This document shows positions 1 to 64,000 of a DNA stretch of 64,000 nucleotides, in pieces. Source of the DNA: Cellulomonas cellasea (lineage in GTDB: Bacteria > Actinomycetota > Actinomycetes > Actinomycetales > Cellulomonadaceae); assembly GCF_006538745.1 (NCBI RefSeq), contig NZ_BJLR01000017.1:1-64000 (forward strand). Direction: 5' to 3'. A program made the translations under genes and the position numbers. The notes beneath the pieces are model-generated. The model ran no database searches and was not told the DNA's origin. It saw only the letters and a program-made list of their open reading frames with translations. The number at the start of each line of letters is the position of its first letter. The stretch's first letter is position 1.

Positions 1-447
1 CCGGCTCCCGAACTGCGACTGCCCTCCGCCGCCGGGCTGCCCGCCGAACTGCGACTGTCCGCCGAGCTGGGACTGTCCGCCGAACTGCGACTGCGCGCCG
101 AGTCCCGGCTGCGCGCCGAACTGCGACTGCCCGCCGGGGGCTGGCTGGTCACCGAAGCCGGGCTGCCTGCCGAAGCCAGGCTGCCCGCTGAGCTGCGAGT
201 GCCCACCCGGCGCACCCGTCGCGCCGCTGCCCGAGCCGGAGGACCTCCGCGCGGCGGGGTCGTCGAGAGGGGCGAACCCGGGGTCGGGCGCGGTGACGCC
301 CGCGGGCTCCGGCGGCGCGCTCACGTGCTCGGTCCACCCGTGGCCGTCCCACCACCGGACGCCGCTGCCGGCGGGGTCGGGGTCGGGGTACCAGCCGGGC
401 TCGGGCGTGGTGACGCTCGCCGCGCTTTCCGTGCCGTGCATCGACAT
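1..447 (-). CDS. DUF2510 protein with Gly/Gln-rich repeats (3' end outside window)
   Basis: Function unknown; DUF2510 is a short domain common at the N-terminus of actinobacterial membrane proteins. The N-terminal part shows the usual signature (PGWYPDP, then RWWDG and WTEH, residues ~17-43). From about residue 80 the chain becomes a low-complexity tract of short units of the type GGQSQFG or GAQPGLG, repeated about ten times up to the window edge. The ATG at 447 is chosen because a GGAGGG ribosome site lies 6 bases upstream; a second ATG at 441 is in frame. All 149 visible codons are open. The C-terminus, probably with membrane segments as in the second DUF2510 protein at 58,880-59,440, lies outside the window. 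Confidence 0.85.
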   Translation of the reverse strand, partial: MSMHGTESAASVTTPEPGWYPDPDPAGSGVRWWDGHGWTEHVSAPPEPAGVTAPDPGFAPLDDPAARRSSGSGSGATGAPGGHSQLSGQPGFGRQPGFGDQPAPGGQSQFGAQPGLGAQSQFGGQSQLGGQSQFGGQPGGGGQSQFGSR

Positions 448-548
448 CCCTGAGCCCTCCGCCGCCGTCCTGCGTACGCAGGTTCTTCGGCGCGTGCGGC
501 TCCCCGCTTGAGCATCGCCCGGAGGGTGAGTGCAGGACGGCGCCCGCG

Positions 549-579
549 GGCCCCCGACCGAGGTGCTCGGGCGGGGGCC
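549..579 (-). terminator. GC-rich hairpin after maoC-like gene
   Basis: Inverted repeat with 14-base arms (one mismatch) and a 3-base loop, 15 bases after the stop of the MaoC gene and before the DUF2510 gene on the same strand. The GGCCCCCG / CGGGGGCC core recurs in the terminators after both hydrolase genes at 59.5 and 61.6 kb. No T-tract follows. Confidence 0.6.
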
Positions 580-594
580 TGCCGGTGCGCCGAG

Positions 595-1623
595 TCAGAG
601 CGGCCGGACCGACCCCGTGAGGTGCACCTTGCCGCTCCGCGGGTGCCAGCCCGCGTACGTCCAGCCGCCGCCGGGTCCGTCGTCCGCGGCGACCCGCACC
701 GCGACCGAGCCCGGCAGCAGCACGGGCTTGGCGAACTCGACGGACCAGGTGAAGGCGTCGCCCCGCTCGGCACCGACCGTCGCGAGCGCGCGCGCCGCGG
801 TGTCCATCCCGTGGGCGATCGCGCGCGGGAAGCCGAGCGCCTTCGCGGAGACCGCGGAGAGGTGGATCGGGTTGCGGTCCCCCGAGACGGCCGCATACCG
901 GCGCCCGGTGCCGGCGTCGAGCTCCCAGCGGGCGGTCGGCACCGGCGCCACGAACGCCGGCCGGGCACCGGACCCGCTGCCGCTACGCCCGTCGGCCCCG
1001 CCGGTCCCCTCGACCCCGTCGGCCACTCCCGCGCCGCCGTCGTCCCCCGCGCCCCCGCGCACGAGGTGCGTGCCCTTCGCGAGGTACGTCGAGACCCCAC
1101 GCCACGCGACCGGACCCTCGCGCAGCTCGCGCGCCGGGCCGGCGAGCCGGACCTCGGTCACGAGCTCGACGGTCGTCCCGGTGCGGTGCGCCGCGAGCCC
1201 CTGGGCCCACGCCCGCACGTCGACGGCCTGCCCGAGCCGCAGCGGCACGTGCTGGGTGATCTCGTTCGCGAGGTGCACGAGCCCGGCGAGCGGCAGCGGG
1301 AAGTCGGGCCGGGCCATGACCGCGGTCGCGACGGGGAACGCGAGCACGTGCACGAACCCGGCCGGCAGCACGTCCGACGCGGTCTCGCCGAGCAGGTGCT
1401 GGTAGGCGGTGAGGTGCGCCGCGTCGGCCTGGACTCCGGCGACGACGTACGCGACCTCGGGCAGGTCGACCGGGCCGCGCCCGAACCGCCGCGCGAGCAC
1501 GAGCCGCCCGGACGCCGCGGCGCCGCGCGCGTAGAGCCGCCCGAGCGACGGCACCCCCGGGAGCACGACCTCCTCGCGGCGCAGGTCCGCGACGCCCGGG
1601 GAGGTCCCGCCCGCAGCGGTCAC
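595..1623 (-). CDS. MaoC-family (R)-hydratase/dehydratase
   Basis: 342 residues. A hot-dog-fold enoyl-CoA or 3-hydroxyacyl hydratase/dehydratase. The catalytic half is C-terminal: the MaoC motif GDRNPIHLS has Asp249 and His254 in the positions of the hydratase dyad, followed by GFPRAIAHGM. The N-terminal half looks like a second, degenerate hot-dog. Residues ~205-225 are a Gly/Ser/Asp-rich linker. The GTG start overlaps the stop of the upstream reductase by 4 bases (GTGA), so it is very likely translated by coupling and is the last gene of the thiolase-reductase-hydratase operon. That set suits fatty-acyl beta-oxidation or an alternative elongation route; the substrate is not readable. Confidence 0.85.
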   Translation of the reverse strand: MTAAGGTSPGVADLRREEVVLPGVPSLGRLYARGAAASGRLVLARRFGRGPVDLPEVAYVVAGVQADAAHLTAYQHLLGETASDVLPAGFVHVLAFPVATAVMARPDFPLPLAGLVHLANEITQHVPLRLGQAVDVRAWAQGLAAHRTGTTVELVTEVRLAGPARELREGPVAWRGVSTYLAKGTHLVRGGAGDDGGAGVADGVEGTGGADGRSGSGSGARPAFVAPVPTARWELDAGTGRRYAAVSGDRNPIHLSAVSAKALGFPRAIAHGMDTAARALATVGAERGDAFTWSVEFAKPVLLPGSVAVRVAADDGPGGGWTYAGWHPRSGKVHLTGSVRPL

Positions 1624-3020
1624 TGGCCCACCAGGTTCTGCCCGCACACCCGCAGGGTGCGCCCGACGACCCCGCCGGCCTGCGGCGACGCGAGGAACGC
1701 GACGGTCTCCGCGACGTCGACGGGCTGGCCGCCCTGCTGCAGCGAGTTGAGCCGCCGCGCGACCTGCCGCGTGACGGCCGGGATCTTCGCCGTCATGTCC
1801 GTCTCGATGAACCCGGGTGCGACGGCGTTGGCCGTCCCCCCGAACGCCGTCAGCAGGGGAGCGGTGGCGCGGACCATGCCGACGACGCCGCCCTTGGACG
1901 CCGCGTAGTTCGTCTGGCCGCGGTTGCCCGCGATGCCGGACGTCGACGCGAGCGCGACGATCCGCGGCTCGGCCGTGAAGTCGCCGGACGTGAGCAGCTG
2001 CTCGTTGATCCGCAGCTGCGCGGCGATGTTGACCGCGATGATCGGGTCCCACCGGTCGGGCGTCATGTTGACCAGGAGCTTGTCGCGCGTGATGCCGGCG
2101 TTGTGGACGACGATGTCGAGCCGCCCGTGCCGGGCCTGCGCGTGCTCGAGGATGCGCGTCCCGGCGTCCTCGGCGGTCACGTCGAGCTGCAGCGCGGTGC
2201 CGCGGACCTTGTTGGCGACGGCCGCGAGCTGCTCGCCCGCCGCGGGGATGTCGACCGCGACGACGGTCGCGCCGTCACGCGCGAGAGTCTCGGCGATGGC
2301 CGCGCCGATGCCGCGCGCGGCGCCGGTCACGACCGCGACCTTGCCGTCGAGCGGCCGGTCCCAGTCGAGCGGCAGCGACCCGCCGTCGCTGTCGACGGCG
2401 AGCAGCTGGCCGTCGACGAACGCCGAGCGGGCCGACAGAAAGAAGCGCAGCGCGCCGAGGACGCTCGGTGCGGTGACCGGGACGCCGTCCGCGACCACCA
2501 CGCCGTTGCCCGTCGCCCCGGTGCGGAGCTCCTTGGCGACCGAGCGCAGGATCCCGTCGACGCCCTGGCGCGCGGCGGCGACCGCGGGGCCGTCGTCGGG
2601 CGTCGCGGGCCGCGAGACCGTGACGACGCGCGCGTGCGGCGCGAGGGCCTTGAGCGTCGACCCGAGCGCGAGCACGGGTGCGGCGAGCTCGTCGGGGTGC
2701 GTGAGCTCGGTCAGCACGAGCACGACGGCGGCGTACCGCTCGCCCTGCGCGGCGTGGCGGCGCACGTCGAGGTCCCAGCCGGGCGCGAGCAGCGTCGCGT
2801 CGGCTGCCCTGGCGTCCGTTGCGGCGGAGGACGCCGTGCCCGCGAGCACGTGCGCGACCGTGTCGGCGTCCTGCCCGGTGCCGAGCACGAGGACCGGGCC
2901 GTCGACGAGCGGTCGGCCGGGCTGGTGGCGCCGCAGCGGCACGGGCCGGGGCAGCCCGAGCTGCTTCGCGATCTTCTTCGTGAACCCCGAGTTGACGAGG
3001 TTCAGGTAGGTGTCGGTCAC
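1620..3020 (-). CDS. High-molecular-weight 3-oxoacyl-(ACP/CoA) reductase, FabG4 type
   Basis: 466 residues, about 220 longer than ordinary FabG. The C-terminal 240 residues are a full short-chain dehydrogenase: cofactor motif TGAARGIG at 232-239, NAG at ~307-309, catalytic Ser359 and Tyr372-x3-Lys376, then PGFIETDMT. The N-terminal ~215 residues form a second Rossmann-like region without these motifs, as in the mycobacterial FabG4 class. The GTG start overlaps the thiolase stop by 4 bases and the stop overlaps the MaoC start by 4 bases. Expected role: NAD(P)H-dependent interconversion of 3-ketoacyl and 3-hydroxyacyl thioesters between thiolase and hydratase. Confidence 0.9.
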   Translation of the reverse strand: MTDTYLNLVNSGFTKKIAKQLGLPRPVPLRRHQPGRPLVDGPVLVLGTGQDADTVAHVLAGTASSAATDARAADATLLAPGWDLDVRRHAAQGERYAAVVLVLTELTHPDELAAPVLALGSTLKALAPHARVVTVSRPATPDDGPAVAAARQGVDGILRSVAKELRTGATGNGVVVADGVPVTAPSVLGALRFFLSARSAFVDGQLLAVDSDGGSLPLDWDRPLDGKVAVVTGAARGIGAAIAETLARDGATVVAVDIPAAGEQLAAVANKVRGTALQLDVTAEDAGTRILEHAQARHGRLDIVVHNAGITRDKLLVNMTPDRWDPIIAVNIAAQLRINEQLLTSGDFTAEPRIVALASTSGIAGNRGQTNYAASKGGVVGMVRATAPLLTAFGGTANAVAPGFIETDMTAKIPAVTRQVARRLNSLQQGGQPVDVAETVAFLASPQAGGVVGRTLRVCGQNLVGQ

Positions 3021-4363
3021 GCTGCCTCCAGGATCGCGGTCACGCCGATGCCGCCCGCGGCGCACACCGAGATGAGGGCCCGCACGGGCCGGTCGTCGCC
3101 GTTCGCGGCCTTGCGACGCGCGAGCTCCTTGGAGACCGTCGCGACGATGCGGCCGCCGGTCGCGGCGAACGGGTGCCCGGCGGCGAGCGACGACCCGTGC
3201 ACGTTGACGCGGCTGCGGTCGACCTTGCCGAGCGGGCCGTCGAGGCCCAGGCGGGTGCGGCAGAACTCGTCGGACTCCCACGCACCGAGCGTCACCGCGA
3301 CGGTCGCGGCGAACGCCTCGTGGATCTCGACGTAGTCCATGTCGTCGAGCGTGAGCCCGTGGCGCGCCAGCAGTCGCGGCGCGGCGAACACCCCGGCGGT
3401 GAGCAGCCCGTCGACGCCGTGCACGAAGTCGACGGCCGCGGTCTCGGCGTCGACGACGCTCGCGAGCGGCGTGAGGTCGTGCGCGTCGGCCCACTCCTGC
3501 GAGCCGAGCAGCACGGTCGACGCGCCGTCGGTCAGCGGCGTGGAGTTGCCGGCGGTCATGGTCGCGGGCGTGTCGAGCGTCAGCCCGAACGTCGGCTTCA
3601 GCGTCGCGAGCTTCTCGAGCGAGGTGTCGGCGCGCAGGTTCGCGTCGCGCGTGAGCCCGCGGTACGGGGTCACGAGGTCGTCGAAGAACCCGGCGTCCCA
3701 CGCGGCGGCGAGGCGCTGGTGGCTGAGCAGCGCGATCTCGTCCTGCGCCTCGCGCGTGATGCCCCACTCGGCGGTCGTGAGCGCCTGGTGCTCGCCCATC
3801 GACAGCCCGGTGCGCGGCTCGGACGTGCGGGGGACCGACGGCGCGAGGTCGCCGGGGCGCAGCCGGGCGAGCGCCGCGAGCTTCTGCTGGGGGCTCTTGG
3901 CGCGCGACAGGTCGAGCAGCACGCGGCGCAGGCGGTCGCTCACGGCGATCGGGGCGTCCGACGTGGAGTCGACGCCGCCGGCGATCCCGGACTCGATCTG
4001 CCCGAGGCGGATCTTGTTGGCGAGCAGCACCACGGTCTCGAGCCCCGTCGCGCACGCCTGCTGGAGGTCGAACGCCGGGGTCTCGTTGGACAGCGCGGAG
4101 CCGAGCACCGACTCGCGCGTGAGGTTGAAGTCGCGGCTGTGCTTGAGCACGGCGCCCGCGGCGACCTCGCCGACGCGCTCGCCCTGCAGCCCGTACCGGG
4201 CGACGAGCCCGTCGAGCGCGGCCGTGAGCATGTCCTGGTTGCTCGCGCGGACGTACTTGCCGCCGGCCCGCGCGAACGGGATGCGGTTGCCGCCGAGCAC
4301 GAGCGCGCGGCGGGGGGAGGCGTCGGTCCTGGGGGTGGGGGCCGGGGAGCCGGTGGCTGCCAT
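3017..4363 (-). CDS. Acetyl-CoA C-acyltransferase (thiolase)
   Basis: 448 residues, the usual thiolase length plus a ~20-residue N-terminal extension. Visible catalytic landmarks: nucleophilic Cys104 in QQACATG, His397 in GHPFAATGGR, and the second Cys434 in SVCAAGGIG near the C-terminus. The LGGNRIPFARAGG opening is typical of FadI/FadA-type degradative thiolases. The ATG at 4363 has a GAGAGG ribosome site 6 bases upstream. It is the first gene of a three-gene operon and is divergent from a TetR regulator across 216 bp, so the regulator is a plausible repressor of both directions. Confidence 0.92.
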   Translation of the reverse strand: MAATGSPAPTPRTDASPRRALVLGGNRIPFARAGGKYVRASNQDMLTAALDGLVARYGLQGERVGEVAAGAVLKHSRDFNLTRESVLGSALSNETPAFDLQQACATGLETVVLLANKIRLGQIESGIAGGVDSTSDAPIAVSDRLRRVLLDLSRAKSPQQKLAALARLRPGDLAPSVPRTSEPRTGLSMGEHQALTTAEWGITREAQDEIALLSHQRLAAAWDAGFFDDLVTPYRGLTRDANLRADTSLEKLATLKPTFGLTLDTPATMTAGNSTPLTDGASTVLLGSQEWADAHDLTPLASVVDAETAAVDFVHGVDGLLTAGVFAAPRLLARHGLTLDDMDYVEIHEAFAATVAVTLGAWESDEFCRTRLGLDGPLGKVDRSRVNVHGSSLAAGHPFAATGGRIVATVSKELARRKAANGDDRPVRALISVCAAGGIGVTAILEAA

Positions 4364-4566
4364 GGCGTTCCTCTCGCGTCGTCGCTGAGTCGGTCTCGGG
4401 TCGTGCGGTCGTGCGGTCGTGCGTCGAGCCGCGTGCGGAGCTGCGTGGTGCAGCGCTCCGGTTGCAGTACCTCGGTGCCGTGCCCCGCGCCCCGTGAGGC
4501 CCGCGGGACGTCGGTCCCGGGTCCCGCGGGACGCGCCGTGCTATGTCCAGAACCCACAGTACCTGA

Positions 4567-4572
4567 TACCGT
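4567..4572 (+). promoter_or_regulatory. -10 element of leaderless tetR promoter (TACCGT)
   Basis: TACCGT ends 7 bases before the GTG at 4580, the spacing expected if transcription begins on the start codon. The rest of the 216-bp divergent interval (4364-4579) must also hold the thiolase promoter; no clear TetR palindrome was found by eye. Confidence 0.55.
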
Positions 4573-4579
4573 CGGTTTC

Positions 4580-5623
4580 GTGAGCCCGGTCACACCCGAC
4601 CCGTCGACGCCGACGGACCGCCGCGCACCGTCGTCCCCGACGGTGCGCGAGCCGCGTCCCCTCGGCGCGAACCCCCTGCGCACCGTCCGCCCCGGCCAGC
4701 AGCCGCAGCGCCCCGCGTCGGCCCCGCCCGAGGCCGACCGCTACCGCCGCGCCGACGAGTCCGTGCGCCCGGTCCTCGGCGGCGAGCCCGCGCCCGACGG
4801 TCGCTCGACCCGCTGGGCCGACCACCGCGAGGCCCGCCGCGCGGAGCTCGTGCGCGTCGCGCGCCGCACCGTCCACCACCAGGGGCCCGACGTCTCGATG
4901 GAGGAGATCGCTGCCGCCGCGGGCACCTCGAAGTCGATCGTCTACCGCTACTTCAGCGACAAGACCGGGCTGCAGATCGCCGTCGCCGAGGCCGTCGTTC
5001 TGCAGATCCAGGGCGCGCTCGAGGCCGTGCTGCGGATCGCCCCGACCCCGCGCGACGGGCTGCGCGGCATGGTCGCCGTCTACCTCGAGATGATCGAGCA
5101 CTCCCCGCACGTCTACGCGTTCGTGACGCGCGACGGCTCGGTCGAGTCCGGCGGCCCGCTGGGGCACTTCCTCGACTCCGTGACCGCGCTCGTCGCCGCC
5201 CCGTTCGCCCGGGCGCTCGCGGACGACGACGGCGGCCCCGACCCCGCGCAGCTCGCGCTCGCCGAGGCGTGGGCCGCGGGTGCCGTCGGGTTCGTGCGCG
5301 GCGCGGGCGAGCGCTGGCTCGCGCACCGCGGCACGCCGGGCTCCCCGACGCGCGAGGTGCTCACCGCGTCCGTCGCCGCGTGGCTGTGGGCCGGTCCCGT
5401 CGGCCTGCTCGCCCGGGAGCGGACGCGCGCCCCCGACCGCCCGTCCGCCGCCGAGCCCGCCCCCGACCCCGACGGCCCGACGGCGCCCGACGGCACCGCA
5501 GCACCCGACGGCACCACAGCGCCCGACAGCACCACCGCAACGAGCACCCCAGCGCCCGACGCCACCATCCCCGACGCCGGCCCCGCGCCCGCACCTCACA
5601 CCCCGACCGAGGAGTCCCGATGA
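4580..5623 (+). CDS. TetR-family regulator with long disordered ends
   Basis: 347 residues, well over the family norm of about 200. The helix-turn-helix sits at ~107-128 (MEEIAAAAGTSKSIVYRYF), so about 80 Pro/Arg-rich residues precede it. The ligand-binding helices occupy ~130-285. The last ~60 residues are Pro/Ala/Thr/Asp-rich with repeated APDGT units encoded by an imperfect 18-bp repeat. Its stop overlaps the start of the acyl-CoA oxidase gene (ATGA), so regulator and enzyme are translationally coupled. By analogy with FadR-type TetR proteins it probably senses acyl-CoA and controls the flanking lipid genes; this is inference. Start is GTG, leaderless. Confidence 0.85.
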   Translation: MSPVTPDPSTPTDRRAPSSPTVREPRPLGANPLRTVRPGQQPQRPASAPPEADRYRRADESVRPVLGGEPAPDGRSTRWADHREARRAELVRVARRTVHHQGPDVSMEEIAAAAGTSKSIVYRYFSDKTGLQIAVAEAVVLQIQGALEAVLRIAPTPRDGLRGMVAVYLEMIEHSPHVYAFVTRDGSVESGGPLGHFLDSVTALVAAPFARALADDDGGPDPAQLALAEAWAAGAVGFVRGAGERWLAHRGTPGSPTREVLTASVAAWLWAGPVGLLARERTRAPDRPSAAEPAPDPDGPTAPDGTAAPDGTTAPDSTTATSTPAPDATIPDAGPAPAPHTPTEESR

Positions 5624-7824
5624 CCGCCACGACCGACCGCCCGGCCGCCCGCCCCGCCCGCCCGGCCGGCCCTCAGCCCGCCGCCACGCCGGCCGTCGAC
5701 GTCGCCGCGCTCGGCGAGCAGCTCCTGGGCCGGTACGCCGAGCTGCGCCGTGGTGCGCGCGCGGTCGCCGCCGACCCGCGGTTCCACCGCATCGAGGGCC
5801 AGTCGATGGCCGAGCACCGCGAGCGGGTCCTGGGCCAGCTCAGGCTGCTCGCGGCCGAGGCGGACGTGCTGCGCGCGTTCCCCGAGGTGCTCGGCGGCCG
5901 GTCGGACCACGGCGGGAGCCTGTCGCGGTTCGAGGAGCTCGTGGTCGCGGACCCGTCGCTGCAGATCAAGGCCGGCGTCCAGTGGGGGCTGTTCGCGTCC
6001 GCGATCATGCACCTGGGCACGGCCGACCACCACGCGCGCCTGCTGCCCGGCGCCATGTCGGTCGACGTCCCGGGCGCGTTCGCGATGACCGAGACGGGGC
6101 ACGGCTCGGACGTCGCCTCGATCGGCACGACGGCGACGTACGACCCGGCCACGCAGGAGTTCGACCTGCACACCCCGTTCCGCGCGGCGTGGAAGGACTA
6201 CCTGGGCAACGCCGCGCAGCACGGCACCGCGGCGGTCGTGTTCGCGCAGCTGATCACGCCCGACGGCGAGGGTGGCCGGCCCGTGAACCGCGGCGTGCAC
6301 GCGCTGTACGTGCCGATCCGCGACCCGCAGACCGGTGAGTTCCTGCCGGGCGTCGGGGGCGAGGACGACGGGCTCAAGGGCGGCCTCAACGGCATCGACA
6401 ACGGGCGCCTGCACTTCACGCACGTGCGCGTCCCGCGCGCGAACCTGCTCAACCGCTACGGCGACGTCGCGGAGGACGGCACCTACTCCTCGCCGATCGC
6501 GAGCCCCGGCCGCCGGTTCTTCACGATGCTCGGCACGCTCGTGCAGGGGCGCGTGTCGCTCGACGGCGCGGCGGTCAACGTCGCGAAGGTCGCCCTGATC
6601 ACCGCGGTCACGTACGGCAACCAGCGCCGGCAGTTCACGGGGGCCTCGGACACCGAGGAGACCGTGCTGCTCGACTACGCGGAGCACCAGCGCCGGCTGC
6701 TGCCGCTGCTCGCGGAGACGTACGCGTCGGCGTTCGCGCACGAGCACCTGCTGAGCGCGTTCGACGACGTGTTCTCGGGTCGCGAGGACACCGAGGAGAA
6801 GCGCCAGGACCTCGAGACCCTCGCGGCGGCGCTCAAGCCGAAGTCGACGTGGCTCGCGCTCGACGCGCTGCAGACGGCGCGCGAGGCGTGCGGCGGTGCG
6901 GGCTTCCTCACCGAGAACCGGCTCGTGTCGCTGCGCGCCGACATGGACGTCTACGTGACGTTCGAGGGCGACAACACGGTCCTGCTCCAGCTCGTCGCGA
7001 AGCGCCTGCTCGCGGACTACGCCAAGGCGTTCAAGGACGTCGACGCGAGCGCCGTCGCCCGGTACGTCGCGGGCCGCGCCGCCGACGCCGCGCTGCACCG
7101 CACGCCGCTGCTGCGCGCGGTCCAGACGCTGACCGACGCCGGCGACGCCCGCCGGTCCGCGGGGCAGCTGCGCGAGACCGCGACGCAGCGCGAGCTGCTC
7201 ACGGACCGCGTCGAGACGATGGTGGCGGACCTCGCGCAGGCGCTGCGCCCCGCGTCGCGCTCGTCGCGCCAGGACGCTGCGGCGCTGTTCAACGCCCACC
7301 AGCACGAGCTCATCGAGACCGCGCGGGCGCACGCCGAGCTCATCCAGTGGGAGGCGTTCACGACGGCGGTCGCGCGCACGCAGGACCCGGGCACGCGCCA
7401 GGTGCTCACGTGGCTGCGCGACCTGTTCGGGCTGAGCCTCGTCGAGCGCAACCTCGCCTGGTACCTCATCAACGGCCGGATGTCGGCCGGCCGGGCGCGG
7501 ACCGTGACGTCGTACATCGACCGCCTGCTCGCGCGGCTCCGGCCGCACGCGCAGGACCTCGTCGACGCGTTCGGGTACGGGCCGGAGCACGTGCGCGCGG
7601 CGATCGCGTCGGGCGCCGAGCGGGAGCGGCAGGACGAGGCGCGCGCGCACTACCGGGTCCAGCGCGCGTCGGGCGACGCCCCCGTGCCGGAGAAGCAGCT
7701 GCCCGCGGGCTCGGTCGCCCGCCAGACGCCGACGACCGGGCCGGTCACGGGCGACCCGGCCGCGGGCGACGAGCCGGCACCGACCGAGGACTCGGGCGTC
7801 GCGGCGGTCGGCTCGCCCGCCTGA
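5620..7824 (+). CDS. Acyl-CoA oxidase/dehydrogenase, large ACOX type
   Basis: 734 residues, the length of acyl-CoA oxidases rather than the ~390 of acyl-CoA dehydrogenases. Flavin and substrate landmarks: MTETGHGSD at 156-164 and TFEGDNTVLLQ with Glu449 in the position of the catalytic base in ACOX-type enzymes, followed by the C-terminal helical ACOX domain (LVERNLAWYL at ~607). It should catalyse the first, FAD-dependent trans-2 desaturation of acyl-CoA in beta-oxidation. The ~50-residue C-terminal tail after the fold is Pro/Thr/Gly-rich. It overlaps the tetR stop by 4 bases. The thiolase, reductase and hydratase on the other strand would complete the cycle. Confidence 0.9.
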   Translation: MTATTDRPAARPARPAGPQPAATPAVDVAALGEQLLGRYAELRRGARAVAADPRFHRIEGQSMAEHRERVLGQLRLLAAEADVLRAFPEVLGGRSDHGGSLSRFEELVVADPSLQIKAGVQWGLFASAIMHLGTADHHARLLPGAMSVDVPGAFAMTETGHGSDVASIGTTATYDPATQEFDLHTPFRAAWKDYLGNAAQHGTAAVVFAQLITPDGEGGRPVNRGVHALYVPIRDPQTGEFLPGVGGEDDGLKGGLNGIDNGRLHFTHVRVPRANLLNRYGDVAEDGTYSSPIASPGRRFFTMLGTLVQGRVSLDGAAVNVAKVALITAVTYGNQRRQFTGASDTEETVLLDYAEHQRRLLPLLAETYASAFAHEHLLSAFDDVFSGREDTEEKRQDLETLAAALKPKSTWLALDALQTAREACGGAGFLTENRLVSLRADMDVYVTFEGDNTVLLQLVAKRLLADYAKAFKDVDASAVARYVAGRAADAALHRTPLLRAVQTLTDAGDARRSAGQLRETATQRELLTDRVETMVADLAQALRPASRSSRQDAAALFNAHQHELIETARAHAELIQWEAFTTAVARTQDPGTRQVLTWLRDLFGLSLVERNLAWYLINGRMSAGRARTVTSYIDRLLARLRPHAQDLVDAFGYGPEHVRAAIASGAERERQDEARAHYRVQRASGDAPVPEKQLPAGSVARQTPTTGPVTGDPAAGDEPAPTEDSGVAAVGSPA

Positions 7825-7843
7825 CGCACCCCCGGACACCGAC

Positions 7844-7884
7844 CCGCAGCGCGGTCGCCCCCAGCCCGGGCGGCCGCGCTGCGG
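7844..7884 (+). terminator. Hairpin after acyl-CoA oxidase gene
   Basis: Perfect 11-bp arms (CCGCAGCGCGG and its complement) separated by a 19-base loop, starting 19 bases after the oxidase stop. No T-run. Confidence 0.5.
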
Positions 7885-7915
7885 CGCGTCACGGCCGCGA
7901 CGGCGGCGCGTCACG

Positions 7916-7959
7916 GGCCCGACGGCCGGGTGGCACAGGCCCGACGGCCGGGTGGCACG
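7916..7959 (+). repeat. Two tandem 22-bp repeats upstream of GGDEF/EAL gene
   Basis: Two copies of a 22-base unit beginning GGCCCGACGGCCGGGTGG, identical except for the last base, lying 80-123 bp before the start of the GGDEF/EAL gene. The 22-bp period places them on the same DNA face, so they could be a regulator site. A TTGAAC -35-like hexamer follows at 8002-8007. Confidence 0.6.
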
Positions 7960-8038
7960 GGTGAGATCGCCGCTTCACCCCCGACCCGGGACGTCGAGCC
8001 CTTGAACTTCCCCGGCCGGGGCCGATGGGCCTGGCGCG

Positions 8039-10867
8039 ATGGAGACCACCGGAGAGCGCGAGACGTCAGGCGGGACGACGACCCTGCTGTTCCGGCACGT
8101 CCGCGCGCAGGGCGGTGACGCCGCGGTGCAGGAGGTCCTCGAGCGCGCGGGCGTCCCCGAGCTCGCGGCGCACGTCGGCGACATGGGGCACTGGATCAGC
8201 TACGAGACGCGGATCCGGCTGTTCCACGCCGCGGTCGACGTGCTCGGCGACCCGCGCACGATGTTCGACGTCGGCGCCACGGCCATCGCCAACGGCCTCG
8301 ACCACGCGCTCGTGCTGCTCCTGCGCACGCTCGGCAGCCCGCGCGAGGTGTACCGCCAGCTGCCCCGCGCCGTCTCGAAGTTCACGTCGACCTCGACGAT
8401 GCGGATCGTCCGTCTCGACGCGACGTCCGCCACGGTCCACTACCGGCTGCACGACGGCTACGCGCACTCGCGCCTCGACTGCGACTACGCGCGGGGGCTC
8501 ATCTCGTCGGTGCCGCGCCTGTTCGACCTGCCCGCGGCCGCCGTCGGGCACCCCGCGTGCCAGTCGGACGGGCACCCGCACTGCGTCTACACGATCCGCT
8601 GGCCCCGCTACCGGCGGTTCGCGCCGCTCCGGCGGCGCGGTCAGGAGAGCGTCGAGCTCGGCGCGCTGCGGGCCCAGCTCGAGGACCTCCAGCTCGCGGC
8701 GTCGGACCTCGTCAGCAGCGACGACGTCGGCGCGGTGCTCGAGCGGATCACGGACCGGGCCGCGAGCGCGCTGCTCGCGCCGGCGTACCTCCTTGTCGTC
8801 GAGGGGCGGGACGGCGACGAGCCGGTGGTGCGCTCGAGCGGCCTCGACCCGGACGAGGCGCGGGACCTCGCGGAGGCGATGCGCCGCGGGGACGACCTCG
8901 GGGCGCGGGCGGTCGTCGTCGACGTCGCCTCGACGCGCCACGCGCACGGGAAGCTCGCGGCGGTGTTCGGGCCCGGGCAGCGCGCGCTCGACCAGGACCG
9001 GCACCTGCTCGAGGCCTACGCCCGGCACGCCGCCGCGGCGCTCGACCTGCTGACCGCGCTCGAGGACAGCCGCCGGGAGGCCAGGCGCGCCACCGCGCTG
9101 CTGGCCCTGGCGCACGCGCTCGCCGGCGCCCGGGACACCCTCGCCGCCGCGACGGTCGTCGCGCAGGCGATGCCGGGCATCGTGGGGTGCCGGGGTGCGG
9201 GCGTCATGCTGTGGGACGCCGCGACCGGGTCGCTGCGATCCGTCGCCTCGCACGGGCACGAGCCGCACGAGTCCCAGGTGCTCGCGAACGCCACGATCCA
9301 CATGGACAACGTCCCGGAGCTCGCCGGCCTCATCACGCGCCGCGAGCCGATGGTGCTCGACGTCGCCACCGCGAGCCCCGTCGTCGCGGGCCTGCTGCGC
9401 GGCGTCGGCGCCCGGTCCGCGATCGTCGTGCCGCTGCTCGCGGGCGACTCGCTCATGGGCATCGCGACCGCGAGCTGGCCGCGGTCCATGGTCGGGACGC
9501 CCGGGCTCGCCGAGGCGCTGACCCGGCTCGAGGGCCTGAGCGACCAGGCGGCGACCGCGCTCGAGAACGCCCGGCTGCTCGCGACCGTGCACCACCAGTC
9601 GCAGCACGACGCGCTCACGGGCCTGCCGAACCGCGTGCTGTTCGCCCGTGCGCTGGACGACTGCCTGCGCGCGACCCCCGAGGACCGGACCGTCGCGGTG
9701 CTGTTCTGCGACCTCGACCGGTTCAAGTACGTCAACGACGGGTTCGGCCACGCCGCGGGCGACGAGCTCCTGCGGCAGGTCGGCGCGCGGCTGCGCGAGC
9801 GGGTGCGCGACGGCGACGTGCTCGGGCGGCTGAGCGGCGACGAGTTCGCCGTCGTCCTCCCGAGCGTCTCGGGCGAGGACCACGCGGTCGGGATCGCGCT
9901 CGACATCATCGAGTCGCTCGACAAGCCGTTCCGCATCGACGGCCGGGAGCTGCGGATCACCGCGAGCATCGGCATCTCGCTGCACACCGGGCCCGACGGG
10001 CGCGGCGACAAGCTCCTCGCGTCCGCCGACTCCGCGATGTACCAGGCGAAGCAGCGCGGGCGGAACCAGGTCGCGGTCGCCGGGGGGCTGGTCAAGCGCG
10101 GCGTCGTCCCCTCGCTCGAGGCCGAGCTGTCCAGCGCGATCACCAACGACCAGCTCCGGCTGTTCTTCCAGCCCGTCGTCGACGTGTCGGGGCCGTCCGA
10201 GGCGGGCGACGTCGTCGGCGGCGAGGCGCTGCTGCGGTGGGCCCACCCGCGCCTCGGGCTGCTCGCGCCCGGTGCGTTCCTGCCGCTCGCGGAGGAGGCC
10301 GGCCTCGTGACCGACCTGGACCTGTGGGCGCTCGGCGCCGCGTGCCGCACGCTCGCGGGCTGGTGCGAGGAGTCGGGCCGCCCGATGCACGTCGCGGTGA
10401 ACCTCGCCGGGGCGACCCTCGTCGACCCGCGCCTCCTGCCTGCGGTGCGCAGCGCGCTGACCGCGAACGAGATCACCCCGGACCAGCTCCACCTCGAGAT
10501 CGTCGAGAGCCGCTCGCTCGTCGACATCCCCGGCGCGGTCGAGCGGCTCGGCGAGCTGCGGCAGATGGGCGTGAAGATCTCCCTGGACGACTTCGGCACC
10601 GGCTACTCGACGCTCGCGTGGATCCAGGCGCTGCCCGTCGACCAGATCAAGATCGACCGCACGTTCATCATGGCGCTGCCCGACGACGACGCGTCGCTCG
10701 CCGTCGTGCGCGCGGTCCTCTCGCTCGCGAGCGACCTGGGGATCGGCGTCGTCGCGGAGGGCGTCGAGGAGATCGAGCAGCTCGCGGCGCTGCGCGAGGT
10801 CGGCTGCGGGCTCGTGCAGGGCTACCTGCTCGGGCGTCCGCAGCCCGAGCTCGAGATGGGTCTCTGA
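8039..10867 (+). CDS. GAF-GAF-GGDEF-EAL cyclic-di-GMP enzyme with N-terminal sensor domain
   Basis: 942 residues, soluble (no membrane segment seen). Order: an N-terminal ~190-residue sensor-like domain ending in a His/Cys-rich stretch (CQSDGHPHCVYTIRW), which recalls V4R/heme-NO-associated ligand domains but is not securely assignable; two GAF domains (~205-340 and ~345-515); a GGDEF domain with SGDEF at 599-603 and the DLDRFKYVND metal site; an EAL domain with intact EALLRW (Glu729), DDFGTGYSTL and EGVEE. Both catalytic signatures look intact, so it may make, degrade or switch between making and degrading c-di-GMP. Start ATG 8039; no strong ribosome site, possibly near-leaderless. It stands alone. 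Confidence 0.88.
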   Translation: METTGERETSGGTTTLLFRHVRAQGGDAAVQEVLERAGVPELAAHVGDMGHWISYETRIRLFHAAVDVLGDPRTMFDVGATAIANGLDHALVLLLRTLGSPREVYRQLPRAVSKFTSTSTMRIVRLDATSATVHYRLHDGYAHSRLDCDYARGLISSVPRLFDLPAAAVGHPACQSDGHPHCVYTIRWPRYRRFAPLRRRGQESVELGALRAQLEDLQLAASDLVSSDDVGAVLERITDRAASALLAPAYLLVVEGRDGDEPVVRSSGLDPDEARDLAEAMRRGDDLGARAVVVDVASTRHAHGKLAAVFGPGQRALDQDRHLLEAYARHAAAALDLLTALEDSRREARRATALLALAHALAGARDTLAAATVVAQAMPGIVGCRGAGVMLWDAATGSLRSVASHGHEPHESQVLANATIHMDNVPELAGLITRREPMVLDVATASPVVAGLLRGVGARSAIVVPLLAGDSLMGIATASWPRSMVGTPGLAEALTRLEGLSDQAATALENARLLATVHHQSQHDALTGLPNRVLFARALDDCLRATPEDRTVAVLFCDLDRFKYVNDGFGHAAGDELLRQVGARLRERVRDGDVLGRLSGDEFAVVLPSVSGEDHAVGIALDIIESLDKPFRIDGRELRITASIGISLHTGPDGRGDKLLASADSAMYQAKQRGRNQVAVAGGLVKRGVVPSLEAELSSAITNDQLRLFFQPVVDVSGPSEAGDVVGGEALLRWAHPRLGLLAPGAFLPLAEEAGLVTDLDLWALGAACRTLAGWCEESGRPMHVAVNLAGATLVDPRLLPAVRSALTANEITPDQLHLEIVESRSLVDIPGAVERLGELRQMGVKISLDDFGTGYSTLAWIQALPVDQIKIDRTFIMALPDDDASLAVVRAVLSLASDLGIGVVAEGVEEIEQLAALREVGCGLVQGYLLGRPQPELEMGL

Positions 10868-10948
10868 CCCCACGGTCGCCCTCGTCCCGCCCCGGTTCGC
10901 GCCGGCGGCCGGACCAGGGGCGGCGCCGGGGGTCGGTGCCGCCGCCGG

Positions 10949-10954
10949 TACCCT
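10949..10954 (+). promoter_or_regulatory. -10 element of leaderless hisS promoter (TACCCT)
   Basis: TACCCT followed by 7 bases and then the ATG at 10962; no Shine-Dalgarno sequence is present, so the mRNA most likely starts at the A of the start codon. Confidence 0.65.
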
Positions 10955-10961
10955 GGCGGTC

Positions 10962-12242
10962 ATGGCCAGAGCAGCTGTTCCCGCACGCGGCATGCGTGAC
11001 GTCCTGCCCGCGGAGAAGGAGAAGCGGGAGCGCGTCCTCGGCTCGATCCGCTCGACGTACCGCCGGTTCGGGTTCACCGAGATCGAGACCCCCGCGGTCG
11101 AGCCCATCGAGCGGCTGCGCTCGAACCAGGGCGGCGAGAACGAGTCGATGCTCTTCCAGATCATGAAGCGCGGCCTCGAGCCCGGCACCCCCGTGAACCC
11201 CGCCGAGGCGGTCGACCTCGCTCTGCGCTACGACCTCACCGTGCCGCTGACCCGGTTCTACGCGTCGCACGCCGCCGAGCTGCCAGCCGTGTTCCGCGCG
11301 CTGCAGACCGGCCCGGTGTGGCGCGCCGAGCGCCCGCAGAAGGGCCGCTACCGCCAGTTCACGCAGGTCGACATCGACATCATCGGCGAGCCCGGCACGA
11401 TCGCCGAGATGGACCTCATCGTCGCGACGCTCGCCGCGTTCGAGGACCTCGGGCTCGCCGAGGGCATCACGCTGCGCATCAACGACCGGCGCATCCTGCT
11501 CGACCTGCTCGCGGCCGTCGGCATCGCGCCCGAGCGGTCCGCCGAGACGCTCATCGCGCTCGACAAGCTCGACAAGATCGGGGCCTCGGGCGTCGCCGCC
11601 GAGATCGAGGGCCGCGGGCTCGCCTCCGGGGAGACCGTCGAGCGGCTCCTCGCGTCGGTCACCGCGCTGCAGGCCCAGACCGGGCTCGACGACGCCCCGC
11701 TGCGCGACGGCACGTTCACGGTCGACGGCACCGACGTCCAGGTCAGCCTCTACGACCTCCCGGAGATCGTGGCGACCGTCGCGAAGCTCGCGCCGTGGGC
11801 CGACGTCGCGTTCGACGTCTCGCTCGTGCGCGGCATGGGCTACTACACCGGGCCCATCTTCGAGATGACGCACCCCTCTTCCGCCGGTTCCGTCGCGGGC
11901 GGCGGGCGGTACGACTCGGTCGTCGGCAAGTGGCTCGGGCGCGACGTCCCGGCGTGCGGGTTCTCGATCGGCTTCGAGCGGATCATCGACCTCGTGCCCG
12001 ACGCGCCGAGCACGAGCCGCCGCGTCGCCGTCCTCTACGCCGAGGGCACGCCCGCCGCCGACGTGCTCACCGCGCGCCAGCAGCACCAGGCCGACGGCAG
12101 CGACGTCGCGCTCGTCCGCGCACCTCGCAAGCTCAGCGGCCGGTTCCTCGACGGCCTGACCGCCGAGGGGTTCACGCACGTCGACAGCGGGGCGGTCTCG
12201 GGCGATGGGCCCGGCACCGTGCGGGAGCTGCGCCGGGGGTGA
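10962..12242 (+). CDS. hisS: Histidine-tRNA ligase, divergent (non-mycobacterial) type
   Basis: 426 residues, class II synthetase. Motif 2 is VWRAERPQKGRYRQF (119-133), the histidine loop is VRGMGYYTG (289-297), and motif 3 is GFSIGFERI (~337-345). The canonical actinobacterial enzyme has FRYERPQ and RGLDYYT at these places and a KGVPD-type N-terminus, whereas this one reads RGMRDVLPAE. The wording QVDIDIIG and RYDLTVPL is closer to the second HisRS class. The last ~80 residues, where the anticodon-binding domain belongs, match only weakly. It could be the only HisRS of the genome or a paralogue; the window cannot tell. It is monocistronic and leaderless. Confidence 0.85.
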   Translation: MARAAVPARGMRDVLPAEKEKRERVLGSIRSTYRRFGFTEIETPAVEPIERLRSNQGGENESMLFQIMKRGLEPGTPVNPAEAVDLALRYDLTVPLTRFYASHAAELPAVFRALQTGPVWRAERPQKGRYRQFTQVDIDIIGEPGTIAEMDLIVATLAAFEDLGLAEGITLRINDRRILLDLLAAVGIAPERSAETLIALDKLDKIGASGVAAEIEGRGLASGETVERLLASVTALQAQTGLDDAPLRDGTFTVDGTDVQVSLYDLPEIVATVAKLAPWADVAFDVSLVRGMGYYTGPIFEMTHPSSAGSVAGGGRYDSVVGKWLGRDVPACGFSIGFERIIDLVPDAPSTSRRVAVLYAEGTPAADVLTARQQHQADGSDVALVRAPRKLSGRFLDGLTAEGFTHVDSGAVSGDGPGTVRELRRG

Positions 12243-12379
12243 CCACGCGCGGCGCGCGTCCGCGGGCACCCGCCGTTCCGCACCACGCCGGTGACGACGC
12301 GGTGACGGGCGGACGAACTCTCGGCGCGCAGGCGGTCCCCGGCGCGCGGCTGGCGCCGCCCGACGACATCGTGGGAGGC

Positions 12380-12640
12380 ATGTCGATGGCTGCGCCGTTC
12401 CTGCCCCACGGAGAACCCGAGCCCGGTGTCCCTGCGGCCGATCCGGGCGCCGGTGCGCCCCCGGCGGCCGAGGGCTTCGGCGTCGAGGCCGAGGAGCCCG
12501 ACCGCGTGCCGGACGGCGACGCGGAGGCAGCGGACGCGGGGACGGACGTAGCGACGGCGGACGCGGACGCGCTCCGCCCGGGGACGCTCGACGACCCGCC
12601 GTTCCGCACCCCCGACCCGGGCGAGCTGCAGGGCCGCTGA
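12380..12640 (+). CDS. Small acidic hypothetical protein
   Basis: 86 residues, rich in Pro, Ala, Gly, Asp and Glu, with no recognisable fold, Cys or membrane segment. Probably intrinsically disordered. The ATG is supported by GGGAGG 4-5 bases upstream, and the reading frame has actinobacterial codon use (third positions mostly G/C). Its stop is 2 bases from the convergent stop of the DUF1905 gene. No function can be given. Confidence 0.55.
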   Translation: MSMAAPFLPHGEPEPGVPAADPGAGAPPAAEGFGVEAEEPDRVPDGDAEAADAGTDVATADADALRPGTLDDPPFRTPDPGELQGR

Positions 12641-12642
12641 GG

Positions 12643-12972
12643 TCAGCGGAGCCGCTCGTCCAGGTGCACGTGGACCTCGTCGCCCGGTCCCTTCCGGATC
12701 GCGCGCAGGGTCCGGGCCGTGACGGGCAGCTTGTGGGTCCCGTCGCCCAGCGCCATGAACGAGCTGCGGAACCCCTCGCCGTCCACGGTCCCGCGGACCT
12801 TGACGATCCCGCGCGTGCCGAAGATCTCGGCGGACCCGGGCAGCACGACGTAGATCCAGCCGCCCGTGCTCGGGCTCTTCTGCACGGTCGCCGTGAAGTC
12901 GCGGTCGAGCGGCTCGGTCTGCTGGGGCGAGGCGGCGGGCGAGCCGCCAGCCGCCGGCTCGGTTCCGGTCAT
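12643..12972 (-). CDS. DUF1905 domain protein
   Basis: 109 residues. After a ~20-residue disordered lead comes a small beta-barrel-like DUF1905 domain: [20 protein letters not shown], then [26 protein letters not shown] and [11 protein letters not shown] at the C-terminus. The biochemical role of DUF1905 is not established. GGAGGAGA lies 5 bases before the ATG. Single gene, convergent with the acidic small protein. Confidence 0.85.
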
Positions 12973-13158
12973 CGCGGTCTCCTCCGGTCGGGGCGCCGGG
13001 CGGCGGGGGCGGTGCGGCCCGTGCGGGCCTCGCCGGGGTAGACGTCCGTCGTCGCCGGAACTCACCGGCCCGACGCCCGCGGCCGCGCCCCGATGAGTTC
13101 CCGCCCGCCCGCCGGTCTGCCGGGGTGACGGACGACCGGCGGACGAGCGGAGCACGTG

Positions 13159-13548
13159 ATGGACGGCATCGAGATCCTCCCGGTCCTCGTGGCGACGGTG
13201 GCGGCGTTCGTCGCCGCGTTCGCGTACTACGCGGTCCTCGGGTCGCAGCTCGCGCGGCTCGGCAGCGCCGCGGGCGACGGCCGGCCGCCGGGCTGGATGA
13301 TGCCCGTCGAGCTGCTGCGCACGCTCGCGGTGACGAGCGTCGTGGCCGTGGTCGTCGCGCTCGGGGACGTCGAGGGCTGGCTCGCGGGCGCCGCGCTCGG
13401 GGCCGTGCTGTGGGTCGGCTTCCCGGTCGTGCTGCTCAGCGGGTCCGTGGTGCACGAGAAGGTGCCGTGGCGGCTCGCCGCCCTGCACGCCGGCGACTGG
13501 CTCGTGAAGCTCGTGCTGGTCTCGGTGGTCCTGAGCGCGTGGTCCTGA
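13159..13548 (+). CDS. DUF1761 family membrane protein
   Basis: 129 residues with four predicted membrane segments (about 8-28, 50-70, 78-98, 108-127). The opening, with Ala/Val-rich helix 1 and FAYYAVLG, and the [11 protein letters not shown] near the end match DUF1761 proteins of unknown function. ATG at 13159 follows AGCGGAG; a GTG immediately before it is also possible. The 3' end carries a short repeated stretch (GTGGTCCTGAGCGCG twice) that runs through the stop codon into the spacer before terC. Confidence 0.8.
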
Positions 13549-13590
13549 GCGCGTCGTCCCGGGCGCCTGGTCCTGAGTGCTCGGACCGGC

Positions 13591-14796
13591 TCAGCGGCCC
13601 GCGGGCGGCAGGTACCCCGTCGAGACGGCCTCGTCGTGCTCGGCGTGCGCCCGCTGCAGGAGCTCCATGAGCTCGCGCTCCGAGCGGATGCGGGCCCGCT
13701 GCTTCTCGGGCAGCGCCTTGAGCTGCTCCTCCTCGCGGAGCAGGCGGGCGAACAGCTCCTCCTCGTAGGCCGGGTCGTTCTCGGTCTCGAGGTACTCGGT
13801 CGCGTGCCGCCGGGCCGCCGCCACGGAGTTCTGCGCCCGGCCCTTCGCGCTCGTGAGGGACGCGACGACGGTCACGAGCAGGGTGCCGATGATGACGCTG
13901 AGCGAGAGCGGCGTGCTGATCTCGACGACCGGCACGTGCTCGCCCTCGTTGATGAACGGGACGTTGTTCTCGTGCAGCGCGTGCAGGATCAGCTTGACGC
14001 CGATGAACGCGAGGATCGCCGCGAGCCCGTACGACAGGTACACGAGCCGGTCGAGCAGGCCGTCGATCAGGAAGTACAGCTGCCGCAGGCCGAGCAGCGA
14101 GAACGCGGTCGCCGTGAAGACGAGGAACACGTTCTGCGTGAGCCCGAAGATCGCGGGGATCGAGTCGAGGGCGAACAGGATGTCCGTGCCGCCGATCGCG
14201 ACCATGACGAGCAGCATCGGCGTGAGTGCGCGCTTGCCGTCCTTGACGGTGAACATCTTGTCGTCGTCGTAGTAGTCGGTCGTGTGGAACAGCCGGCGCG
14301 CCAGCCGGACCATGATGTTGTCGGCCGTGTGGCTGTCCTCGGACTCCGGCTTGAGCAGGTTCCCGGCCGTGATGAGCAGGATCAGGCCGAAGACGTAGAA
14401 CACCGCGGCGAACCGGTTGATGAGCGCGGCGCCGACGAAGATGAACCCGGCCCTCGCGATCAGCGAGAACACGATCCCGAACAGCAGCACCTTCTGCTGG
14501 TCGGCGCGGGGGACCTTGAAGCTCTGCATGATGATGAGGAAGACGAACAGGTTGTCGACCGAGAGCGCCTTCTCGGTGACGTACCCCGCGAAGTACTCGG
14601 CGCCCATCGTGTGCCCGCCGAGGACCCACACGCCCACGCCGAACAGCAGCGCGATCCCCACGTAGATCGCCGACCACCGCGCGGCCTCGGCGAGCGTCGG
14701 GACGTGGGCCTTGCGCACGTGGAAGACGAAGTCGAACGCGAGCAGCGCGACGATGAAGACGATGGTCGCGATCCACACCGGGGTCGACACGTCCAT
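13591..14796 (-). CDS. TerC-family integral membrane protein
   Basis: 401 residues. Several membrane helices with the acidic intramembrane motifs of the family: EKALSVDNLFVFL (~75) and GGTDILFALDSIPAIFG (~200). TerC/Alx proteins are linked to tellurite resistance and to manganese export in bacteria. An unusually long cytosolic tail (~90 residues, Glu/Arg/Leu-rich, probably helical: EEELFARLLREEEQLKALP) follows the last membrane segment. ATG 14796; the upstream ribosome site is weak. Single gene. Confidence 0.92.
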   Translation of the reverse strand: MDVSTPVWIATIVFIVALLAFDFVFHVRKAHVPTLAEAARWSAIYVGIALLFGVGVWVLGGHTMGAEYFAGYVTEKALSVDNLFVFLIIMQSFKVPRADQQKVLLFGIVFSLIARAGFIFVGAALINRFAAVFYVFGLILLITAGNLLKPESEDSHTADNIMVRLARRLFHTTDYYDDDKMFTVKDGKRALTPMLLVMVAIGGTDILFALDSIPAIFGLTQNVFLVFTATAFSLLGLRQLYFLIDGLLDRLVYLSYGLAAILAFIGVKLILHALHENNVPFINEGEHVPVVEISTPLSLSVIIGTLLVTVVASLTSAKGRAQNSVAAARRHATEYLETENDPAYEEELFARLLREEEQLKALPEKQRARIRSERELMELLQRAHAEHDEAVSTGYLPPAGR

Positions 14797-14910
14797 GGCG
14801 GGGCTCCCGTACGGTCGGGTCAGCGGTCCGGCCTCGTGGTGCGGCCTGCTGCTCAGCGTAGGTGCGGTCCCCGGGCGCCGCCCGGCCGCAGGACGTCTCA
14901 GGAGGCTCGC

Positions 14911-15387
14911 ATGGCAGCGGCGGACGACGGCTCGGGTGCGGCAGGTGCGGCAGGTGCGGCAGGTGCGGCAGGTGCGGCAGGTGCGGCGCGGGGGCCGACG
15001 GGTGGGGCGCGGGCCGTGCGCGCCGTGCTGGTCGCGGTCCTGGCCGCCGCGTGCTGGTTCGCGTGGCTCGCGTGGGACACGACCTACCAGGTCGACCCGG
15101 CGACGGGAGCCGCGTCCGGGCCGTACGAGGCGTGGCAGGTGCTCGGCTGCGCGCTGAGCCTGGCGGTCGTGGTGGTGCTCGGGACGGTGGCGCTCGGGGC
15201 CCGCGCGACGGTGGTCGTCACGACGCTCGCGTTCGCGGTCGCGTGGTCGGTCACGGCGAGCACCGACGAGACCGGGCTGTGGATGGTCGGTGCGCTGCTC
15301 GTGCTCGTCGGGGTCGCGGTCGGCAGCACCGCGGTCGCCGCGGTCACGGCCGCGGTGCTGCGGCGGCGCGGCACGCGGGCGGCCTAG
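14911..15387 (+). CDS. Hypothetical four-TM membrane protein with repeat-encoded N-terminus
   Basis: 158 residues. A short Ala/Gly tract (residues ~9-26), encoded by a perfect 9-bp tandem repeat, precedes four hydrophobic helices (about 36-55, 74-92, 97-113, 124-146) and a basic C-terminus RRRGTRAA. GGAGG is 6 bases before the ATG. No family recognised. It is divergent from terC (114 bp) and convergent with the kinase gene. Confidence 0.7.
   Translation: MAAADDGSGAAGAAGAAGAAGAAGAARGPTGGARAVRAVLVAVLAAACWFAWLAWDTTYQVDPATGAASGPYEAWQVLGCALSLAVVVVLGTVALGARATVVVTTLAFAVAWSVTASTDETGLWMVGALLVLVGVAVGSTAVAAVTAAVLRRRGTRAA
14935..14988 (+). repeat. 9-bp tandem repeat (GGTGCGGCA), six units, coding
   Basis: Five identical units of GGTGCGGCA and a sixth differing in the last base, in frame, encoding alternating Gly-Ala-Ala. 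A likely site of copy-number variation without frameshift. Confidence 0.9.
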
Positions 15388-15391
15388 GGGA

Positions 15392-15418
15392 CCGGCCGGC
15401 GCGACGTCGCCGGGCCGG
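15392..15418. terminator. Hairpin between convergent genes
   Basis: CCGGCCGGCG and CGCCGGGCCGG arms with one bulged base around CGACGT, in the 38-bp gap between two convergent stop codons; it could serve both strands. Confidence 0.4.
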
Positions 15419-15425
15419 GGTGCCG

Positions 15426-16250
15426 TCAGGCCGTCAGCGCCGCGGTGAGCGTGGCCGTGTGGTCCTCGATCCACTCGGCGTCGCGCCGCCAATAGCCCCC
15501 GTGCCCCTCGTCCCACAGCCGGGCCCACGGCTGCGTCCCCGTCCGGTGCCCGTGCTCGAGCAGCGTGTGCATGCTCCACGTGCGGGGCGCGAGCGTGCGG
15601 GCGAGGCGCTCCCGGCCGGCGTCGTCGAGCCCGTACCCGTCGGCGAGCGCGCGCAGACCGGCCCCCGCCGCCTCGACGCCCGGGCCACCGGCGTCGGCAG
15701 GGGCGAGCGGCACGAACGCGTGCGCCGCGTAGGCGAGGTCCCACGTGCGGGTCCCCGGCCCGCAGCCGTCCCAGTCGACGAGCACGAGGCGGTCGTCGGC
15801 GATGACGAGGTTCCACGGCGCGAGGTCGTGGTGGATCACGAAGTCCTCGCCGTCGGGCGGGATGACGCGCTGGAAGCGGGCGTCGGGCGGCGGCGTCCAG
15901 CCGTCGAGCGCGTCGTGCAGGGCCCGGGCGAGCCGCCCGACGTCCTCGACGCGCGGCGGCGCGGCGCCGTCGGGCAGCGGGTGCGCCATGACCCCCGGGA
16001 CGAACTCGACGACGTGCCGGCCCTGCGCGTCGAGCCCGAACGAACGCGGCGCGTGCCGGAAGCCCACGTCCCCGAGCCGGGTCAGCACGGCGTGGACCGC
16101 GGGCGTCCACGGCCCCGCCGGTCGCCGCACGGTGTCGCCGACCCGCACGACGCCCGCGCTGACGTTGCCACCCGCGAGCGGCTCCTCGGGGGCACCGGGC
16201 CGGTCGTCGGTCACGCGCGGCAGCCCGGGCGCGCCGGGTACGCCCGTCAC
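15426..16250 (-). CDS. Aminoglycoside phosphotransferase (APH) family kinase-like protein
   Basis: 274 residues. The catalytic loop IHHDLAPWNLV (His140, Asp142, Asn147) and the metal site LVDWDGCGPG (Asp159 and Asp161) are intact, as is the FVPGVMAHPL hinge region, so it should be an active small-molecule kinase of the APH/choline-kinase fold. The substrate is unknown; the family includes antibiotic kinases and housekeeping enzymes alike, so resistance should not be assumed. The GTG start overlaps the stop of a 32-codon ORF by 4 bases (GTGA), which supports this start despite the lack of a good ribosome site. Confidence 0.82.
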   Translation of the reverse strand: MTGVPGAPGLPRVTDDRPGAPEEPLAGGNVSAGVVRVGDTVRRPAGPWTPAVHAVLTRLGDVGFRHAPRSFGLDAQGRHVVEFVPGVMAHPLPDGAAPPRVEDVGRLARALHDALDGWTPPPDARFQRVIPPDGEDFVIHHDLAPWNLVIADDRLVLVDWDGCGPGTRTWDLAYAAHAFVPLAPADAGGPGVEAAGAGLRALADGYGLDDAGRERLARTLAPRTWSMHTLLEHGHRTGTQPWARLWDEGHGGYWRRDAEWIEDHTATLTAALTA

Positions 16251-16345
16251 GCGCCCGCCCGGTGTGCGGTGAGCGTCACCTCGGCGAGCGCGGCGTCGAC
16301 CTCGGGCGCGGGGACGACGGGCGGCAGCCGGTCGGCGGGCATCAT
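16247..16345 (-). CDS. Possible 32-codon leader ORF coupled to APH gene
   Basis: ORF starting at one of two tandem ATGs (16345 or 16342) and reading MMPADRLPPVVPAPEV..., ending TGA inside the GTG start of the APH gene. It fills almost the whole gap after the DUF2599 stop at 16398. Its value is mainly as a translational lead-in; no similarity recognised and no strong ribosome site, so it may be chance. Confidence 0.35.
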   Translation of the reverse strand: MMPADRLPPVVPAPEVDAALAEVTLTAHRAGA

Positions 16346-16397
16346 GCCCCGAGCGTCGCGCAGCGGGCCGGTGCTGCGCCAGCCGTCTGCCCGGCCG

Positions 16398-17249
16398 TCA
16401 CTCCGGGTTGCAGCGCGCCGCGAGGGTCGCGAGCGAGCCGGCGTCGGGCCGCCACGGCTCGAGGTTCCACGTGTCCTTGTCGGGCGCGCCGACCGCGTGG
16501 CACAGGAACTGGTCGCGCATCGTCGTGCTGTCGGCCTCGGGCTCCTGCGCGACGACGGCCGCCCACGTCCCGTCCTGGGCCGCGAGCCCGCCGGCGCGCG
16601 CCCACGGCGTCGGGTCGACCGCGAGCGACCGCCCGCCCTCGCGCTCGCCCCACTCGGCGCTCTCGAGCACCGCGGTGCCGAACCACACCCGCGCGGACGC
16701 CGGGGCGTCGAAGGTCCCGCCGGGGAGCCCGGGGGAGACGGACACCGTCAGCAGGTCGGGCGCGACGACGTCGAACGTCGCGCGCAGCCGGGCATCGTCC
16801 TCGCTCGTGGCCGTCACGGGTGCGAGGCCGCCGACGAACGCCCCTCCGGCGTCGCGCAGCACGACCGACCCGTCGACCTGGGGCTCGAACGTCGTCCCCT
16901 CGGGCGCCGCCACGGACGCGGCCAGGGCGGGCGGGGTCGTGCGGGCCCAGACCGGCACGGTCGCGGCGACCGACCCGTCAGGCTGCGGCTCGACCGCCAC
17001 GGTCCCGGTCTCGAGGTCGGCCCGCACCACGAGCGTGAGCGCGCCGGACGGCACCGGGGTGCCTGTCGCGCGGACCTCGGCCGCGGTCGGGGGGGCCGGG
17101 GTCTCGGCCACCTCGGGTTCGCCCTCCGGGGCGGTCCCGCCGGTCGGCGACGAGGGCGTCGGGCCGGGGCCGGCCGCGGGCGAGCACGCCGTGAGCAGCG
17201 CGGTCAGGACCAGCCCCGCGACCACGAGCCGGGGCGTCGTCCGCTGCAT
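16398..17249 (-). CDS. DUF2599 lipoprotein
   Basis: 283 residues. The signal peptide ends in a lipobox (LLTAC, Cys22), followed by a Pro/Thr/Gly linker of ~30 residues. The C-terminal third carries the DUF2599 features: LAVDPTPWARAGG, then MRDQFLCHAVGAPDKDTWNLEPWRPD and a final Cys. The middle is an all-beta-looking domain. DUF2599 function is unknown; it is exported and membrane-anchored. It starts at a leaderless promoter (TACGGT, 6 bases before ATG) with a three-copy palindromic repeat directly upstream. Confidence 0.88.
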   Translation of the reverse strand: MQRTTPRLVVAGLVLTALLTACSPAAGPGPTPSSPTGGTAPEGEPEVAETPAPPTAAEVRATGTPVPSGALTLVVRADLETGTVAVEPQPDGSVAATVPVWARTTPPALAASVAAPEGTTFEPQVDGSVVLRDAGGAFVGGLAPVTATSEDDARLRATFDVVAPDLLTVSVSPGLPGGTFDAPASARVWFGTAVLESAEWGEREGGRSLAVDPTPWARAGGLAAQDGTWAAVVAQEPEADSTTMRDQFLCHAVGAPDKDTWNLEPWRPDAGSLATLAARCNPE

Positions 17250-17255
17250 GCCCGA

Positions 17256-17261
17256 ACCGTA
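17256..17261 (-). promoter_or_regulatory. -10 element of leaderless DUF2599 promoter (TACGGT)
   Basis: On the minus strand TACGGT ends 6 bases before the ATG at 17249. The matching -35 window (about 17,279-17,284) lies inside the first 36-bp repeat, so a protein bound to the repeat would contact or block the promoter. Confidence 0.55.
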
Positions 17262-17369
17262 GCCCGGGTCGCGGCCCGTTCGGCACCGTGCCGCGCGACC
17301 CGGGTCGCGGCCCGACCGGCACCGTGCCGCGCGACCCGGGTCGCGGCCGGACCGGCACCGTGCCGAGCG
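17262..17369. repeat. Three 36-bp tandem repeats of alternating palindromes
   Basis: Units at 17262-17297, 17298-17333 and 17334-17369. Each contains the 13-bp palindrome CGGCACCGTGCCG; the two unit junctions form a perfect 16-bp palindrome CGCGACCCGGGTCGCG (17294-17309 and 17330-17345). The array abuts the -10 of the DUF2599 gene and lies downstream of the FnIII-CBM2 gene stop at 17424. Confidence 0.85.
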
Positions 17370-17423
17370 GCCCTGGGCGCGAGCGCTCGCCCCGGGCCGG
17401 CGCGCCCGGGACCGACGCCGGCG

Positions 17424-18209
17424 TCAGACGAACGCGCACGCCCGGTTGTTGAGCGAGATCTCCGCGGGCCGCTGCGGCGACCCCGTGGCGCGGAACCGCA
17501 CGGTAACGCTCCCGCCGGGCTCGATGTGCGCGTTGCGCGGCAGGTTCTCGACGAACACGCCCTGCTCGAGCTGGACCACCGCCGCGCCCCACACCCGCGT
17601 CGCCTGCTCGCCGTTCACGAACGCCCACCCGAGCCGCCAGCTCTCGACGGCCGTGGCGGTGCCGTTCCGCACGGTCACGCGCCCGACGAAACCACCGGGC
17701 CGCCGGTGCGTGCGGTACTCGACCGTGCACGTGGGCGGCGTCGCCGCGCCGGTCGTGAACCGCGTCGCGGGCGAGCGGGGCGCCGAGTTGCCCGCCATGT
17801 CCTGCGCGGTCACGTACACGGCGTACTCGGTGTGCGGGGCGAGGTCGACGAGCTGCGTCATGGGCGCGTACGTGCGGTGGAGGAACGCCCCGCTGATCTC
17901 GTCGTACAGCGTGTAGGTGACCTCCCACTCGTCGTCCGAGCCGGGCCACCGCAGCTCGACCGACGTGCCGTCGACGCGCACGACCTCGGGTGCGCCCGGC
18001 GCGGTCGGCGGTGTCGTGTCCCCCTCCCAGGGGAGCGTCGGGGTGGGCGACGGGGTCGGCGGCAGCGCGGTCGCGTGCCGCGCCTCCCGGGTGCCGGAGG
18101 CCTCCCGCGTGCCGGCCTGGGCCGGTGCGGTGCCCGCGACGGCGGCGAGCGCCGCGACGACGACGAGCGTTCCGAGGACGGGCGGTCGGGGGGACGGGCG
18201 CTGGTGCAC
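17424..18209 (-). CDS. Secreted FnIII-CBM2 protein without catalytic domain
   Basis: 261 residues: signal peptide (~1-32), a Pro/Thr linker, one fibronectin type III domain (~65-155: DTTPPTAPGAP, VELRWPGSDDEWEVTYTLYD, YVTAQDMAGNSAP) and a C-terminal CBM2 (Cys161 to Cys258). Compared with the two CBM2 modules in the neighbouring cellulases, only one of the three cellulose-stacking tryptophans is kept (Trp207); the other two positions are Arg170 and Arg225. The core Trp191 and Trp195 remain. It may therefore bind something other than crystalline cellulose. The GTG start is preceded by GAGGAGC. It is divergent from purL. Confidence 0.85.
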   Translation of the reverse strand: MHQRPSPRPPVLGTLVVVAALAAVAGTAPAQAGTREASGTREARHATALPPTPSPTPTLPWEGDTTPPTAPGAPEVVRVDGTSVELRWPGSDDEWEVTYTLYDEISGAFLHRTYAPMTQLVDLAPHTEYAVYVTAQDMAGNSAPRSPATRFTTGAATPPTCTVEYRTHRRPGGFVGRVTVRNGTATAVESWRLGWAFVNGEQATRVWGAAVVQLEQGVFVENLPRNAHIEPGGSVTVRFRATGSPQRPAEISLNNRACAFV

Positions 18210-18527
18210 GGGGGCTCCTCGTCGTCGTCGACGTCGTGACCGGTCGGGGCTCCGCCGGGTCCGGCGCCGGGCAGACCCCGCCGCGCTCCCGGACGGCGTC
18301 GTGCGACGCGCCCCTCGGCCGAGCGTGCCACCGCGACGGCCGACGGGGGGCGCCCGGAGGTGCGGGCGAATGGATTCACCCTGGCGCGGGCCACGGCCGC
18401 CCGTCGCGGGACCGCAGCGCCCGCGGACGCCCGCACCCGCCCGCTCCCGCCGCCGGTAACCTGGGCACGTCTGCCGACGGACGCCCGCGGGCTCACGCCC
18501 GGGCCGGGCCACCAGCCGAGGGAATCG
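18210..18527. promoter_or_regulatory. Divergent intergenic region, FnIII-CBM2 gene / purL
   Basis: 318 bp without a credible gene. It must hold both promoters. A possible -10 (TAACCT, 18457-18462, plus strand) would start a ~58-base purL leader. No purine riboswitch fold or conserved box was recognised. Confidence 0.4.
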
Positions 18528-20924
18528 ATGACCACCGCGCCCCAGCACGTCCAGCACCAGTCCGACACCGTGGACCACGCGGCCTCGACCCCGGACCAGG
18601 AGCAGCCGTTCGCCGAGCTCGGCCTCAAGCCCGACGAGTACCAGCGCATCCGCGACATCCTCGGCCGTCGGCCCACGGCCGCCGAGCTCGCGATGTACTC
18701 CGTGATGTGGTCCGAGCACTGCTCGTACAAGTCGAGCAAGAACCACCTGCGCCAGTTCGGCGAGAAGACGACCGACGAGATGAAGAAGCACCTGCTCGTC
18801 GGGATCGGCGAGAACGCGGGCGTCGTCGACATCGGCGACGGCTGGGCGGTCACGTTCAAGGTCGAGTCGCACAACCACCCGAGCTACGTCGAGCCGTACC
18901 AGGGCGCGGCGACGGGCGTCGGCGGCATCGTGCGCGACATCATCTCGATGGGCGCGCGGCCCGTCGCGGTCATGGACCAGCTGCGGTTCGGCGCGGTCGA
19001 CCACCCGGACACCGCGCGCGTCGTGCACGGCGTCGTGTCCGGCGTCGGCGGCTACGGCAACTCGCTCGGCCTGCCGAACATCGGCGGCGAGCTCGTGTTC
19101 GACCCGTCGTACCAGGGCAACCCGCTGGTCAACGCGCTGTGCCTGGGCGTGCTGCGCCACGAGGACATCCACCTCGCGAACGCGTCGGGCGTCGGCAACA
19201 AGGTCGTGCTGTTCGGGGCCCGCACGGGCGGCGACGGCATCGGCGGCGCGTCGATCCTCGCGAGCGAGACGTTCGACGACGCGAAGCCCTCCAAGCGCCC
19301 GTCGGTGCAGGTCGGCGACCCGTTCATGGAGAAGGTGCTCATCGAGTGCTGCCTCGAGCTGTACGCGGCGCGCGTCGTCGAGGGCATCCAGGACCTCGGC
19401 GCGGCCGGCATCTCGTGCGCGACGAGCGAGCTCGCGAGCAACGGCGACGGCGGCATGCACGTGGACCTCGAGAACGTGCTGCTGCGCGACCCGTCCCTGA
19501 CGGCCGGCGAGATCCTCATGTCGGAGTCGCAGGAGCGCATGATGGCGGTCGTCACGCCGGAGAAGCTCGACGCGTTCCTCGCGATCACGTCGAAGTGGGA
19601 CGTCGAGACCGCGGTCATCGGCGAGGTCACCGGCACGGGCCGTCTGACGATCGACCACCACGGGCAGCGCATCGTCGACGTCGACCCCAAGACGGTCGCG
19701 CACGAGGGCCCGGTCTACGACCGCCCGTACGCGCGCCCGGCGTGGCAGGACGCCCTCAACGCCGACACCGTCTCGGGCCCCGAGGGCGCCGGGCGCGTGG
19801 CCCGCCCGAGCACGCCCGACGAGCTCCGCGCGACCGTGCTGCAGCTGCTCGCGTCGCCCAACCTCGCGTCGAAGTCGTGGGTCACCGACCAGTACGACCG
19901 CTTCGTGCAGGGGAACACCGCGCTCGCGCAGCCCGACGACGGCGGCGTCGTCCGCGTCGACGAGACCACCGGCCTCGGGGTCGCGCTCGCGACCGACGCG
20001 AACGGCCGCTACGCGAAGCTCGACCCGTATACGGGCGCCCAGCTCGCGCTCGCGGAGGCCTACCGCAACGTCGCCACGACCGGCGCGCGCCCGCTCGCGG
20101 TGACCGACTGCCTCAACTTCGGCAGCCCCGAGCACCCCGACTCGATGTGGCAGCTCGTCGAGGCCATCCGCGGTCTGGCGGACGCGTGCCAGGCCCTCGG
20201 CGTGCCCGTGACCGGCGGCAACGTCTCGCTCTACAACGGCACGGGTGAGCCCGGGCACATCGACTCCGCGATCCACCCGACCCCCGTCGTCGGCGTGCTC
20301 GGCGTGCTCGACGACGTCGCCTCGGCGACCGCGTCCGGCTGGACCCAGCCGGGTCAGGGCGTCTACCTGCTCGGCACGACCCGCGGCGAGCTCGACGGCT
20401 CCGCGTGGGACGACGTCGCGAACACCCACCTCGGCGGCCTGCCGCCCGCGGTCGACCTCGAGGCCGAGCGCCGGCTCGCCGAGGTCCTCATCCGCGCGAG
20501 CCGCGACGACCTCGTCGACGCGGCGCACGACCTCTCCGAGGGCGGTCTCGCGCAGGCGCTCGTCGAGGCGAGCCTGCGCTTCGACGTCGGGGTGCAGGTC
20601 GACCTCGAGCCGCTGTGCCGGCGCGACGGCGTGACCCCGTTCGAGGCGCTGTTCTCCGAGTCGACGGCCCGCGCGATCGTCGCGGTCCCGCGCAGCGAGG
20701 AGGTCCGGTTCACGGACCTGTGCACCGCGCGCGGCGTCCCGGTGCTGCGCCTCGGCGTGACCGACGACGCGTGCGCCCCGGGTGCCGGCGTCGCGACGGG
20801 CGGCTCCGACGCCGTCACGGAGCACGAGCACACCCCGTCGGTCGAGGTCGCCGGGCTGTTCACGCTGCCGCTCGCCGAGGCCCGCGCCGCCCACGAGGGG
20901 ACGCTGCCGCGGTACTTCGCCTGA
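18528..20924 (+). CDS. purL: Phosphoribosylformylglycinamidine synthase subunit PurL
   Basis: 798 residues, the small-PurL form that works with separate PurS and PurQ (not in this window). It converts FGAR to FGAM using ATP and ammonia from PurQ in purine synthesis. Landmarks: [15 protein letters not shown] (~64-78), [19 protein letters not shown] (~111-129), GGDGIGGAS (~239-247), a second AIRS-type half starting near residue 480 with TGGNVSLYN and [11 protein letters not shown]. The ATG at 18528 lacks a strong ribosome site (GAGGGAATCG just upstream). ~40 residues before the first motif are disordered. Stop is followed by ~115 bp to rsgA. Confidence 0.97.
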
Positions 20925-21026
20925 GCTGGCGCGCGGGGCGCGGTCCGGACGGACGGCGGCCGTGCGTGAGCTGACGCGCCCGCTGACGCCCGCGTAAATC
21001 CGTGGCCCGCAGCGCCGGGCCCGGCC

Positions 21027-21032
21027 TAGCGT
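21027..21032 (+). promoter_or_regulatory. -10 element of leaderless rsgA promoter (TAGCGT)
   Basis: TAGCGT, then 7 bases, then ATG at 21040; no ribosome site. Confidence 0.65.
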
Positions 21033-21039
21033 CGCCCGC

Positions 21040-22128
21040 ATGAGCGAGCAGCAGGACGGCCCGGTGGTCCGGGTGGTGCGTGTCGACCGGCACGCCGTCC
21101 TGGTGCTGCCCACGGACGCCGCGGGCACGGTCGAGCCCGTGCAGGGGGACGGCCCGGCCGTGCCCGACGCGCTCGGCCCACCCACCCCGCGGCGCGTCGA
21201 GCTCGACCGCGACGGCCTCGTCCCGACCGGCGACGGCACGCGCCTCGCCCCCACGGTCGGCGACGTCCTCGTGCTCGACGAGCGCCCCGGCGTCCCCCCG
21301 CGCGTCCACCGTCTCGTGCCCCGCCGCACCGCGCTCGTGCGCGACTCCGCGGACCGCACCTCCCTCACGCAGGCGCTCGCGGCCAACGTCGACGTCGTGC
21401 TCGTCGCCGAGCACCTCGACCCGGAGCCGGACCTCGGGCGCGTCGAGCGGCTCCTCACGCTCGCGTGGCGCTCGGGAGCGCAGCCCGTCGTGGTCCTCAC
21501 CAAGGCGGACCTGGCACCGGACGCCGACGCGATCGCCGCCGAGGTCGCGGACGCCGCGATCGGCGTCGAGGTGCACGTCGTGAGCGCGACTGACGGCACC
21601 GGGCTGGAGCCGCTGCGCGCGCTTCTGACGCCGGGCACGACGATCGTCGTCGTCGGCCCCTCGGGTGCCGGGAAGTCGACGCTCGTGAACGCGCTCGCCG
21701 GGCGCGAGGTGATGGCCACGGGGGAGCGCCGGGCCGACGGGCGCGGCCGGCACACGACCGTGCACCGCGAGCTCGTCGCGCTCGGCGGCGGGGCGATGCT
21801 CATCGACACCCCGGGCGTGCGCGGCGTGGGACTGGTCGCGGACGCCGACGCGCTGAGCACGACCTTCCCCGATGTCGAGGAGCTCGCGGCGCGGTGCCGG
21901 TTCCGCGACTGCGCCCACGCGAGCGAGCCGGGCTGCGCGGTGCGCGACGCGCTCGACTCGGGCGAGCTGCCGCAGCGGCGGTTCGCGAGCTGGCAGCGTC
22001 TGGCCCGCGAGGCGGCGTTCCAGGCGCGGCGGGCCGACGCACGCCTGGCCGCAGAGGCGAAGGCCCAGCACAAGCGGGCTACGGCCGACCACCACCGCCA
22101 CCAGCGGGCGACCGCGCCGCGCCGCTGA
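21040..22128 (+). CDS. rsgA: Ribosome small-subunit GTPase RsgA
   Basis: 362 residues. A circularly permuted GTPase of 30S maturation, recognised by motif order G4-G1-G3: TKAD (~152), GPSGAGKST (~208), DTPGVRG (~255), then the Zn-binding CRFRDCAHASEPGC (~289-302) and a basic His/Arg-rich tail. The N-terminal OB-fold region is shorter and more acidic than in E. coli RsgA, as in other actinobacteria. The gene is leaderless and convergent with the secreted repeat protein; only 32 bp separate the stops. Confidence 0.93.
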   Translation: MSEQQDGPVVRVVRVDRHAVLVLPTDAAGTVEPVQGDGPAVPDALGPPTPRRVELDRDGLVPTGDGTRLAPTVGDVLVLDERPGVPPRVHRLVPRRTALVRDSADRTSLTQALAANVDVVLVAEHLDPEPDLGRVERLLTLAWRSGAQPVVVLTKADLAPDADAIAAEVADAAIGVEVHVVSATDGTGLEPLRALLTPGTTIVVVGPSGAGKSTLVNALAGREVMATGERRADGRGRHTTVHRELVALGGGAMLIDTPGVRGVGLVADADALSTTFPDVEELAARCRFRDCAHASEPGCAVRDALDSGELPQRRFASWQRLAREAAFQARRADARLAAEAKAQHKRATADHHRHQRATAPRR

Positions 22129-22160
22129 GCACCGCGGGCCGGTCGGTGGTGCGGGTCCTC

Positions 22161-23090
22161 TCAGGCGCACTGCCCGGAGCGGGTGCCCCGGATCGAGGCC
22201 GTGCGGAGGACGACGACTCCCGCGGGGCCCGTGTTGCCCGTGCAGGTCAGGTCGCCCTTGACGAACAGGCGTCCGATCGTGACGTCGCCGTCGTTGCCCG
22301 TCAGGTGCACGGAGCCGGCGACGGTCGAGGAGCAGCGAACCTGGTACTGGTCGACGGCGAGGCGGACGGTTCCCGCGGACGCGGAGCCGGAGCCGGGGCC
22401 GGGACTGTGGCCGGACCCTGGATCGGTCGCGGAGCCGGACCCGGAGCCGGAGACGGACAGGTCGCCGCCCACGGTGCTCGTGCACAGCCCCAAGGAGTGC
22501 GTGGTGGGGCCGGCGAGGGTGAGGTCGCCGGTGACGGTGCTCCACGCGACATCGATGTCGTTCTCGGCCCGCACGGTGAGCGAGGCGCCGAGGTGAGCGT
22601 GGACGACGGACACGAAGTACGTCGCCGTCACGTCGACCGGTCCCGCCACCGACGTCCCGTAGAGGGCGTACGCCCCGCTCGAGCCTGACAGCCCGCCCTT
22701 GACGTTCGTCTCCTCCAGGTCCACGTAGCCGGGTGCATCTGAGGGCCAGCTCGTGGTGATGTCGCCGTCGACGGTGCTGGCGGACGTGCTGAGCACCCCG
22801 GAGGACGCGATGTCGCCGTGGATCGAGGTGCGGGAGATGCCGAGCCGGCCTCCGGGCGGGATCGTGACGTCGCCGTGGACACCGACGTCGACGAGGTAGC
22901 AGGTCTCGTCGTCGACGAGCAGGTCGGCGTCGATCCGCTGCCACCTGACCGCCCCACCGGAGTTCGCGGTGAGATCGCTGCACCGGACGGTCGGCACCGC
23001 CGCGGAGGTGGGTGTCGCCGGGGCGAGCGCTGCGGCCACGGCGAGAGCCAGTGCCGCCGCGACGGCGCGTCGACGTCCTCGTCCGTGCAT
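22161..23090 (-). CDS. Secreted repeat protein, beta-solenoid-like, with Gly/Ser/Pro insertion
   Basis: 309 residues: a clear Sec signal peptide (~1-31), then about ten rungs of ~15-20 residues built round a Gly-Asp-hydrophobic turn (HGDVTIPPG, HGDIASSG, DGDITTS, TGDLTLAG, GGDLSVSG, KGDLTCTG). This pattern resembles right-handed beta-helix or bactofilin-like solenoids. Between two rungs (~225-250) sits a Gly/Ser/Pro stretch. Six cysteines could form disulfides. No catalytic residues recognised. It lies next to, and divergent from, the GH5 cellulase, so a wall or substrate-adhesion role is possible but unproven. GGGGGGAAAG precedes the ATG. Confidence 0.75.
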   Translation of the reverse strand: MHGRGRRRAVAAALALAVAAALAPATPTSAAVPTVRCSDLTANSGGAVRWQRIDADLLVDDETCYLVDVGVHGDVTIPPGGRLGISRTSIHGDIASSGVLSTSASTVDGDITTSWPSDAPGYVDLEETNVKGGLSGSSGAYALYGTSVAGPVDVTATYFVSVVHAHLGASLTVRAENDIDVAWSTVTGDLTLAGPTTHSLGLCTSTVGGDLSVSGSGSGSATDPGSGHSPGPGSGSASAGTVRLAVDQYQVRCSSTVAGSVHLTGNDGDVTIGRLFVKGDLTCTGNTGPAGVVVLRTASIRGTRSGQCA

Positions 23091-23236
23091 CGGCTTTCCC
23101 CCCGAAGAGCCCTGGTGTGGCTCCTCGAGTGTGCGCCGGGCAGCCCCGTCCCACCAGACGACCGCTCCGCGCGACCGCTCCGCGCCGCTGGCCCCCGCCG
23201 TGGGCCGCCGCCGGTGCGAGTTGCCGGTCGAGTGAT

Positions 23237-23246
23237 GAAACGTTTC
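23237..23246. promoter_or_regulatory. Candidate operator GAAACGTTTC upstream of GH5 gene
   Basis: Perfect 10-bp palindrome centred on the CG of AACGTT, inside a locally AT-rich 18-bp stretch, 158 bp before the cellulase ATG. It has the shape of a LacI/GalR-family operator (central CG) but differs from the TGGGAGCGCTCCCA box of CebR/CelR. The 314-bp gap 23091-23404 holds nothing else recognisable. Confidence 0.5.
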
Positions 23247-23404
23247 TCATGCCGGAACGCGTGCGCTCCCGCACCCTCGGAAGGCACCCTGAAGACCCCG
23301 CTCGCGTGACCCCCGCGCGGGCCCGGACCGCGCGCACCCCTCGTGCCGGCGGACCGGGCCGGTGGACGGGCGTCCGCACGCACGTGCTCACGACGAGGAG
23401 ATGC

Positions 23405-24907
23405 ATGTTCCAGCGCAGGAAGGCAGCCGCGTGGCTGTCCGCGACGGTCCTGGCAGTCACAGGGATCGGCGCGTTCACCGCGACCACCGCCCAGGCGGCC
23501 GTCGGCTGCTCGGTCGAGTACAAGATCACCAACCAGTGGGGCGGCGGCTTCGGTGCCGACGTCAAGGTCACGAACCTCGGCGACCCGGTCGGCTCGTGGG
23601 ACGTCCAGTGGACGTTCGCCGGCGGCCAGCAGGTCACCCAGCTGTGGAACGGCGTCGCGTCGCAGTCCGGCGCGGTCGTGACGGTCCGCAACCACACGTG
23701 GAACGGCTCGCTCGCCAAGGGCGCCAGCGCGGGCTTCGGCTTCAACGGCTCGTGGAGCGGCAGCAACCCGGTCCCGACGACGTTCCGCCTCAACGGCACC
23801 ACGTGCACGGGAGGCACCACGACGACGCCCACGCCGACCCCGACGACGACCTCGACCCCGCGTCCGACGGCGACGCCGACCGCGACGGCCACCCCTCGGC
23901 CCACCGCGACCCCGACTCCCACGGCCACCACGACGCCGCCGCCCACCGGCGGCGGCAAGGGCCCGGTCGGCTCGCCGGCGCAGGTCAACGGCCAGCTCCA
24001 CGTGTGCGGCGTGAACCTGTGCAACCGGTTCAACCAGCCGATCCAGCTCCGCGGCGTCAGCACGCACGGCATCCAGTGGTTCGCGTCGTGCTACACCGAC
24101 GCCACGTGGGACGCGCTCGCGACCGACTGGCGGGCCGACGTCGCGCGGGTCGCGATGTACGTCCAGGAGCAGGGCTACGAGACGAACCCGTCGCTCTTCA
24201 CGGACCGGGTCAACACGTACGTCGACGAGATCTCCGAGCGGGGCATGTACGCGATCATCGACTTCCACCTGCTGAACCCGGGTGACCCGAACTACAACCT
24301 CGACCGGGCCAAGACGTTCTTCGCCTCGGTCGCCAAGCGCAACGCGGCGAACCCGAACGTGATCTACGAGATCGCGAACGAGCCGAACGGCGTGAGCTGG
24401 GCCGGCATCAAGTCCTACGCCGAGCAGGTCATCCCGGTCATCCGCGCGGCCGACCCCGACGCCGTGATCCTCGTCGGGACGCGCGCCTGGTCGTCGCTGG
24501 GCGTGTCCGAGGGCTCCAACGAGGCCGAGGTCGTGAACAACCCGGTCAACGCGACGAACATCATGTACACATTCCACTTCTACGCGGGCTCGCACCAGCA
24601 GAGCTACCGGGACGTGCTCTCGCGCGCGGCCGGCCGGATCCCGATGTTCGTGACGGAGTTCGGCACGCCGAGCGCGTCGGGCGACGGGCCGAACGACCTG
24701 GCCAGCACGGCGGCGTGGCTCGACCTGCTCGACAGCAAGAAGATCAGCTGGGTCGCGTGGAACTGGTCCGACAAGAGCGAGTCGAGCGGCCTGCTCAAGC
24801 AGGGCGCATGCAGCGGCGGCTCGCAGTCGGGCACCGGCGTGCTGAAGGAGGGCGGCGTGTTCCTGCGCGAGCGCACCCGCACGGCGGACGTCTTCCCGAC
24901 GGCCTGA
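23405..24907 (+). CDS. Secreted endoglucanase, CBM2-GH5
   Basis: 500 residues, extracellular beta-1,4-glucanase. Signal peptide (~1-31, ends AQA), N-terminal CBM2 (Cys35 to Cys137) with all three binding tryptophans (NQWGGGF, QLWNG, HTWNG), a Thr/Pro linker (~140-183) and a GH5 catalytic domain. The acid/base Glu326 is in YEIANEPNG and the nucleophile Glu418 in VTEFGTP; RGVSTHGIQW and FHFYAGSH are further GH5 landmarks. ATG 23405 is preceded by GAGGAG. The opening resembles that of the GH6 enzyme downstream almost residue for residue. Own promoter, operator candidate and terminator. Confidence 0.95.
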   Translation: MFQRRKAAAWLSATVLAVTGIGAFTATTAQAAVGCSVEYKITNQWGGGFGADVKVTNLGDPVGSWDVQWTFAGGQQVTQLWNGVASQSGAVVTVRNHTWNGSLAKGASAGFGFNGSWSGSNPVPTTFRLNGTTCTGGTTTTPTPTPTTTSTPRPTATPTATATPRPTATPTPTATTTPPPTGGGKGPVGSPAQVNGQLHVCGVNLCNRFNQPIQLRGVSTHGIQWFASCYTDATWDALATDWRADVARVAMYVQEQGYETNPSLFTDRVNTYVDEISERGMYAIIDFHLLNPGDPNYNLDRAKTFFASVAKRNAANPNVIYEIANEPNGVSWAGIKSYAEQVIPVIRAADPDAVILVGTRAWSSLGVSEGSNEAEVVNNPVNATNIMYTFHFYAGSHQQSYRDVLSRAAGRIPMFVTEFGTPSASGDGPNDLASTAAWLDLLDSKKISWVAWNWSDKSESSGLLKQGACSGGSQSGTGVLKEGGVFLRERTRTADVFPTA

Positions 24908-24918
24908 CCCTGCGGTCC

Positions 24919-24937
24919 CGGACGGCTCGACCGTCCG
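24919..24937 (+). terminator. Short hairpin after GH5 gene
   Basis: CGGACGG / CCGTCCG arms with a 5-base loop, 12 bases after the stop. Confidence 0.5.
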
Positions 24938-24957
24938 ATCCCGTCTGAACCGTGGTC

Positions 24958-24991
24958 ACGCGCGGCGTCCGGTCCCCCGGGCGCCGCGCGT
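24958..24991 (+). terminator. Second hairpin after GH5 gene
   Basis: Perfect 10-bp arms ACGCGCGGCG / CGCCGCGCGT with a 14-base loop. Together with the preceding hairpin it forms a double terminator between the two cellulase genes. Confidence 0.55.
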
Positions 24992-25034
24992 GCGTCCGGG
25001 GGTGCCGCCCTCGGCTCTCCACCGGTGCAGATGA

Positions 25035-25048
25035 CGTTTGCCAAAACG
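25035..25048. promoter_or_regulatory. Candidate operator CGTTT-N4-AAACG upstream of GH6 gene
   Basis: Inverted repeat with 5-bp arms in an AT-rich island (25031-25057) 149 bp before the ATG. The right arm continues as AAACGATTAATGATCCG, which lines up loosely with AAACGTTTCTCATGCCG of the GH5 operator region, so the same regulator might read both. A 6-bp-arm hairpin (CTCGTC-TCCT-GACGAG, 25106-25121) lies in the leader. Confidence 0.45.
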
Positions 25049-25196
25049 ATTAATGATCCGCGGAATGCGCTTGCCGCCTGGCGTCGGAGGCTTCGCTGGG
25101 CTTGTCTCGTCTCCTGACGAGGCGACCCCGCACGGCCTCTCGACACCGACGTCGACGTCCCGCGGGCGCGCGCACACCCTGACGAACGGGAGAAGC

Positions 25197-26558
25197 ATGT
25201 CTCAGCGCACGAAGGCAGCGGCGTTGCTGTCCGCGAGCCTGCTGGCGGTGACGGGGATCGGTGCGATCACCGCGACCTCCGCCCAGGCGGCCGCCGGCTG
25301 CAAGGTCGACTACGCGGTGACCAACCAGTGGGGCGGCGGCTTCGGTGCCAACGTCACCGTGACCAACCTCGGCGACCCCGTGAGCTCGTGGACCGTGGAC
25401 TGGGCGTTCCCGTCCGGCCAGTCGATCCAGCAGCTCTGGAACGGCGTCCCGAGCCAGAGCGGCGCCGCCGTCTCCGTGAAGAACACGACCTGGAACGGCA
25501 GCGTCGCCACGGGCGGCACCGCGAGCTTCGGCTTCAACGGCTCGTGGAACGGCGCCAACGCCGTGCCCACCGGCTTCCGGCTCAACGGCGTCGCCTGCAC
25601 GGGCGCCCCGGTCAGCACCCCGCGCCCCACGCAGACGAGCACCCCGACGCCGACACCCACCGTGACCACCACCCCGACCCCGACGCCGACCGTCACCCCG
25701 ACGACGACGCCGGTCCCCTCCGGCACGTTCTGGGTCAACCCGAACACGCAGGCGGCCACCGCCGCGGCGGCCGCCAGCGGGGAGACCCGCCGGCTGCTCG
25801 AGAAGATCTCGACGAACGCCGCGGGCTCGTGGATCGGCAACTGGAACAGCGGCACGACGTCGCAGCAGGAGGTCCGCACCGTCACCTCGGCCGCCGCGGC
25901 CAAGGGCCAGACGGCGCTGCTCATCATCTACGCCATCCCGGGCCGTGACTGCGGCAACCACTCGGCGGGCGGCGTCGCGACGAGCGAGTACGCCGGCTGG
26001 ATCGACCAGGTCGCGGCGGGCATCGTCGGCAAGCCGTGGATCATCCTCGAGCCCGACGCCCTCGCCCAGCTCGGCGACTGCGACGGCCAGGGTGACCGCG
26101 TCGGCTACCTGAAGTACGCCGCGCAGAAGCTCACCCAGGCGGGCGGCCGCGTCTACATCGACGCCGGCAACTCGGCGTGGCTCTCCCCGTCGGTCGCCGC
26201 GCAGCGGCTCAACCAGATCGGCTGGGACCACGCGGTCGGCTTCGCGCTGAACACGTCGAACTACCGGACGACGGCCGAGTCGCGGTCCTACGGCCAGCAG
26301 ATCTCGCAGCTGACCGGCGGCAAGACGTTCGTCATCGACACCTCGCGCAACGGCAACGGCGCCAACGGGACCGAGTGGTGCAACCCGAGCGGCCGCGCCC
26401 TCGGCGAGCGGCCGACGCTCGTCAACAGCGGCGGGCTCGACGCACTGGTCTGGGCCAAGCTGCCCGGCGAGAGCGACGGCGCGTGCAACGGCGGCCCCGC
26501 GGCCGGCCAGTGGTTCCAGGCGCAGGCCCTGGAGCTCGCGCGCAACGCCAAGTGGTGA
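25197..26558 (+). CDS. Secreted endoglucanase, CBM2-GH6 (CenA type)
   Basis: 453 residues. Same layout as the Cellulomonas fimi CenA family: signal peptide ending AQA, N-terminal CBM2 (Cys35 to Cys137; NQWGGGF, QLWNG, TTWNG), Pro/Thr linker (~143-175), GH6 catalytic domain. Conserved acids: Asp251 in YAIPGRDCG (the likely general acid), Asp287 in ILEPDALAQ, and VIDTSRNGNG with EWCNPSG towards the end; DAGNSAWL is also typical. It inverts the anomeric carbon while cutting internal beta-1,4 bonds. ATG 25197 after GGGAGAAG. Signal peptide and CBM2 look duplicated from the same source as those of the GH5 enzyme. Confidence 0.95.
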   Translation: MSQRTKAAALLSASLLAVTGIGAITATSAQAAAGCKVDYAVTNQWGGGFGANVTVTNLGDPVSSWTVDWAFPSGQSIQQLWNGVPSQSGAAVSVKNTTWNGSVATGGTASFGFNGSWNGANAVPTGFRLNGVACTGAPVSTPRPTQTSTPTPTPTVTTTPTPTPTVTPTTTPVPSGTFWVNPNTQAATAAAAASGETRRLLEKISTNAAGSWIGNWNSGTTSQQEVRTVTSAAAAKGQTALLIIYAIPGRDCGNHSAGGVATSEYAGWIDQVAAGIVGKPWIILEPDALAQLGDCDGQGDRVGYLKYAAQKLTQAGGRVYIDAGNSAWLSPSVAAQRLNQIGWDHAVGFALNTSNYRTTAESRSYGQQISQLTGGKTFVIDTSRNGNGANGTEWCNPSGRALGERPTLVNSGGLDALVWAKLPGESDGACNGGPAAGQWFQAQALELARNAKW

Positions 26559-26586
26559 CGTCGGCGCCTGACGCCGTCTGACCGAC

Positions 26587-26635
26587 CGACGCCGGCCGGG
26601 TGGACCCCTCCTCGGGGGCCGCCCGGCCGGCGTCG
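26587..26635 (+). terminator. Strong hairpin after GH6 gene
   Basis: 14-bp perfect arms (CGACGCCGGCCGGG and complement) round a loop that itself can pair (CCCCTCCTCGGGG), 29 bases after the stop. Confidence 0.7.
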
Positions 26636-26754
26636 TCGTGCGCGGGGGCGACGGAGCCGGACCGCCGACGTCGCCGACAGGAGGGCACCCGAGCCGCCCC
26701 GCGCCCGGGCGAGCGGCGCGCGCGTCCCGCCCGTGCGTCCGGCAGGATCGGGAC

Positions 26755-27132
26755 GTGCCCCCTCGCCGCCGCACCGAGCCTGCCGACGGGCGTGCCGCGC
26801 TCGCCGTCTGGCGCGCCGACCCGTCCGCCGTCCCCGTCCCCGCCCGCCGGACCGCGGTGCGATTCACGCTCGAGGAGCTCGCCGACGTCGCACCCGGGCA
26901 TGCCGTCGAGGTGCGCGTCCCGCCCGACGGCGCCGTCCAGGCGCTCGAGGGGCCGCGGCACACGCGGGGCACCCCGCCGAACGTCGTCGAGACCGACGCG
27001 GCGACGTGGCTGGCGCTCGCGACGGGGGAGCTGACGTGGCACGACGCGCTCGCCGCGGGCCGCGTCCGGGCGTCCGGGGAGCGCGCGGACCTCTCGGCGT
27101 ACCTGCCCCTGCACGCCGCCCGGAGCCGCTGA
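26755..27132 (+). CDS. Sterol-carrier (SCP2-like) family protein
   Basis: 125 residues. Matches the short actinobacterial proteins encoded just before purF (the Rv0807 position in mycobacteria): an acidic/hydrophobic SCP2-like core with [45 protein letters not shown] and [18 protein letters not shown] at the C-terminus. The GTPPN.VE..A.TWL pattern is the recognisable part. Molecular role unknown. GTG start with CAGGAT 6 bases upstream, probably leaderless. Confidence 0.8.
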
Positions 27133-27157
27133 GCGCGGACGGGGCGCGGTTCCCGCC

Positions 27158-27163
27158 TACGCT
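27158..27163 (+). promoter_or_regulatory. -10 element (TACGCT) of leaderless membrane-protein gene
   Basis: TACGCT, then 6 bases, then the ATG at 27170; no ribosome site. Confidence 0.55.
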
Positions 27164-27169
27164 GGTCCG

Positions 27170-27610
27170 ATGCCCGACGAGTCGCACGAGCCGCCCCCGA
27201 GCCGCCCCGACGCCCCGCCGAGCGACCCTGGCGTCGCCGTGCCCGCGACGGCCGACGACCGCCTCGCGCCCCGGCAGGACCCCGCCACGCCCGGCTCCGC
27301 GCGCGCGTCCGCCCCCGTGCCCGACGAGGCGGAGCTCGCCCGCGTCGCCGAGCCCGCGACCGTGCGCCGCGCACCGAAGTTCGGGGCGTTCGTGACCGCC
27401 GGCGTCCTGCTCGGCGCCGTGCTGGGCTTCGTGGTCGCCCTGATCACGGGCACCGCGGTCGAGGGCGACGGCGGCACGGGGTTCATCTCGTTCCTCGACG
27501 GGCAGGGCTCCGCTCGTCTGCTCGTCGCGCTCGCGGGGGCCACGCTGGGGGCGCTCGTCGCCGGGCTCGCCGCGGTCGTGGCCGACCGCCGGAGCGTGCG
27601 GCGGCGCTGA
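27170..27610 (+). CDS. Hypothetical two-TM protein between SCP2-like gene and purF
   Basis: 146 residues. A disordered Pro/Asp/Ala N-terminus (~1-65), then two hydrophobic helices (~72-94 and ~114-138) flanking a loop GTGFISFLDGQGSARL, and a basic end. No known family. Its place between the SCP2-like gene and purF, 38 bp and ~55 bp from its neighbours, suggests a conserved neighbourhood rather than a functional link to purine synthesis. Confidence 0.7.
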   Translation: MPDESHEPPPSRPDAPPSDPGVAVPATADDRLAPRQDPATPGSARASAPVPDEAELARVAEPATVRRAPKFGAFVTAGVLLGAVLGFVVALITGTAVEGDGGTGFISFLDGQGSARLLVALAGATLGALVAGLAAVVADRRSVRRR

Positions 27611-27664
27611 CCGCGGTGCGGTCCTCGGTGCCGTCCGCGGGGCCCGTTGTGCGACCATGGGGGC

Positions 27665-29212
27665 GTGGCCCTTCGCGGAGACGGACTTCTGAACCACGAC
27701 CTCCTACCCCACGAGAAGGGACCCCAGGACGCTTGCGGCGTCATGGGGATCTGGGCTCCGGGTGAAGAGGTCGCCAAGCTCGCCTACTTCGGGCTGTACG
27801 CGCTGCAGCACCGCGGCCAGGAGTCGGCGGGCATCGCCACGTCCAACGGCGAGCAGCTGCTGGTCTACAAGGACATGGGCCTCGTCTCGCAGGTGTTCGA
27901 CGAGACGGCGCTGAACGCGCTGCAGGGGCACATCGCCGTCGGGCACACGCGGTACTCGACCACGGGCGGCAGCACGTGGGAGAACGCGCAGCCGACGCTC
28001 GGGGCCACCGCGGGCGGTACCGTCGCGCTCGGCCACAACGGCAACCTCACGAACTCCGCCGAGCTCGTCGACCTCGTCGCCGAGCGGTACGGCTCGCAGC
28101 GCCGCGGGGAGCTCGCGCGCGGCAACACGACCGACACGGCGCTCATCACCGCGCTGCTCGCGGGCGACCCCGACCACACGCTCGAGGCCACGGCGCTCGA
28201 GGTGCTCCCGCGCCTCAAGGGCGCGTTCTGCCTCGTCTTCATGGACGAGCACACGCTCTACGCCGCGCGCGACCCGCAGGGCGTCCGCCCGCTCGTGCTC
28301 GGCCGGCTCGAGCGCGGCTGGGTCGTCGCGAGCGAGACCCCGGCGCTCGACATCGTCGGGGCGTCGTTCGTCCGGGAGATCGAGCCGGGCGAGCTCGTCG
28401 CGATCGACGCCGACGGCCTGCGCTCCACGCGCTTCGCCGAGATCAAGCGCGCCGGGTGCGCCTTCGAGTACGTCTACCTGGCGCGCCCCGACACGTCGAT
28501 CGCCGGCCGGTCGGTGCACGCCGCGCGCGTCGCGATGGGCCGCCGCCTCGCGCAGGAGCACCCGGTCGAGGCCGACCTCGTGATCCCCGTCCCGGAGTCC
28601 GGCACGCCCGCGGCCGTCGGGTACGCCGCCGAGTCGGGCATCCGGTTCGGCCAGGGTCTGACGAAGAACGCCTACGTCGGCCGCACGTTCATCCAGCCGT
28701 CGCAGACGCTGCGCCAGCTCGGCATCCGGCTCAAGCTCAACCCGCTCAAGGACGTCATCCGCGGGCAGCGCCTCGTGGTGGTCGACGACTCGATCGTGCG
28801 CGGCAACACCCAGCGCGCGCTCGTGCGGATGCTGCGCGAGGCCGGCGCCGCCGAGGTGCACATCCGGATCAGCTCGCCGCCGGTCAAGTGGCCCTGCTTC
28901 TACGGGATCGACTTCGCCTCGCGCGCCGAGCTCATCGCGAACGGGCTCGCCGTCGAGGAGATCGGGGCCTCCCTCGGGGCCGACTCGCTCGGCTACATCT
29001 CCCCGGAGGGGATGATCGCCGCGACCGAGCAGCCCGCGACGCAGCTGTGCACCGCGTGCTTCAGCGGCAAGTACCCGATCGAGCTGCCGCCCGCGGACCG
29101 GCTCGGCAAGCACCTGCTCGAGCAGAACGAGCTGCCCCTCGGCGCGCCCGAGGACGGCCTCGCGACGCTGCTGCACGGCGCCGGCGGCGCGACCGCGCTG
29201 GACCACCCGTGA
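27665..29212 (+). CDS. purF: Amidophosphoribosyltransferase PurF
   Basis: 515 residues from the GTG at 27665. First committed step of purine synthesis: PRPP + glutamine to phosphoribosylamine. The Ntn-hydrolase nucleophile is Cys24 (DACGVMGIW), preceded by a propeptide of the type removed in Bacillus PurF. Further landmarks: GHTRYSTTGGS, the PRPP loop VVVDDSIVRGNT, SPEGM, and cysteines in TACFSGKYP that fit the iron-sulfur form. Upstream alternatives (TTG 27647) are less likely; GACCAT lies 6 bases before the GTG. The stop overlaps purM by 4 bases (GTGA). Confidence 0.96.
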   Translation: MALRGDGLLNHDLLPHEKGPQDACGVMGIWAPGEEVAKLAYFGLYALQHRGQESAGIATSNGEQLLVYKDMGLVSQVFDETALNALQGHIAVGHTRYSTTGGSTWENAQPTLGATAGGTVALGHNGNLTNSAELVDLVAERYGSQRRGELARGNTTDTALITALLAGDPDHTLEATALEVLPRLKGAFCLVFMDEHTLYAARDPQGVRPLVLGRLERGWVVASETPALDIVGASFVREIEPGELVAIDADGLRSTRFAEIKRAGCAFEYVYLARPDTSIAGRSVHAARVAMGRRLAQEHPVEADLVIPVPESGTPAAVGYAAESGIRFGQGLTKNAYVGRTFIQPSQTLRQLGIRLKLNPLKDVIRGQRLVVVDDSIVRGNTQRALVRMLREAGAAEVHIRISSPPVKWPCFYGIDFASRAELIANGLAVEEIGASLGADSLGYISPEGMIAATEQPATQLCTACFSGKYPIELPPADRLGKHLLEQNELPLGAPEDGLATLLHGAGGATALDHP

Positions 29213-30357
29213 GCGCCGCGGTCCCGGGCGCCGGCACCGGCGCGCCCGCCGTCACGTACGCCGACGCCGGGGTCGACACCCACGCGGGCGACAAGGCCGT
29301 CGAGCTCATGAAGGACGCCGTGCGCGCGACGCACGGCCCGCAGGTGCTCGGCGGTGTCGGCGGCTTCGCCGGGCTCTACGACGCCTCGGCGCTGCTGCGC
29401 TACCGCCGCCCGCTGCTCGCGACGTCGACCGACGGGGTCGGCACCAAGGTCGCGATCGCGCAGGCGCTCGACATCCACGACACCATCGGCTTCGACCTCG
29501 TCGGCATGGTCGTCGACGACATCGTCGTGGTCGGTGCGACGCCGCTGTTCATGACCGACTACATCGCGTGCGGCCGGGTCGTCCCCGAGCGGATCGCCGG
29601 GATCGTGCGCGGCATCGCCGCGGCGTGCGAGGTCGCCGGGACGGCGCTCGTCGGCGGCGAGACCGCCGAGCACCCCGGCCTGCTCGGGCCCGACGACTAC
29701 GACGTGGCCGGCGCCGCGACCGGCCTGGTCGAGGCCGACGAGCTCCTGGGCCCCGAGCGCGTGCGGACCGGCGACGTGCTGGTCGCGCTCGGCTCGTCCG
29801 GCCTGCACTCCAACGGCTACTCCCTCGTCCGCAAGGTCGTCGAGGTCGCCGGGTGGGGCCTCGAGCGGCACGTGCCCGAGCTGGGCCGCACGCTCGGCGA
29901 GGAGCTGCTGACCCCGACGCGCGTCTACGCGGCCGACTGCCTGGCGCTCGTCGCGCGAGCCGCCGGCGGCGTGCACGCGTTCAGCCACGTGACCGGGGGA
30001 GGGCTCGCCGCCAACGTCGCGCGCGTGCTCCCCGCCGGTGTCGTCGCGGACGTCGACCGCTCCGGCTGGACGCTGCCGCCGGTCTTCTCGCTCGTGCAGG
30101 GGCTCGGGAACGTCCCGTGGGGCGACCTCGAGAACACGCTGAACCTCGGGGTCGGCATGGTCGCGATCGTGGCCGCCGACGCCGTGGACGGCGTGCTGGC
30201 CCACGCCGGGGAGCTCGGGCTGCCCGCGTGGGTGCTCGGCGCGGTGCGCGAGCTGGACCCGGTGCGGGACGTCGCGGGCGACAGCGAGCTCGTCACGGGG
30301 ACCAAGGGCGTGCACGCGGGGGCCGTGCGCCTGTCCGGCGCGTACCGGGTCGGCTGA
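29209..30357 (+). CDS. purM: Phosphoribosylformylglycinamidine cyclo-ligase PurM
   Basis: 382 residues. Closes FGAM to AIR with ATP. Landmarks: DAGVDTHAGD (~19-28), TSTDGVGTKVAIA (~71-83), DDIVVVGATPLFMTDYIA, ALVGGETAEHPG, HVTGGGLAANVARVLP. GTG start inside the purF stop (GTGA), so co-translated with purF. ~30 residues longer than typical at the N-terminus, Ala/Gly/Pro-rich. Confidence 0.96.
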   Translation: MSAAVPGAGTGAPAVTYADAGVDTHAGDKAVELMKDAVRATHGPQVLGGVGGFAGLYDASALLRYRRPLLATSTDGVGTKVAIAQALDIHDTIGFDLVGMVVDDIVVVGATPLFMTDYIACGRVVPERIAGIVRGIAAACEVAGTALVGGETAEHPGLLGPDDYDVAGAATGLVEADELLGPERVRTGDVLVALGSSGLHSNGYSLVRKVVEVAGWGLERHVPELGRTLGEELLTPTRVYAADCLALVARAAGGVHAFSHVTGGGLAANVARVLPAGVVADVDRSGWTLPPVFSLVQGLGNVPWGDLENTLNLGVGMVAIVAADAVDGVLAHAGELGLPAWVLGAVRELDPVRDVAGDSELVTGTKGVHAGAVRLSGAYRVG

Positions 30358-30421
30358 CGCCGGGCCGGACGGCTCGCAGGGCGATGAGGACTCGCACGCG
30401 GTCCAGGGGGCGGGCGCCGTC

Positions 30422-30446
30422 GTCGACGGAGGGCCCCGCCGTCGAC
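30422..30446. terminator. Hairpin between convergent purM and DUF3073 gene
   Basis: Perfect 8-bp arms GTCGACGG / CCGTCGAC with a 9-base loop in the 237-bp gap between convergent genes. Confidence 0.45.
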
Positions 30447-30594
30447 CGAGGAACCGGCGCCAGTCGTCGTACCGTCGCCGACCTCGCATGCCGGCGCAGG
30501 GCCGGGCGAGGTCGGCGTCAGCCGGTGCGGTGCGGGCCCGTGCGCGGCACGGCCGAGCGGCCGCGATCGCTCGCGGACCGTCTCGGCGGGTGCT

Positions 30595-30798
30595 TCAGCG
30601 CTCGGTGAGCCAGGAGGGGAGGTCGTCCCCGTCCGGGTCGTCGTCGGTGTCCACAGCGCGGCGGCTGTCGGTCACGACATCGTTGCGGCCGTGCGACGTG
30701 AGCTCCTGCTCGAGAGCTCGGTAGTTCGTCTCCGGGCTGAAGTACTTCAGCTCCCGAGCGACCTTCGTCTGCTTAGCCTTCTGACGGCCGCGCCCCAT
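30595..30798 (-). CDS. DUF3073 protein
   Basis: 67 residues. The N-terminus MGRGRQKAKQTKVARELKY followed by FSPETNY..L..EL is the DUF3073 signature, a small basic-then-acidic protein found in almost all actinobacteria next to purM (Rv0810c position). The acidic tail ends in PSWLTER. Function unknown. AGAGGGGG precedes the ATG. Confidence 0.93.
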   Translation of the reverse strand: MGRGRQKAKQTKVARELKYFSPETNYRALEQELTSHGRNDVVTDSRRAVDTDDDPDGDDLPSWLTER

Positions 30799-31228
30799 GG
30801 CATCGACCCCCTCTTACGTGGATGCGGGGCGGCTACGTGCTGACACGTGCGGCCCCGGGGTGCTGAATCGTCTCTTCGTGGGGCAACGGTACATGCTCCG
30901 TCGCTATTCCGACCACTCGCGGCGAGCTCTCACCCGGGCGATCACGTCACACGGGAGACCGAGAACTCAAAGCTACCGTTTGGTCGGGATCGCCCCGATG
31001 TGTATCGTTGCAGAACCGTTCCAGAGTACGCCGTGAGTGGCCGGTGTGACCAACACGTGCTACGAAATGCGGCTTTGGGACGGGTACGTCATGCTAGGTG
31101 AAGCGGCGCGTGGGGGGCTGCCCCAGGTGTCGTGTGCGTGCCGGTCAGCAGAATTCGTACACCAGCACGGTCGGGGTGGGGGCGCCTGTGAGGTCCTGCC
31201 TCGTCGGTGCACCATCGGGAGGCAGTCC
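30799..31228. promoter_or_regulatory. Intergenic region DUF3073 / bldC, relatively AT-rich
   Basis: 430 bp with no credible gene, clearly lower in GC than its surroundings around 30,885-31,030, as expected for promoters of two highly expressed small regulators. A TATCGT hexamer (around 31,001) is a possible -10 for bldC, which would give a long (>200-base) leader. Nothing else recognised. Confidence 0.4.
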
Positions 31229-31438
31229 ATGTCCGCACACCCCGCAGAGTCCGAGGCACTGCTGACCCCGTCCGAGGTCGCGAGCCTGTTCCGCGTCGAC
31301 CCCAAGACGGTCACGCGCTGGGCCAAGGCCGGCAAGCTCACCTCGATCCGCACGCTCGGTGGACACCGCCGGTACCGCGAGGCGGAGGTCCGCGAGCTGC
31401 TCGACGGCATCCCGCGTCAGCGCGCCACCACCGCCTGA
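31229..31438 (+). CDS. bldC: BldC-type MerR-like transcriptional regulator
   Basis: 69 residues, essentially a single MerR-type winged helix: LLTPSEVASLFRVDPKTVTRWAKAGKLTS, then TLGGHRRYREAEVRELL. Nearly the same wording as Streptomyces BldC, a DNA-binding developmental regulator that oligomerises along DNA direct repeats. In a non-sporulating Micrococcales organism its targets are unknown. ATG after GGGAGG. Confidence 0.9.
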   Translation: MSAHPAESEALLTPSEVASLFRVDPKTVTRWAKAGKLTSIRTLGGHRRYREAEVRELLDGIPRQRATTA

Positions 31439-31553
31439 CCCGGCCGCACGCACTGCCCTCCCCTCGGGCGTGGCGCGTGCTGTCCCCACGCGCGACGCTG
31501 CCCCGTCCGATTTCCGCGCGTGAGCTGTCGGTGTCCCGGGAGACACTCGGGAC

Positions 31554-33365
31554 GTGACGCTCACCGCGACCGGTGCGACCGGCCCCCACGGCGACGACGC
31601 CCTGGAGGCGCCCGGCGCACCCTGGCTCGACCCGGCTGCCGCCTACCGCGCGATCAGCGGTCGAGACCCCCGGTTCGACGGCCGGCTCTACGTCGGCGTC
31701 GTGTCCACCGGCGTGTACTGCCGGCCCTCGTGCCCCGCGCGCACCCCGCGGCCGGAGAACTGCCGGTTCTACCCCGCCGCCGCGGCCGCCGTCGCCGCAG
31801 GGTTCCGCGCGTGCCGACGCTGCCGCCCCGACGCCCTGCCCGGCTCGCGCGACTGGGACGTGCGCGGTGACCTCGCGGCGCGCGCGGTCCGGGCCATCGC
31901 CGACGGCGCGGTCGACGACGTCGGGGTCGACGGGCTCGCGGCACGCCTGCACGTCAGCGTGCGGCACCTGCACCGGGTGCTCGTCGCCGAGGTCGGCGCG
32001 TCGCCCCTCCAGCTCGCGCGCACCCGACGCGCGCAGCTCGCGCGGATGCTGCTCGACCAGACCGACCTCTCGATGGCCGATGTCGCGTTCGGCGCGGGCT
32101 TCGCGAGCGTGCGGCAGTTCAACGACGTCGTGCGAGAGCACTTCGGCGCACCGCCCAGCGAGCTGCGCCGGGCGCGACGGCGGGGCTCCCTCGCACCGGT
32201 CGCCGCGGGCGCGTCCGACCGGCTGCCCGTGAGCGGTGCGCGGCTCAGCCTGCGGCTGCGGTTCACGCCGCCGTTCGACGCGGGCTCGTGGTTCCGGCAC
32301 GTCGCCGCGCGTGCCGTGCCGGGGCTCGAGCGCGCGACGTCCGGCGCGGGTGCGGGGACGGCCGCAGGCATGGCCGACGACGCCGCAGTCCCGGGGCTCG
32401 ACGCGGCCAGCCTTGGTGCCGGGGCGCTCGGAGCTGCCGACGCGGGGACCGGGACCCGGCGGGCCGACGACGCGGGAACCGGGACGCGGCGGGCCGGCGG
32501 CGACGCGCGCGCCGGGGTGCCCGAGGTGTCGGTCACGCGGCTGCTGCGCGGGGGCGAGGGGCCCGTGCACGTGACCGTCGTGCTCGCGGCCGACGGGAGC
32601 GCCGTCCACGCGCACCTCGAGCTCACGTCGCTCGCGGACCTCGCGCCGACCGTGACGCGGCTGCGGCGGTGGCTCGACCTCGACGCCGACCCGGGCCTCG
32701 TCGCGGGCGCGCTCGGCGGCGACCCGCTCCTCGCGCCGCTGCTCGCCGTGCGCCCGGGGCTGCGCGTCCCCGGCACGACCGACCCGTTCGAGCTCGCGGT
32801 GCGGGCGGTGCTCGGTCAGCAGGTCTCGACCGCCGCGGCCCGCACGATCGCCGGGCGGCTCGTCGCCGAGCACGGCGAGCCGGGTGCGGACGGCCTGTCC
32901 TTCTTCCCGTCGGCCACCACGCTCGCGGAGGTCGGGACGCCCGCCCTGCGCGCGCTCGGGCTCAACGAGGGCCGGGCATCGACGATCGGCGTCGTCGCGC
33001 GCGCGGTCGCGGACGGGCTACGGCTCGACCCGGGCGCCGACCGCGAGCGCGTGCGCGCGGACCTGCTCGCGCTGCCCGGCGTCGGGCCGTGGACCGCCGA
33101 CTACGTGGCGTTGCGAGCGCTCGGGGACCCCGACGTCTTCCCCGCCGGCGACCTGATCCTGCGGCGTGCGCTCGCCGAGCTCCCCGGGGGTGCGGGGAAG
33201 CCGGTCGACGTGCGCGCCGCGATCCTGCGTGCGGCGGCGTGGAGCCCGTGGCGCGGCTACGCGGCGCAGCACCTCTGGTCGGCGTGGTCGCACCGGGTGG
33301 AGCTCGCCGCCGCCGAGCCGCGGCGTCCGAAAACCGCCAGAAGGGTCCGCCGCGTGGCGCGATGA
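31554..33365 (+). CDS. Ada-AlkA fusion: alkylation-response regulator and DNA-3-methyladenine glycosylase
   Basis: 603 residues. Three modules: Ada zinc domain with Cys56, Cys60, Cys87 and Cys90 at exactly the E. coli spacing (Cys38 methyl-phosphotriester acceptor = Cys56); AraC-type helix-turn-helix (~105-205); AlkA glycosylase (~225-603) with the HhH motif LPGVGPWTADYVALRALGD and catalytic Asp533 in VFPAGD. The Ada methyltransferase domain is absent and is supplied by the next gene. Inside the AlkA N-domain is a ~60-residue Ala/Gly/Thr insertion (~255-320) containing two copies of DAGTGTRRA. Probable leaderless GTG (GACACT 6 bases upstream). Confidence 0.93.
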   Translation: MTLTATGATGPHGDDALEAPGAPWLDPAAAYRAISGRDPRFDGRLYVGVVSTGVYCRPSCPARTPRPENCRFYPAAAAAVAAGFRACRRCRPDALPGSRDWDVRGDLAARAVRAIADGAVDDVGVDGLAARLHVSVRHLHRVLVAEVGASPLQLARTRRAQLARMLLDQTDLSMADVAFGAGFASVRQFNDVVREHFGAPPSELRRARRRGSLAPVAAGASDRLPVSGARLSLRLRFTPPFDAGSWFRHVAARAVPGLERATSGAGAGTAAGMADDAAVPGLDAASLGAGALGAADAGTGTRRADDAGTGTRRAGGDARAGVPEVSVTRLLRGGEGPVHVTVVLAADGSAVHAHLELTSLADLAPTVTRLRRWLDLDADPGLVAGALGGDPLLAPLLAVRPGLRVPGTTDPFELAVRAVLGQQVSTAAARTIAGRLVAEHGEPGADGLSFFPSATTLAEVGTPALRALGLNEGRASTIGVVARAVADGLRLDPGADRERVRADLLALPGVGPWTADYVALRALGDPDVFPAGDLILRRALAELPGGAGKPVDVRAAILRAAAWSPWRGYAAQHLWSAWSHRVELAAAEPRRPKTARRVRRVAR

Positions 33366-33372
33366 TGGACGC

Positions 33373-33936
33373 ATGACGACGTTGCTCGCGACCATCCTCG
33401 ACACCCCGGCCGGGCCCCTCACGGTGGTCCTCGAACCCGACGGGGTCGTCCGCGTCTCCGGCTTCGGGCCGTTCGACGAGACCGTCCAGCGCCTGCCCGC
33501 CGAGGCCCGCGCGGACGGCGTCCGCCTCCTGGAACCCGACGAGCTCGCCGCCGTCGGGGACGGTCCCGCCGACGTCGTCGACGCCGTGCGTGCCTACGCC
33601 GCCGGGCACGTCGGAGCGCTCGACACCGTGCCCGTCGCGCAGCCCGGGGGCCCGTTCCAGCAGGAGCTGTGGCGCGCGATGCGGGCGATCCCGCCGGGGG
33701 CGACGGTCAGCTACACCGCGCTCGCCGCGGCGGCGGGGCGGCCGGCGGCGGTCCGGGCCGCGGGCGGGGCGTGCGCGCGGAACCTCGTCGCGCCGTTCGT
33801 GCCGTGCCACCGCATCGTGCGCACGGGCGGGCAGATCGGCGGGTACTACTTCGGGCCCGGGCCCAAGCGGGCGCTGCTCGCGCACGAGGAGGCAGCGCGG
33901 GGCGGGACGCTCGAGTCGGCGGCGGCGTCCGCCTGA
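33373..33936 (+). CDS. ogt: Methylated-DNA-[protein]-cysteine S-methyltransferase (Ogt/MGMT)
   Basis: 187 residues. Suicide repair of O6-alkylguanine; acceptor Cys145 in PCHRIV, preceded by GATVSYTALAAAAGRPAAVRA (DNA-binding helix) and followed by GGYYFG. It starts 7 bases after the stop of the Ada-AlkA gene and restores the activity missing from that fusion, so the pair works as one adaptive-response unit. GATGAT 6 bases before the ATG would allow separate leaderless initiation. Confidence 0.94.
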   Translation: MTTLLATILDTPAGPLTVVLEPDGVVRVSGFGPFDETVQRLPAEARADGVRLLEPDELAAVGDGPADVVDAVRAYAAGHVGALDTVPVAQPGGPFQQELWRAMRAIPPGATVSYTALAAAAGRPAAVRAAGGACARNLVAPFVPCHRIVRTGGQIGGYYFGPGPKRALLAHEEAARGGTLESAAASA

Positions 33937-34030
33937 GCGGACGACCCCGCCCGGGCCGCGTCGACCGACAGGGGACGCGCCTCGGCCGCCGGGCGCGGAC
34001 GTGCCGCGGGCCCGACGGCCGAGGGAGGAC

Positions 34031-34297
34031 CTACTTGCGGATCGCGCCGGTGACGAGCAGCGCGAGGACCGCCGCCGCACCGCCGACGATCGCCCGGGCC
34101 TTGTTCCGGTTCGTCGGGTCGGCCGTGGGGTCGGTGCCGAGCGCGTCCCGCCAGAGGCGCTTGCCGGCATCGACGACGTTGTTCACCTGGGTGCGGGGGT
34201 CGAGGCGCGTCGAGAGCTCGTCGACCGTCGCGGCGAGCTCGGCGCGGGTCGCGGCCAGCTGGGCCTCGATCTCGGTGAGCTTGGGGTCGGTGGTCAT
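34031..34297 (-). CDS. DUF3618 protein
   Basis: 88 residues. N-terminal helix with the DUF3618 pattern (IEAQLAATRAELAATVDELSTRLDP), then a short amphipathic region and one C-terminal membrane helix ending GAIRK. Known only as a partner of the holin-like gene in many actinobacteria. Its ATG overlaps the upstream stop by one base (TGATG). Confidence 0.9.
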   Translation of the reverse strand: MTTDPKLTEIEAQLAATRAELAATVDELSTRLDPRTQVNNVVDAGKRLWRDALGTDPTADPTNRNKARAIVGGAAAVLALLVTGAIRK

Positions 34298-34713
34298 CAG
34301 TGGAGGCCTTCCTTGACGGCGTCGACGTCGAGCTTCACGTTCTCCACGGCCCGCTCGGGCGTGGGCGGGGCTCCGTCGTCGAGGCGCTTCTTGCCGAGCA
34401 GCGCGAGCACGACCGTGAGGACGAGCAGGACGACGGCGACGAGGAGCGCCGCGAGCCACAGCGCCATCTGCCCCGACAGGGCGATGATCGCCGTCGCGAG
34501 CAGCACCGCGAACGCGAAGAAGCCGAAGAACGCGGCGCCGGCGAGCAGCCCGGCGCCGATGCCCACCTTCTTGACGCTGGTCGAGATCTCGGCCTTGGCG
34601 AGCTCGATCTCGGAGCGCACGAGCTTCGAGCTCTGCTCGCTCAGCCGGCCGAGCAGCTGCCCGATCGACTGCTGGTCGGTCGGCGGAACCGTCCCGTGTG
34701 ACGCGGTCACCAT
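34297..34713 (-). CDS. Putative actinobacterial holin-X / phage-holin family membrane protein
   Basis: 138 residues. A helical N-terminus (LSEQSSKLVRSEIELAKAE) and two membrane segments (~53-78, ~84-106), then a charged tail. Matches PF07332-type proteins which, despite the name, are chromosomal and not phage genes; they co-occur with DUF3618. Role unknown, likely envelope maintenance. GGAGGGTGAAGAG stands before the ATG. Confidence 0.88.
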   Translation of the reverse strand: MVTASHGTVPPTDQQSIGQLLGRLSEQSSKLVRSEIELAKAEISTSVKKVGIGAGLLAGAAFFGFFAFAVLLATAIIALSGQMALWLAALLVAVVLLVLTVVLALLGKKRLDDGAPPTPERAVENVKLDVDAVKEGLH

Positions 34714-34885
34714 CTCTTCACCCTCCGTCCGGCGGTCCGTGCAGACCTCAGGGACCCCAGTGTGGCCTCACCTGCGGTGTTGTGCGCGTCAACCTGCACG
34801 CTCGGGCGGTGCGTCATCGCTGGTGACGGCGTGTCGGGGCGGCGCGTCGAGCGGACGAGCCGGGGTCGACGCAGTCAGGGGGCCG

Positions 34886-35731
34886 TCAGCCGGCGAAGGG
34901 CAGCACGGACCGCCCGGGGACGTCGACCCGCACGCGGAACAGCGCCCCGGCCTCGGGCTCGGGGTCGTCCAGGTTCTCGCGCGACGTCGTCACGTACAGG
35001 TCGCGCAGGTCCGGCCCGCCGAGCGTGCAGGCGGTCGTGAGCCGGACGGGCAGACGGACCTCCGAGAGCACATCACCGGCGGGGGACACGCACCGCACGC
35101 GTCCGGCACCGTTGAGCGCGACCCAGACGTTCCCCGCGGAGTCGACCGTCAGGCCGTCGGGGTGGCCGTCGTCGGGCACGTGGAACGGGCGCCGGGCGGT
35201 CAGCTCGCCGTCGACCACGTCGAACACGTCCGTCCGGCCCGTCGCCGTGTCGTCGTAGTAGGCGAGCGACCCGTCGGGGGAGAAGTCGAGGCCGTTGGAG
35301 ACGGTGACGCTCGACAGGACGGTGCGCGCGGTGCCGTCGGGGGCGATGCGGTAGAGCGTCGAGGCGCCCTCGGTCTTGTCGTAGGCCATCGACCCGGCGT
35401 AGAGGTTCCCCGCGGGGTCGCAGCCGCCCTCGTTCATCCGGACGCCGGGGTCGGACCACAGCGTCTCGAGCGGGGTCGGGAGCTCGTCGGGCCCGTCGGC
35501 CAGGCCGATCCCGCGCTCGAGCCCGACGACGTACCCGCCGCGCGTCCGGGGCCGGACGAACGCCGCGACGGACCCGACGTGCAGGCGGTCGACGGAGCCG
35601 TCGTCGCGCAGCGTGAGGACGTCGCCCGCGAGCATGTCGACCCAGCGCAGACCGCCCCACACGGGCGACCACACCGGGCCCTCGCCGTGGTACGTGATCG
35701 CGTCGGTGACCTGCTCGGGCGTCGGGCTCAT
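34886..35731 (-). CDS. SMP-30/gluconolactonase-family protein
   Basis: 281 residues, six-bladed beta-propeller lactonase fold. Metal-site landmarks: GEGPVW (Glu17), MNEGGCDPAGNLYAGSM (Asn ~99), VSNGLDFSPDG (Asn ~145) and DGHPDGLTVDSAGNVWVAL (Asp ~195). Probably opens a sugar lactone; the substrate is not known. GGAGGATCC precedes the ATG. Stands alone downstream of the tRNA cluster. Confidence 0.9.
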   Translation of the reverse strand: MSPTPEQVTDAITYHGEGPVWSPVWGGLRWVDMLAGDVLTLRDDGSVDRLHVGSVAAFVRPRTRGGYVVGLERGIGLADGPDELPTPLETLWSDPGVRMNEGGCDPAGNLYAGSMAYDKTEGASTLYRIAPDGTARTVLSSVTVSNGLDFSPDGSLAYYDDTATGRTDVFDVVDGELTARRPFHVPDDGHPDGLTVDSAGNVWVALNGAGRVRCVSPAGDVLSEVRLPVRLTTACTLGGPDLRDLYVTTSRENLDDPEPEAGALFRVRVDVPGRSVLPFAG

Positions 35732-35872
35732 GGATCCTCCGGGGGTGCGGACGGTGCACCCCCAGGCTGACCCGGCGCGTGGCGGTCCGCCATCGGTGCG
35801 CGGTCCTGCGGCCGGGTCCCGCGGTCGCCGCGACCGAGGGGCCGGTGCCGCGGCGACACCCCGGAACGACGA

Positions 35873-35901
35873 AGCCCCGCACCGGGGATCCGGGCGGGGC
35901 T
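35873..35901 (-). terminator. Hairpin after tRNA-Phe
   Basis: AGCCCCGC / GCGGGGCT arms with an inner CCGG..CCGG stem, beginning 12 bases downstream of the tRNA-Phe 3' end on the minus strand. Confidence 0.6.
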
Positions 35902-35913
35902 CGTGCTGTGCTG

Positions 35914-35986
35914 TGGCCACTGGCAGGGTCGAACTGCCGACCTTTCGATTTTCAGTCGAACGCTCTACCAACTGAGCTAAGTGGCC
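35914..35986 (-). tRNA. tRNA-Phe (anticodon GAA)
   Basis: 73 bases. Acceptor GGCCACT/AGTGGCC with discriminator A, D-loop AGCTCAGTTGGTAGAGC, anticodon loop CTGAAAA, T-arm GGCAGTTCGACCCTGCC. CCA is not encoded. Confidence 0.97.
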
Positions 35987-35994
35987 GAACCGAC

Positions 35995-36020
35995 AACGCC
36001 CGGCCAGATGACCGGGCGTT
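35995..36020 (-). other. Hairpin between tRNA-Asp and tRNA-Phe
   Basis: Perfect 9-bp arms AACGCCCGG / CCGGGCGTT with an 8-base loop in the 41-base spacer. It could be a terminator, making tRNA-Phe a separate transcript, or a processing signal. Confidence 0.55.
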
Positions 36021-36027
36021 GATCGAG

Positions 36028-36101
36028 CGACCCCGACGGGACTTGAACCCGCGACCTCCGCCGTGACAGGGCGGCGCGCTAACCAACTGCGCTACGGGGC
36101 C
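36028..36101 (-). tRNA. tRNA-Asp (anticodon GTC)
   Basis: 74 bases. Acceptor GGCCCCG pairs with CGGGGTC (one G-T), discriminator G as expected for Asp, anticodon loop CTGTCAC. CCA is not encoded. Confidence 0.97.
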
Positions 36102-36137
36102 TCGTGGTGAGACAAGACCTTCATGCTGAACTGCTCG

Positions 36138-36210
36138 TACCCCCAACGGGATTCGAACCCGTGCTACCGCCGTGAAAGGGCGGGGTCCTGGGCCGCTAGA
36201 CGATGGGGGC
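36138..36210 (-). tRNA. tRNA-Glu (anticodon TTC)
   Basis: 73 bases. Acceptor GCCCCCA/TGGGGGT, discriminator A, anticodon loop CTTTCAC. First gene of a Glu-Asp-Phe cluster on the minus strand; CCA is not encoded. Confidence 0.97.
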
Positions 36211-36403
36211 GACTCGCCCCGGACGTCGAGGCGTCTCTAGACCGGGATTGAGCATACGGGTTCCGGGGCGGAACTCCAAAGTCGATCCCGTCCGGCCGGC
36301 CAGCATGGCCCTGACCTGCGGTTCTGTCCCCGGCGAGCCGTCGTGGCCGCCGGTCGGGCCGTCCCGCGGCACCCGCTCGTCGGGCTGGGGGAGGATGGAC
36401 CCC

Positions 36404-36757
36404 ATGGTGAAGATGTCGCTCGAGGAGTTCGAGGACGCCGTCCGCGACGCCCTCGACGAGATCCCCGAGGAGCTCGCGGCGCAGATGGACAACGTCGTGG
36501 TGCTGGTCGAGGACGACCCGCCCGAGGGCGACCCGGACCTGCTCGGCCTGTACGACGGCACGCCGCTGACCGAGCGCGGCGAGTTCTGGGCGACGGGCGC
36601 CCTGCCGGACCGCATCACGATCTTCCGCAACCCGACGCTCGCGCTGTGCGACGACCGCGACGAGGTCGTCGAGGAGGTCGCCGTCACGGTCGTGCACGAG
36701 ATCGCGCACCACTTCGGCATCGACGACGAGACGCTGCACCGGCTCGGCTGGGGCTGA
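36404..36757 (+). CDS. Small zinc metallopeptidase-like protein (zincin_1 family)
   Basis: 117 residues. The HEIAHHFG motif (98-105) supplies HExxH with a further His, typical of the minimal zincin family PF06262, which otherwise has an N-terminal ..FE..V..AL..IP.EL... pattern as seen here. Peptidase activity of the family is assumed, not shown. ATG 36404 chosen over the in-frame ATG 36395 because GGGGGAGG would be too close to the latter; GAGGAT 7 bases upstream also permits leaderless initiation. Confidence 0.88.
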   Translation: MVKMSLEEFEDAVRDALDEIPEELAAQMDNVVVLVEDDPPEGDPDLLGLYDGTPLTERGEFWATGALPDRITIFRNPTLALCDDRDEVVEEVAVTVVHEIAHHFGIDDETLHRLGWG

Positions 36758-36859
36758 GGGAGCGGGGCCGCGCCGGACCGACCCCGCGAGTTCGACCGTG
36801 CGACCGGTCGGCGACCTGCCCGAGGGTCCGGAGCAGGCGTACGCGTCGGCGGCCGTCGG

Positions 36860-36865
36860 TAGCCT
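36860..36865 (+). promoter_or_regulatory. -10 element of leaderless LLM promoter (TAGCCT)
   Basis: TAGCCT, 7 bases, then ATG at 36873; no ribosome site. Confidence 0.6.
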
Positions 36866-36872
36866 GACCGGC

Positions 36873-37889
36873 ATGGACGCGCTGCGCGAGGACGGGACCG
36901 GGGCCGGGGCGGCCGAGGGCATGCGGATCGGCATCGTGCTGCTCCCGCAGGAGCGCTGGGCCGAGCAGCGCTCGAAGTGGCAGCGCGCCGAGGAGTACGG
37001 GTTCGACCACGCGTGGACCTACGACCACCTCGCGTGGCGCTCGCTCGTGGACGAGCCGTGGTTCGCGACCGTCCCGCTGCTGGCCGCCGCGGCCGCGGTC
37101 ACCGAGCGCATCGAGCTCGGCACGTGGGTCGCGTCGCCCAACTTCCGCCACCCCGTGCCGTTCGCGAAGGACGTCATGGGGCTCGACGACATCAGCGGCG
37201 GGCGGTTCGTGCTCGGGCTCGGCGCGGGCGGGGAGGGGTTCGACGCGTCGGTGCTGGGTCCGCCCCCGACGCGACCCGAGCGCACGCGGCGGTTCACCGA
37301 GTTCGTCGAGGTGCTCGACGAGCTGCTCACGCACCCCGTGACCCACCATGCGGGGGAGTTCTACGTCGCGGACGCGGCCCGGATGATCCCCGGGACGCAT
37401 CGGCGCCCCCGCACGCCGTTCGTCGTGGCGGCCAACGGCCCCCGGGCGATGGCGGTCGCCGCGCGGCACGGGCAGGGCTGGGCGACCTTCGGGCCGACGT
37501 TCGAGCCGGGCGAGCTCGACGACGCGACGCCCGCGCAGGCGCAGGAGCGCTGGTGGGAGGGGCTCGCGGCGCTGACGGACGTGTTCGACGGCGTGCTCGC
37601 GGCCACGCCCCCGGGCGGCTCGGCGGCCGGGGACGGCACCGGTGCCGACGCGGGTGTGCCCCGGGAGCCGCTGCGCCGCTACCTCAGCATCGACGGCGCG
37701 CCGGTGTTCGCCCTGGACTCCGTCGACGTGCTGGTCGAGGGCGTCGAGCGGGCGGCCGCGCTCGGCTTCACCGACCTCGTCCTGCACTGGCCGCGCGCCG
37801 AGGGCATCTACGCCGGGTCGGAGGCGGTGCTCGAGGAGGCCGCGTCCCGGCTCCCGGAGCTGCGCCGGGTCCCGGTCGTCGCTCGCTGA
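36873..37889 (+). CDS. LLM-class (luciferase-like) flavin/F420-dependent oxidoreductase
   Basis: 338 residues. TIM-barrel luciferase-like fold: IGIVLLPQERW at the first strand, GFDHAWTYDHLAW, ELGTWVASPNFRHPVPFAKDV and GRFVLGLGAGG. Such enzymes use FMN or F420; the neighbourhood does not say which, though other F420/deazaflavin-type proteins occur at 48.6 and 63.7 kb. A ~20-residue Gly/Ala/Pro/Asp insertion lies near 249-265. Substrate unknown. Confidence 0.9.
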   Translation: MDALREDGTGAGAAEGMRIGIVLLPQERWAEQRSKWQRAEEYGFDHAWTYDHLAWRSLVDEPWFATVPLLAAAAAVTERIELGTWVASPNFRHPVPFAKDVMGLDDISGGRFVLGLGAGGEGFDASVLGPPPTRPERTRRFTEFVEVLDELLTHPVTHHAGEFYVADAARMIPGTHRRPRTPFVVAANGPRAMAVAARHGQGWATFGPTFEPGELDDATPAQAQERWWEGLAALTDVFDGVLAATPPGGSAAGDGTGADAGVPREPLRRYLSIDGAPVFALDSVDVLVEGVERAAALGFTDLVLHWPRAEGIYAGSEAVLEEAASRLPELRRVPVVAR

Positions 37890-38032
37890 AGCCGGGCCGC
37901 GCGGGCAGGCGGCTCGGCGGCAGGCACGCGCAACCGCACGTCCGGGCGAGTCCCGCGGGCGGGCACGGCGGCCCCGGCGACGGACCGGCCGCCTCGCGCC
38001 GACCCGTGCGCGGCGTGCGACGACCGCTGCCG

Positions 38033-38992
38033 TCAGTGCGCCTGGCGGGCCACCCACGCGCTCGCGACCATGTCGGTCAGCGAGTGGCGCATCTCCCAGT
38101 CGAGGTCGCGCGCGGCGAGCTCGCCCGAGGCGACGATGCGCGCCGGGTCGCCCGCGCGGCGCGGTGCGCGCTCGGGCTCGAACGCGATGCCGGTGACCTC
38201 GGCCATCGCGGACATGATCTCCGCGACGGACACCCCGTCGCCGCTGCCCAGGTTGTAGACCCGCTCGAGCTCGCGGCCGTCGGCGAGGGCCTGCGCGGCG
38301 GCGACGTGCGACGTCGCGAGGTCGGCCACGTGGATGTAGTCGCGCACGCACGTGCCGTCGGGCGTCGGGTAGTCGGTCCCGTTGATGCGCGGGGTGCGGC
38401 CGGCGACGAGCGCGTCGAGCACGAGCGGGAAGAGGTTGTGCGGGCTCGTGTCGTAGAGGTCGGGCGTCGCGGAGCCGACCACGTTGAAGTAGCGCAGCGA
38501 CGTGTGCCGGAGCCCGGTCGCACGGCCCTGGTCGCGCAGCAGCCACTCGCCGATGAGCTTCGACTCGCCGTAGGGCGACTCGGGGGAGGTCGGGGTGGCC
38601 TCGGTGACGAGGTCGGTGTCCGGCGTCCCGTAGACAGCCGCGCTCGAGGAGAAGACGATCTTCTCGACGCCCTGTGACGCCATCGCGGCGAGGAGGTGGG
38701 CCGTGCCGGTGACGTTCTGCGCGTACGTGTGCAGGGGCCGCTCGACGGAGATGCCCGCGTACTTGAAGCCCGCGAGGTGCACCACGCCGACGACGCCGTG
38801 CACCGCGAGGGCGTCGGCGACGAGGTCGGTGTCGAGGATCGAGCCGAGCACGAGGGGGACGTCGTCGGGCACGAACTCCGCGTGGCCGCTCGACAGGTCG
38901 TCCAGGACGACGGCGGGGAGGCCGGCCTCCCGGAAGGCGCGGACGACGTGCGAACCGATGTAGCCGGCGCCGCCGGTCACGAGCCAGGTCAT
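38033..38992 (-). CDS. galE: UDP-glucose 4-epimerase
   Basis: 319 residues, extended SDR. NAD site TGGAGYIGSHV (6-16), VHLAGFKYAG, catalytic Ser116/Ser117 region in FSSSAAVYG and Tyr141-x3-Lys145 in SPYGESK, FNVVGS and the sugar-site GTDYPTPDGTCVRDYIHVADL. Interconverts UDP-Glc and UDP-Gal. TAGGGT lies 7 bases before the ATG and the intervening CAGGAGC may also act as ribosome site. Divergent from the carotenoid operon. Confidence 0.94.
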   Translation of the reverse strand: MTWLVTGGAGYIGSHVVRAFREAGLPAVVLDDLSSGHAEFVPDDVPLVLGSILDTDLVADALAVHGVVGVVHLAGFKYAGISVERPLHTYAQNVTGTAHLLAAMASQGVEKIVFSSSAAVYGTPDTDLVTEATPTSPESPYGESKLIGEWLLRDQGRATGLRHTSLRYFNVVGSATPDLYDTSPHNLFPLVLDALVAGRTPRINGTDYPTPDGTCVRDYIHVADLATSHVAAAQALADGRELERVYNLGSGDGVSVAEIMSAMAEVTGIAFEPERAPRRAGDPARIVASGELAARDLDWEMRHSLTDMVASAWVARQAH

Positions 38993-39064
38993 GCTCCTGA
39001 CCCTACCGAGCCGCCCCGGCCGGCGCGTACCGGCGCGGGGCCGCTCAGGTGGCGGGCCCGGAGA

Positions 39065-39082
39065 TGCTCAGTATGCTGAGCA
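39065..39082. promoter_or_regulatory. Palindromic operator over the -10 of the crt operon
   Basis: TGCTCAG-TATG-CTGAGCA: perfect 7-bp arms round a 4-base spacer. A -10 hexamer TATGCT (39072-39077) lies in its centre, 29 bases before the crtE GTG, so a bound dimer would block the promoter. Confidence 0.65.
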
Positions 39083-39105
39083 ACTTCCCGAGAGAGGGGG
39101 CTCGC

Positions 39106-40335
39106 GTGGGCGAGACCGGCATCGACTCGCACGTGCACGCGCGCGAGTCGTTCCGTGACGTGCACGCCGACGCGCACCCCGGTGCGCACCCCCAGACGGC
39201 CCCCGCGCCGAGCCGGGCGCGCGACGACGAGCGCACCCAGCCCCACCTCCGGGTCCTCACCGCGCCGCCCGACGACGCCACGCTCCGCGCTCAGGTCGAC
39301 GCCGGCCTCACGGCCACGAGCGAGACGCTGCGCCGCTACCTCACGGACCGGCGCGACCAGGCCGGGCACGTCGCGCACGAGTACCTCGTGCTGTGGGAGA
39401 CCGTCGCGGCGCAGGTCGGCGGCAAGATGCTGCGCCCGCGCCTGACCGTCGCCGCGTACCTCGGGCTCGGCGGGACCGACCTCGACGCGGTCGCCCCGGT
39501 CGCGGCCGCCCAGGAGCTGCTGCACACCGCGATGCTCGTGCACGACGACGTGCTCGACGGCGACGAGGTGCGCCGCGGGGTCCCCAACGTCGCCGGCACG
39601 TACCGCGCGCGCCTGCGCGACCGCGGCGTGGTCGGCCGGGCCGCCGACCACCAGGTGCTCGGGTCCGCGCTGCTCGGCGGCGACCTCGCGCTCTCGGGCG
39701 CGTTCGACCTCGTCGCGACCGCCCCCGTGGGCCCCGAGGTGCGGGTCCAGGCGATGCGGCTGCTCGCGACGACGCTCGCCACGACGGTCGCGGGCGAGCT
39801 GCTCGACGTCGGCGGCGAGCTGCTCGCGCCGTCGGACGTCGACCCGCTGCTCGTGGCCGAGCTCAAGACCGCCGCCTACACGTGCTGCGCCCCGCTCCAG
39901 GCCGGTGCGCTCCTCGCGCACGCGCCCGCGGCGACGCACGCGACGCTCGACCGGGTCGGCACCGCGCTCGGCATCGCGTTCCAGCTCGCGGACGACGACC
40001 TCGGCGTGTTCGGCGACCCGGCCGTGACCGGCAAGTCGGTGCACTCCGACCTGCGCGCCGGGACCCGCACCGAGCTGCTGCGCTACGCGTACCTGCTCGC
40101 GGACGACGCCGGTCGCGCGGTGCTGGACCGGCACGTCGGCGACCCCGCGCTCGACGACGCGGGCGCCGCCGCCGTGCGGGACGTCATGGTCGGCTCCGGC
40201 GCGCGCGACCACGTGCTCGCGCTCGCGGCGGGTGCGGCGCGGTCCGCGCGGGAGACCGCCGCCCGGCACCTGCCGCCGGTCCTCGCCGGTTACCTTGGGG
40301 GCGTCGTCGACGAGCTGGCCGAGCGGGGGAAGTGA
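39106..40335 (+). CDS. crtE: Polyprenyl (GGPP-type) diphosphate synthase
   Basis: 409 residues. First Asp-rich motif DDVLD (147-151), second DDDLG (296-298 Asp), with GGKMLRPRL and the AAAQELLHTAMLVHDD helix; makes geranylgeranyl diphosphate for carotenoids. The GTG at 39106 is chosen because GAGAGAGGGGG stands 5-6 bases before it; upstream in-frame ATGs (39064, 39073) fall inside the promoter palindrome. The first ~50 residues are His/Arg/Ala-rich and unlike other synthases. Stop overlaps crtB by one base (TGATG). Confidence 0.93.
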   Translation: MGETGIDSHVHARESFRDVHADAHPGAHPQTAPAPSRARDDERTQPHLRVLTAPPDDATLRAQVDAGLTATSETLRRYLTDRRDQAGHVAHEYLVLWETVAAQVGGKMLRPRLTVAAYLGLGGTDLDAVAPVAAAQELLHTAMLVHDDVLDGDEVRRGVPNVAGTYRARLRDRGVVGRAADHQVLGSALLGGDLALSGAFDLVATAPVGPEVRVQAMRLLATTLATTVAGELLDVGGELLAPSDVDPLLVAELKTAAYTCCAPLQAGALLAHAPAATHATLDRVGTALGIAFQLADDDLGVFGDPAVTGKSVHSDLRAGTRTELLRYAYLLADDAGRAVLDRHVGDPALDDAGAAAVRDVMVGSGARDHVLALAAGAARSARETAARHLPPVLAGYLGGVVDELAERGK

Positions 40336-41225
40336 TGCAGCACGCAGCACCCACCGCCGACGAGCGCGCGCACCGCCTCTACGACGCCACCGCGCAGCGG
40401 GCGAGCCGGGCCGTGCTCGCGGGGTACTCGACGTCGTTCGGGCTCGGCGCGCGGCTGCTCGGCGAGCGTGCGCGCAAGGACATCGAGGCGGTCTACGCGC
40501 TCGTGCGGATCGCCGACGAGATCGTCGACACGCACCGCGGCCCCGACGCCGGCGAGCTGCTCGACGAGCTCGAGGCGCAGACGGCGCGGGCGCTCGTCAC
40601 CGGGTACTCGACGAACCTCGTCGTGCACGCGTTCGCCCGGACGGCGCGGCGCACGGGGATCGGTGCGCGCGAGCTCGACCCGTTCTTCGGGTCGATGCGC
40701 ACGGACCTGACCGTGCACGTCCACGACCGGGCAAGCTACGAGCGCTACGTGCACGGCTCCGCGGAGGTCGTCGGGCTCATGTGCCTGGCCGTCTTCCTCA
40801 ACGCCGACCGCCGCCCCGGGGACCCCGTGCGGCGGGCGGACGCGGACACCGAGGCGGGCGCGCAGGCGCTCGGTGCGGCGTTCCAGAAGATCAACTTCCT
40901 GCGCGACCTGGGCGACGACTCGGCGGAACTCGGCCGCAGCTACTTCCCGGGCGTCGAGCCGGGCCGCCTCACGCAGGCGCAGCTCGACGCGATCCTCGAC
41001 GAGATCGGCGCCGACGTGCGCCGCGCGCGCGAGTCGCTGCCCGGCCTCCCGCGGCGCGCGCGGTGCGCGGTCGCCGCGACCCTCGGGCTGTACGAGCGGC
41101 TCCTCGACCAGCTCGCGCACACCCCGCCCGCCGAGGTGCTCGGGCGCCGGGTGCGGGTCACGACACCGCGCAAGCTCGCGGTCGTCGCGCAGGCGGTCGC
41201 GACCGAGCTCCGCGGGACCGCATGA
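40335..41225 (+). CDS. crtB: Phytoene synthase
   Basis: 296 residues. Head-to-head condensation of two GGPP. Substrate-Mg motifs DEIVD (61-65) and NFLRDLGDD (~193-201); FGLGARLL, GSAEVVGLMC and RSYFPG are family features. Starts in the crtE stop (TGATG) and ends inside the ATG of a 51-codon ORF (ATGA). Confidence 0.95.
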   Translation: MQHAAPTADERAHRLYDATAQRASRAVLAGYSTSFGLGARLLGERARKDIEAVYALVRIADEIVDTHRGPDAGELLDELEAQTARALVTGYSTNLVVHAFARTARRTGIGARELDPFFGSMRTDLTVHVHDRASYERYVHGSAEVVGLMCLAVFLNADRRPGDPVRRADADTEAGAQALGAAFQKINFLRDLGDDSAELGRSYFPGVEPGRLTQAQLDAILDEIGADVRRARESLPGLPRRARCAVAATLGLYERLLDQLAHTPPAEVLGRRVRVTTPRKLAVVAQAVATELRGTA

Positions 41226-41377
41226 CGCAGGGCGGGACGGCCCCGGCGGACGGGGTGACGTGGGCAGGACCGACCGCGCGGGGCGCGGGTGCACGAGCGG
41301 GCGGGACGACGGACCGCGCGGCGCGCGGGTGCACGGACGAGCAGGCCGACGAGCGGAGCGGGACGGTGCGGGCGTGA
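41222..41377 (+). CDS. 51-codon ORF coupled between crtB and crtI
   Basis: ATG inside the crtB stop (ATGA) and TGA inside the crtI GTG (GTGA), giving a 51-residue Gly/Ala/Arg/Thr-rich product beginning MTQGGTAPADGVTW. Its two halves derive from an imperfect ~40-bp direct repeat (GGGTGCACGAGC and GGGTGCACGGACGAGC). No similarity recognised. It may simply carry ribosomes from crtB to crtI, or be the decayed remains of a longer spacer. Both overlaps are of the same kind as the real gene junctions in this operon. Confidence 0.4.
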   Translation: MTQGGTAPADGVTWAGPTARGAGARAGGTTDRAARGCTDEQADERSGTVRA

Positions 41378-41463
41378 GCGGTGCAGGTGCGAGCAGTGCG
41401 GGTGTGAGCGGTGCGGGTGTGAGCGGTGCAGGCGTGAGCGGCGCCGGTGTGACGGGGCCGGGC
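41374..41463 (+). repeat. 15-bp tandem repeat with in-frame GTG codons at crtI start
   Basis: Six units of consensus GTGAGCGGTGCGGGT (41374, 41389, 41404, 41419, 41434, 41449). Five of them, and the codon after the array (41464), begin with GTG in the crtI frame; the second unit has GCG. Confidence 0.85.
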
Positions 41464-43365
41464 GTGAACCGGGTGTCGGCGACGGGCGGCTCGCCGGTCG
41501 CGGGTGCGGGGGCCCACGCGACGCCGGGGGCGGCGCCGTCGGGGGCTGCGACGGCGAGGACCCGAGGGTCCCGGGCCGCACGCGCGCGACGCTCCGGCGA
41601 GCTCCCCACGGGCGGGCGCGTCGTCGTCGTCGGGGGCGGCATCGGAGGGCTCGCGACCGCGGCGCTGCTCGCGCGGGGCGGGGCCGAGGTCACGCTGCTC
41701 GAGCGCCACGACCAGGTCGGCGGACGCACGGGGACCACGACGATCGACGGCTTCCGTTTCGACACCGGGCCGTCCTGGTACTTCATGCCCGAGGTGTTCG
41801 AGCACCTGTTCGCGCTGCTCGGCGAGCGCATCGAGGACCACGTCGACCTCGTGCGGCTCGACCCGGCGTACCGGCTGTTCCCCGAGCCGGAGGACGGCGG
41901 CCCGGCGGAGCCGATCGAGGTCGTCGGCGACGCGGAGACGAACTGGCGCACGTTCGACGCGCTGGAGCCGGGCGCGGGCGAGGCGATGCGCCGCTACGTC
42001 GAGGAGTCCGGCGACGCGTACCGGACGGCGCTCGACCACTTCCTGTACACGACGTTCGAGCGGCCCGACCGGGCGATCTCGCTCGACGTCGTCAAGCGGT
42101 CCGGCACGCTGGGCCAGCTGCTCACGCAGACCCTCGCGCAGCGCGTCGAGCGGACCGTGACGCACCCCGTGCTGCGCCAGGTGCTCGGGTACCACGCGGT
42201 GTTCCTCGGCTCGTCGCCGTACCGCGTGCCCGCGCTGTACTCGCTCATGAGCCACCTCGACCTCGGCGAGGGCGTGCGGTTCCCCCGCGGCGGGATGTAC
42301 ACGCTCATCGAGGCGCTCGAGAAGGTCGCGCGCGCGTCCGGCGTGACGATCCGGACCGGCGCCGACGTGGTCGCGATCGACGTGGACGACGCCGGCCGCA
42401 GCCTGCGGCACCCGCGCCGGACCGGCGTCGCGCGCGGGGTCCGGCTCGCGAGCGGCGAGGTCGTCGGGGCGGACGTCGTCGTCTCCGCGGCCGACCGCCA
42501 CCACACCGAGACCGCGCTGCTCGACGAGCCACACCGCAGCCTGCCCGCGTCGTGGTGGACCGGCCGCGGCCCCGGCATCTCGGCGCTGCTCGTCATGGCG
42601 GGCGTGCGCGGCGAGCTGCCCGAGCTCGCGCACCACTCGCTGTTCTTCACGCGCGACTGGCCGACCAACTTCGAGGACATCCTCGGGCCCGGGACCGGCG
42701 GCGGCTCCGACCCCGACGCGCTGCGCGTCCCCGAGGTCGCGTCGCTGTACGTCTCGAAGACGACGGCGACCGACCCCGACGCGGCACCCGAGGGGCACGA
42801 GAACCTGTTCGTGCTCGTGCCGTTCCCCGCCGACGAGCGGCTCGGTGCCGCGGACGACGACGGCCCGGCCTCGCGGGCGGCGCTCGAGGCGCACGCCGAC
42901 CGGTTCCTCGACCAGGTCGGCGCGTGGGCCGGCGTCCCGGACCTGCGCTCGCGCGTCGTGACCCGGCGCGTCGTCGGGCCCGCGGACTTCCACCGCGAGT
43001 TCTCCTCGTGGCGCGGGTCCGCGCTCGGCATGGAGCACACGCTGCGGCAGAGCGCGATGTTCCGGCCCGGCGACGCGTCGGCGCGCGTGCCGAACCTGCT
43101 GCACGTCGGCGGCGGGACGATCCCCGGCGTCGGGCTGCCGATGTGCCTGATCAGCGCCGAGCTCGTCGTCAAGCGCCTGCTCGGCGAGACGTCCTCGCGA
43201 CCGCTCCCGACGCCGCTGCGGCCCGGGTACCTCGACGCGGCGCGCCCGCGCGGGGTGTGGCGCGACGCGCTCGGCACCGGGCGCACGGGCACCGTCGGCT
43301 CCGGCCCGGACGCGTCCGGCCACCCCGCTCCTGGGCCCGCCCGCGAGGAGGACCGGCCCGCGTGA
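41374..43365 (+). CDS. crtI: Phytoene desaturase
   Basis: 663 residues from the coupled GTG, ~100 longer than typical CrtI. FAD site VVVVGGGIGGLATAALL (83-99) and GRTG; DTGPSWYFMPEVFEHLF is the substrate-pocket signature; the C-terminal flavin motif GGGTIPGVGLPMCLISAEL is intact. Converts phytoene to lycopene. The first ~75 residues are low complexity (repeated VSGAG) and encoded by the 15-bp repeat, so the true start may be any of several GTGs. The last ~40 residues are Pro/Gly/Arg-rich. GTGA overlaps at both ends. Confidence 0.94.
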   Translation: MSGAGASSAGVSGAGVSGAGVSGAGVTGPGVNRVSATGGSPVAGAGAHATPGAAPSGAATARTRGSRAARARRSGELPTGGRVVVVGGGIGGLATAALLARGGAEVTLLERHDQVGGRTGTTTIDGFRFDTGPSWYFMPEVFEHLFALLGERIEDHVDLVRLDPAYRLFPEPEDGGPAEPIEVVGDAETNWRTFDALEPGAGEAMRRYVEESGDAYRTALDHFLYTTFERPDRAISLDVVKRSGTLGQLLTQTLAQRVERTVTHPVLRQVLGYHAVFLGSSPYRVPALYSLMSHLDLGEGVRFPRGGMYTLIEALEKVARASGVTIRTGADVVAIDVDDAGRSLRHPRRTGVARGVRLASGEVVGADVVVSAADRHHTETALLDEPHRSLPASWWTGRGPGISALLVMAGVRGELPELAHHSLFFTRDWPTNFEDILGPGTGGGSDPDALRVPEVASLYVSKTTATDPDAAPEGHENLFVLVPFPADERLGAADDDGPASRAALEAHADRFLDQVGAWAGVPDLRSRVVTRRVVGPADFHREFSSWRGSALGMEHTLRQSAMFRPGDASARVPNLLHVGGGTIPGVGLPMCLISAELVVKRLLGETSSRPLPTPLRPGYLDAARPRGVWRDALGTGRTGTVGSGPDASGHPAPGPAREEDRPA

Positions 43366-43808
43366 TCGGACTGGCCTACCTCGGTGCCCTGCTCGTCTCG
43401 CTCGGGGGCATCGCGCTCCTCGACCGCGCCCACCGGCTCGCGTTCTGGTCCGACTGGCGGCTCTCCGCCGCGTGCGTCGGGATCGGCGTCGCGGCGTTCC
43501 TCGCGTGGGACCTCGCCGGGCTCGCGCTCGGCATCTTCGCGCGCGGCGACAGCCCGCACATGACGGGGATCCTGCTCGCGCCCGAGCTCCCGATCGAGGA
43601 GGTCGGGTTCCTCACGCTGCTCTGCTACACCGCGCTCGCGGCGTGGCGGGCGTTCGACCGGTGGGTCGCGGAGCGCCGGGGCGGGGCGCGCGGTGCGTCG
43701 CGTCCGTCGGGCAGTGCGGCCGGATCGTCGGGCACCGGGGTCACCGGCCGGACCGGACCGACGCCCGACGCGCCAGGAGCGGCCGGTACGGCCGGGGGTG
43801 CGCGGTGA
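43362..43808 (+). CDS. crtYe: Lycopene cyclase subunit, CrtYe/CrtYc type
   Basis: 148 residues: three membrane helices and the family motif FARGDSPHMTGILLAPELPIEEVGFLTLL (~60-88; APELPIEE is the conserved core). Half of the heterodimeric cyclase that, in C50 pathways, closes epsilon or gamma rings on the elongated lycopene (flavuxanthin-type) chain. The C-terminal ~45 residues are a Gly/Ser/Thr-rich extension. GTGA overlaps with crtI and with the next gene. Confidence 0.92.
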   Translation: MIGLAYLGALLVSLGGIALLDRAHRLAFWSDWRLSAACVGIGVAAFLAWDLAGLALGIFARGDSPHMTGILLAPELPIEEVGFLTLLCYTALAAWRAFDRWVAERRGGARGASRPSGSAAGSSGTGVTGRTGPTPDAPGAAGTAGGAR

Positions 43809-44152
43809 CGAACGCGATCCTCAACGCCGGCGTCCTCGTCGTGCTGCTCGCGGTGTCCGCGCCGGTGCTGCGCCGCCTGCGCGGCGTGGCGATCCTCGCG
43901 ACCGTGCTGCTGCTCTGCGTGCTGACCGCGGTCTTCGACACGATCATGATCGACGTCGGGCTCTACGAGTTCGACCCCGCCAAGATCCTCGGACTGCACG
44001 TCTGGGGCGCGCCGGTCGAGGACTTCGCGTACGCGATCGCCGCCGCCGTCGGGATGCCCGTGCTGTGGACGGTGCTGAGCCGGCGACGCGAGCGGCGGGC
44101 CGGGCGGACCTCGTCCGGCCACGGCACGGGAGACGGGACGACCCACGCGTGA
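43805..44152 (+). CDS. crtYf: Lycopene cyclase subunit, CrtYf/CrtYd type
   Basis: 115 residues, three membrane helices. DTIMIDVGLYEFDPAKILGL and WGAPVEDFAYAIAAA carry the second half of the cyclase active site (PVEDF motif). Obligate partner of the preceding subunit. GTGA overlap on both sides. Confidence 0.92.
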   Translation: MTNAILNAGVLVVLLAVSAPVLRRLRGVAILATVLLLCVLTAVFDTIMIDVGLYEFDPAKILGLHVWGAPVEDFAYAIAAAVGMPVLWTVLSRRRERRAGRTSSGHGTGDGTTHA

Positions 44153-45018
44153 AGCAGATCCTCGCGGCCTCGCGGCCGTTCTCGTGGGTCAACACCGCCT
44201 ACCCGTTCGCCGCGGCGTACCTCATGGCGACCGGCGGGCGCCTCGACGCGACCCTGGTGGTCGGCACGCTGTTCTTCCTCGTGCCGTACAACCTGCTGAT
44301 GTACGGCATCAACGACGTGTTCGACTACGAGTCCGACCTGCGCAACCCGCGCAAGGGCGGCATCGAGGGCGGCCTCGTCGAGCGCTCGCAGGCCCGCGTC
44401 GTGCACCGCCGGATCCTCGTCGCGTGCGCCGTGAGCGTCCTGCCGTTCCTGGTGTGGCTGCTCGTCGTGGGCTCGCTCGCGGCGAACCTCACGCTGCTGC
44501 TCGTCGTGTTCCTCGTCGTCGCGTACTCCGCGCCGCGCCTGCGGTTCAAGGAGCGGCCGGTCCTCGACTCCGCGACGTCCGCGATGCACTTCGTCGGGCC
44601 CGCGCTCTACGCGCTCATGCTGGTCGGGGCCGACCTCGGGGCGCGGACGGTGTGGCCCGTGCTGGTCGCGTTCGTGCTGTGGGGCATGGCGTCGCACGCG
44701 TTCGGGGCCGTGCAGGACGTGCGCGCCGACCGCGAGGCCGGGATCGGCTCCGTCGCGACCGTGCTCGGGGCGCACCCGACCGTCGTCGCCTCGACGGCCG
44801 CATACGTCGTCGCCGCCGCGGCGCTGCTCGCGGTGCCGTGGCCCGGGTGGCTCGCCGCCGTGCTCCCGCTGCCCTACGCGGTCAACGCGGCGAGCTTCTG
44901 GTCGGTGCGGGACGACGACTGCGAGCGCGCCAACCGGGGCTGGCGGCGGTTCCTGTGGCTCAACCTCGTGACGGGGTTCCTCGTGACGATGCTGCTGATC
45001 GCGGTCGCGCGGAGCTGA
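44149..45018 (+). CDS. crtEb: Lycopene elongase (UbiA-family prenyltransferase)
   Basis: 289 residues, about eight membrane helices. Asp-rich motifs NDVFDYESD (55-63) and DVRADREAG (~190) bind the prenyl diphosphate; EGGLVERSQARVV follows the first. Adds C5 units to lycopene to give a C45/C50 skeleton, making the operon product decaprenoxanthin- or sarcinaxanthin-like. Last gene of the overlapping operon. Confidence 0.92.
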   Translation: MKQILAASRPFSWVNTAYPFAAAYLMATGGRLDATLVVGTLFFLVPYNLLMYGINDVFDYESDLRNPRKGGIEGGLVERSQARVVHRRILVACAVSVLPFLVWLLVVGSLAANLTLLLVVFLVVAYSAPRLRFKERPVLDSATSAMHFVGPALYALMLVGADLGARTVWPVLVAFVLWGMASHAFGAVQDVRADREAGIGSVATVLGAHPTVVASTAAYVVAAAALLAVPWPGWLAAVLPLPYAVNAASFWSVRDDDCERANRGWRRFLWLNLVTGFLVTMLLIAVARS

Positions 45019-45136
45019 CCGGGTGGCCGGCGGCGTGGCCCGCGGCCGCGTTCGTGCGTTCGGGGGCGGGCGGGGAGCCGACCGAGGTGCCCCGACCCGG
45101 CGGCGTGCTGACTGACGTGTGACGGGTGGTGAGGAG

Positions 45137-45643
45137 ATGAGGTTCACGGTGGACGACAACGCCGTTCCGGGGGGTGCGGCTCGCGCGCTGCTCGACGCCG
45201 GCTCCGACGCGTACGCCGCTCTGCCGGCCGACGACCTGCGGGAGGGCGTCGTGGAGCTCGTCGTCGAGCAGGAGGCCGCGTACCCCGAGCACGGGAGCCT
45301 TGACATCGAGGGGGCTCTGACCCGGGTGCTCGCGCTCGGCGTGCCCGACGTCGACGTCCGGCTCGTCGAGCGGCTCGCGGACGGCCCGTCGGCCGCGCGT
45401 CTCGGGGTGACGTGCCAGGCCCTGCGGCAGCTGTGGTCCCCGGCGCACCCGCACCCGGCGCCCGACCCCGTCGTCGTGGGGCGGCTCGTCGGCTCGGCCG
45501 CGCGCGTGGCCCTCGGGCCTGACGAGCTCGTGGCCTACCGCGCGGCGCTCGAGCTCGCTGCGGCGCGGGTCGGCTCGCCCGGGGTCGCGGCGGCGATCGA
45601 GAGGGAGATCACGCGGCTGGACGCCGCGGCGAGCGGCGGCTGA
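45137..45643 (+). CDS. Uncharacterised ~168-residue protein
   Basis: Soluble, acidic, mostly helical by composition, with no Cys cluster or membrane segment: FTVDDNAVPGG at the start, then EQEAAYPEHGSLDIEGALTR and a C-terminal helix. No family recognised. Start uncertain: ATG 45137 has GGTGAGGAG too close, and GTG 45119 lies 18 bases upstream in frame. 118 bp after crtEb, so it may be read through from the carotenoid operon. Confidence 0.65.
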   Translation: MRFTVDDNAVPGGAARALLDAGSDAYAALPADDLREGVVELVVEQEAAYPEHGSLDIEGALTRVLALGVPDVDVRLVERLADGPSAARLGVTCQALRQLWSPAHPHPAPDPVVVGRLVGSAARVALGPDELVAYRAALELAAARVGSPGVAAAIEREITRLDAAASGG

Positions 45644-45745
45644 GGGGACGAGGCACCCGGAGGCTGGGCGGACGCGGCGCCTGGCGGCTGAGCGGAAGCG
45701 GGAGCGGCGGCTGAGCGGCGGCCCCGTCCGGCAGGTCCGGGAACG

Positions 45746-45794
45746 CCGACGCCCACCCGGTCACGGCGTGGGCCGTGCGCCGGGTGGGCGTCGG
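45746..45794. terminator. Long bidirectional hairpin
   Basis: Perfect 15-bp arms (CCGACGCCCACCCGG and complement) round a loop that can form an inner CACGG/CCGTG stem, in the gap between two convergent genes. Confidence 0.7.
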
Positions 45795-45816
45795 GACGTG
45801 CGAGAGGTGCTGCGCG

Positions 45817-46086
45817 TCAGTGCGCGCGGCGACCGAGCAGACGCGCGGCGAGGACGACGCCGATCGCCGCGAGGACGATCTGGATGAGGACCTCGATGAA
45901 GTCGATCCCGTCGGTCGTGGCGACGCCGAGCCCACGCGCGATGGCGGAGCCGAGCAGCGCGGCGATGATGCCGACGATGACCGTGACGACGAGCGAGATG
46001 TTCTGCTTGCCGGGGGCGAACAGGCGCCCGAGCAGGCCGAGAATCGCGCCGATGACAATGGCCCCGATGATGCTTGCGGCGGTCAT
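45817..46086 (-). CDS. GlsB/YeaQ/YmgE-family membrane protein
   Basis: 89 residues, three membrane helices. IGAIVIGAILGLLGRLFAPGKQN is the usual opening (glycine-rich helix, then PG), GIIAALLGSAIARGLG the second. Formerly called transglycosylase-associated proteins; stress-induced envelope proteins of unknown action. A second member lies at 52,177. Confidence 0.9.
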   Translation of the reverse strand: MTAASIIGAIVIGAILGLLGRLFAPGKQNISLVVTVIVGIIAALLGSAIARGLGVATTDGIDFIEVLIQIVLAAIGVVLAARLLGRRAH

Positions 46087-46279
46087 GAGGATCCCTTCCT
46101 AGCTGTCAGGTGCACGTCTGGCGTGCTTCGCCCCGGACGCTATTGCAGGTCAGAAGGCCCCGCATCTTGAAGCGGGTGTGACGTCACCCAGTCGGGTCGG
46201 CGGATGTCAAGGGTGTCGCGCAGTCGGGCTAACCTGAACGGACGTCCGGGGAGAAATCCGTCAACGAGGCAGGTGCACC

Positions 46280-48358
46280 GTGATCGTGACCGTCCTGGCC
46301 GTCGTGGCAGGCATCGTCGCGGCCTTCGTGGTCGCGGGGATCGTCAGCGCGATCGTCCGCTCCGCAGGCCGCCGCAGCGCCGTCGCCTCCGACCTGTCGC
46401 GTCGCGCGCGCAAGCCCCTGCGCGCGGTGCTCGTCGTCGTGGCGGTCTGGGTCGCCCTCGTCGTGACGACCGACGCCTCCGACACCTGGGTGCCGACCGT
46501 GCGGCACGTGCTCGTGATCGCGCTCATCGCGTGCGTCGCCTGGCTCATCGGGGCGCTCGCGTTCGTCGTGGAGGACATCGCGCTCGCCCGCTACCGCATC
46601 GACGTGCCCGACAACCGGCACGCCCGACGGGTCCGCACGCAGGTCACGGTCCTGCGCCGGGTCACGGTCGCGATCCTGGTCGTCGCCGCGGTCGCCGCGA
46701 TCCTCATGACGTTCGAGGCGGCGCGGGCCTTCGGCACCGGGCTCCTCGCGTCGGCCGGTCTGCTGTCGATCGTCGCCGGCCTCGCCGCGCAGAGCTCGCT
46801 CGCGAACCTGTTCGCCGGGCTGCAGCTCGCGTTCACGGACGCGATCCGCGTGGACGACGTCGTCGTGGTGGACGACGAGTGGGGCCGGATCGAGGAGATC
46901 ACGCTGACCTACATCGTCGTCCACGTGTGGGACGACCGGCGCCTCATCCTGCCGTCGACGTACTTCACGACCACGCCGTTCGAGAACTGGACGCGGCGCG
47001 CCGCGGACCTGCTCGGGACCGTCGAGCTCGACCTCGACTGGTCCGTGCCCGTCGAGGAGATGCGCGCCGAGCTCGCGCGCCTGCTCGACGAGACCGAGCT
47101 GTGGGACCACCGCGTCGGGATCCTGCAGGTCACGGAGGCGACCGGCGGGTACGTGCGGGTCCGGGCGCTCGCGAGCGCCGTCGACGCCCCGACCCTGTTC
47201 GACCTGCGCTGCTACGTCCGCGAAGGGCTCGTCGGGTGGCTCCAGCAGTCCGCGCCGCACGGTGTGCCGCGCACGCGTCTCGAGACGGTGCAGGACCTGC
47301 CGGGCGCACGGACCGGCTCCGCGGGCGCTGCGGCGGGGTCGCTCGGACGGCGTAGCGGCCGCCCGACCGTCGAGCCCGCGCCGCAGGGCCAGCCGGGTGA
47401 CACCCAGCGGCTCCAGCTCACGCAGACCGACGCCCGGCTGTTCACCGGCAGCATCGACGCGCTCGAGCGTTCCCGTGCGTTCAGCGGCCCCGGCTCCGAG
47501 GTCATCGCGGAGCGCGAGCAGGCCGCCGACCGCACCGACTCGCGCGGGACGCCGCGGGTCAGCGGCCCGGTGACCGTCGTCGGGCCGCCCCTGCCCGAGC
47601 CGCAGCCGGCCGACGCCGGTGACGCGCATGACGAGGCGGCACGGCACGGCTCGGCCGGTCGCGCCGCAGGGGACGACGGCGACGCCGCACGAGCGCGCGA
47701 GGCCGAGCGGGCGCACGAGGCGGACCGGGTGCGCGCCGAGGCCGAGCGTGCGCGGGCGGAGTCCGAGCGGGCGCGCCGGGATGCCGAGCGCGCGCGGGTC
47801 GACGCCGAGCGGGCGCGGGAGGCCGAGCGCGCACGCCTCGACGCCGAGCGCGCCGCCGAGCAGGAGCGCACCCGCCTCGGTGGTGGGCGTCCCGACCGCG
47901 GCGCCGACCCGTACGGCGACGCGGACGCCCGCACCACGACGGTCATGCGCCCGACCCCGGGGGAGCCGAGCCGCACGCCCAGCCGCACCTCGGTGCTCCC
48001 GGCCGAGCCGGACGCGTCGGGCTGGCGGGCGACGTGGAACCTCCCGGGCAGCGAGCACCTGACGGCGCTGCCGGGGCACGGCGACCGTCCGACGGCTCCG
48101 CCCCCGGCGCCCGAGCGCACCTCGGCGTTCCCCCGCGACACCGCGGGTGGCCGCCCCGCGGAGCCGACGGCACCCGCGCAGCCGCAGTCGCCGCCGCTCG
48201 GGACGCGGCGGCAGCGCCAGGCGCAGGCGGACGAGACCGCGGTCTTCGGCGCGGACGACGTCCAGGGCTACGGCGACAGCCGGCGCCGGGGAGCCGACCG
48301 GGACGAGGGGTCCGACGGGCCCCCGACCGCCCGGTACGACTGGCGCGGGGGCGAGTAG
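46280..48358 (+). CDS. MscS-family mechanosensitive channel with long charged C-terminal tail
   Basis: 692 residues. Three to four membrane helices up to ~200, then the pore helix/beta domain signature GLLSIVAGLAAQSSLANLFAGLQLAF with VDDVVVVDDEWGRIEEITLTYI and the PSTYFTTTPFENWTR segment. After ~350 the protein becomes a cytosolic low-complexity tail of ~340 residues. It includes an uninterrupted Ala/Glu/Arg stretch (~470-545, units like DAERARVDAERARE) likely to be a single alpha helix, and Pro/Thr/Arg-rich ends. GTG start after ACGAGG. Confidence 0.9.
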   Translation: MIVTVLAVVAGIVAAFVVAGIVSAIVRSAGRRSAVASDLSRRARKPLRAVLVVVAVWVALVVTTDASDTWVPTVRHVLVIALIACVAWLIGALAFVVEDIALARYRIDVPDNRHARRVRTQVTVLRRVTVAILVVAAVAAILMTFEAARAFGTGLLASAGLLSIVAGLAAQSSLANLFAGLQLAFTDAIRVDDVVVVDDEWGRIEEITLTYIVVHVWDDRRLILPSTYFTTTPFENWTRRAADLLGTVELDLDWSVPVEEMRAELARLLDETELWDHRVGILQVTEATGGYVRVRALASAVDAPTLFDLRCYVREGLVGWLQQSAPHGVPRTRLETVQDLPGARTGSAGAAAGSLGRRSGRPTVEPAPQGQPGDTQRLQLTQTDARLFTGSIDALERSRAFSGPGSEVIAEREQAADRTDSRGTPRVSGPVTVVGPPLPEPQPADAGDAHDEAARHGSAGRAAGDDGDAARAREAERAHEADRVRAEAERARAESERARRDAERARVDAERAREAERARLDAERAAEQERTRLGGGRPDRGADPYGDADARTTTVMRPTPGEPSRTPSRTSVLPAEPDASGWRATWNLPGSEHLTALPGHGDRPTAPPPAPERTSAFPRDTAGGRPAEPTAPAQPQSPPLGTRRQRQAQADETAVFGADDVQGYGDSRRRGADRDEGSDGPPTARYDWRGGE

Positions 48359-48576
48359 CGGCTCGACGGGCTGCGGCGCTCGCTCGAGCCGGCCCCCGCG
48401 CGCGCGGTGTGCCTCCCGCCGACTCGGGCGACGACGCACGCCCGGCTGTCGGTGCTCGCGAGGGCTACCGGGGCTGGGGTGATGGCGACGGCCTGGGCCG
48501 TGCTCCGCGCTGACGCGCGGTAGACGAGCGCCGGGCAGTCCTCCGTGGTGCGAGGTCGAGGGTCGGAGCCTCCGCG

Positions 48577-48978
48577 CTAGTGCGACGTCGACGAGCGCAG
48601 CATCTTGGCGTGCAGCTCGACGAACTCGTCGACCTGCAGCGCACGCAGCGCCGCACGCGTCCACGCGGGCACGAGCCGGGCGCCGGTGTCGCCGTGCAGC
48701 CGCACCGGGTCCGTCAGCCGGTAGACGACCCTCCGTCGCACGAGTCGGGCCTCGCCCGCCTCGAGGTTGCGCAGCCACTGCACGTCCGGACCGTAGGTCA
48801 GCGCGACGACGAACCCGCGCGCCGTCGGGAAGGCGAGGATCGGGGTCCGGTGCCGTCGGCCCGTGCGCCGCCCGACGTGGTGCAGCGTCGCGAGCGGTGG
48901 CACGTCGTCGGACAGCGCCATCATCAGCGGGTTCGTGACGCGCCGGTTCACTCGCGTGACCCACATCGGGATCGGCAT
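48577..48978 (-). CDS. Nitroreductase/deazaflavin-dependent (DUF385, Ddn-like) protein
   Basis: 133 residues. Split-barrel fold of the F420-dependent Ddn family: NPLMMALSD, ATLHHVGRRTGRRHRTPILAF (the phosphate-binding GR.SG-like motif), GFVVALTYGPDVQWLRNLEAG and a final VDEFVELH. GGGAGC precedes the ATG. Divergent from the fic gene across 85 bp, which holds the first two of four palindromes and part of the third. Confidence 0.88.
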   Translation of the reverse strand: MPIPMWVTRVNRRVTNPLMMALSDDVPPLATLHHVGRRTGRRHRTPILAFPTARGFVVALTYGPDVQWLRNLEAGEARLVRRRVVYRLTDPVRLHGDTGARLVPAWTRAALRALQVDEFVELHAKMLRSSTSH

Positions 48979-49012
48979 GGTGCTCCCGTCGTCATCGCCG
49001 CGTCCATGACTT

Positions 49013-49082
49013 CCTTCGGAAGCTCGGTGAGCTTTCGAAGGATCTGTTGATAACCTTCCAAAGGTGCGCGACCTTCGGAAGG
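49013..49082. promoter_or_regulatory. Array of four near-palindromes spanning the fic promoter and start
   Basis: CCTTCGGAAG (49013-49022), CTTTCGAAGG (49032-49041), CCTTCCAAAGG (49054-49064) and CCTTCGGAAGG (49072-49082); consensus CCTTC-N-GAAGG, centres ~18-22 bp apart. Site 3 covers part of the -10 element TAACCT (49051-49056) and runs up to the GTG; site 4 is inside the coding region. Confidence 0.75.
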
Positions 49083-50323
49083 AAGAGACACGGCGGTCCG
49101 CCGGGCGCGCCCATGCGGGGCAGGACCAGGATGTCGCCGCATGGCCACCCCTGGGAAGTGAGCAGCGGGAGTGGATGTCGTCCGTCGCCCCCGGCCACCT
49201 CACCGTGTGGGAGCGGCATCGGATCGAGCAGCCGTACCGCTCGGCGGTCGTCCCCGCCATCGCCGACGCGAGCGTGCAGCTGCCGGTGCGCCTCCAAGCG
49301 CTTCAGCAGGACGCCGCAGCGGAGGTCGCGCGGTTCGACACCGAGGTCGCGCACCTACCTGTACCGATGCCCGCCGTCCTGCTGCGTACCGAGTCCGCGT
49401 CCTCCTCGCAGATCGAGCACCTGACCAGCTCTTCCCGCAACATCGCACTGGCGGAGCTCGGCGCGACCGACAAGGCCAACGCCGCACTCATCGTCGCCAA
49501 CACCCGCGCGATGCAGCTCGCCCTCGCGGCGGGTGACGAGGTCAACGCCGACGTCATCCTGAGAGCGCATGATGCACTCCTGGCGGCCACCGACCCCGAC
49601 GTCGCGGGCCGATGGCGCACCGAGGCCGTCTGGGTCGGCGCGTCTGCGCTGTCGCCGCACGGGGCCGACTTCGTTGCACCGCACCACGAGCACGTCCCTG
49701 GTCTGATCGAGGACCTGACCCGCTTCGCGGCGCGGCGCGACGTGCCGTCATGGGCCCACGCTGCGCTGGTCCACGCCCAGTTCGAGACGATCCACCCGTT
49801 CGTCGACGGCAACGGCCGCACCGGGCGAGTTCTCGTGCACACGATGATGCGGCGGCACGGCGTGGCCGAGCACACCACGGTCCCCGTCTCCGCAGGCCTG
49901 CTCCGGGACCCGAGCGCCTACTTCGACGCGCTGACCGCGTACCGGACCGGTGACGCCGCGCCGATCGTCGAGCGCATGTCTCACGCCGCGCTTGCCGCCG
50001 TGGCGAACGGGCGCGAGCTCGCGCGTGACTCCGTCCAGCTGCGAGAGCGGTGGGCGGAACAGATCAAGGCGCGGCGCGGAGCGGCCGCTTGGCGGTTGGC
50101 GGACGGGCTCTTCGCCCATCCCGTGGTCGACGTACGCGCCGCGGCCCGCATCACCGGGACGTCCGAGCGCGCCGCGCTGACGGCCGTCGACACGTTGGCG
50201 GAGGCCGGCGTCCTGTCCCTCGTGGCTGGCGTCCGCTGGGGTCGGGTGTGGCAGGCCCGGGAGGTCCTGGACACCGCGGACGCGTTCGCACGGCGCGCGG
50301 GGCGGCGCCGACCCGGGCGCTGA
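49064..50323 (+). CDS. Fic-family protein (class II) with C-terminal winged helix
   Basis: 419 residues. Fic_N region (~40-125), Fic core with HPFVDGNGRTGR (His244 to Arg255, fully canonical, so AMP-transferase capable), and a C-terminal winged helix (~362-392, ARITGTSERAALTAVDTLAEAG). The class II inhibitory helix is recognisable as SSQIEH (114-119), with His119 where Gly or Asn usually follows the inhibitory Glu118. GTG start, leaderless (TAACCT-N7). No separate antitoxin gene adjoins. The operator array suggests autoregulation, possibly by its own winged helix. Confidence 0.92.
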   Translation: MRDLRKEETRRSAGRAHAGQDQDVAAWPPLGSEQREWMSSVAPGHLTVWERHRIEQPYRSAVVPAIADASVQLPVRLQALQQDAAAEVARFDTEVAHLPVPMPAVLLRTESASSSQIEHLTSSSRNIALAELGATDKANAALIVANTRAMQLALAAGDEVNADVILRAHDALLAATDPDVAGRWRTEAVWVGASALSPHGADFVAPHHEHVPGLIEDLTRFAARRDVPSWAHAALVHAQFETIHPFVDGNGRTGRVLVHTMMRRHGVAEHTTVPVSAGLLRDPSAYFDALTAYRTGDAAPIVERMSHAALAAVANGRELARDSVQLRERWAEQIKARRGAAAWRLADGLFAHPVVDVRAAARITGTSERAALTAVDTLAEAGVLSLVAGVRWGRVWQAREVLDTADAFARRAGRRRPGR

Positions 50324-50443
50324 CGAGCACCATTCCTCGGGCTCTCGCTGCCGCGCCGGGCTGCGTCCCGCTGATCGCGCCGCGGTACCACGTGGCTGCC
50401 TCCTCGCGTCGTTCGTCGTTCGTCGTCCGTGTCGGGGTGCGGG

Positions 50444-51370
50444 TCAGCAGCCGGGGCCGTGGGGGTTCTGGTGGCAGTTGTCGGCGACGAGGTGGCTGGT
50501 GGCGTCGTGGATGGTGACGGTGGGCAGGGCGGTGGTGGTGGTGGCGGTGCCGTCGATGGGGCGCCAGTCGGTGGTGCCGGCGATGAGGTACTGGCCGGTC
50601 CAGGTGGTGGTGAGGGTGGGGGTGTAGGTGCCCAGGCTGGGGTAGGGGTGGCCGATGACGCCGTGGGGGTAGACGGGGTCGCCGGGGAGGTGGTCGTGGC
50701 CGGCCGGGTAGGGGGCGCCGGGGTGGGTGGTGGTGGTGCGGGTGCCGTCGCCGAAGTCCCAGGTGTAGCCGGTGGGGGTGGCGCGGACGGTGATGGGGAA
50801 GTCGAGCAGGGTGGTGGGGTGGTCCTGGGGGTCGGCGGTGGTGTGCACGACCAGGCCCAGGCCGGTGAGCAGGTTCGGGTTCGAGGGTTGCGGGGTCACC
50901 GGGGACGGTGTCAGGGGCAGGCGGCGGAAGTCCTCGGCGGTGAACTCGGGCAGGACGTCCTGGGGGCAGTAGTAGTCGCTGATCCGGTCCCAGCGGGTCC
51001 AGGGTTCGTTCTCTGCGATGCGGTATCGAGCCCACAGCGGGAGTGCCGGGGCGATACCCAGACCGCAGTCGGGTGGTGTGATCGCGCCATCAGCGGGGTC
51101 ACACGCTCCGTCGAGGGTCGAGGTGAGGAACTGGGAGGAGACATCGCAGAGTTCCGCACGGGCGTACTCGACCAGCCTCGCTGCAGGCGTGCTGGATGCC
51201 TTCGCCGCGAGCCAGCCTTGCTCCGTCTCGTGCGCAAGGCGGGCGCGTACGAAGACAGTGTCTTTCTCTGCCTCGGCGTCGGATTCGAAGCCTGCGAGCG
51301 CCGGCGTCGAAACGAGGATGGCGACGGCTGCCATGATCCCTACGCTGGTCACGCGTCGAGCGGCCCCCAT
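50444..51370 (-). CDS. Secreted PKD-domain protein
   Basis: 308 residues. Signal peptide (~1-27, ends ALA), a central region with DCGLGIAPALPLWARYRIAE and a Trp/Asp-rich stretch, then one PKD-like beta-sandwich (YTWDFGDGTRTTTTHPG, ~210-226) and a Cys-containing end (DNCHQNPHGPGC). Function unknown, probably surface exposed. Its ATG overlaps the stop of the DUF6318 lipoprotein gene by one base (TGATG), so the two are co-expressed. The C-terminal third uses an unusually narrow codon set rich in CAC/ACC/CCC, giving a GGTGG-rich plus strand. Confidence 0.8.
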   Translation of the reverse strand: MGAARRVTSVGIMAAVAILVSTPALAGFESDAEAEKDTVFVRARLAHETEQGWLAAKASSTPAARLVEYARAELCDVSSQFLTSTLDGACDPADGAITPPDCGLGIAPALPLWARYRIAENEPWTRWDRISDYYCPQDVLPEFTAEDFRRLPLTPSPVTPQPSNPNLLTGLGLVVHTTADPQDHPTTLLDFPITVRATPTGYTWDFGDGTRTTTTHPGAPYPAGHDHLPGDPVYPHGVIGHPYPSLGTYTPTLTTTWTGQYLIAGTTDWRPIDGTATTTTALPTVTIHDATSHLVADNCHQNPHGPGC

Positions 51371-52011
51371 CAGGGCTCCCGAACTCGTGTGTCGACGTCT
51401 TCGATGAACCACGAGTTCTCGCGCCGTAGGACGTTGATGAAGTACTCGAAGTCGAGCGATTCCTCCCGCCCGTCCACTACAGCGCCAGTCCCGTCGAGCT
51501 CTTGCCAAGGGTGTTGGGTGACGACGGCGTTCACGCCGTAGAACTCGCCCGGCGTGATCTCCGTTGCGTCGATGGACTGGATCTCGAGGACCGGGCCGAT
51601 CTGGCGGTGTCCGAGTGCTGACATCCGCGAGACTTCGTCGGAGACGCTCTTGCAAAACACGCAACTAGAGCTGCTCAGCGCAAGCCATTCGTCGGCGTCT
51701 CCACCACCGACGTAGCCGAACAGTTCGAGGAAATACGTCGCCGCAGCGACCGCTCCCTCGACGCCGGGGTCCTCCATCGCCGTCGGCCGCTCGGGCTCCG
51801 GAGTCGTCGTCGGCGTCGGGGTCGGTGTCGAATCGGTCGTCGGGCTCGCGCTCGCCGTCCGCGTCGGCGTGGGCTCAGCGGCCGGCTCGCCGGAGCACCC
51901 GGTCAGCATGACCAGCACGAGTGCACCGATCACGGCGCCGTACGACGGGCTAGCGCCGCGTCGTCGTCGAACTGGGCGGCGGGCGTCGTCGGCCGCACGA
52001 GGCAGAGGCAT
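51370..52011 (-). CDS. DUF6318 lipoprotein
   Basis: 213 residues. Lipobox VMLTGC (~Cys39) after an Arg-rich N-terminus, a Pro/Thr-rich linker (~45-78), then the DUF6318 core: VAAATYFLELFGYVGGGDAD, LSSSSCVFCKSVSDEVSRM (CxxC pair) and a C-terminal beta region. Unknown role; anchored outside the membrane. TAGGTT lies 7 bases before the ATG (leaderless). Locally lower GC than most of the window. Confidence 0.82.
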   Translation of the reverse strand: MPLPRAADDARRPVRRRRGASPSYGAVIGALVLVMLTGCSGEPAAEPTPTRTASASPTTDSTPTPTPTTTPEPERPTAMEDPGVEGAVAAATYFLELFGYVGGGDADEWLALSSSSCVFCKSVSDEVSRMSALGHRQIGPVLEIQSIDATEITPGEFYGVNAVVTQHPWQELDGTGAVVDGREESLDFEYFINVLRRENSWFIEDVDTRVREP

Positions 52012-52018
52012 GCCCGCG

Positions 52019-52024
52019 AACCTA
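52019..52024 (-). promoter_or_regulatory. -10 element of leaderless DUF6318 promoter (TAGGTT)
   Basis: Minus-strand TAGGTT, 7 bases, then ATG at 52011. Confidence 0.55.
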
Positions 52025-52176
52025 GCGAAACCGGGTTCAGTCGGGCAGTGCCGTGTCGCGATCTGTGGACAGGCGGGGTGCCCCGGCGCAGGACGCCCGG
52101 CGCGCCCTCCCGGACACGCCGCGAGGGGCCGGCGTCGTGACGGACGCGGGCCCCTCGCGGGAGGTGCTGAGTGCGG

Positions 52177-52446
52177 TCAGCGGCGACGGCCGCGGCGACC
52201 GGTCGCCGCACCGTAGATGAGGAACACGATGATCGCGCCGCCGATGGCGAGCAGCCACGTCTGGATGTCGAAGAACGTGCCGAGGGTCCTGCCGAACAGG
52301 ACGCTCCCGAGCCAGCCACCGAGAACCGCGCCCAGGACACCGAGCACGAGCGTGATGAGCCAGCCGGTGCTCTGACGCCCAGGAAGGAGAGCCTTGGCGA
52401 TCACACCAGCGAGCAGGCCGAGGAGGAGGAACGCGAGAAAGCTCAT
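52177..52446 (-). CDS. GlsB/YeaQ/YmgE-family membrane protein (second copy)
   Basis: 89 residues, three helices: FLLLGLLAGVIAKALLPGRQ, LVLGVLGAVLGGWLGSVLFG and IGGAIIVFLIYGAATGRRG. Paralogue of the protein at 45,817 but closer to the classic YeaQ form (LLPGRQ). AGGAGC is 9 bases before the ATG. Confidence 0.92.
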   Translation of the reverse strand: MSFLAFLLLGLLAGVIAKALLPGRQSTGWLITLVLGVLGAVLGGWLGSVLFGRTLGTFFDIQTWLLAIGGAIIVFLIYGAATGRRGRRR

Positions 52447-52566
52447 GGGAGAACAGCTCCTGTGGGAAGAGTTCGAACCGGACGGGACAGAACCTCCCAC
52501 ACCGGGACGAAAGCCGCATCCGGAACCGGACACGCGTCCAGCCGCGCTCCTCGCGCCGGGCCCGTG

Positions 52567-53028
52567 TCAGCCCGCGGAGAGCGCCGCCTTCACGCGCTGC
52601 GACAGCACCTTCCCGTCGACGCGCCCACGCGATGCGGCCGCGGCCTGGGCGGCGCGCATGACGGCACCCATGTCGCGCATGCTCGTCGCGCCGGTCTCGG
52701 CGATCACGGCGGCGACGACCTCGTCGAGGTCGGCCTCGCTCAGGGCGGTCGGCAGGTACGACTCGATGAGGTCGGCCTCGCCGGTCTCGGTCGTCGCGCG
52801 GTCGGTCGCCCCGGCGCTCGTGTAGATCTCCGCGGACTCACGGCGCTTCTTCACCTCGGACGCCAGGACGGCCTGCACCTGCTCGTCGTCGAGCTCGACG
52901 ACCGACGGCCCAGCCTTCTCCGCCGCACGCACGGCGCCGATGACCTGGCGGATCGTGTTGGTGCGGAAGGCGTCACGGGCCTTCATGGAGGTCGTCAGGT
53001 CGGCGGTCAGTCGTGCGAGCGTGGTCAT
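52567..53028 (-). CDS. GatB/YqeY domain protein
   Basis: 153 residues, all-helical. LTTSMKARDAFRTNTIRQVIGAV, EVKKRRESAEIY, LPTALSEADLDEVV, MRDMGAVM and GRVDGKVLSQRVKAAL are the YqeY landmarks, a tail-domain relative of the GatB amidotransferase subunit. Function not settled. CACGAT 6 bases before the ATG fits leaderless initiation. Confidence 0.93.
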   Translation of the reverse strand: MTTLARLTADLTTSMKARDAFRTNTIRQVIGAVRAAEKAGPSVVELDDEQVQAVLASEVKKRRESAEIYTSAGATDRATTETGEADLIESYLPTALSEADLDEVVAAVIAETGATSMRDMGAVMRAAQAAAASRGRVDGKVLSQRVKAALSAG

Positions 53029-53078
53029 GGACCCATCGTGCCCGGTCCGGGGGAGTGCGCGGCCACCGATTTCCGGGA

Positions 53079-53117
53079 GCGCACGGCGCGGGACCGTGAC
53101 GGTCCCGCGCCGTGCGC
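53079..53117 (-). terminator. Perfect 19-bp inverted repeat after GH16 gene
   Basis: Arms of 19 bp beginning GCGCACGGCGCGGGACCGT, separated by one base; 22 bases after the GH16 stop and before yqeY on the same strand. The longest perfect hairpin in the window. Confidence 0.75.
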
Positions 53118-53138
53118 CTCGCTGGCTGAGCGGTCGCG

Positions 53139-54494
53139 TCAGGCGCCCGGGAGCGACCAGCGCTGCGCGGTGTTGCCGAAGCAGTCCCAGATCTGGGTGC
53201 GCTGGCGGTCGACGGCGCGGCCGTCGGGGTTGTCCAGGCACCGGCCGGAGGCGGGGTTCCGGTAGGAGTCCCCGGAGCGCACCCAGGTCTGGTTCGACTG
53301 TCCGGGGTTGCAGTCCCAGAGCTGCACCTTCGAGCCGTTGGCGGTGCCGTAGCCCGTGACGTCCAGGCACTTGCCGAGGGCGCGGAGCGTGCCGTCCGCC
53401 CCGAACGTCCAGCGCTGGGCGGCCGTGCCGTTGCACGTGTAGAGCTGCACCGCCGTGCCGTTGGCGCTGTTGGCGTTGTCGACGTCGAGGCACTTGCCTG
53501 CCGCGCCGGACACCACCGCGCCGGTCGACGTCCCGGTGGTGGGCGGCGTCGTCGGGGTGCAGGTCCCGCGGACGACCTTGTCGACGTGCGTGGTCCCCGC
53601 CGAGCGCAGGCCCGAGACGCGGGTCGCGACCTGGGCGGGCGTGAGCAGCTCGTCGGCGGAGTGGTAGACGTAGTCGACGTCCTGCTCGTACCGGCTCGTG
53701 CCGCCGGTGTGCGACTGCAGGTCGATGAACCAGATGTTGAACGCGAGCAGCATCGGCGTCTCCGGGTACACGTGCCCGCCGTGCTGGGCGACCTGCCGGC
53801 CGTCGAGGAAGTAGCGGACCGTGCCGGCGTCGACCTGCATCACGAGGTCGTGCCACCCGGCGATGCTCCCGACGACGGGCGTACTGATGTTGTCCGACCG
53901 CCACGGGTCCGGCCGGTACGTCTCCCACGTGGTGAGGAAGAGCGTCGGGGACGTCTGGCCCCAGCCGCCGTTCGGCAGGTACTCGACGTCGGCCTCGCCG
54001 TAGGCCGGGTCGTCGGGGAAGGCCAGCGGGGTGATGCCGTAGAACGTCTGCACCACGGGGTCGCCGTCGGCCCCCGCCACCGGGGCGTCGGTGAAGCGGA
54101 CCCGGGCGGCGTACGTGCCCTCGAAGAACTTCCGCTGGTGGGAGACCTCGGCGCTGACCGTGCCGGCCGGCGTGCCGTCGGTCTGGGCCTGCAGCCGCAT
54201 CGAGCGCGCCGTCCCCGAGCCCGTGAACGTGACGTTCGACGGGGACCAGGAGGCGCCGCCGACGCCCGGTCCGCCGCCACCGCCGCGGACGCTCCAGCCG
54301 CGGGCGGCGAGCTGCGCGTCGGTCGAGGAGGTGTACGAGAAGTCGTCGAAGAGCTGCCCGCACCCCCCGGGCACCGCAGCGGCCGCCGGCGTCGCAGCTG
54401 CGGTGACCGCGGCCGCGAGCAAGAGCGGGGCAAGGGCGGCCGCGGCCAGTGCCCTCCGGATCGTCGTCTGCCGATAGAGCGCTCTCTGAGTCAC
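53139..54494 (-). CDS. Secreted GH16-like beta-glucanase with CBM13 (ricin-B) domain
   Basis: 451 residues. Signal peptide (~1-40), a jelly-roll catalytic domain (~45-300) with GEADVEYLP giving the GH16 acid triad Glu167, Asp169 and Glu171, and WHDLVMQVDAGTVRYFLDG; then a Thr/Pro linker and a C-terminal ricin-type trefoil of three QxW repeats (AQRW, NQTW, AQRW), each opening with CLD. The target is probably laminarin, lichenan or a related beta-glucan; the exact specificity is not readable. GTG start with GAGGAGG 7-8 bases upstream. Confidence 0.87.
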   Translation of the reverse strand: MTQRALYRQTTIRRALAAAALAPLLLAAAVTAAATPAAAAVPGGCGQLFDDFSYTSSTDAQLAARGWSVRGGGGGPGVGGASWSPSNVTFTGSGTARSMRLQAQTDGTPAGTVSAEVSHQRKFFEGTYAARVRFTDAPVAGADGDPVVQTFYGITPLAFPDDPAYGEADVEYLPNGGWGQTSPTLFLTTWETYRPDPWRSDNISTPVVGSIAGWHDLVMQVDAGTVRYFLDGRQVAQHGGHVYPETPMLLAFNIWFIDLQSHTGGTSRYEQDVDYVYHSADELLTPAQVATRVSGLRSAGTTHVDKVVRGTCTPTTPPTTGTSTGAVVSGAAGKCLDVDNANSANGTAVQLYTCNGTAAQRWTFGADGTLRALGKCLDVTGYGTANGSKVQLWDCNPGQSNQTWVRSGDSYRNPASGRCLDNPDGRAVDRQRTQIWDCFGNTAQRWSLPGA

Positions 54495-54678
54495 GCGTCG
54501 ACCTCCTCGTCGGGAACCGGTGAAGCGGGCACGGTGTCACATATCGGGCACGGACCGCCAGGGGTCGACGACTCCGGCAGCGTGCGACGACGGTCGCCGG
54601 AAGTCCCGTCGCAGGCGTTGTGCTCGGCCGGGACTTGCGCCACGGTGGACCTGCTCGCGCGACCGGAGGAGAGTCAGC

Positions 54679-56013
54679 ATGCCGTCCACCACCCGCCACC
54701 GCCGTGCTGCCGTCGGCCTCGCAGCCGCGGCGCTCGCCCTGCCCCTCGCGCTCGGCCCGGACGCCGGCGCACCGCACGCGACACCGCCGGGCGGGGCTGC
54801 CGTCGGGTCGGCATGGACCGCCGAGGACCCGACCGCGCTCTCCCGCGCCGTGCTCGCCGCCGCGGAGCAGGCCGCCGCCGGCCCGGTCGCCCCCGAGGCG
54901 CGGCGAGGCCCCCGGCCGACGGAACCGGCCACCCCGGGTGTCGACCGCGCCGCGCTGGACGCCGCCGTCCGCACGCTCGTCGACGACGGTGCCGTCGCCG
55001 TCACCGCGCGCGTCGAGACGCCCGCACTGCGCTGGGCCGAGGCCGAGGGCGTCCGTCGCCTCGACCACCGGGCGCCCGCGCGGACCACCGACCGCTTCCG
55101 GGTCGCGAGCCTGACCAAGCCGATGATCGCCACGCTCGCCATGCAGGCCGTCGACCGCGGCGACTGGTCGCTCGACACGCGCGTCGAGGACGTCCTGCCC
55201 GGCCTGCTCCCCGGGCAGCCCGACGTCACCGTCGAGCACCTCCTGAGCCACCGGTCCGGGATGCCGACCGGCACCGACTCCCTCCTGCTCGCCCGGATGA
55301 CCGACCCGACCTCGATCGACGAGTTCATCGCGGTGCTGGGCCAGGACTACACCGACGCCGACCACGTCGCGGCCGCGCTCGCCACGCCGTGGAAGTTCGC
55401 GCCGGGCTCGGACTTCTCGTACTCGAACGCGGGCTACGTCGTCCTCGGCATGATGCTCGAGGAGGTCACGGGCCGGGACCTCGAGCACCTGCTGCGCGAC
55501 GGCGTCTTCCGTCCCGCGCGGATGCGGCACAGCGACTTCCCCGACGAGCCGCAGACCCGCGGCCCGTTCCTGGTCGGGGCCGCGTACACGGGCGCTGAGG
55601 GTGCCGGGTGGTACTCGCTCGACCACTTCGACCCCGACGTCTTCGGTGCGGCCGGCGCGGCGACCAGCACGACGGCGGACCTCCTGTCCTTCACGGACGC
55701 GCTGCTCCTCGGCCGCCTGGTCCAGCCCGGGACGGTCGCCGACATGACGACGCCGCGCAGCACCGACGACCTGGAGTACGGCCTCGGGGTGTACCGCGTG
55801 CCGGACCCGTGCGCGCCCCCCGAGGAGCCCGCGTACCTGTACGGGCACGACGGCGCGAGCTACGGGACCCTCAGCGTCGCGCTGAGCTCGCCGGACGGGT
55901 CGCGCTCGCTCGCGCTCGGCGTGACCGGGCGCAACCTCACCACCGACCCGGCGGCGCTGTACGACCTGAGCGGGCTGCTGGTGCCGATGCTGCTCGCGAC
56001 CTGCTCGGGCTGA
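54679..56013 (+). CDS. Secreted beta-lactamase-fold serine hydrolase
   Basis: 444 residues. Signal peptide (~1-35) then ~80 disordered Pro/Ala residues, then the class C beta-lactamase/DD-peptidase/esterase fold: Ser134-x-x-Lys137 in VASLTKP, Tyr238-Ser-Asn240 in DFSYSN, and GHDGAS (~392) in place of the KTG box. HLLSHRSGMP is typical of the esterase/peptidase branch, so antibiotic hydrolysis should not be assumed. GGAGGA precedes the ATG. Divergent from the GH16 gene. Confidence 0.9.
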   Translation: MPSTTRHRRAAVGLAAAALALPLALGPDAGAPHATPPGGAAVGSAWTAEDPTALSRAVLAAAEQAAAGPVAPEARRGPRPTEPATPGVDRAALDAAVRTLVDDGAVAVTARVETPALRWAEAEGVRRLDHRAPARTTDRFRVASLTKPMIATLAMQAVDRGDWSLDTRVEDVLPGLLPGQPDVTVEHLLSHRSGMPTGTDSLLLARMTDPTSIDEFIAVLGQDYTDADHVAAALATPWKFAPGSDFSYSNAGYVVLGMMLEEVTGRDLEHLLRDGVFRPARMRHSDFPDEPQTRGPFLVGAAYTGAEGAGWYSLDHFDPDVFGAAGAATSTTADLLSFTDALLLGRLVQPGTVADMTTPRSTDDLEYGLGVYRVPDPCAPPEEPAYLYGHDGASYGTLSVALSSPDGSRSLALGVTGRNLTTDPAALYDLSGLLVPMLLATCSG

Positions 56014-56128
56014 GGGCGGACGGACGGACGGGCGCGGGGCGTGGGTGACGCGCACCGTGCCCGTCCGGCCTCGCCGCGCGGTGACGGCGGAGCGCGCGGC
56101 CGACGGTGCGACGGGGTCGCGACGGAGG

Positions 56129-56201
56129 TGGGCCCCGTGGGGCTCGAACCCACGACCTACGGATTAAAAGTCCGCTGCTCTACCGACTGAGCTAGAGGCC
56201 C
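56129..56201 (-). tRNA. tRNA-Lys (anticodon TTT)
   Basis: 73 bases. Acceptor GGGCCTC/GGGGCCC (one T-G pair), discriminator A, anticodon loop CTTTTAA, T-arm GTGGGTTCGAGCCCCAC. CCA is not encoded (ACCT follows). Confidence 0.97.
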
Positions 56202-56602
56202 GGGACGGGCGCGGCTCCCGCTGTCGCTCTCCGGGCTGAGAGGAGGGCGAGAGGGGTCCCGCGGTTCGATCAGGCGAACAGCCCCGCCCGCGAGCCTACC
56301 CGGCGGGCCGGGTCGCCGGACGGCCCGCACCGAGGGGCGGTCGACCGAGGTTCTCGCTCCGTCGCTGCGCGCCACGTGGTCGTGGGGCGCAGCCCGCACC
56401 GACCCACCGAGCGCTCGGCCGGTCGGGTGAAGCGAGGTCCGGAGACCGCGCCCGGTCGTCCGCGCCCTGGTTCAGTTCCTCTGCGGGGCGCCGGGCGGCG
56501 AGCCGGGACGGGGGCAGTCATGCGCAGGTTCAGCACCCTCGTCAGGGGAGTCGCGGCTGAGGTCCCCGGCTCCGGGACGTCCCGTCCGACGGGCCTGGTG
56601 CC
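56202..56602. other. Intergenic region between tRNA-Lys and unknown gene
   Basis: 401 bp. Must hold the tRNA-Lys promoter (minus) and the promoter of the next gene (plus). No hairpin, repeat or convincing ORF stands out. Confidence 0.4.
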
Positions 56603-57718
56603 GTGACCGCCGGTGGCGTGGTCGTCGGGCGTGGGGTGCGCTCGCGCGTGCTCGTCGGCGGCAGCCTGACGTTGCTGATCGCCTCGCCGGAGCCCGCCGC
56701 GGCGGAGCGGGGGATCGCGCTCGCGCACGAGCAGCTCGTCGGGCTGAACGCGAGCGACGTCGGGACCGGCGAGGGGCGTGGGCCCTCGTTCGTGGGCCGC
56801 CCGGTGCCCGTGCCGGGTGGGCTGCTGTGGTCGCTCGACACGTCGGGCATGCCGCGGCGCGAGCTCGCGAGCCTGCTCGACGTCGTGGTGGGCTCGCTCG
56901 TCGAGGCCGGTGCCGGCTCCGCGCTGGTCGGGCTGCCGCGGAAGGCCGACCACGCGCCGTTCCGCGGGCTCGCCCTCACCCCCGGGCTCGCGATGAGCGT
57001 CGTGGCGTTCGGCGTGCGGGACTGGTCCGACCCCCGCGGCGCGGCGCGGGCGGAGGCGTGGGCGCCGTTGCTCGACGTGGGGCTCGCGTGGCTCACGGAC
57101 GGGGGTGGCGCGCCCCCGCTGGCCGCGGTCACCGGAGCCGGCGGTCCGTACGCCCTCGACGTGCCCCCCGGCCGGCTGCACGGTGCGGTCGCGGGTCTTC
57201 TCGCCGCCGGCGGTGGGCTCGAGCTGCTGCGCCGAGGGAACGACGGCGCGCGCTACGTGCGGCTCGCGGCGGTGCTGCGTCCCGAGCTCGCGGCGACGTG
57301 GCTCCCCGACGTCCAGGCCGTGCCCGGCCTGGCGGCGGTGTCGGCGCTGACCGACGCGCTCGAGGCCGTGGCCGACCGCCTCACGTGGGCTGCCGCGGAC
57401 GTCCGACCCGGGCGCGGCACGTCGTCCGAGGGGCTCATCGGGTACAACGACGCCCCCACGATCCCCTCGGAGCTCCCGCGCCACGGCCCCCTCGCACCTC
57501 TGCGCGAGGACCAGGTCCCGGGCGCCTTCCCGTGGCAGGTGCTGAACGGCGAGCGCCGCGCGCGGCTCGCCGCCGTGGTGCCCGGTGCCGACGAGGGACG
57601 GCTCGCGGCCGGCCGCTCGGTGCTGCGGTTCGGTGCGCTCGACGACTGGCTGCCCGGGTCCGGGCGCGCTGCAGTGCGGGACGCGGCGCGTCAGGCGCTG
57701 GGGCCGGCGTTCGACTGA
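56603..57718 (+). CDS. Uncharacterised 371-residue protein
   Basis: No family recognised. Soluble, Gly/Ala/Leu-rich, no signal peptide, no Cys cluster. Segments that might help identification: RSRVLVGGSLTLLIASPEP near the start, LLWSLDTSGMPRRELASLLD (~75), FVRDWSDP-like GVRDWSDPRG (~137) and GEGLIGYND-like SSEGLIGYNDAPT (~274). A GTG start without a clear ribosome site; codon bias supports the frame throughout. 176 bp before the lipoprotein gene. Confidence 0.7.
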   Translation: MTAGGVVVGRGVRSRVLVGGSLTLLIASPEPAAAERGIALAHEQLVGLNASDVGTGEGRGPSFVGRPVPVPGGLLWSLDTSGMPRRELASLLDVVVGSLVEAGAGSALVGLPRKADHAPFRGLALTPGLAMSVVAFGVRDWSDPRGAARAEAWAPLLDVGLAWLTDGGGAPPLAAVTGAGGPYALDVPPGRLHGAVAGLLAAGGGLELLRRGNDGARYVRLAAVLRPELAATWLPDVQAVPGLAAVSALTDALEAVADRLTWAAADVRPGRGTSSEGLIGYNDAPTIPSELPRHGPLAPLREDQVPGAFPWQVLNGERRARLAAVVPGADEGRLAAGRSVLRFGALDDWLPGSGRAAVRDAARQALGPAFD

Positions 57719-57893
57719 CCTGACCCGGCCCGACCCCGAGGAGCGATGGCGGAGAAGATCGCGCGCGTGGTGGAGTTCACCCCACGAAGCAGGCACGCAG
57801 GGCCGCCCGACCTGAGAGGCTCTTGTCCGGTCGTGCGTGTGCCGCTCGCCGGCCCGACCGTTGTTGTCGCGGCCATCCCCAGGGGGTTCTCCC

Positions 57894-58712
57894 ATGCGCT
57901 CGTCCCGTCGTCTGCTCGCCGTGCCCGCGGCCGTCGCCCTGCTGTGGAGCCTCACGGCCTGCAGCGGCTCCACCACCGAGGCGAGCACCGAGCCCACCAC
58001 GAAGCCGTCGGCCACGGCCGAGGCGACGGAGGAGGCCGTCGAGATCACGCAGGCGAACTTCCTCCAGACGATCGCCGACGCGCAGGCCGAGGCCAGCAGC
58101 TACGACTTCACGATGTCGACGACCGCCGAGGGGCAGGCGATGGCGGCCACCGGGTCGGTGCAGGTCGAGGACGGCGGCGCGCAGGCGCTCTCGATGGTCA
58201 TGGAGCTCCCCGAGATGGGGCAGATGGAGGTCCGCATGGCGGGCGGCCTGACCTACATGAACCTCGGCGAGATGACCGGCGGCAAGTTCCTGCAGATCGA
58301 CCCCGAGGACGCCTCGAACCCGCTCGCCGCGGGCCTCGGCGACATGACGGGCGAGATCGACCCGACGAAGGCGCTCGCCGGTGCCGAGGCGGCCGTCACG
58401 AGCGTGACGAAGAAGGGTGACGCGGAGGACGTCGACGGCGTCCAGGCGACGCCCTACGAGGTCGTCCTCGACCCGTCCAAGCTCCCCGAGGAGCAGCGTG
58501 CCGGTCTCGACCAGGCCGCCGCGGCGGGTGTCGCGATCCCGACGACCTTCGTCTACACGTACTGGCTCGACGCCGAGAACCTCGTGCGCAAGATGGCGTT
58601 CGACCTCATGGGCTCGAAGACCGAGATGACCTTCTCCAACTGGGGCAGCGCCGCGCCGGTGACCGCGCCGTCGGCGGACCAGATCACGACCGAGAACCCG
58701 TTCGCGGGCTGA
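57894..58712 (+). CDS. LppX/LprG-like lipoprotein
   Basis: 272 residues. Lipobox LTAC (~Cys23), Thr/Ala/Glu linker (~25-50), then an LppX_LprAFG-type half-barrel: ITQANFLQTIADAQAEASSYDF, VRMAGGLTYMNLGEMTGGKFLQI and IPTTFVYTYWLDAENLVRKMAFDL near the end. Relatives in mycobacteria carry lipids or acylglycans across the periplasm; here it probably binds a lipid at the outer membrane face. Met-rich for this genome. CAGGGGG 7 bases before the ATG. Followed by a strong terminator. Confidence 0.85.
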   Translation: MRSSRRLLAVPAAVALLWSLTACSGSTTEASTEPTTKPSATAEATEEAVEITQANFLQTIADAQAEASSYDFTMSTTAEGQAMAATGSVQVEDGGAQALSMVMELPEMGQMEVRMAGGLTYMNLGEMTGGKFLQIDPEDASNPLAAGLGDMTGEIDPTKALAGAEAAVTSVTKKGDAEDVDGVQATPYEVVLDPSKLPEEQRAGLDQAAAAGVAIPTTFVYTYWLDAENLVRKMAFDLMGSKTEMTFSNWGSAAPVTAPSADQITTENPFAG

Positions 58713-58746
58713 TCGCACGCCGGCCCCGGGCCGGCCGCACGCACCG

Positions 58747-58781
58747 GAGCCCGGCGTCGTCCCCGTGACGACGCCGGGCTC
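58747..58781 (+). terminator. Perfect 15-bp hairpin after lipoprotein gene
   Basis: GAGCCCGGCGTCGTC and its complement with a 5-base loop, 34 bases after the stop. Confidence 0.75.
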
Positions 58782-58879
58782 TCGTGCGTCCGGGGCTCGT
58801 GCGTGCGGGCGCGTGCGGGTCGACGGGCGGCCCGGGTGCGACGGGTGGGCGGGCGCCCTCGTGGTCCGCCGCGGGACCG

Positions 58880-59440
58880 CTACGGCGCCGTCTCCTCCAG
58901 CACGCGGTCGACGTCCTCCTGGATCGAGACGTAGGTCGCGACCGGTACGGACAGGAAGATCACGAGCGCCAGCACCACGCCGGCACCCACGACGACCCAG
59001 GCGGGGGTGGACAGCGCGGGGGCGCCGCGGAAGACGGCCCGCCGGTAGTCGCGCAGCGCCCGCCCGGCGAGGACGACCGCGACGAGAGCCGTCAGGTACC
59101 AGACGTTGTCGGGGCCGCCCATCGCGTGGCCGACGGCGGCGCCGACCAGGAGCACGGCCAGTGCCGCGCCGTAGGCCCAGCCGGCGTTGCGGCGGACGGC
59201 GCGCGCCTCGTCGAGCCGGTTGCGCAGGTACTCGGGGCTCTCCGAGACTCGGTCGGCGAGGTTGAGCGACTCGCCGAGCCGGGTGGGCACGCTCGGGCGG
59301 AAGCCGCCGGCAGACGGGACCGCGGGGGTCGGGTCCGGGGTCGTGTGCTCGGTCCATGCCGTGCCGTCGAACCAGCGCAGGACGCCCGCGGTCGCACCGT
59401 CGGCGTACCAGCCGGCGGGCGGGAGTCGGTCGTCGGTCAC
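58880..59440 (-). CDS. DUF2510 membrane protein
   Basis: 186 residues. N-terminal DUF2510 (PAGWYADG, LRWFDGTAWTEH, ~8-33), a helical segment (LNLADRVSESPEYLRNRLDEAR), then hydrophobic helices at ~88-105, ~112-128 and ~145-170. Function unknown. GTG start, with CACCAT 7 bases upstream (leaderless). Related at the N-terminus to the truncated protein at 1-447. Confidence 0.85.
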   Translation of the reverse strand: MTDDRLPPAGWYADGATAGVLRWFDGTAWTEHTTPDPTPAVPSAGGFRPSVPTRLGESLNLADRVSESPEYLRNRLDEARAVRRNAGWAYGAALAVLLVGAAVGHAMGGPDNVWYLTALVAVVLAGRALRDYRRAVFRGAPALSTPAWVVVGAGVVLALVIFLSVPVATYVSIQEDVDRVLEETAP

Positions 59441-59510
59441 GGCGTCGATGGTGGCAGACGGGAGCGGGACGGCCGGGGAGGACGGGGACGGTTCACCCGG
59501 GTGCGCGAGC

Positions 59511-59551
59511 GACCGGCCCCCGCCCGGCGGGGTGCTGGGCGGGGGCCGGTC
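59511..59551 (-). terminator. 15-bp hairpin after first hydrolase gene
   Basis: GACCGGCCCCCGCCC and complement, 11-base loop. Nearly the same arms as the terminator after the second hydrolase (61,574-61,609). Confidence 0.75.
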
Positions 59552-59571
59552 GGTGCTTCTGGGCTAGCGGG

Positions 59572-61455
59572 TCAGCTCCGCGGGAGCGCCCCCGGGACCG
59601 GCGGGACGACCGGCGGCAGACCGCGCTGCGGGGCGGACCGGGCGCCGGCGTCCGGTGCGTCGAGCGGGGTCGTGAACGGCTGCGCGTCGCCCACGCAGAG
59701 CGTGCCCTCGGCGGGCAGCGTGCCGTCGAGCAGGTAGGCGTCGATCGCGTCCGTCGCGCAGGCCGAGGTGCCGTACGCCGTGTGGCCCCAGCTGTCGCTC
59801 GACAGCAGGCGGCTCTTCGGCAGGGCCCGGTCGACCTTCACGGCGTTGTCGTAGTTCGTCGCGGGGTCCCAGTAGTTGCCGACGACGAGCACGGGGTTGG
59901 CCGTCACCTTGGTGAACGGACCGGTGTAGGCGTCCTCGTCGCGCACGGTCCACGTCCCGTTCGCGCACGGCGAGGAGTTCCAGGTCCACGCCCGGCCGAA
60001 GTCGGGCGCGCGCTGGTCGGCGCGGTCGGCGTGCCCGGGCCACGAGCGCGCGTAGACCGGGTTGCGGCCGTCGGTGCACTGGATCGAGAAGAACGCCTCG
60101 AGCGAGTTGTCGTACGGGAACGCGAGCCCCAGGGCCTCGTGCTGCTGCGCGGTCGCCGCCTCGGCGGCCTCCACCTGCTCCTGGATCGCACGGGCCTTCT
60201 CGACGAGGGCGCGCCGCGCGTCGTCCTGCGCCGCCGCCTCGTCGGTCCCCGGCTCGGCGGGCGCCTGCAGGAGCTGCCAGAAGAGCACCAGGTCCTGGTC
60301 GATGATGTCGGCCGCGTCGGCGGCGTACATGTCGACGAGCAGCCACGAGACCATGGTCGCGTAGGTCAGCGAGTAGACGACCTCGCCGGTCTCGGGGTCG
60401 GTCAGGTCGACCGGCTGCTCGAGCAGCGACGCCCGGATGTGCGCGTAGTTGTCCTGCGGGTCCCCGTACGCCGCGAACCGGCAGAACTCGGGGCCGGCCT
60501 TCTCGCAGCGGAGCAGGATCTCCTCGAACGCCTTCGCGGCGCCCTCCCCCGAGCGGATGCGGGTGAACGTCGGGACGTCGCGGTTGGCGCGGGTGCCGAC
60601 CCAGTCGGCCGCGTCGACGACGCCGTCGATCACGAGCGCCCGCACGCGGTCGGGGAACATGTTGGCGTAGTAGCTGCCCAGGATGCTGCCGTACGAGAAG
60701 CCGAGGTAGGACAGCTTCTCGTCGCCGACCATGCGGCGCAGGACGTCCATGTCGCGGGCGACCTCGGCCGTCGACATCGAGCCGGACAGCGGCCTGCCCG
60801 TCGTCGAGCACGCCTGCCCGATGTTCTCGGAGGCGACGACGTAGGCGGCCTCCTCCTCGTCGGTGACGGGGAACGGGATGTTCGCGCCCTCGATCGCGGC
60901 GGCCTGCTCGCCCATGTTCTCCCAGCAGCGCACGTTGTCGCTGTAGTTGGTGCCACGGGGGTCCATGCCGATGATGTCGAACCGCTCGAGGACCTCCGGG
61001 CCCAGGAACGACACCGCGGCCGCGGCGATCTCGACGCCCGAGCCGCCCGGGCCGCCGGGGTTGAGGAAGAGCGAGCCGATCTTGTTCGCCTGGTCGCTCG
61101 CCGGGTGCCGCAGGACGGCGACCGAGGTCGTCGCGCCCCGGGGCTCGTCGTAGTCGAGCGGCAGCTCGACGGTGGTGCACTCGTTGCCCTCGCCGAACGC
61201 CGGGCTGCAGTCGAACCAGCTCGGCGTGGGCGTCGGGACGCGGTCGACGCGCTGCGCCTCGATGTCGCCGATCGAGCCTCGGGCCGCGGGTGCTGCGGCG
61301 TTCGCGGCGGCAGCCGCTCCCGCGACGGCGGTACACGCGAGGGCGGTGGTCGCCAGGACGCGAGCCACCTCGTGGACGTGCGTGGTCGAGTCATCAGACC
61401 CCCTGTGACGTGCCGGGCGGTCGACGCCCCCCTGGCGCCGGCTCACGAGCGGCAT
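59572..61455 (-). CDS. Secreted tripeptidyl-aminopeptidase-type alpha/beta hydrolase, copy 1 (frameshifted signal peptide)
   Basis: 627 residues from ATG 61455. Same family as Streptomyces Slp/tripeptidyl aminopeptidases: oxyanion LNPGGPGGSG, MDPRGTNYSD, nucleophile Ser254 in YLGFSYGS, WDPATNYDNAV, and the C-terminal His in SDSWGHTAYG; several Cys for disulfides. Against copy 2, the Shine-Dalgarno ATG (61394, MTRPRTST, AGGGGG upstream) is conserved but out of frame after ~8 codons. The open frame must start elsewhere: ATG 61455 sits exactly 7 bases after a GAGTGT -10 (leaderless), GTG 61368 is the shorter alternative. Either way the hydrophobic signal helix (ARVLATTALACTAVAG) is in frame. Confidence 0.85.
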   Translation of the reverse strand: MPLVSRRQGGVDRPARHRGSDDSTTHVHEVARVLATTALACTAVAGAAAAANAAAPAARGSIGDIEAQRVDRVPTPTPSWFDCSPAFGEGNECTTVELPLDYDEPRGATTSVAVLRHPASDQANKIGSLFLNPGGPGGSGVEIAAAAVSFLGPEVLERFDIIGMDPRGTNYSDNVRCWENMGEQAAAIEGANIPFPVTDEEEAAYVVASENIGQACSTTGRPLSGSMSTAEVARDMDVLRRMVGDEKLSYLGFSYGSILGSYYANMFPDRVRALVIDGVVDAADWVGTRANRDVPTFTRIRSGEGAAKAFEEILLRCEKAGPEFCRFAAYGDPQDNYAHIRASLLEQPVDLTDPETGEVVYSLTYATMVSWLLVDMYAADAADIIDQDLVLFWQLLQAPAEPGTDEAAAQDDARRALVEKARAIQEQVEAAEAATAQQHEALGLAFPYDNSLEAFFSIQCTDGRNPVYARSWPGHADRADQRAPDFGRAWTWNSSPCANGTWTVRDEDAYTGPFTKVTANPVLVVGNYWDPATNYDNAVKVDRALPKSRLLSSDSWGHTAYGTSACATDAIDAYLLDGTLPAEGTLCVGDAQPFTTPLDAPDAGARSAPQRGLPPVVPPVPGALPRS

Positions 61456-61462
61456 GCGCGTC

Positions 61463-61492
61463 ACACTCCCGGCGCGCTCCGCGCAGCGTCAA
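61463..61492 (-). promoter_or_regulatory. Promoter of hydrolase copy 1
   Basis: TTGACG (61487-61492), 18 bases, GAGTGT (61463-61468) on the minus strand; both hexamers and the spacing are repeated before copy 2. A further conserved block, CACAGGTTCTCCACA on the plus strand (~61,499-61,513), lies just upstream. Confidence 0.65.
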
Positions 61493-61573
61493 GGGAACGC
61501 ACAGGTTCTCCACAAAGCGCGCAAAGTCGACGCCGGGCCGGTGCAGCACCGACGCCGTGCGGCGGGCGCACGG

Positions 61574-61609
61574 CCGGCCCCCGCCCAGCGGGTGCTGGGC
61601 GGGGGCCGG
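61574..61609 (-). terminator. 16-bp perfect hairpin after second hydrolase gene
   Basis: CCGGCCCCCGCCCAGC and complement with a 4-base loop. Confidence 0.78.
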
Positions 61610-61690
61610 TCGGTGGTGCGGTGGTGCGGTGCCGATCTCGAGCCGGTCAGGCCCGTCGGCGGCGGCCGCCCCGGTGAGGCGCCGGTGCGG

Positions 61691-63508
61691 TCAGTCCCGC
61701 GGCAGCGCCCCGGCGAACGGCGGCACCACGGGCGGCAGCCGGTCGGGCTGGGCCGAGCGGGCGTCGGCCTGCGGGCCCTCGAGCTCCTCGAGCGGGACGG
61801 TGAACGGCTGGTCGTCCCCGACGCACAGCGTCCCCGCGGGCGGCGTCGCACGCGTCAGCAGGTACGTGTCGATCGCGTCCGTCGCGCACGCCGACGTGCC
61901 GTACGCCGTGTGGCCCCAGCTGTCGCTCGACAGCAGCCGGCTGTTCGGCAGCAGCCGTGCCGCGTTCACTGCGCCGTCGTAGTTCGTCGCCGGGTCCCAG
62001 TAGTTGCCGACGACGAGCACGGGGTTGGCCGTCGCCTTCGTGAAGGTCCCGGTGTAGGCGTCCTCGTCGCGCACCGTCCACGTCTGCTGGGCGCAGGGCG
62101 CCGAGCCCCACGTCCACAGACGCCCGAAGTCCGGTGCCCGCTGGTCCGCGCGGTCGGCGTGCTCGGGCCACGACCGGGCGTAGACCGGGTTGCGGCTGTC
62201 CGTGCAGAGCACCGAGAGGAACGCCTCCGGCGAGTTGTCGTACGGGAACGCGAAGCCCAGAGCCGCCCGCTGCTCGGCCTCCGTCGTCCCCGCCGCCGCC
62301 GCCCGCTCCTGCTGCGTGCGGTACTTCTCGAGCAGCCCGTGGCGTGCGGCGTCCTGCTTCTCGGCCGCCTCGGTGCCTGGCTCCGCGGGCTCCTGCAGCA
62401 GCTCCCACACGAACGTCAGGTCCATGTCGACCCACTCCGCTCCGATCGGCGCGTACAGGTCGCCGAGCAGGAACGAGACGAGGATCGGGTACGTGAGCGT
62501 CAGGTAGACCTCGCCCGTCTCCGGGTCGACGAGGTCGAGCGGCTCCTCGCGCAGCGTGGCCTTGATCTCCGCGTACAGGTCCTGCGGGTCGCCGTACCCG
62601 GCCAGCCGGCAGAACTCCGGCCCCGCCTTCTCGCAGCGCAGCAGGATCTCGTCGAGCGCCGCCGCGGCACCCTCGCCCGAGCGGATCCGGGTCGTCACCG
62701 GGGTGTTCTGCGTCGCGCGGCTGCCCTGCCAGCCCGTCGGGTCGAGGACGCCGTCGATCGCGACGGCGCGGACCCGGCTCGGGAACATGTTGGCGTACAC
62801 GTTGCCGAGGTAGCTGCCGTAGGAGAAGCCCAGGTAGGTGAGCTGGGTGTCGCCGACCATGCGGCGCAGCACGTCCATGTCGCGGGCCACCTCGGCCGTC
62901 GACATCGAGCCGGACAGCGGCCGGCCCGCCGTCGAGCACGCCTGGCCGGTCCGCTCCGCCGCCGCGACGTACGCCGCCTCCTCGTCGTCCGTGACGGGGA
63001 ACGGGACGTCGGAGCCCTCGAGGTCGGCGGCCTGCTCGCCCATGTTCTCCCAGCAGCGGACGTTGTCGCTGAAGTTGGTCCCCCGCGGGTCCATGCCGAT
63101 GATGTCGAACTTCTCGAGCACCTCGGGGCCGAGGAACAGGGCCGCCTGCGCGGCGATGCCCACCCCCGAGCCGCCCGGGCCGCCGGGGTTGAGGAAGAGC
63201 GAGCCGAGCTTGTTCGCCTGGTCGGTCGCCGGGTGCCGCAGGACCGCGACGGCCGTCGTCGCGCCCTTCGGCTGGTCGTAGTCGAGCGGGAGGTCCACGG
63301 TCGTGCACTCGTTGCCCTCACCGAACGCCGGGCTGCAGTCGAACCAGCGCGGGGTGGGCGTGGGGACGCGGTCGACGCGCTGCGCCTCGACGTCCCCGAT
63401 CGGTGCGCGTGCGGAGGCCTGGGCCGCGGAGGCGCCGGTGGCGGCGGTGCCGACCAGCGCGAGAGCGGTCAGGACGGAGACGAGACTGGACGTGCGTGGT
63501 CGGTTCAT
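61691..63508 (-). CDS. Secreted tripeptidyl-aminopeptidase-type alpha/beta hydrolase, copy 2
   Basis: 605 residues. Signal peptide (MNRPRTSSLVSVLTALALVG..., ends ASA ~28), then the same domain as copy 1, with which it is very similar along its whole length: LNPGGPGGSG, MDPRGTNFSD, nucleophile Ser229 in YLGFSYGS, WDPATNYDGAV, SDSWGHTAYG. It should release N-terminal tripeptides from extracellular peptides. The ATG at 63508 has AGGGGG upstream. Intact, so it shows the ancestral start that copy 1 has lost. Tandem duplicate with own promoter and terminator. Confidence 0.93.
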   Translation of the reverse strand: MNRPRTSSLVSVLTALALVGTAATGASAAQASARAPIGDVEAQRVDRVPTPTPRWFDCSPAFGEGNECTTVDLPLDYDQPKGATTAVAVLRHPATDQANKLGSLFLNPGGPGGSGVGIAAQAALFLGPEVLEKFDIIGMDPRGTNFSDNVRCWENMGEQAADLEGSDVPFPVTDDEEAAYVAAAERTGQACSTAGRPLSGSMSTAEVARDMDVLRRMVGDTQLTYLGFSYGSYLGNVYANMFPSRVRAVAIDGVLDPTGWQGSRATQNTPVTTRIRSGEGAAAALDEILLRCEKAGPEFCRLAGYGDPQDLYAEIKATLREEPLDLVDPETGEVYLTLTYPILVSFLLGDLYAPIGAEWVDMDLTFVWELLQEPAEPGTEAAEKQDAARHGLLEKYRTQQERAAAAGTTEAEQRAALGFAFPYDNSPEAFLSVLCTDSRNPVYARSWPEHADRADQRAPDFGRLWTWGSAPCAQQTWTVRDEDAYTGTFTKATANPVLVVGNYWDPATNYDGAVNAARLLPNSRLLSSDSWGHTAYGTSACATDAIDTYLLTRATPPAGTLCVGDDQPFTVPLEELEGPQADARSAQPDRLPPVVPPFAGALPRD

Positions 63509-63576
63509 CGAGCCCCCTGGGACGTGCCACGCGGTCGGCGCCCCCCTGGCGCCGGCTCGCGGCTGGCATGCGCGCC

Positions 63577-63606
63577 ACCTTCCCGGTGTCCGGTCTGCAC
63601 CGTCAA
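63577..63606 (-). promoter_or_regulatory. Promoter of hydrolase copy 2
   Basis: TTGACG (63601-63606), 18 bases, GAAGGT (63577-63582). The conserved block CACAGGTTCTCCACA occurs at ~63,614-63,628. An ATG 7 bases past the -10 (63569) is conserved with copy 1 but here opens a frame different from the hydrolase. Confidence 0.65.
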
Positions 63607-63744
63607 GGCCGGGCACAGGTTCTCCACACGCCGTGCAAAGCACCGCCGCGCCGGGGGTGGGTGACGCGCCGCCTGCACGGTGCGAGAGTGGCTGCGACGA
63701 CCGCCCGCGTGCCCGACGACGGGGCACCGACCGGAGGAGAGCCC

Positions 63745-64000
63745 GTGGCCCGACGCATCGCCACCGCCGACCGAGTGAGCCGCGACGAGCTGCTCGCGTT
63801 CCTGCGCCCGCGCCACCACGCCGTGCTGCTCACCCGCCGCAGGTCCGGCGCGCCGCAGCTCTCGCCCGTGACGTGCGGGGTCGACGACTCCGGGTGCCTC
63901 GTCGTCTCGACGTACCCGGACCGCGCCAAGGCGGTCAACGTCCGGCGGGACGCCCAGGTCAGCGCGTGCGTGATGTCGGACGACTTCGACGGGCCGTGGG
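63745..64000 (+). CDS. PPOX-class F420-dependent oxidoreductase-like protein (5' part only)
   Basis: 85 codons visible. Split-barrel flavin/F420 protein start: VSRDELLAFLRPRHHAVLLT, then PQLSPVTCGVDDSGCLVVST, AKAVNVRRDAQVSACVM, as in pyridoxamine-5'-phosphate-oxidase-like F420 enzymes. GGAGGAGAG precedes the GTG. Runs off the window. Divergent from hydrolase copy 2. Confidence 0.85.
   Translation, partial: MARRIATADRVSRDELLAFLRPRHHAVLLTRRRSGAPQLSPVTCGVDDSGCLVVSTYPDRAKAVNVRRDAQVSACVMSDDFDGPW

Follow-up and report, generated by a model that had tools for sequence, protein, structure and literature searches.

Autorepression by a Fic protein with an HTH is already known from CccR of Yersinia pseudotuberculosis. 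This class II Fic protein, whose HTH is C-terminal, represses its promoter by way of inverted repeats near the -35 and -10, as documented by EMSA, footprint and reporter work (PMC9755527). CccR is described as a type VI secreted dimer with one pair of 10-bp repeats separated by a 26-bp spacer, and its authors remark how very little is known of what class II Fic proteins do and how their activity is controlled (PMC9755527). DNA binding is also described for CbFic2 of Coxiella burnetii, in which it stimulates both enzyme activity and dimerisation; that protein was studied on random DNA and histones, and the paper uses neither the term "own promoter" nor the term "inverted repeat" (PMC10628234). 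Sofic, in turn, is an anti-phage protein whose C-terminal domain moves on ATP binding, and the wording "HTH" or "DNA-binding" is absent from that paper (PMC12249575). Our search of the open-access literature, outside which lie most subscription journals and bioRxiv, found no Fic autorepression other than that of CccR and no half-site arrays of the kind described below; as far as that search reaches, the family-wide recognition code and the 19/22-bp array are new.

The window, by which we mean the whole stretch of 64,000 nucleotides of Cellulomonas cellasea DNA analysed here, holds a fic gene that resembles CccR in its class II Fic product, in the C-terminal HTH of that product and in the inverted repeats at its own promoter, the last a feature of Fic-HTH autorepressors of the CccR kind (PMC9755527). 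It resembles CbFic2 as a class II Fic protein with a C-terminal winged helix (PMC10628234). The features of the gene and its neighbour are as follows:

49064..50323, plus strand: fic, an open reading frame of 419 aa with a GTG start, encoding a Fic domain (Pfam Fic PF02661, E 1.1e-18) and a C-terminal winged helix
49403..49420, plus strand: class II inhibitory motif, residues 114-119 (SSQIEH)
49793..49828, plus strand: intact FIC motif, residues 244-255 (HPFVDGNGRTGR)
50159..50197, plus strand: recognition-helix region, residues 366-378 (TSERAALTAVDTL), with a predicted helix at 368-380 and co-variation with the operator arms
48577..48978, minus strand: divergent neighbour gene, start at 48978, candidate second target of the array

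The Fic protein and its relatives

Both motifs that the sequence-only reading had reported in the protein can be recognised, the inhibitory one with a departure from its definition at the last position. The FIC motif matches the canonical HxFx(D/E)GNGRxxR, and the product is a probable AMP-transferase. The inhibitory motif is defined as (S/T)xxxE(G/N), N-terminal and in the same chain; here S114-xxx-E118 is present, and position 119 is His where the definition has Gly or Asn. This His, to which attention had been drawn, is there but ordinary, because 37 of the 187 homologues share it, second to Asn (105) and followed by Arg (16), Gln (15) and Gly (3). The winged helix is likewise confident in an AlphaFold2 model of the protein (mean pLDDT 91), which places it at residues 341-397.

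In domain order and fold the protein is the same as SoFic of Shewanella oneidensis (SO_4266; Foldseek TM 0.64 by query, 3eqx). The PADLOC SoFic profile matches residues 76-404 (E 1.8e-59, 200 bits), and the NCBIfam SoFic equivalog scores 46.2 bits, far under its cut-off of 550. The closest solved relative is the Mycobacterium marinum Fic protein of PDB 7cb8 (phmmer E 8.2e-52, residues 26-414; Foldseek TM 0.83/0.88 and 32% identity to our model), whose structure was solved with CDP and for which we found no paper on DNA binding. Downstream of E. coli Sofic lies a small antitoxin gene, AS1 (PMC12249575), whereas none was recognised at the window's fic. On the earlier claim that there is no separate antitoxin, the comparison covered open reading frames of at least 110 aa: no flanking frame of that size recurs in more than 3 of 80 loci as a conserved partner beside fic.

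The half-site array at the fic start

Around the start codon we distinguish the following elements, the arrowheads giving the orientation of each half-site:

49013..49022, minus strand: half-site 1 (<), CTTCCGAAGG on the minus strand
49032..49041, plus strand: half-site 2 (>), CTTTCGAAGG, left arm of the core operator
49054..49063, minus strand: half-site 3 (<), CTTTGGAAGG on the minus strand, right arm of the core operator
49073..49082, plus strand: half-site 4 (>), CTTCGGAAGG, inside the coding sequence
49031..49064, no strand: core operator of 34 bp, half-sites 2 and 3, in the family's 14-N6-14 geometry
49051..49056, plus strand: putative -10 box TAACCT, 7 bp before the GTG

The region had been described as four phased CCTTC-N-GAAGG palindromes in 70 bp, and the sites themselves are real: CCTTCNGAAGG matches at 49013-49023, 49031-49041, 49054-49064 and 49072-49082 with 1, 2, 1 and 0 mismatches and start-to-start steps of 18, 23 and 18 bp, the third ending on the first base of the GTG (49064) and the fourth lying within fic codons 3-7, both as stated there. 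They are not, however, independent palindromes. The same bases are best read as one array of 10-bp half-sites, CTTYSGAAGG, in the order < > < > and spaced 19, 22 and 19 bp, with gaps between half-sites of 12 bp in the core and 9 bp in the flank. The CccR geometry of 10-bp arms and a 26-bp spacer is not matched in the window. One half-site scan gave a spacing of 19, 22 and 18 bp, which we set aside since it rested on the other reading of the palindromic site 4.

The clustering is far beyond chance. Sixty Markov shuffles of the window never placed more than 2 sites within 70 bp, and in 20,000 draws from a local 150-bp model four sites came together 0 times and three together 2 times. By itself CCTTCNGAAGG shows no enrichment within the window: with up to 2 mismatches allowed it matches 25 times, where 18.8 are expected and 8 of 100 shuffles reach 25. 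In the 4.73-Mb genome its exact form occurs at one place, site 4, and the 34-bp core is unique at up to 3 mismatches, a reversed-pattern control giving 0.

The putative -10 box TAACCT stands 7 bp before the GTG, so that the fic transcript is probably leaderless or nearly so. Among the homologues, TANNNT precedes a possible start by 5-7 bp in 106 of 187, where shuffles give 6.8; leaderless transcripts would be expected to show this placement. The box starts at operator position 31 (offset 30) in 43 of the 48 among them that have an operator and overlaps the operator in 44 of them; that of the window starts at position 21 (offset 20), unlike the usual family place. Because the core covers the -10 and the start at either box position, its placement suggests repression. 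The choice of start is supported by a sister genome of the same genus (L124), whose fic remnant has ATG at the place of the GTG at 49064.

Operators and recognition helices across the family

Almost all of the 187 homologues compared come from Actinobacteria; a few carry another label (e.g., L033). They remain from 198 loci with a match after 11 were dropped, either as short, as truncated or for having no open frame where they matched (L088, L089, L091, L095, L124, L139) or as duplicates (L086, L101, L117, L121, L145). Each was scanned, in the region before the conserved W27 codon, for an inverted repeat with 14-bp arms and a 6-bp gap. Repeats with at least 11 of 14 pairs occur in 82 homologues, where shuffles lead one to expect 3.6, and repeats with at least 13 of 14 pairs in 38, against 0 of 1870 shuffles. 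Other gap lengths give lower counts, the 75 at gaps 4 and 8 coming close to the 82 at gap 6 because neighbouring even gaps share a centre. By the scan criteria, 91 of the 187 have no accepted operator. In some loci the automatic choice took GC-rich chance palindromes, which were removed by eye: 7 operators in making the half-site spacing sets and 9 in making the cleaned 88-operator co-variation set (L049, L097, L110, L120, L126, L132, L159, L163, L172). In L097, among the two closest intact homologues, AACCTTCCAAAGGTG can be seen by eye at the start, and the script had chosen another repeat. The window's own core has 10 of 14 pairs, below the automatic selection threshold, and was entered into the co-variation sets by hand.

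Outside the core, an extra half-site in the opposite orientation lies at exactly 19 bp in 60 of 148 flanks, compared with 7 at 18 bp, 6 at 20 bp and at most 4 of 148 at any other distance between 10 and 59; a second outer half-site, in the same orientation, follows at 41 bp in 8 of 148. Under this 19/22 rule 48 of 74 operators have at least three half-sites (mean 1.2 of 74 at 16 control distances) and four of the 74 have six. The window's four half-sites obey the rule exactly. The unit in the related genes is a half-site of about 10 bases, not a palindrome. Unlike CccR, the family here spaces its 10-bp half-sites at 22 and 19 bp, strings as many as six of them into an array and varies in specificity.

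An array of CCTTCNGAAGG is not common to all the orthologues, each of which has its own arm sequence; upstream of homologues the motif gives more than lone weak hits or near look-alikes (L007, L022; others single) in 3 of 80 loci. Orthologues with the winged helix and no such array therefore do exist in the literal sense, but their own arm sequences are the better explanation. We had considered this scarcity as a refutation of the proposed switch and rejected it, since the upstream regions show each homologue's own repeat.

A later set of 39 fetched loci yielded 33 new homologues, of which 31 were testable. By the same criteria 16 have an accepted operator and 15 have none, and among the 16 an extra half-site lies at 19 bp in 10 and at 30 bp in 0.

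The wide variation of arm sequence among homologues makes a co-variation test possible, for which arm similarity was scored at positions 5-11. Given the rest of the protein, arm similarity follows winged-helix identity with a partial r of 0.226 over the 88 cleaned operators, where the largest of 1000 permutations reached 0.088 and the reverse partial was 0.077; in the 96-operator set the value is 0.194 (largest of 500 permutations 0.071, reverse 0.047). Ranked by co-variation with the arm, T373 (0.325) and R369 (0.223) come first and second of 362 columns, S367 5th and A370 10th, all four at the start of the predicted recognition helix. Columns off the helix also exceed the permuted maximum (R35 0.206, V355 0.177 and A168 0.170, where the largest of 300 maxima was 0.168), so shared descent has not been fully removed.

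The pairing can be read as a code. In the 19 operators of R369 proteins, G-A-A-G-G occupies arm positions 7-11 in 95, 100, 89, 95 and 87% of arms, and the window carries both R369, in a SERAALT helix, and GAAGG. By eye, EMAALR helices go with CCAACACTTA, TGNARRY helices with GCATCACTTA, and TVNAQ helices with CCATCGG or CCAATGG. The plasmid homologue L214, 43% identical to the window's protein, has both the helix and the arm of L071, a member of the EMAALR class. In nearest-neighbour comparisons of arm similarity the helix outpredicts the rest of the protein only among distant pairs: at no more than 70% identity it does no better (0.548 vs. 0.554), and it leads at the 60% cap (0.509 vs. 0.437) and the 50% cap (0.468 vs. 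0.300). For the new homologues, similarity to the arms of helix-nearest training operators was 0.66 vs. 0.35 and was higher in 15 of 16. Since the arms co-vary with the recognition helix, the protein's own winged helix is the likely binder of the array.

In the deeper branches (L046, L049, L209 from Sinomonas, and L192-L201) alternating half-sites are kept and the arms are framed differently, for example, without the outer CTTA, and the operator grammar seems to drift there. The window's genome also has a second family member, L002, which is 48% identical and has a recognition helix of the HTNAM class. Its operator is weak and unconvincing (9 of 14 pairs, with half-site-like pieces by eye); two members in one genome would need separate specificities.

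Proposed autorepression and its alternatives

We consider it very likely that this class II Fic protein represses its own promoter by means of its winged helix, acting on the core and the 19-22-19 array. The self-repressing Fic proposed from the sequence has gained support from an array that lies over the promoter and start and from arms that co-vary with the protein's own winged helix. A further suggestion of that reading is that AMPylation or oligomeric state could alter the binding to DNA. In the mechanism we propose, the repressor would be the C-terminal winged helix of a probable AMP-transferase, whose protomers would recognise a 10-bp half-site each through residues at the N-terminal end of the recognition helix (S367, R369, A370, T373), R369 going with GAAGG. 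Half-sites 2 and 3 would make up the core operator over the -10 region and start, and half-sites 1 and 4 would lengthen it to the alternating 19-22-19 array. Because the mean step of 20.5 bp is close to two helical turns, several protomers could sit next to one another along roughly the same face of the DNA, keeping expression low. We infer binding, repression and cooperativity alike, the 19/22-bp spacing suggesting that protomers assemble cooperatively on DNA, and the alternating orientation would require two-fold contacts of two kinds.

Lying between divergent genes and 35 bp from the start of the neighbour, the array might be bound by another regulator or serve mainly that gene, its place beside fic being incidental. 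The sister genome lends this some weight, for there most of fic is lost and the neighbour and most half-site bases are kept. Its fic lacks about residues 42-279 (some 238 codons) and is out of frame, a deletion that removes the inhibitory helix and the FIC motif and leaves the winged-helix part, which might be expressed as a free repressor. Of the half-site positions 37 of 40 agree between the two genomes, and of those between and around them 27 of 44, a difference that also counts in favour of autorepression; half-site 4 keeps only its > reading and the TAACCT box is altered. The loss looks recent, and the retained half-sites could serve the divergent neighbour, which has a weak resemblance to F420H2-dependent quinone reductases (E 0.0015; 19.1 bits, where the cut-off is 22). 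Among the fetched loci, however, this gene adjoins fic only in the window's genome and its sister, with one other match (39% identity) downstream in L025, whereas the same operator geometry recurs in homologues with other neighbours and the arms follow the Fic protein's helix. We therefore hold a regulator or target other than fic to be very unlikely.

Just as improbable, in our judgment, is that the protein binds the promoter as an activator or a two-way conditional switch and not as a plain repressor. Some half-sites do lie upstream of the core, and DNA binding can alter enzyme activity in CbFic2 (PMC10628234); yet in the window the core lies over the -10 region and start, 44 of 48 homologues have a -10 that overlaps the operator, and the parallel CccR is, as described, a repressor (PMC9755527). 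That the palindromes are RNA or DNA structure, such as hairpins at the start of the message, and not protein sites, we find scarcely credible. All the sites come close to being palindromes and site 4 falls inside the message, but alternating half-sites at a fixed 19/22 bp, co-varying with a protein helix, are not expected of hairpins, and the bulk of the array precedes the likely transcript start.

A less certain part of the proposal is that the protein has a toxic or anti-phage role, as SoFic has, and that relief of repression would be the switch. Candidates for relief are phage infection, ATP binding and self-AMPylation, ATP being named because the C-terminal domain of Sofic moves on ATP binding (PMC12249575). 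A more speculative extension, which we think unlikely though worth stating, is that the protomers form a chain in which each uses two different two-fold contacts, one for the 22-bp and one for the 19-bp step, so that the array nucleates a short filament over the promoter. Such a filament would shut the gene off and at the same time keep the enzyme in a single state of activity, and a signal that breaks it (phage infection, ATP or self-AMPylation) would free active enzyme and new expression together, the DNA acting as antitoxin.

A family with its own operators would amount to a general mode of control, and it offers a readable recognition code, e.g., R369 with GAAGG, together with a concrete, testable picture of protomers lined up on DNA. 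Relatives occur on plasmids, in 26 of 72,556 plasmid records; as they also resemble the anti-phage SoFic, the array is relevant to the question of how a single-gene defence that is potentially toxic stays silent and moves from genome to genome. On a Microbacterium plasmid (L216), fic is annotated as two overlapping open reading frames and is apparently frameshifted.

Elsewhere in the window, 46280-48358 encodes a mechanosensitive-channel protein (MS_channel_2nd, E 1.8e-13) whose C-terminal tail is charged, very long and full of Arg, Ala and Glu. The gene at 53139-54494 on the minus strand encodes a ricin-type lectin domain (E 1.8e-30) and weakly matches glycosyl hydrolase 16, and its product is probably a secreted polysaccharide-degrading enzyme.
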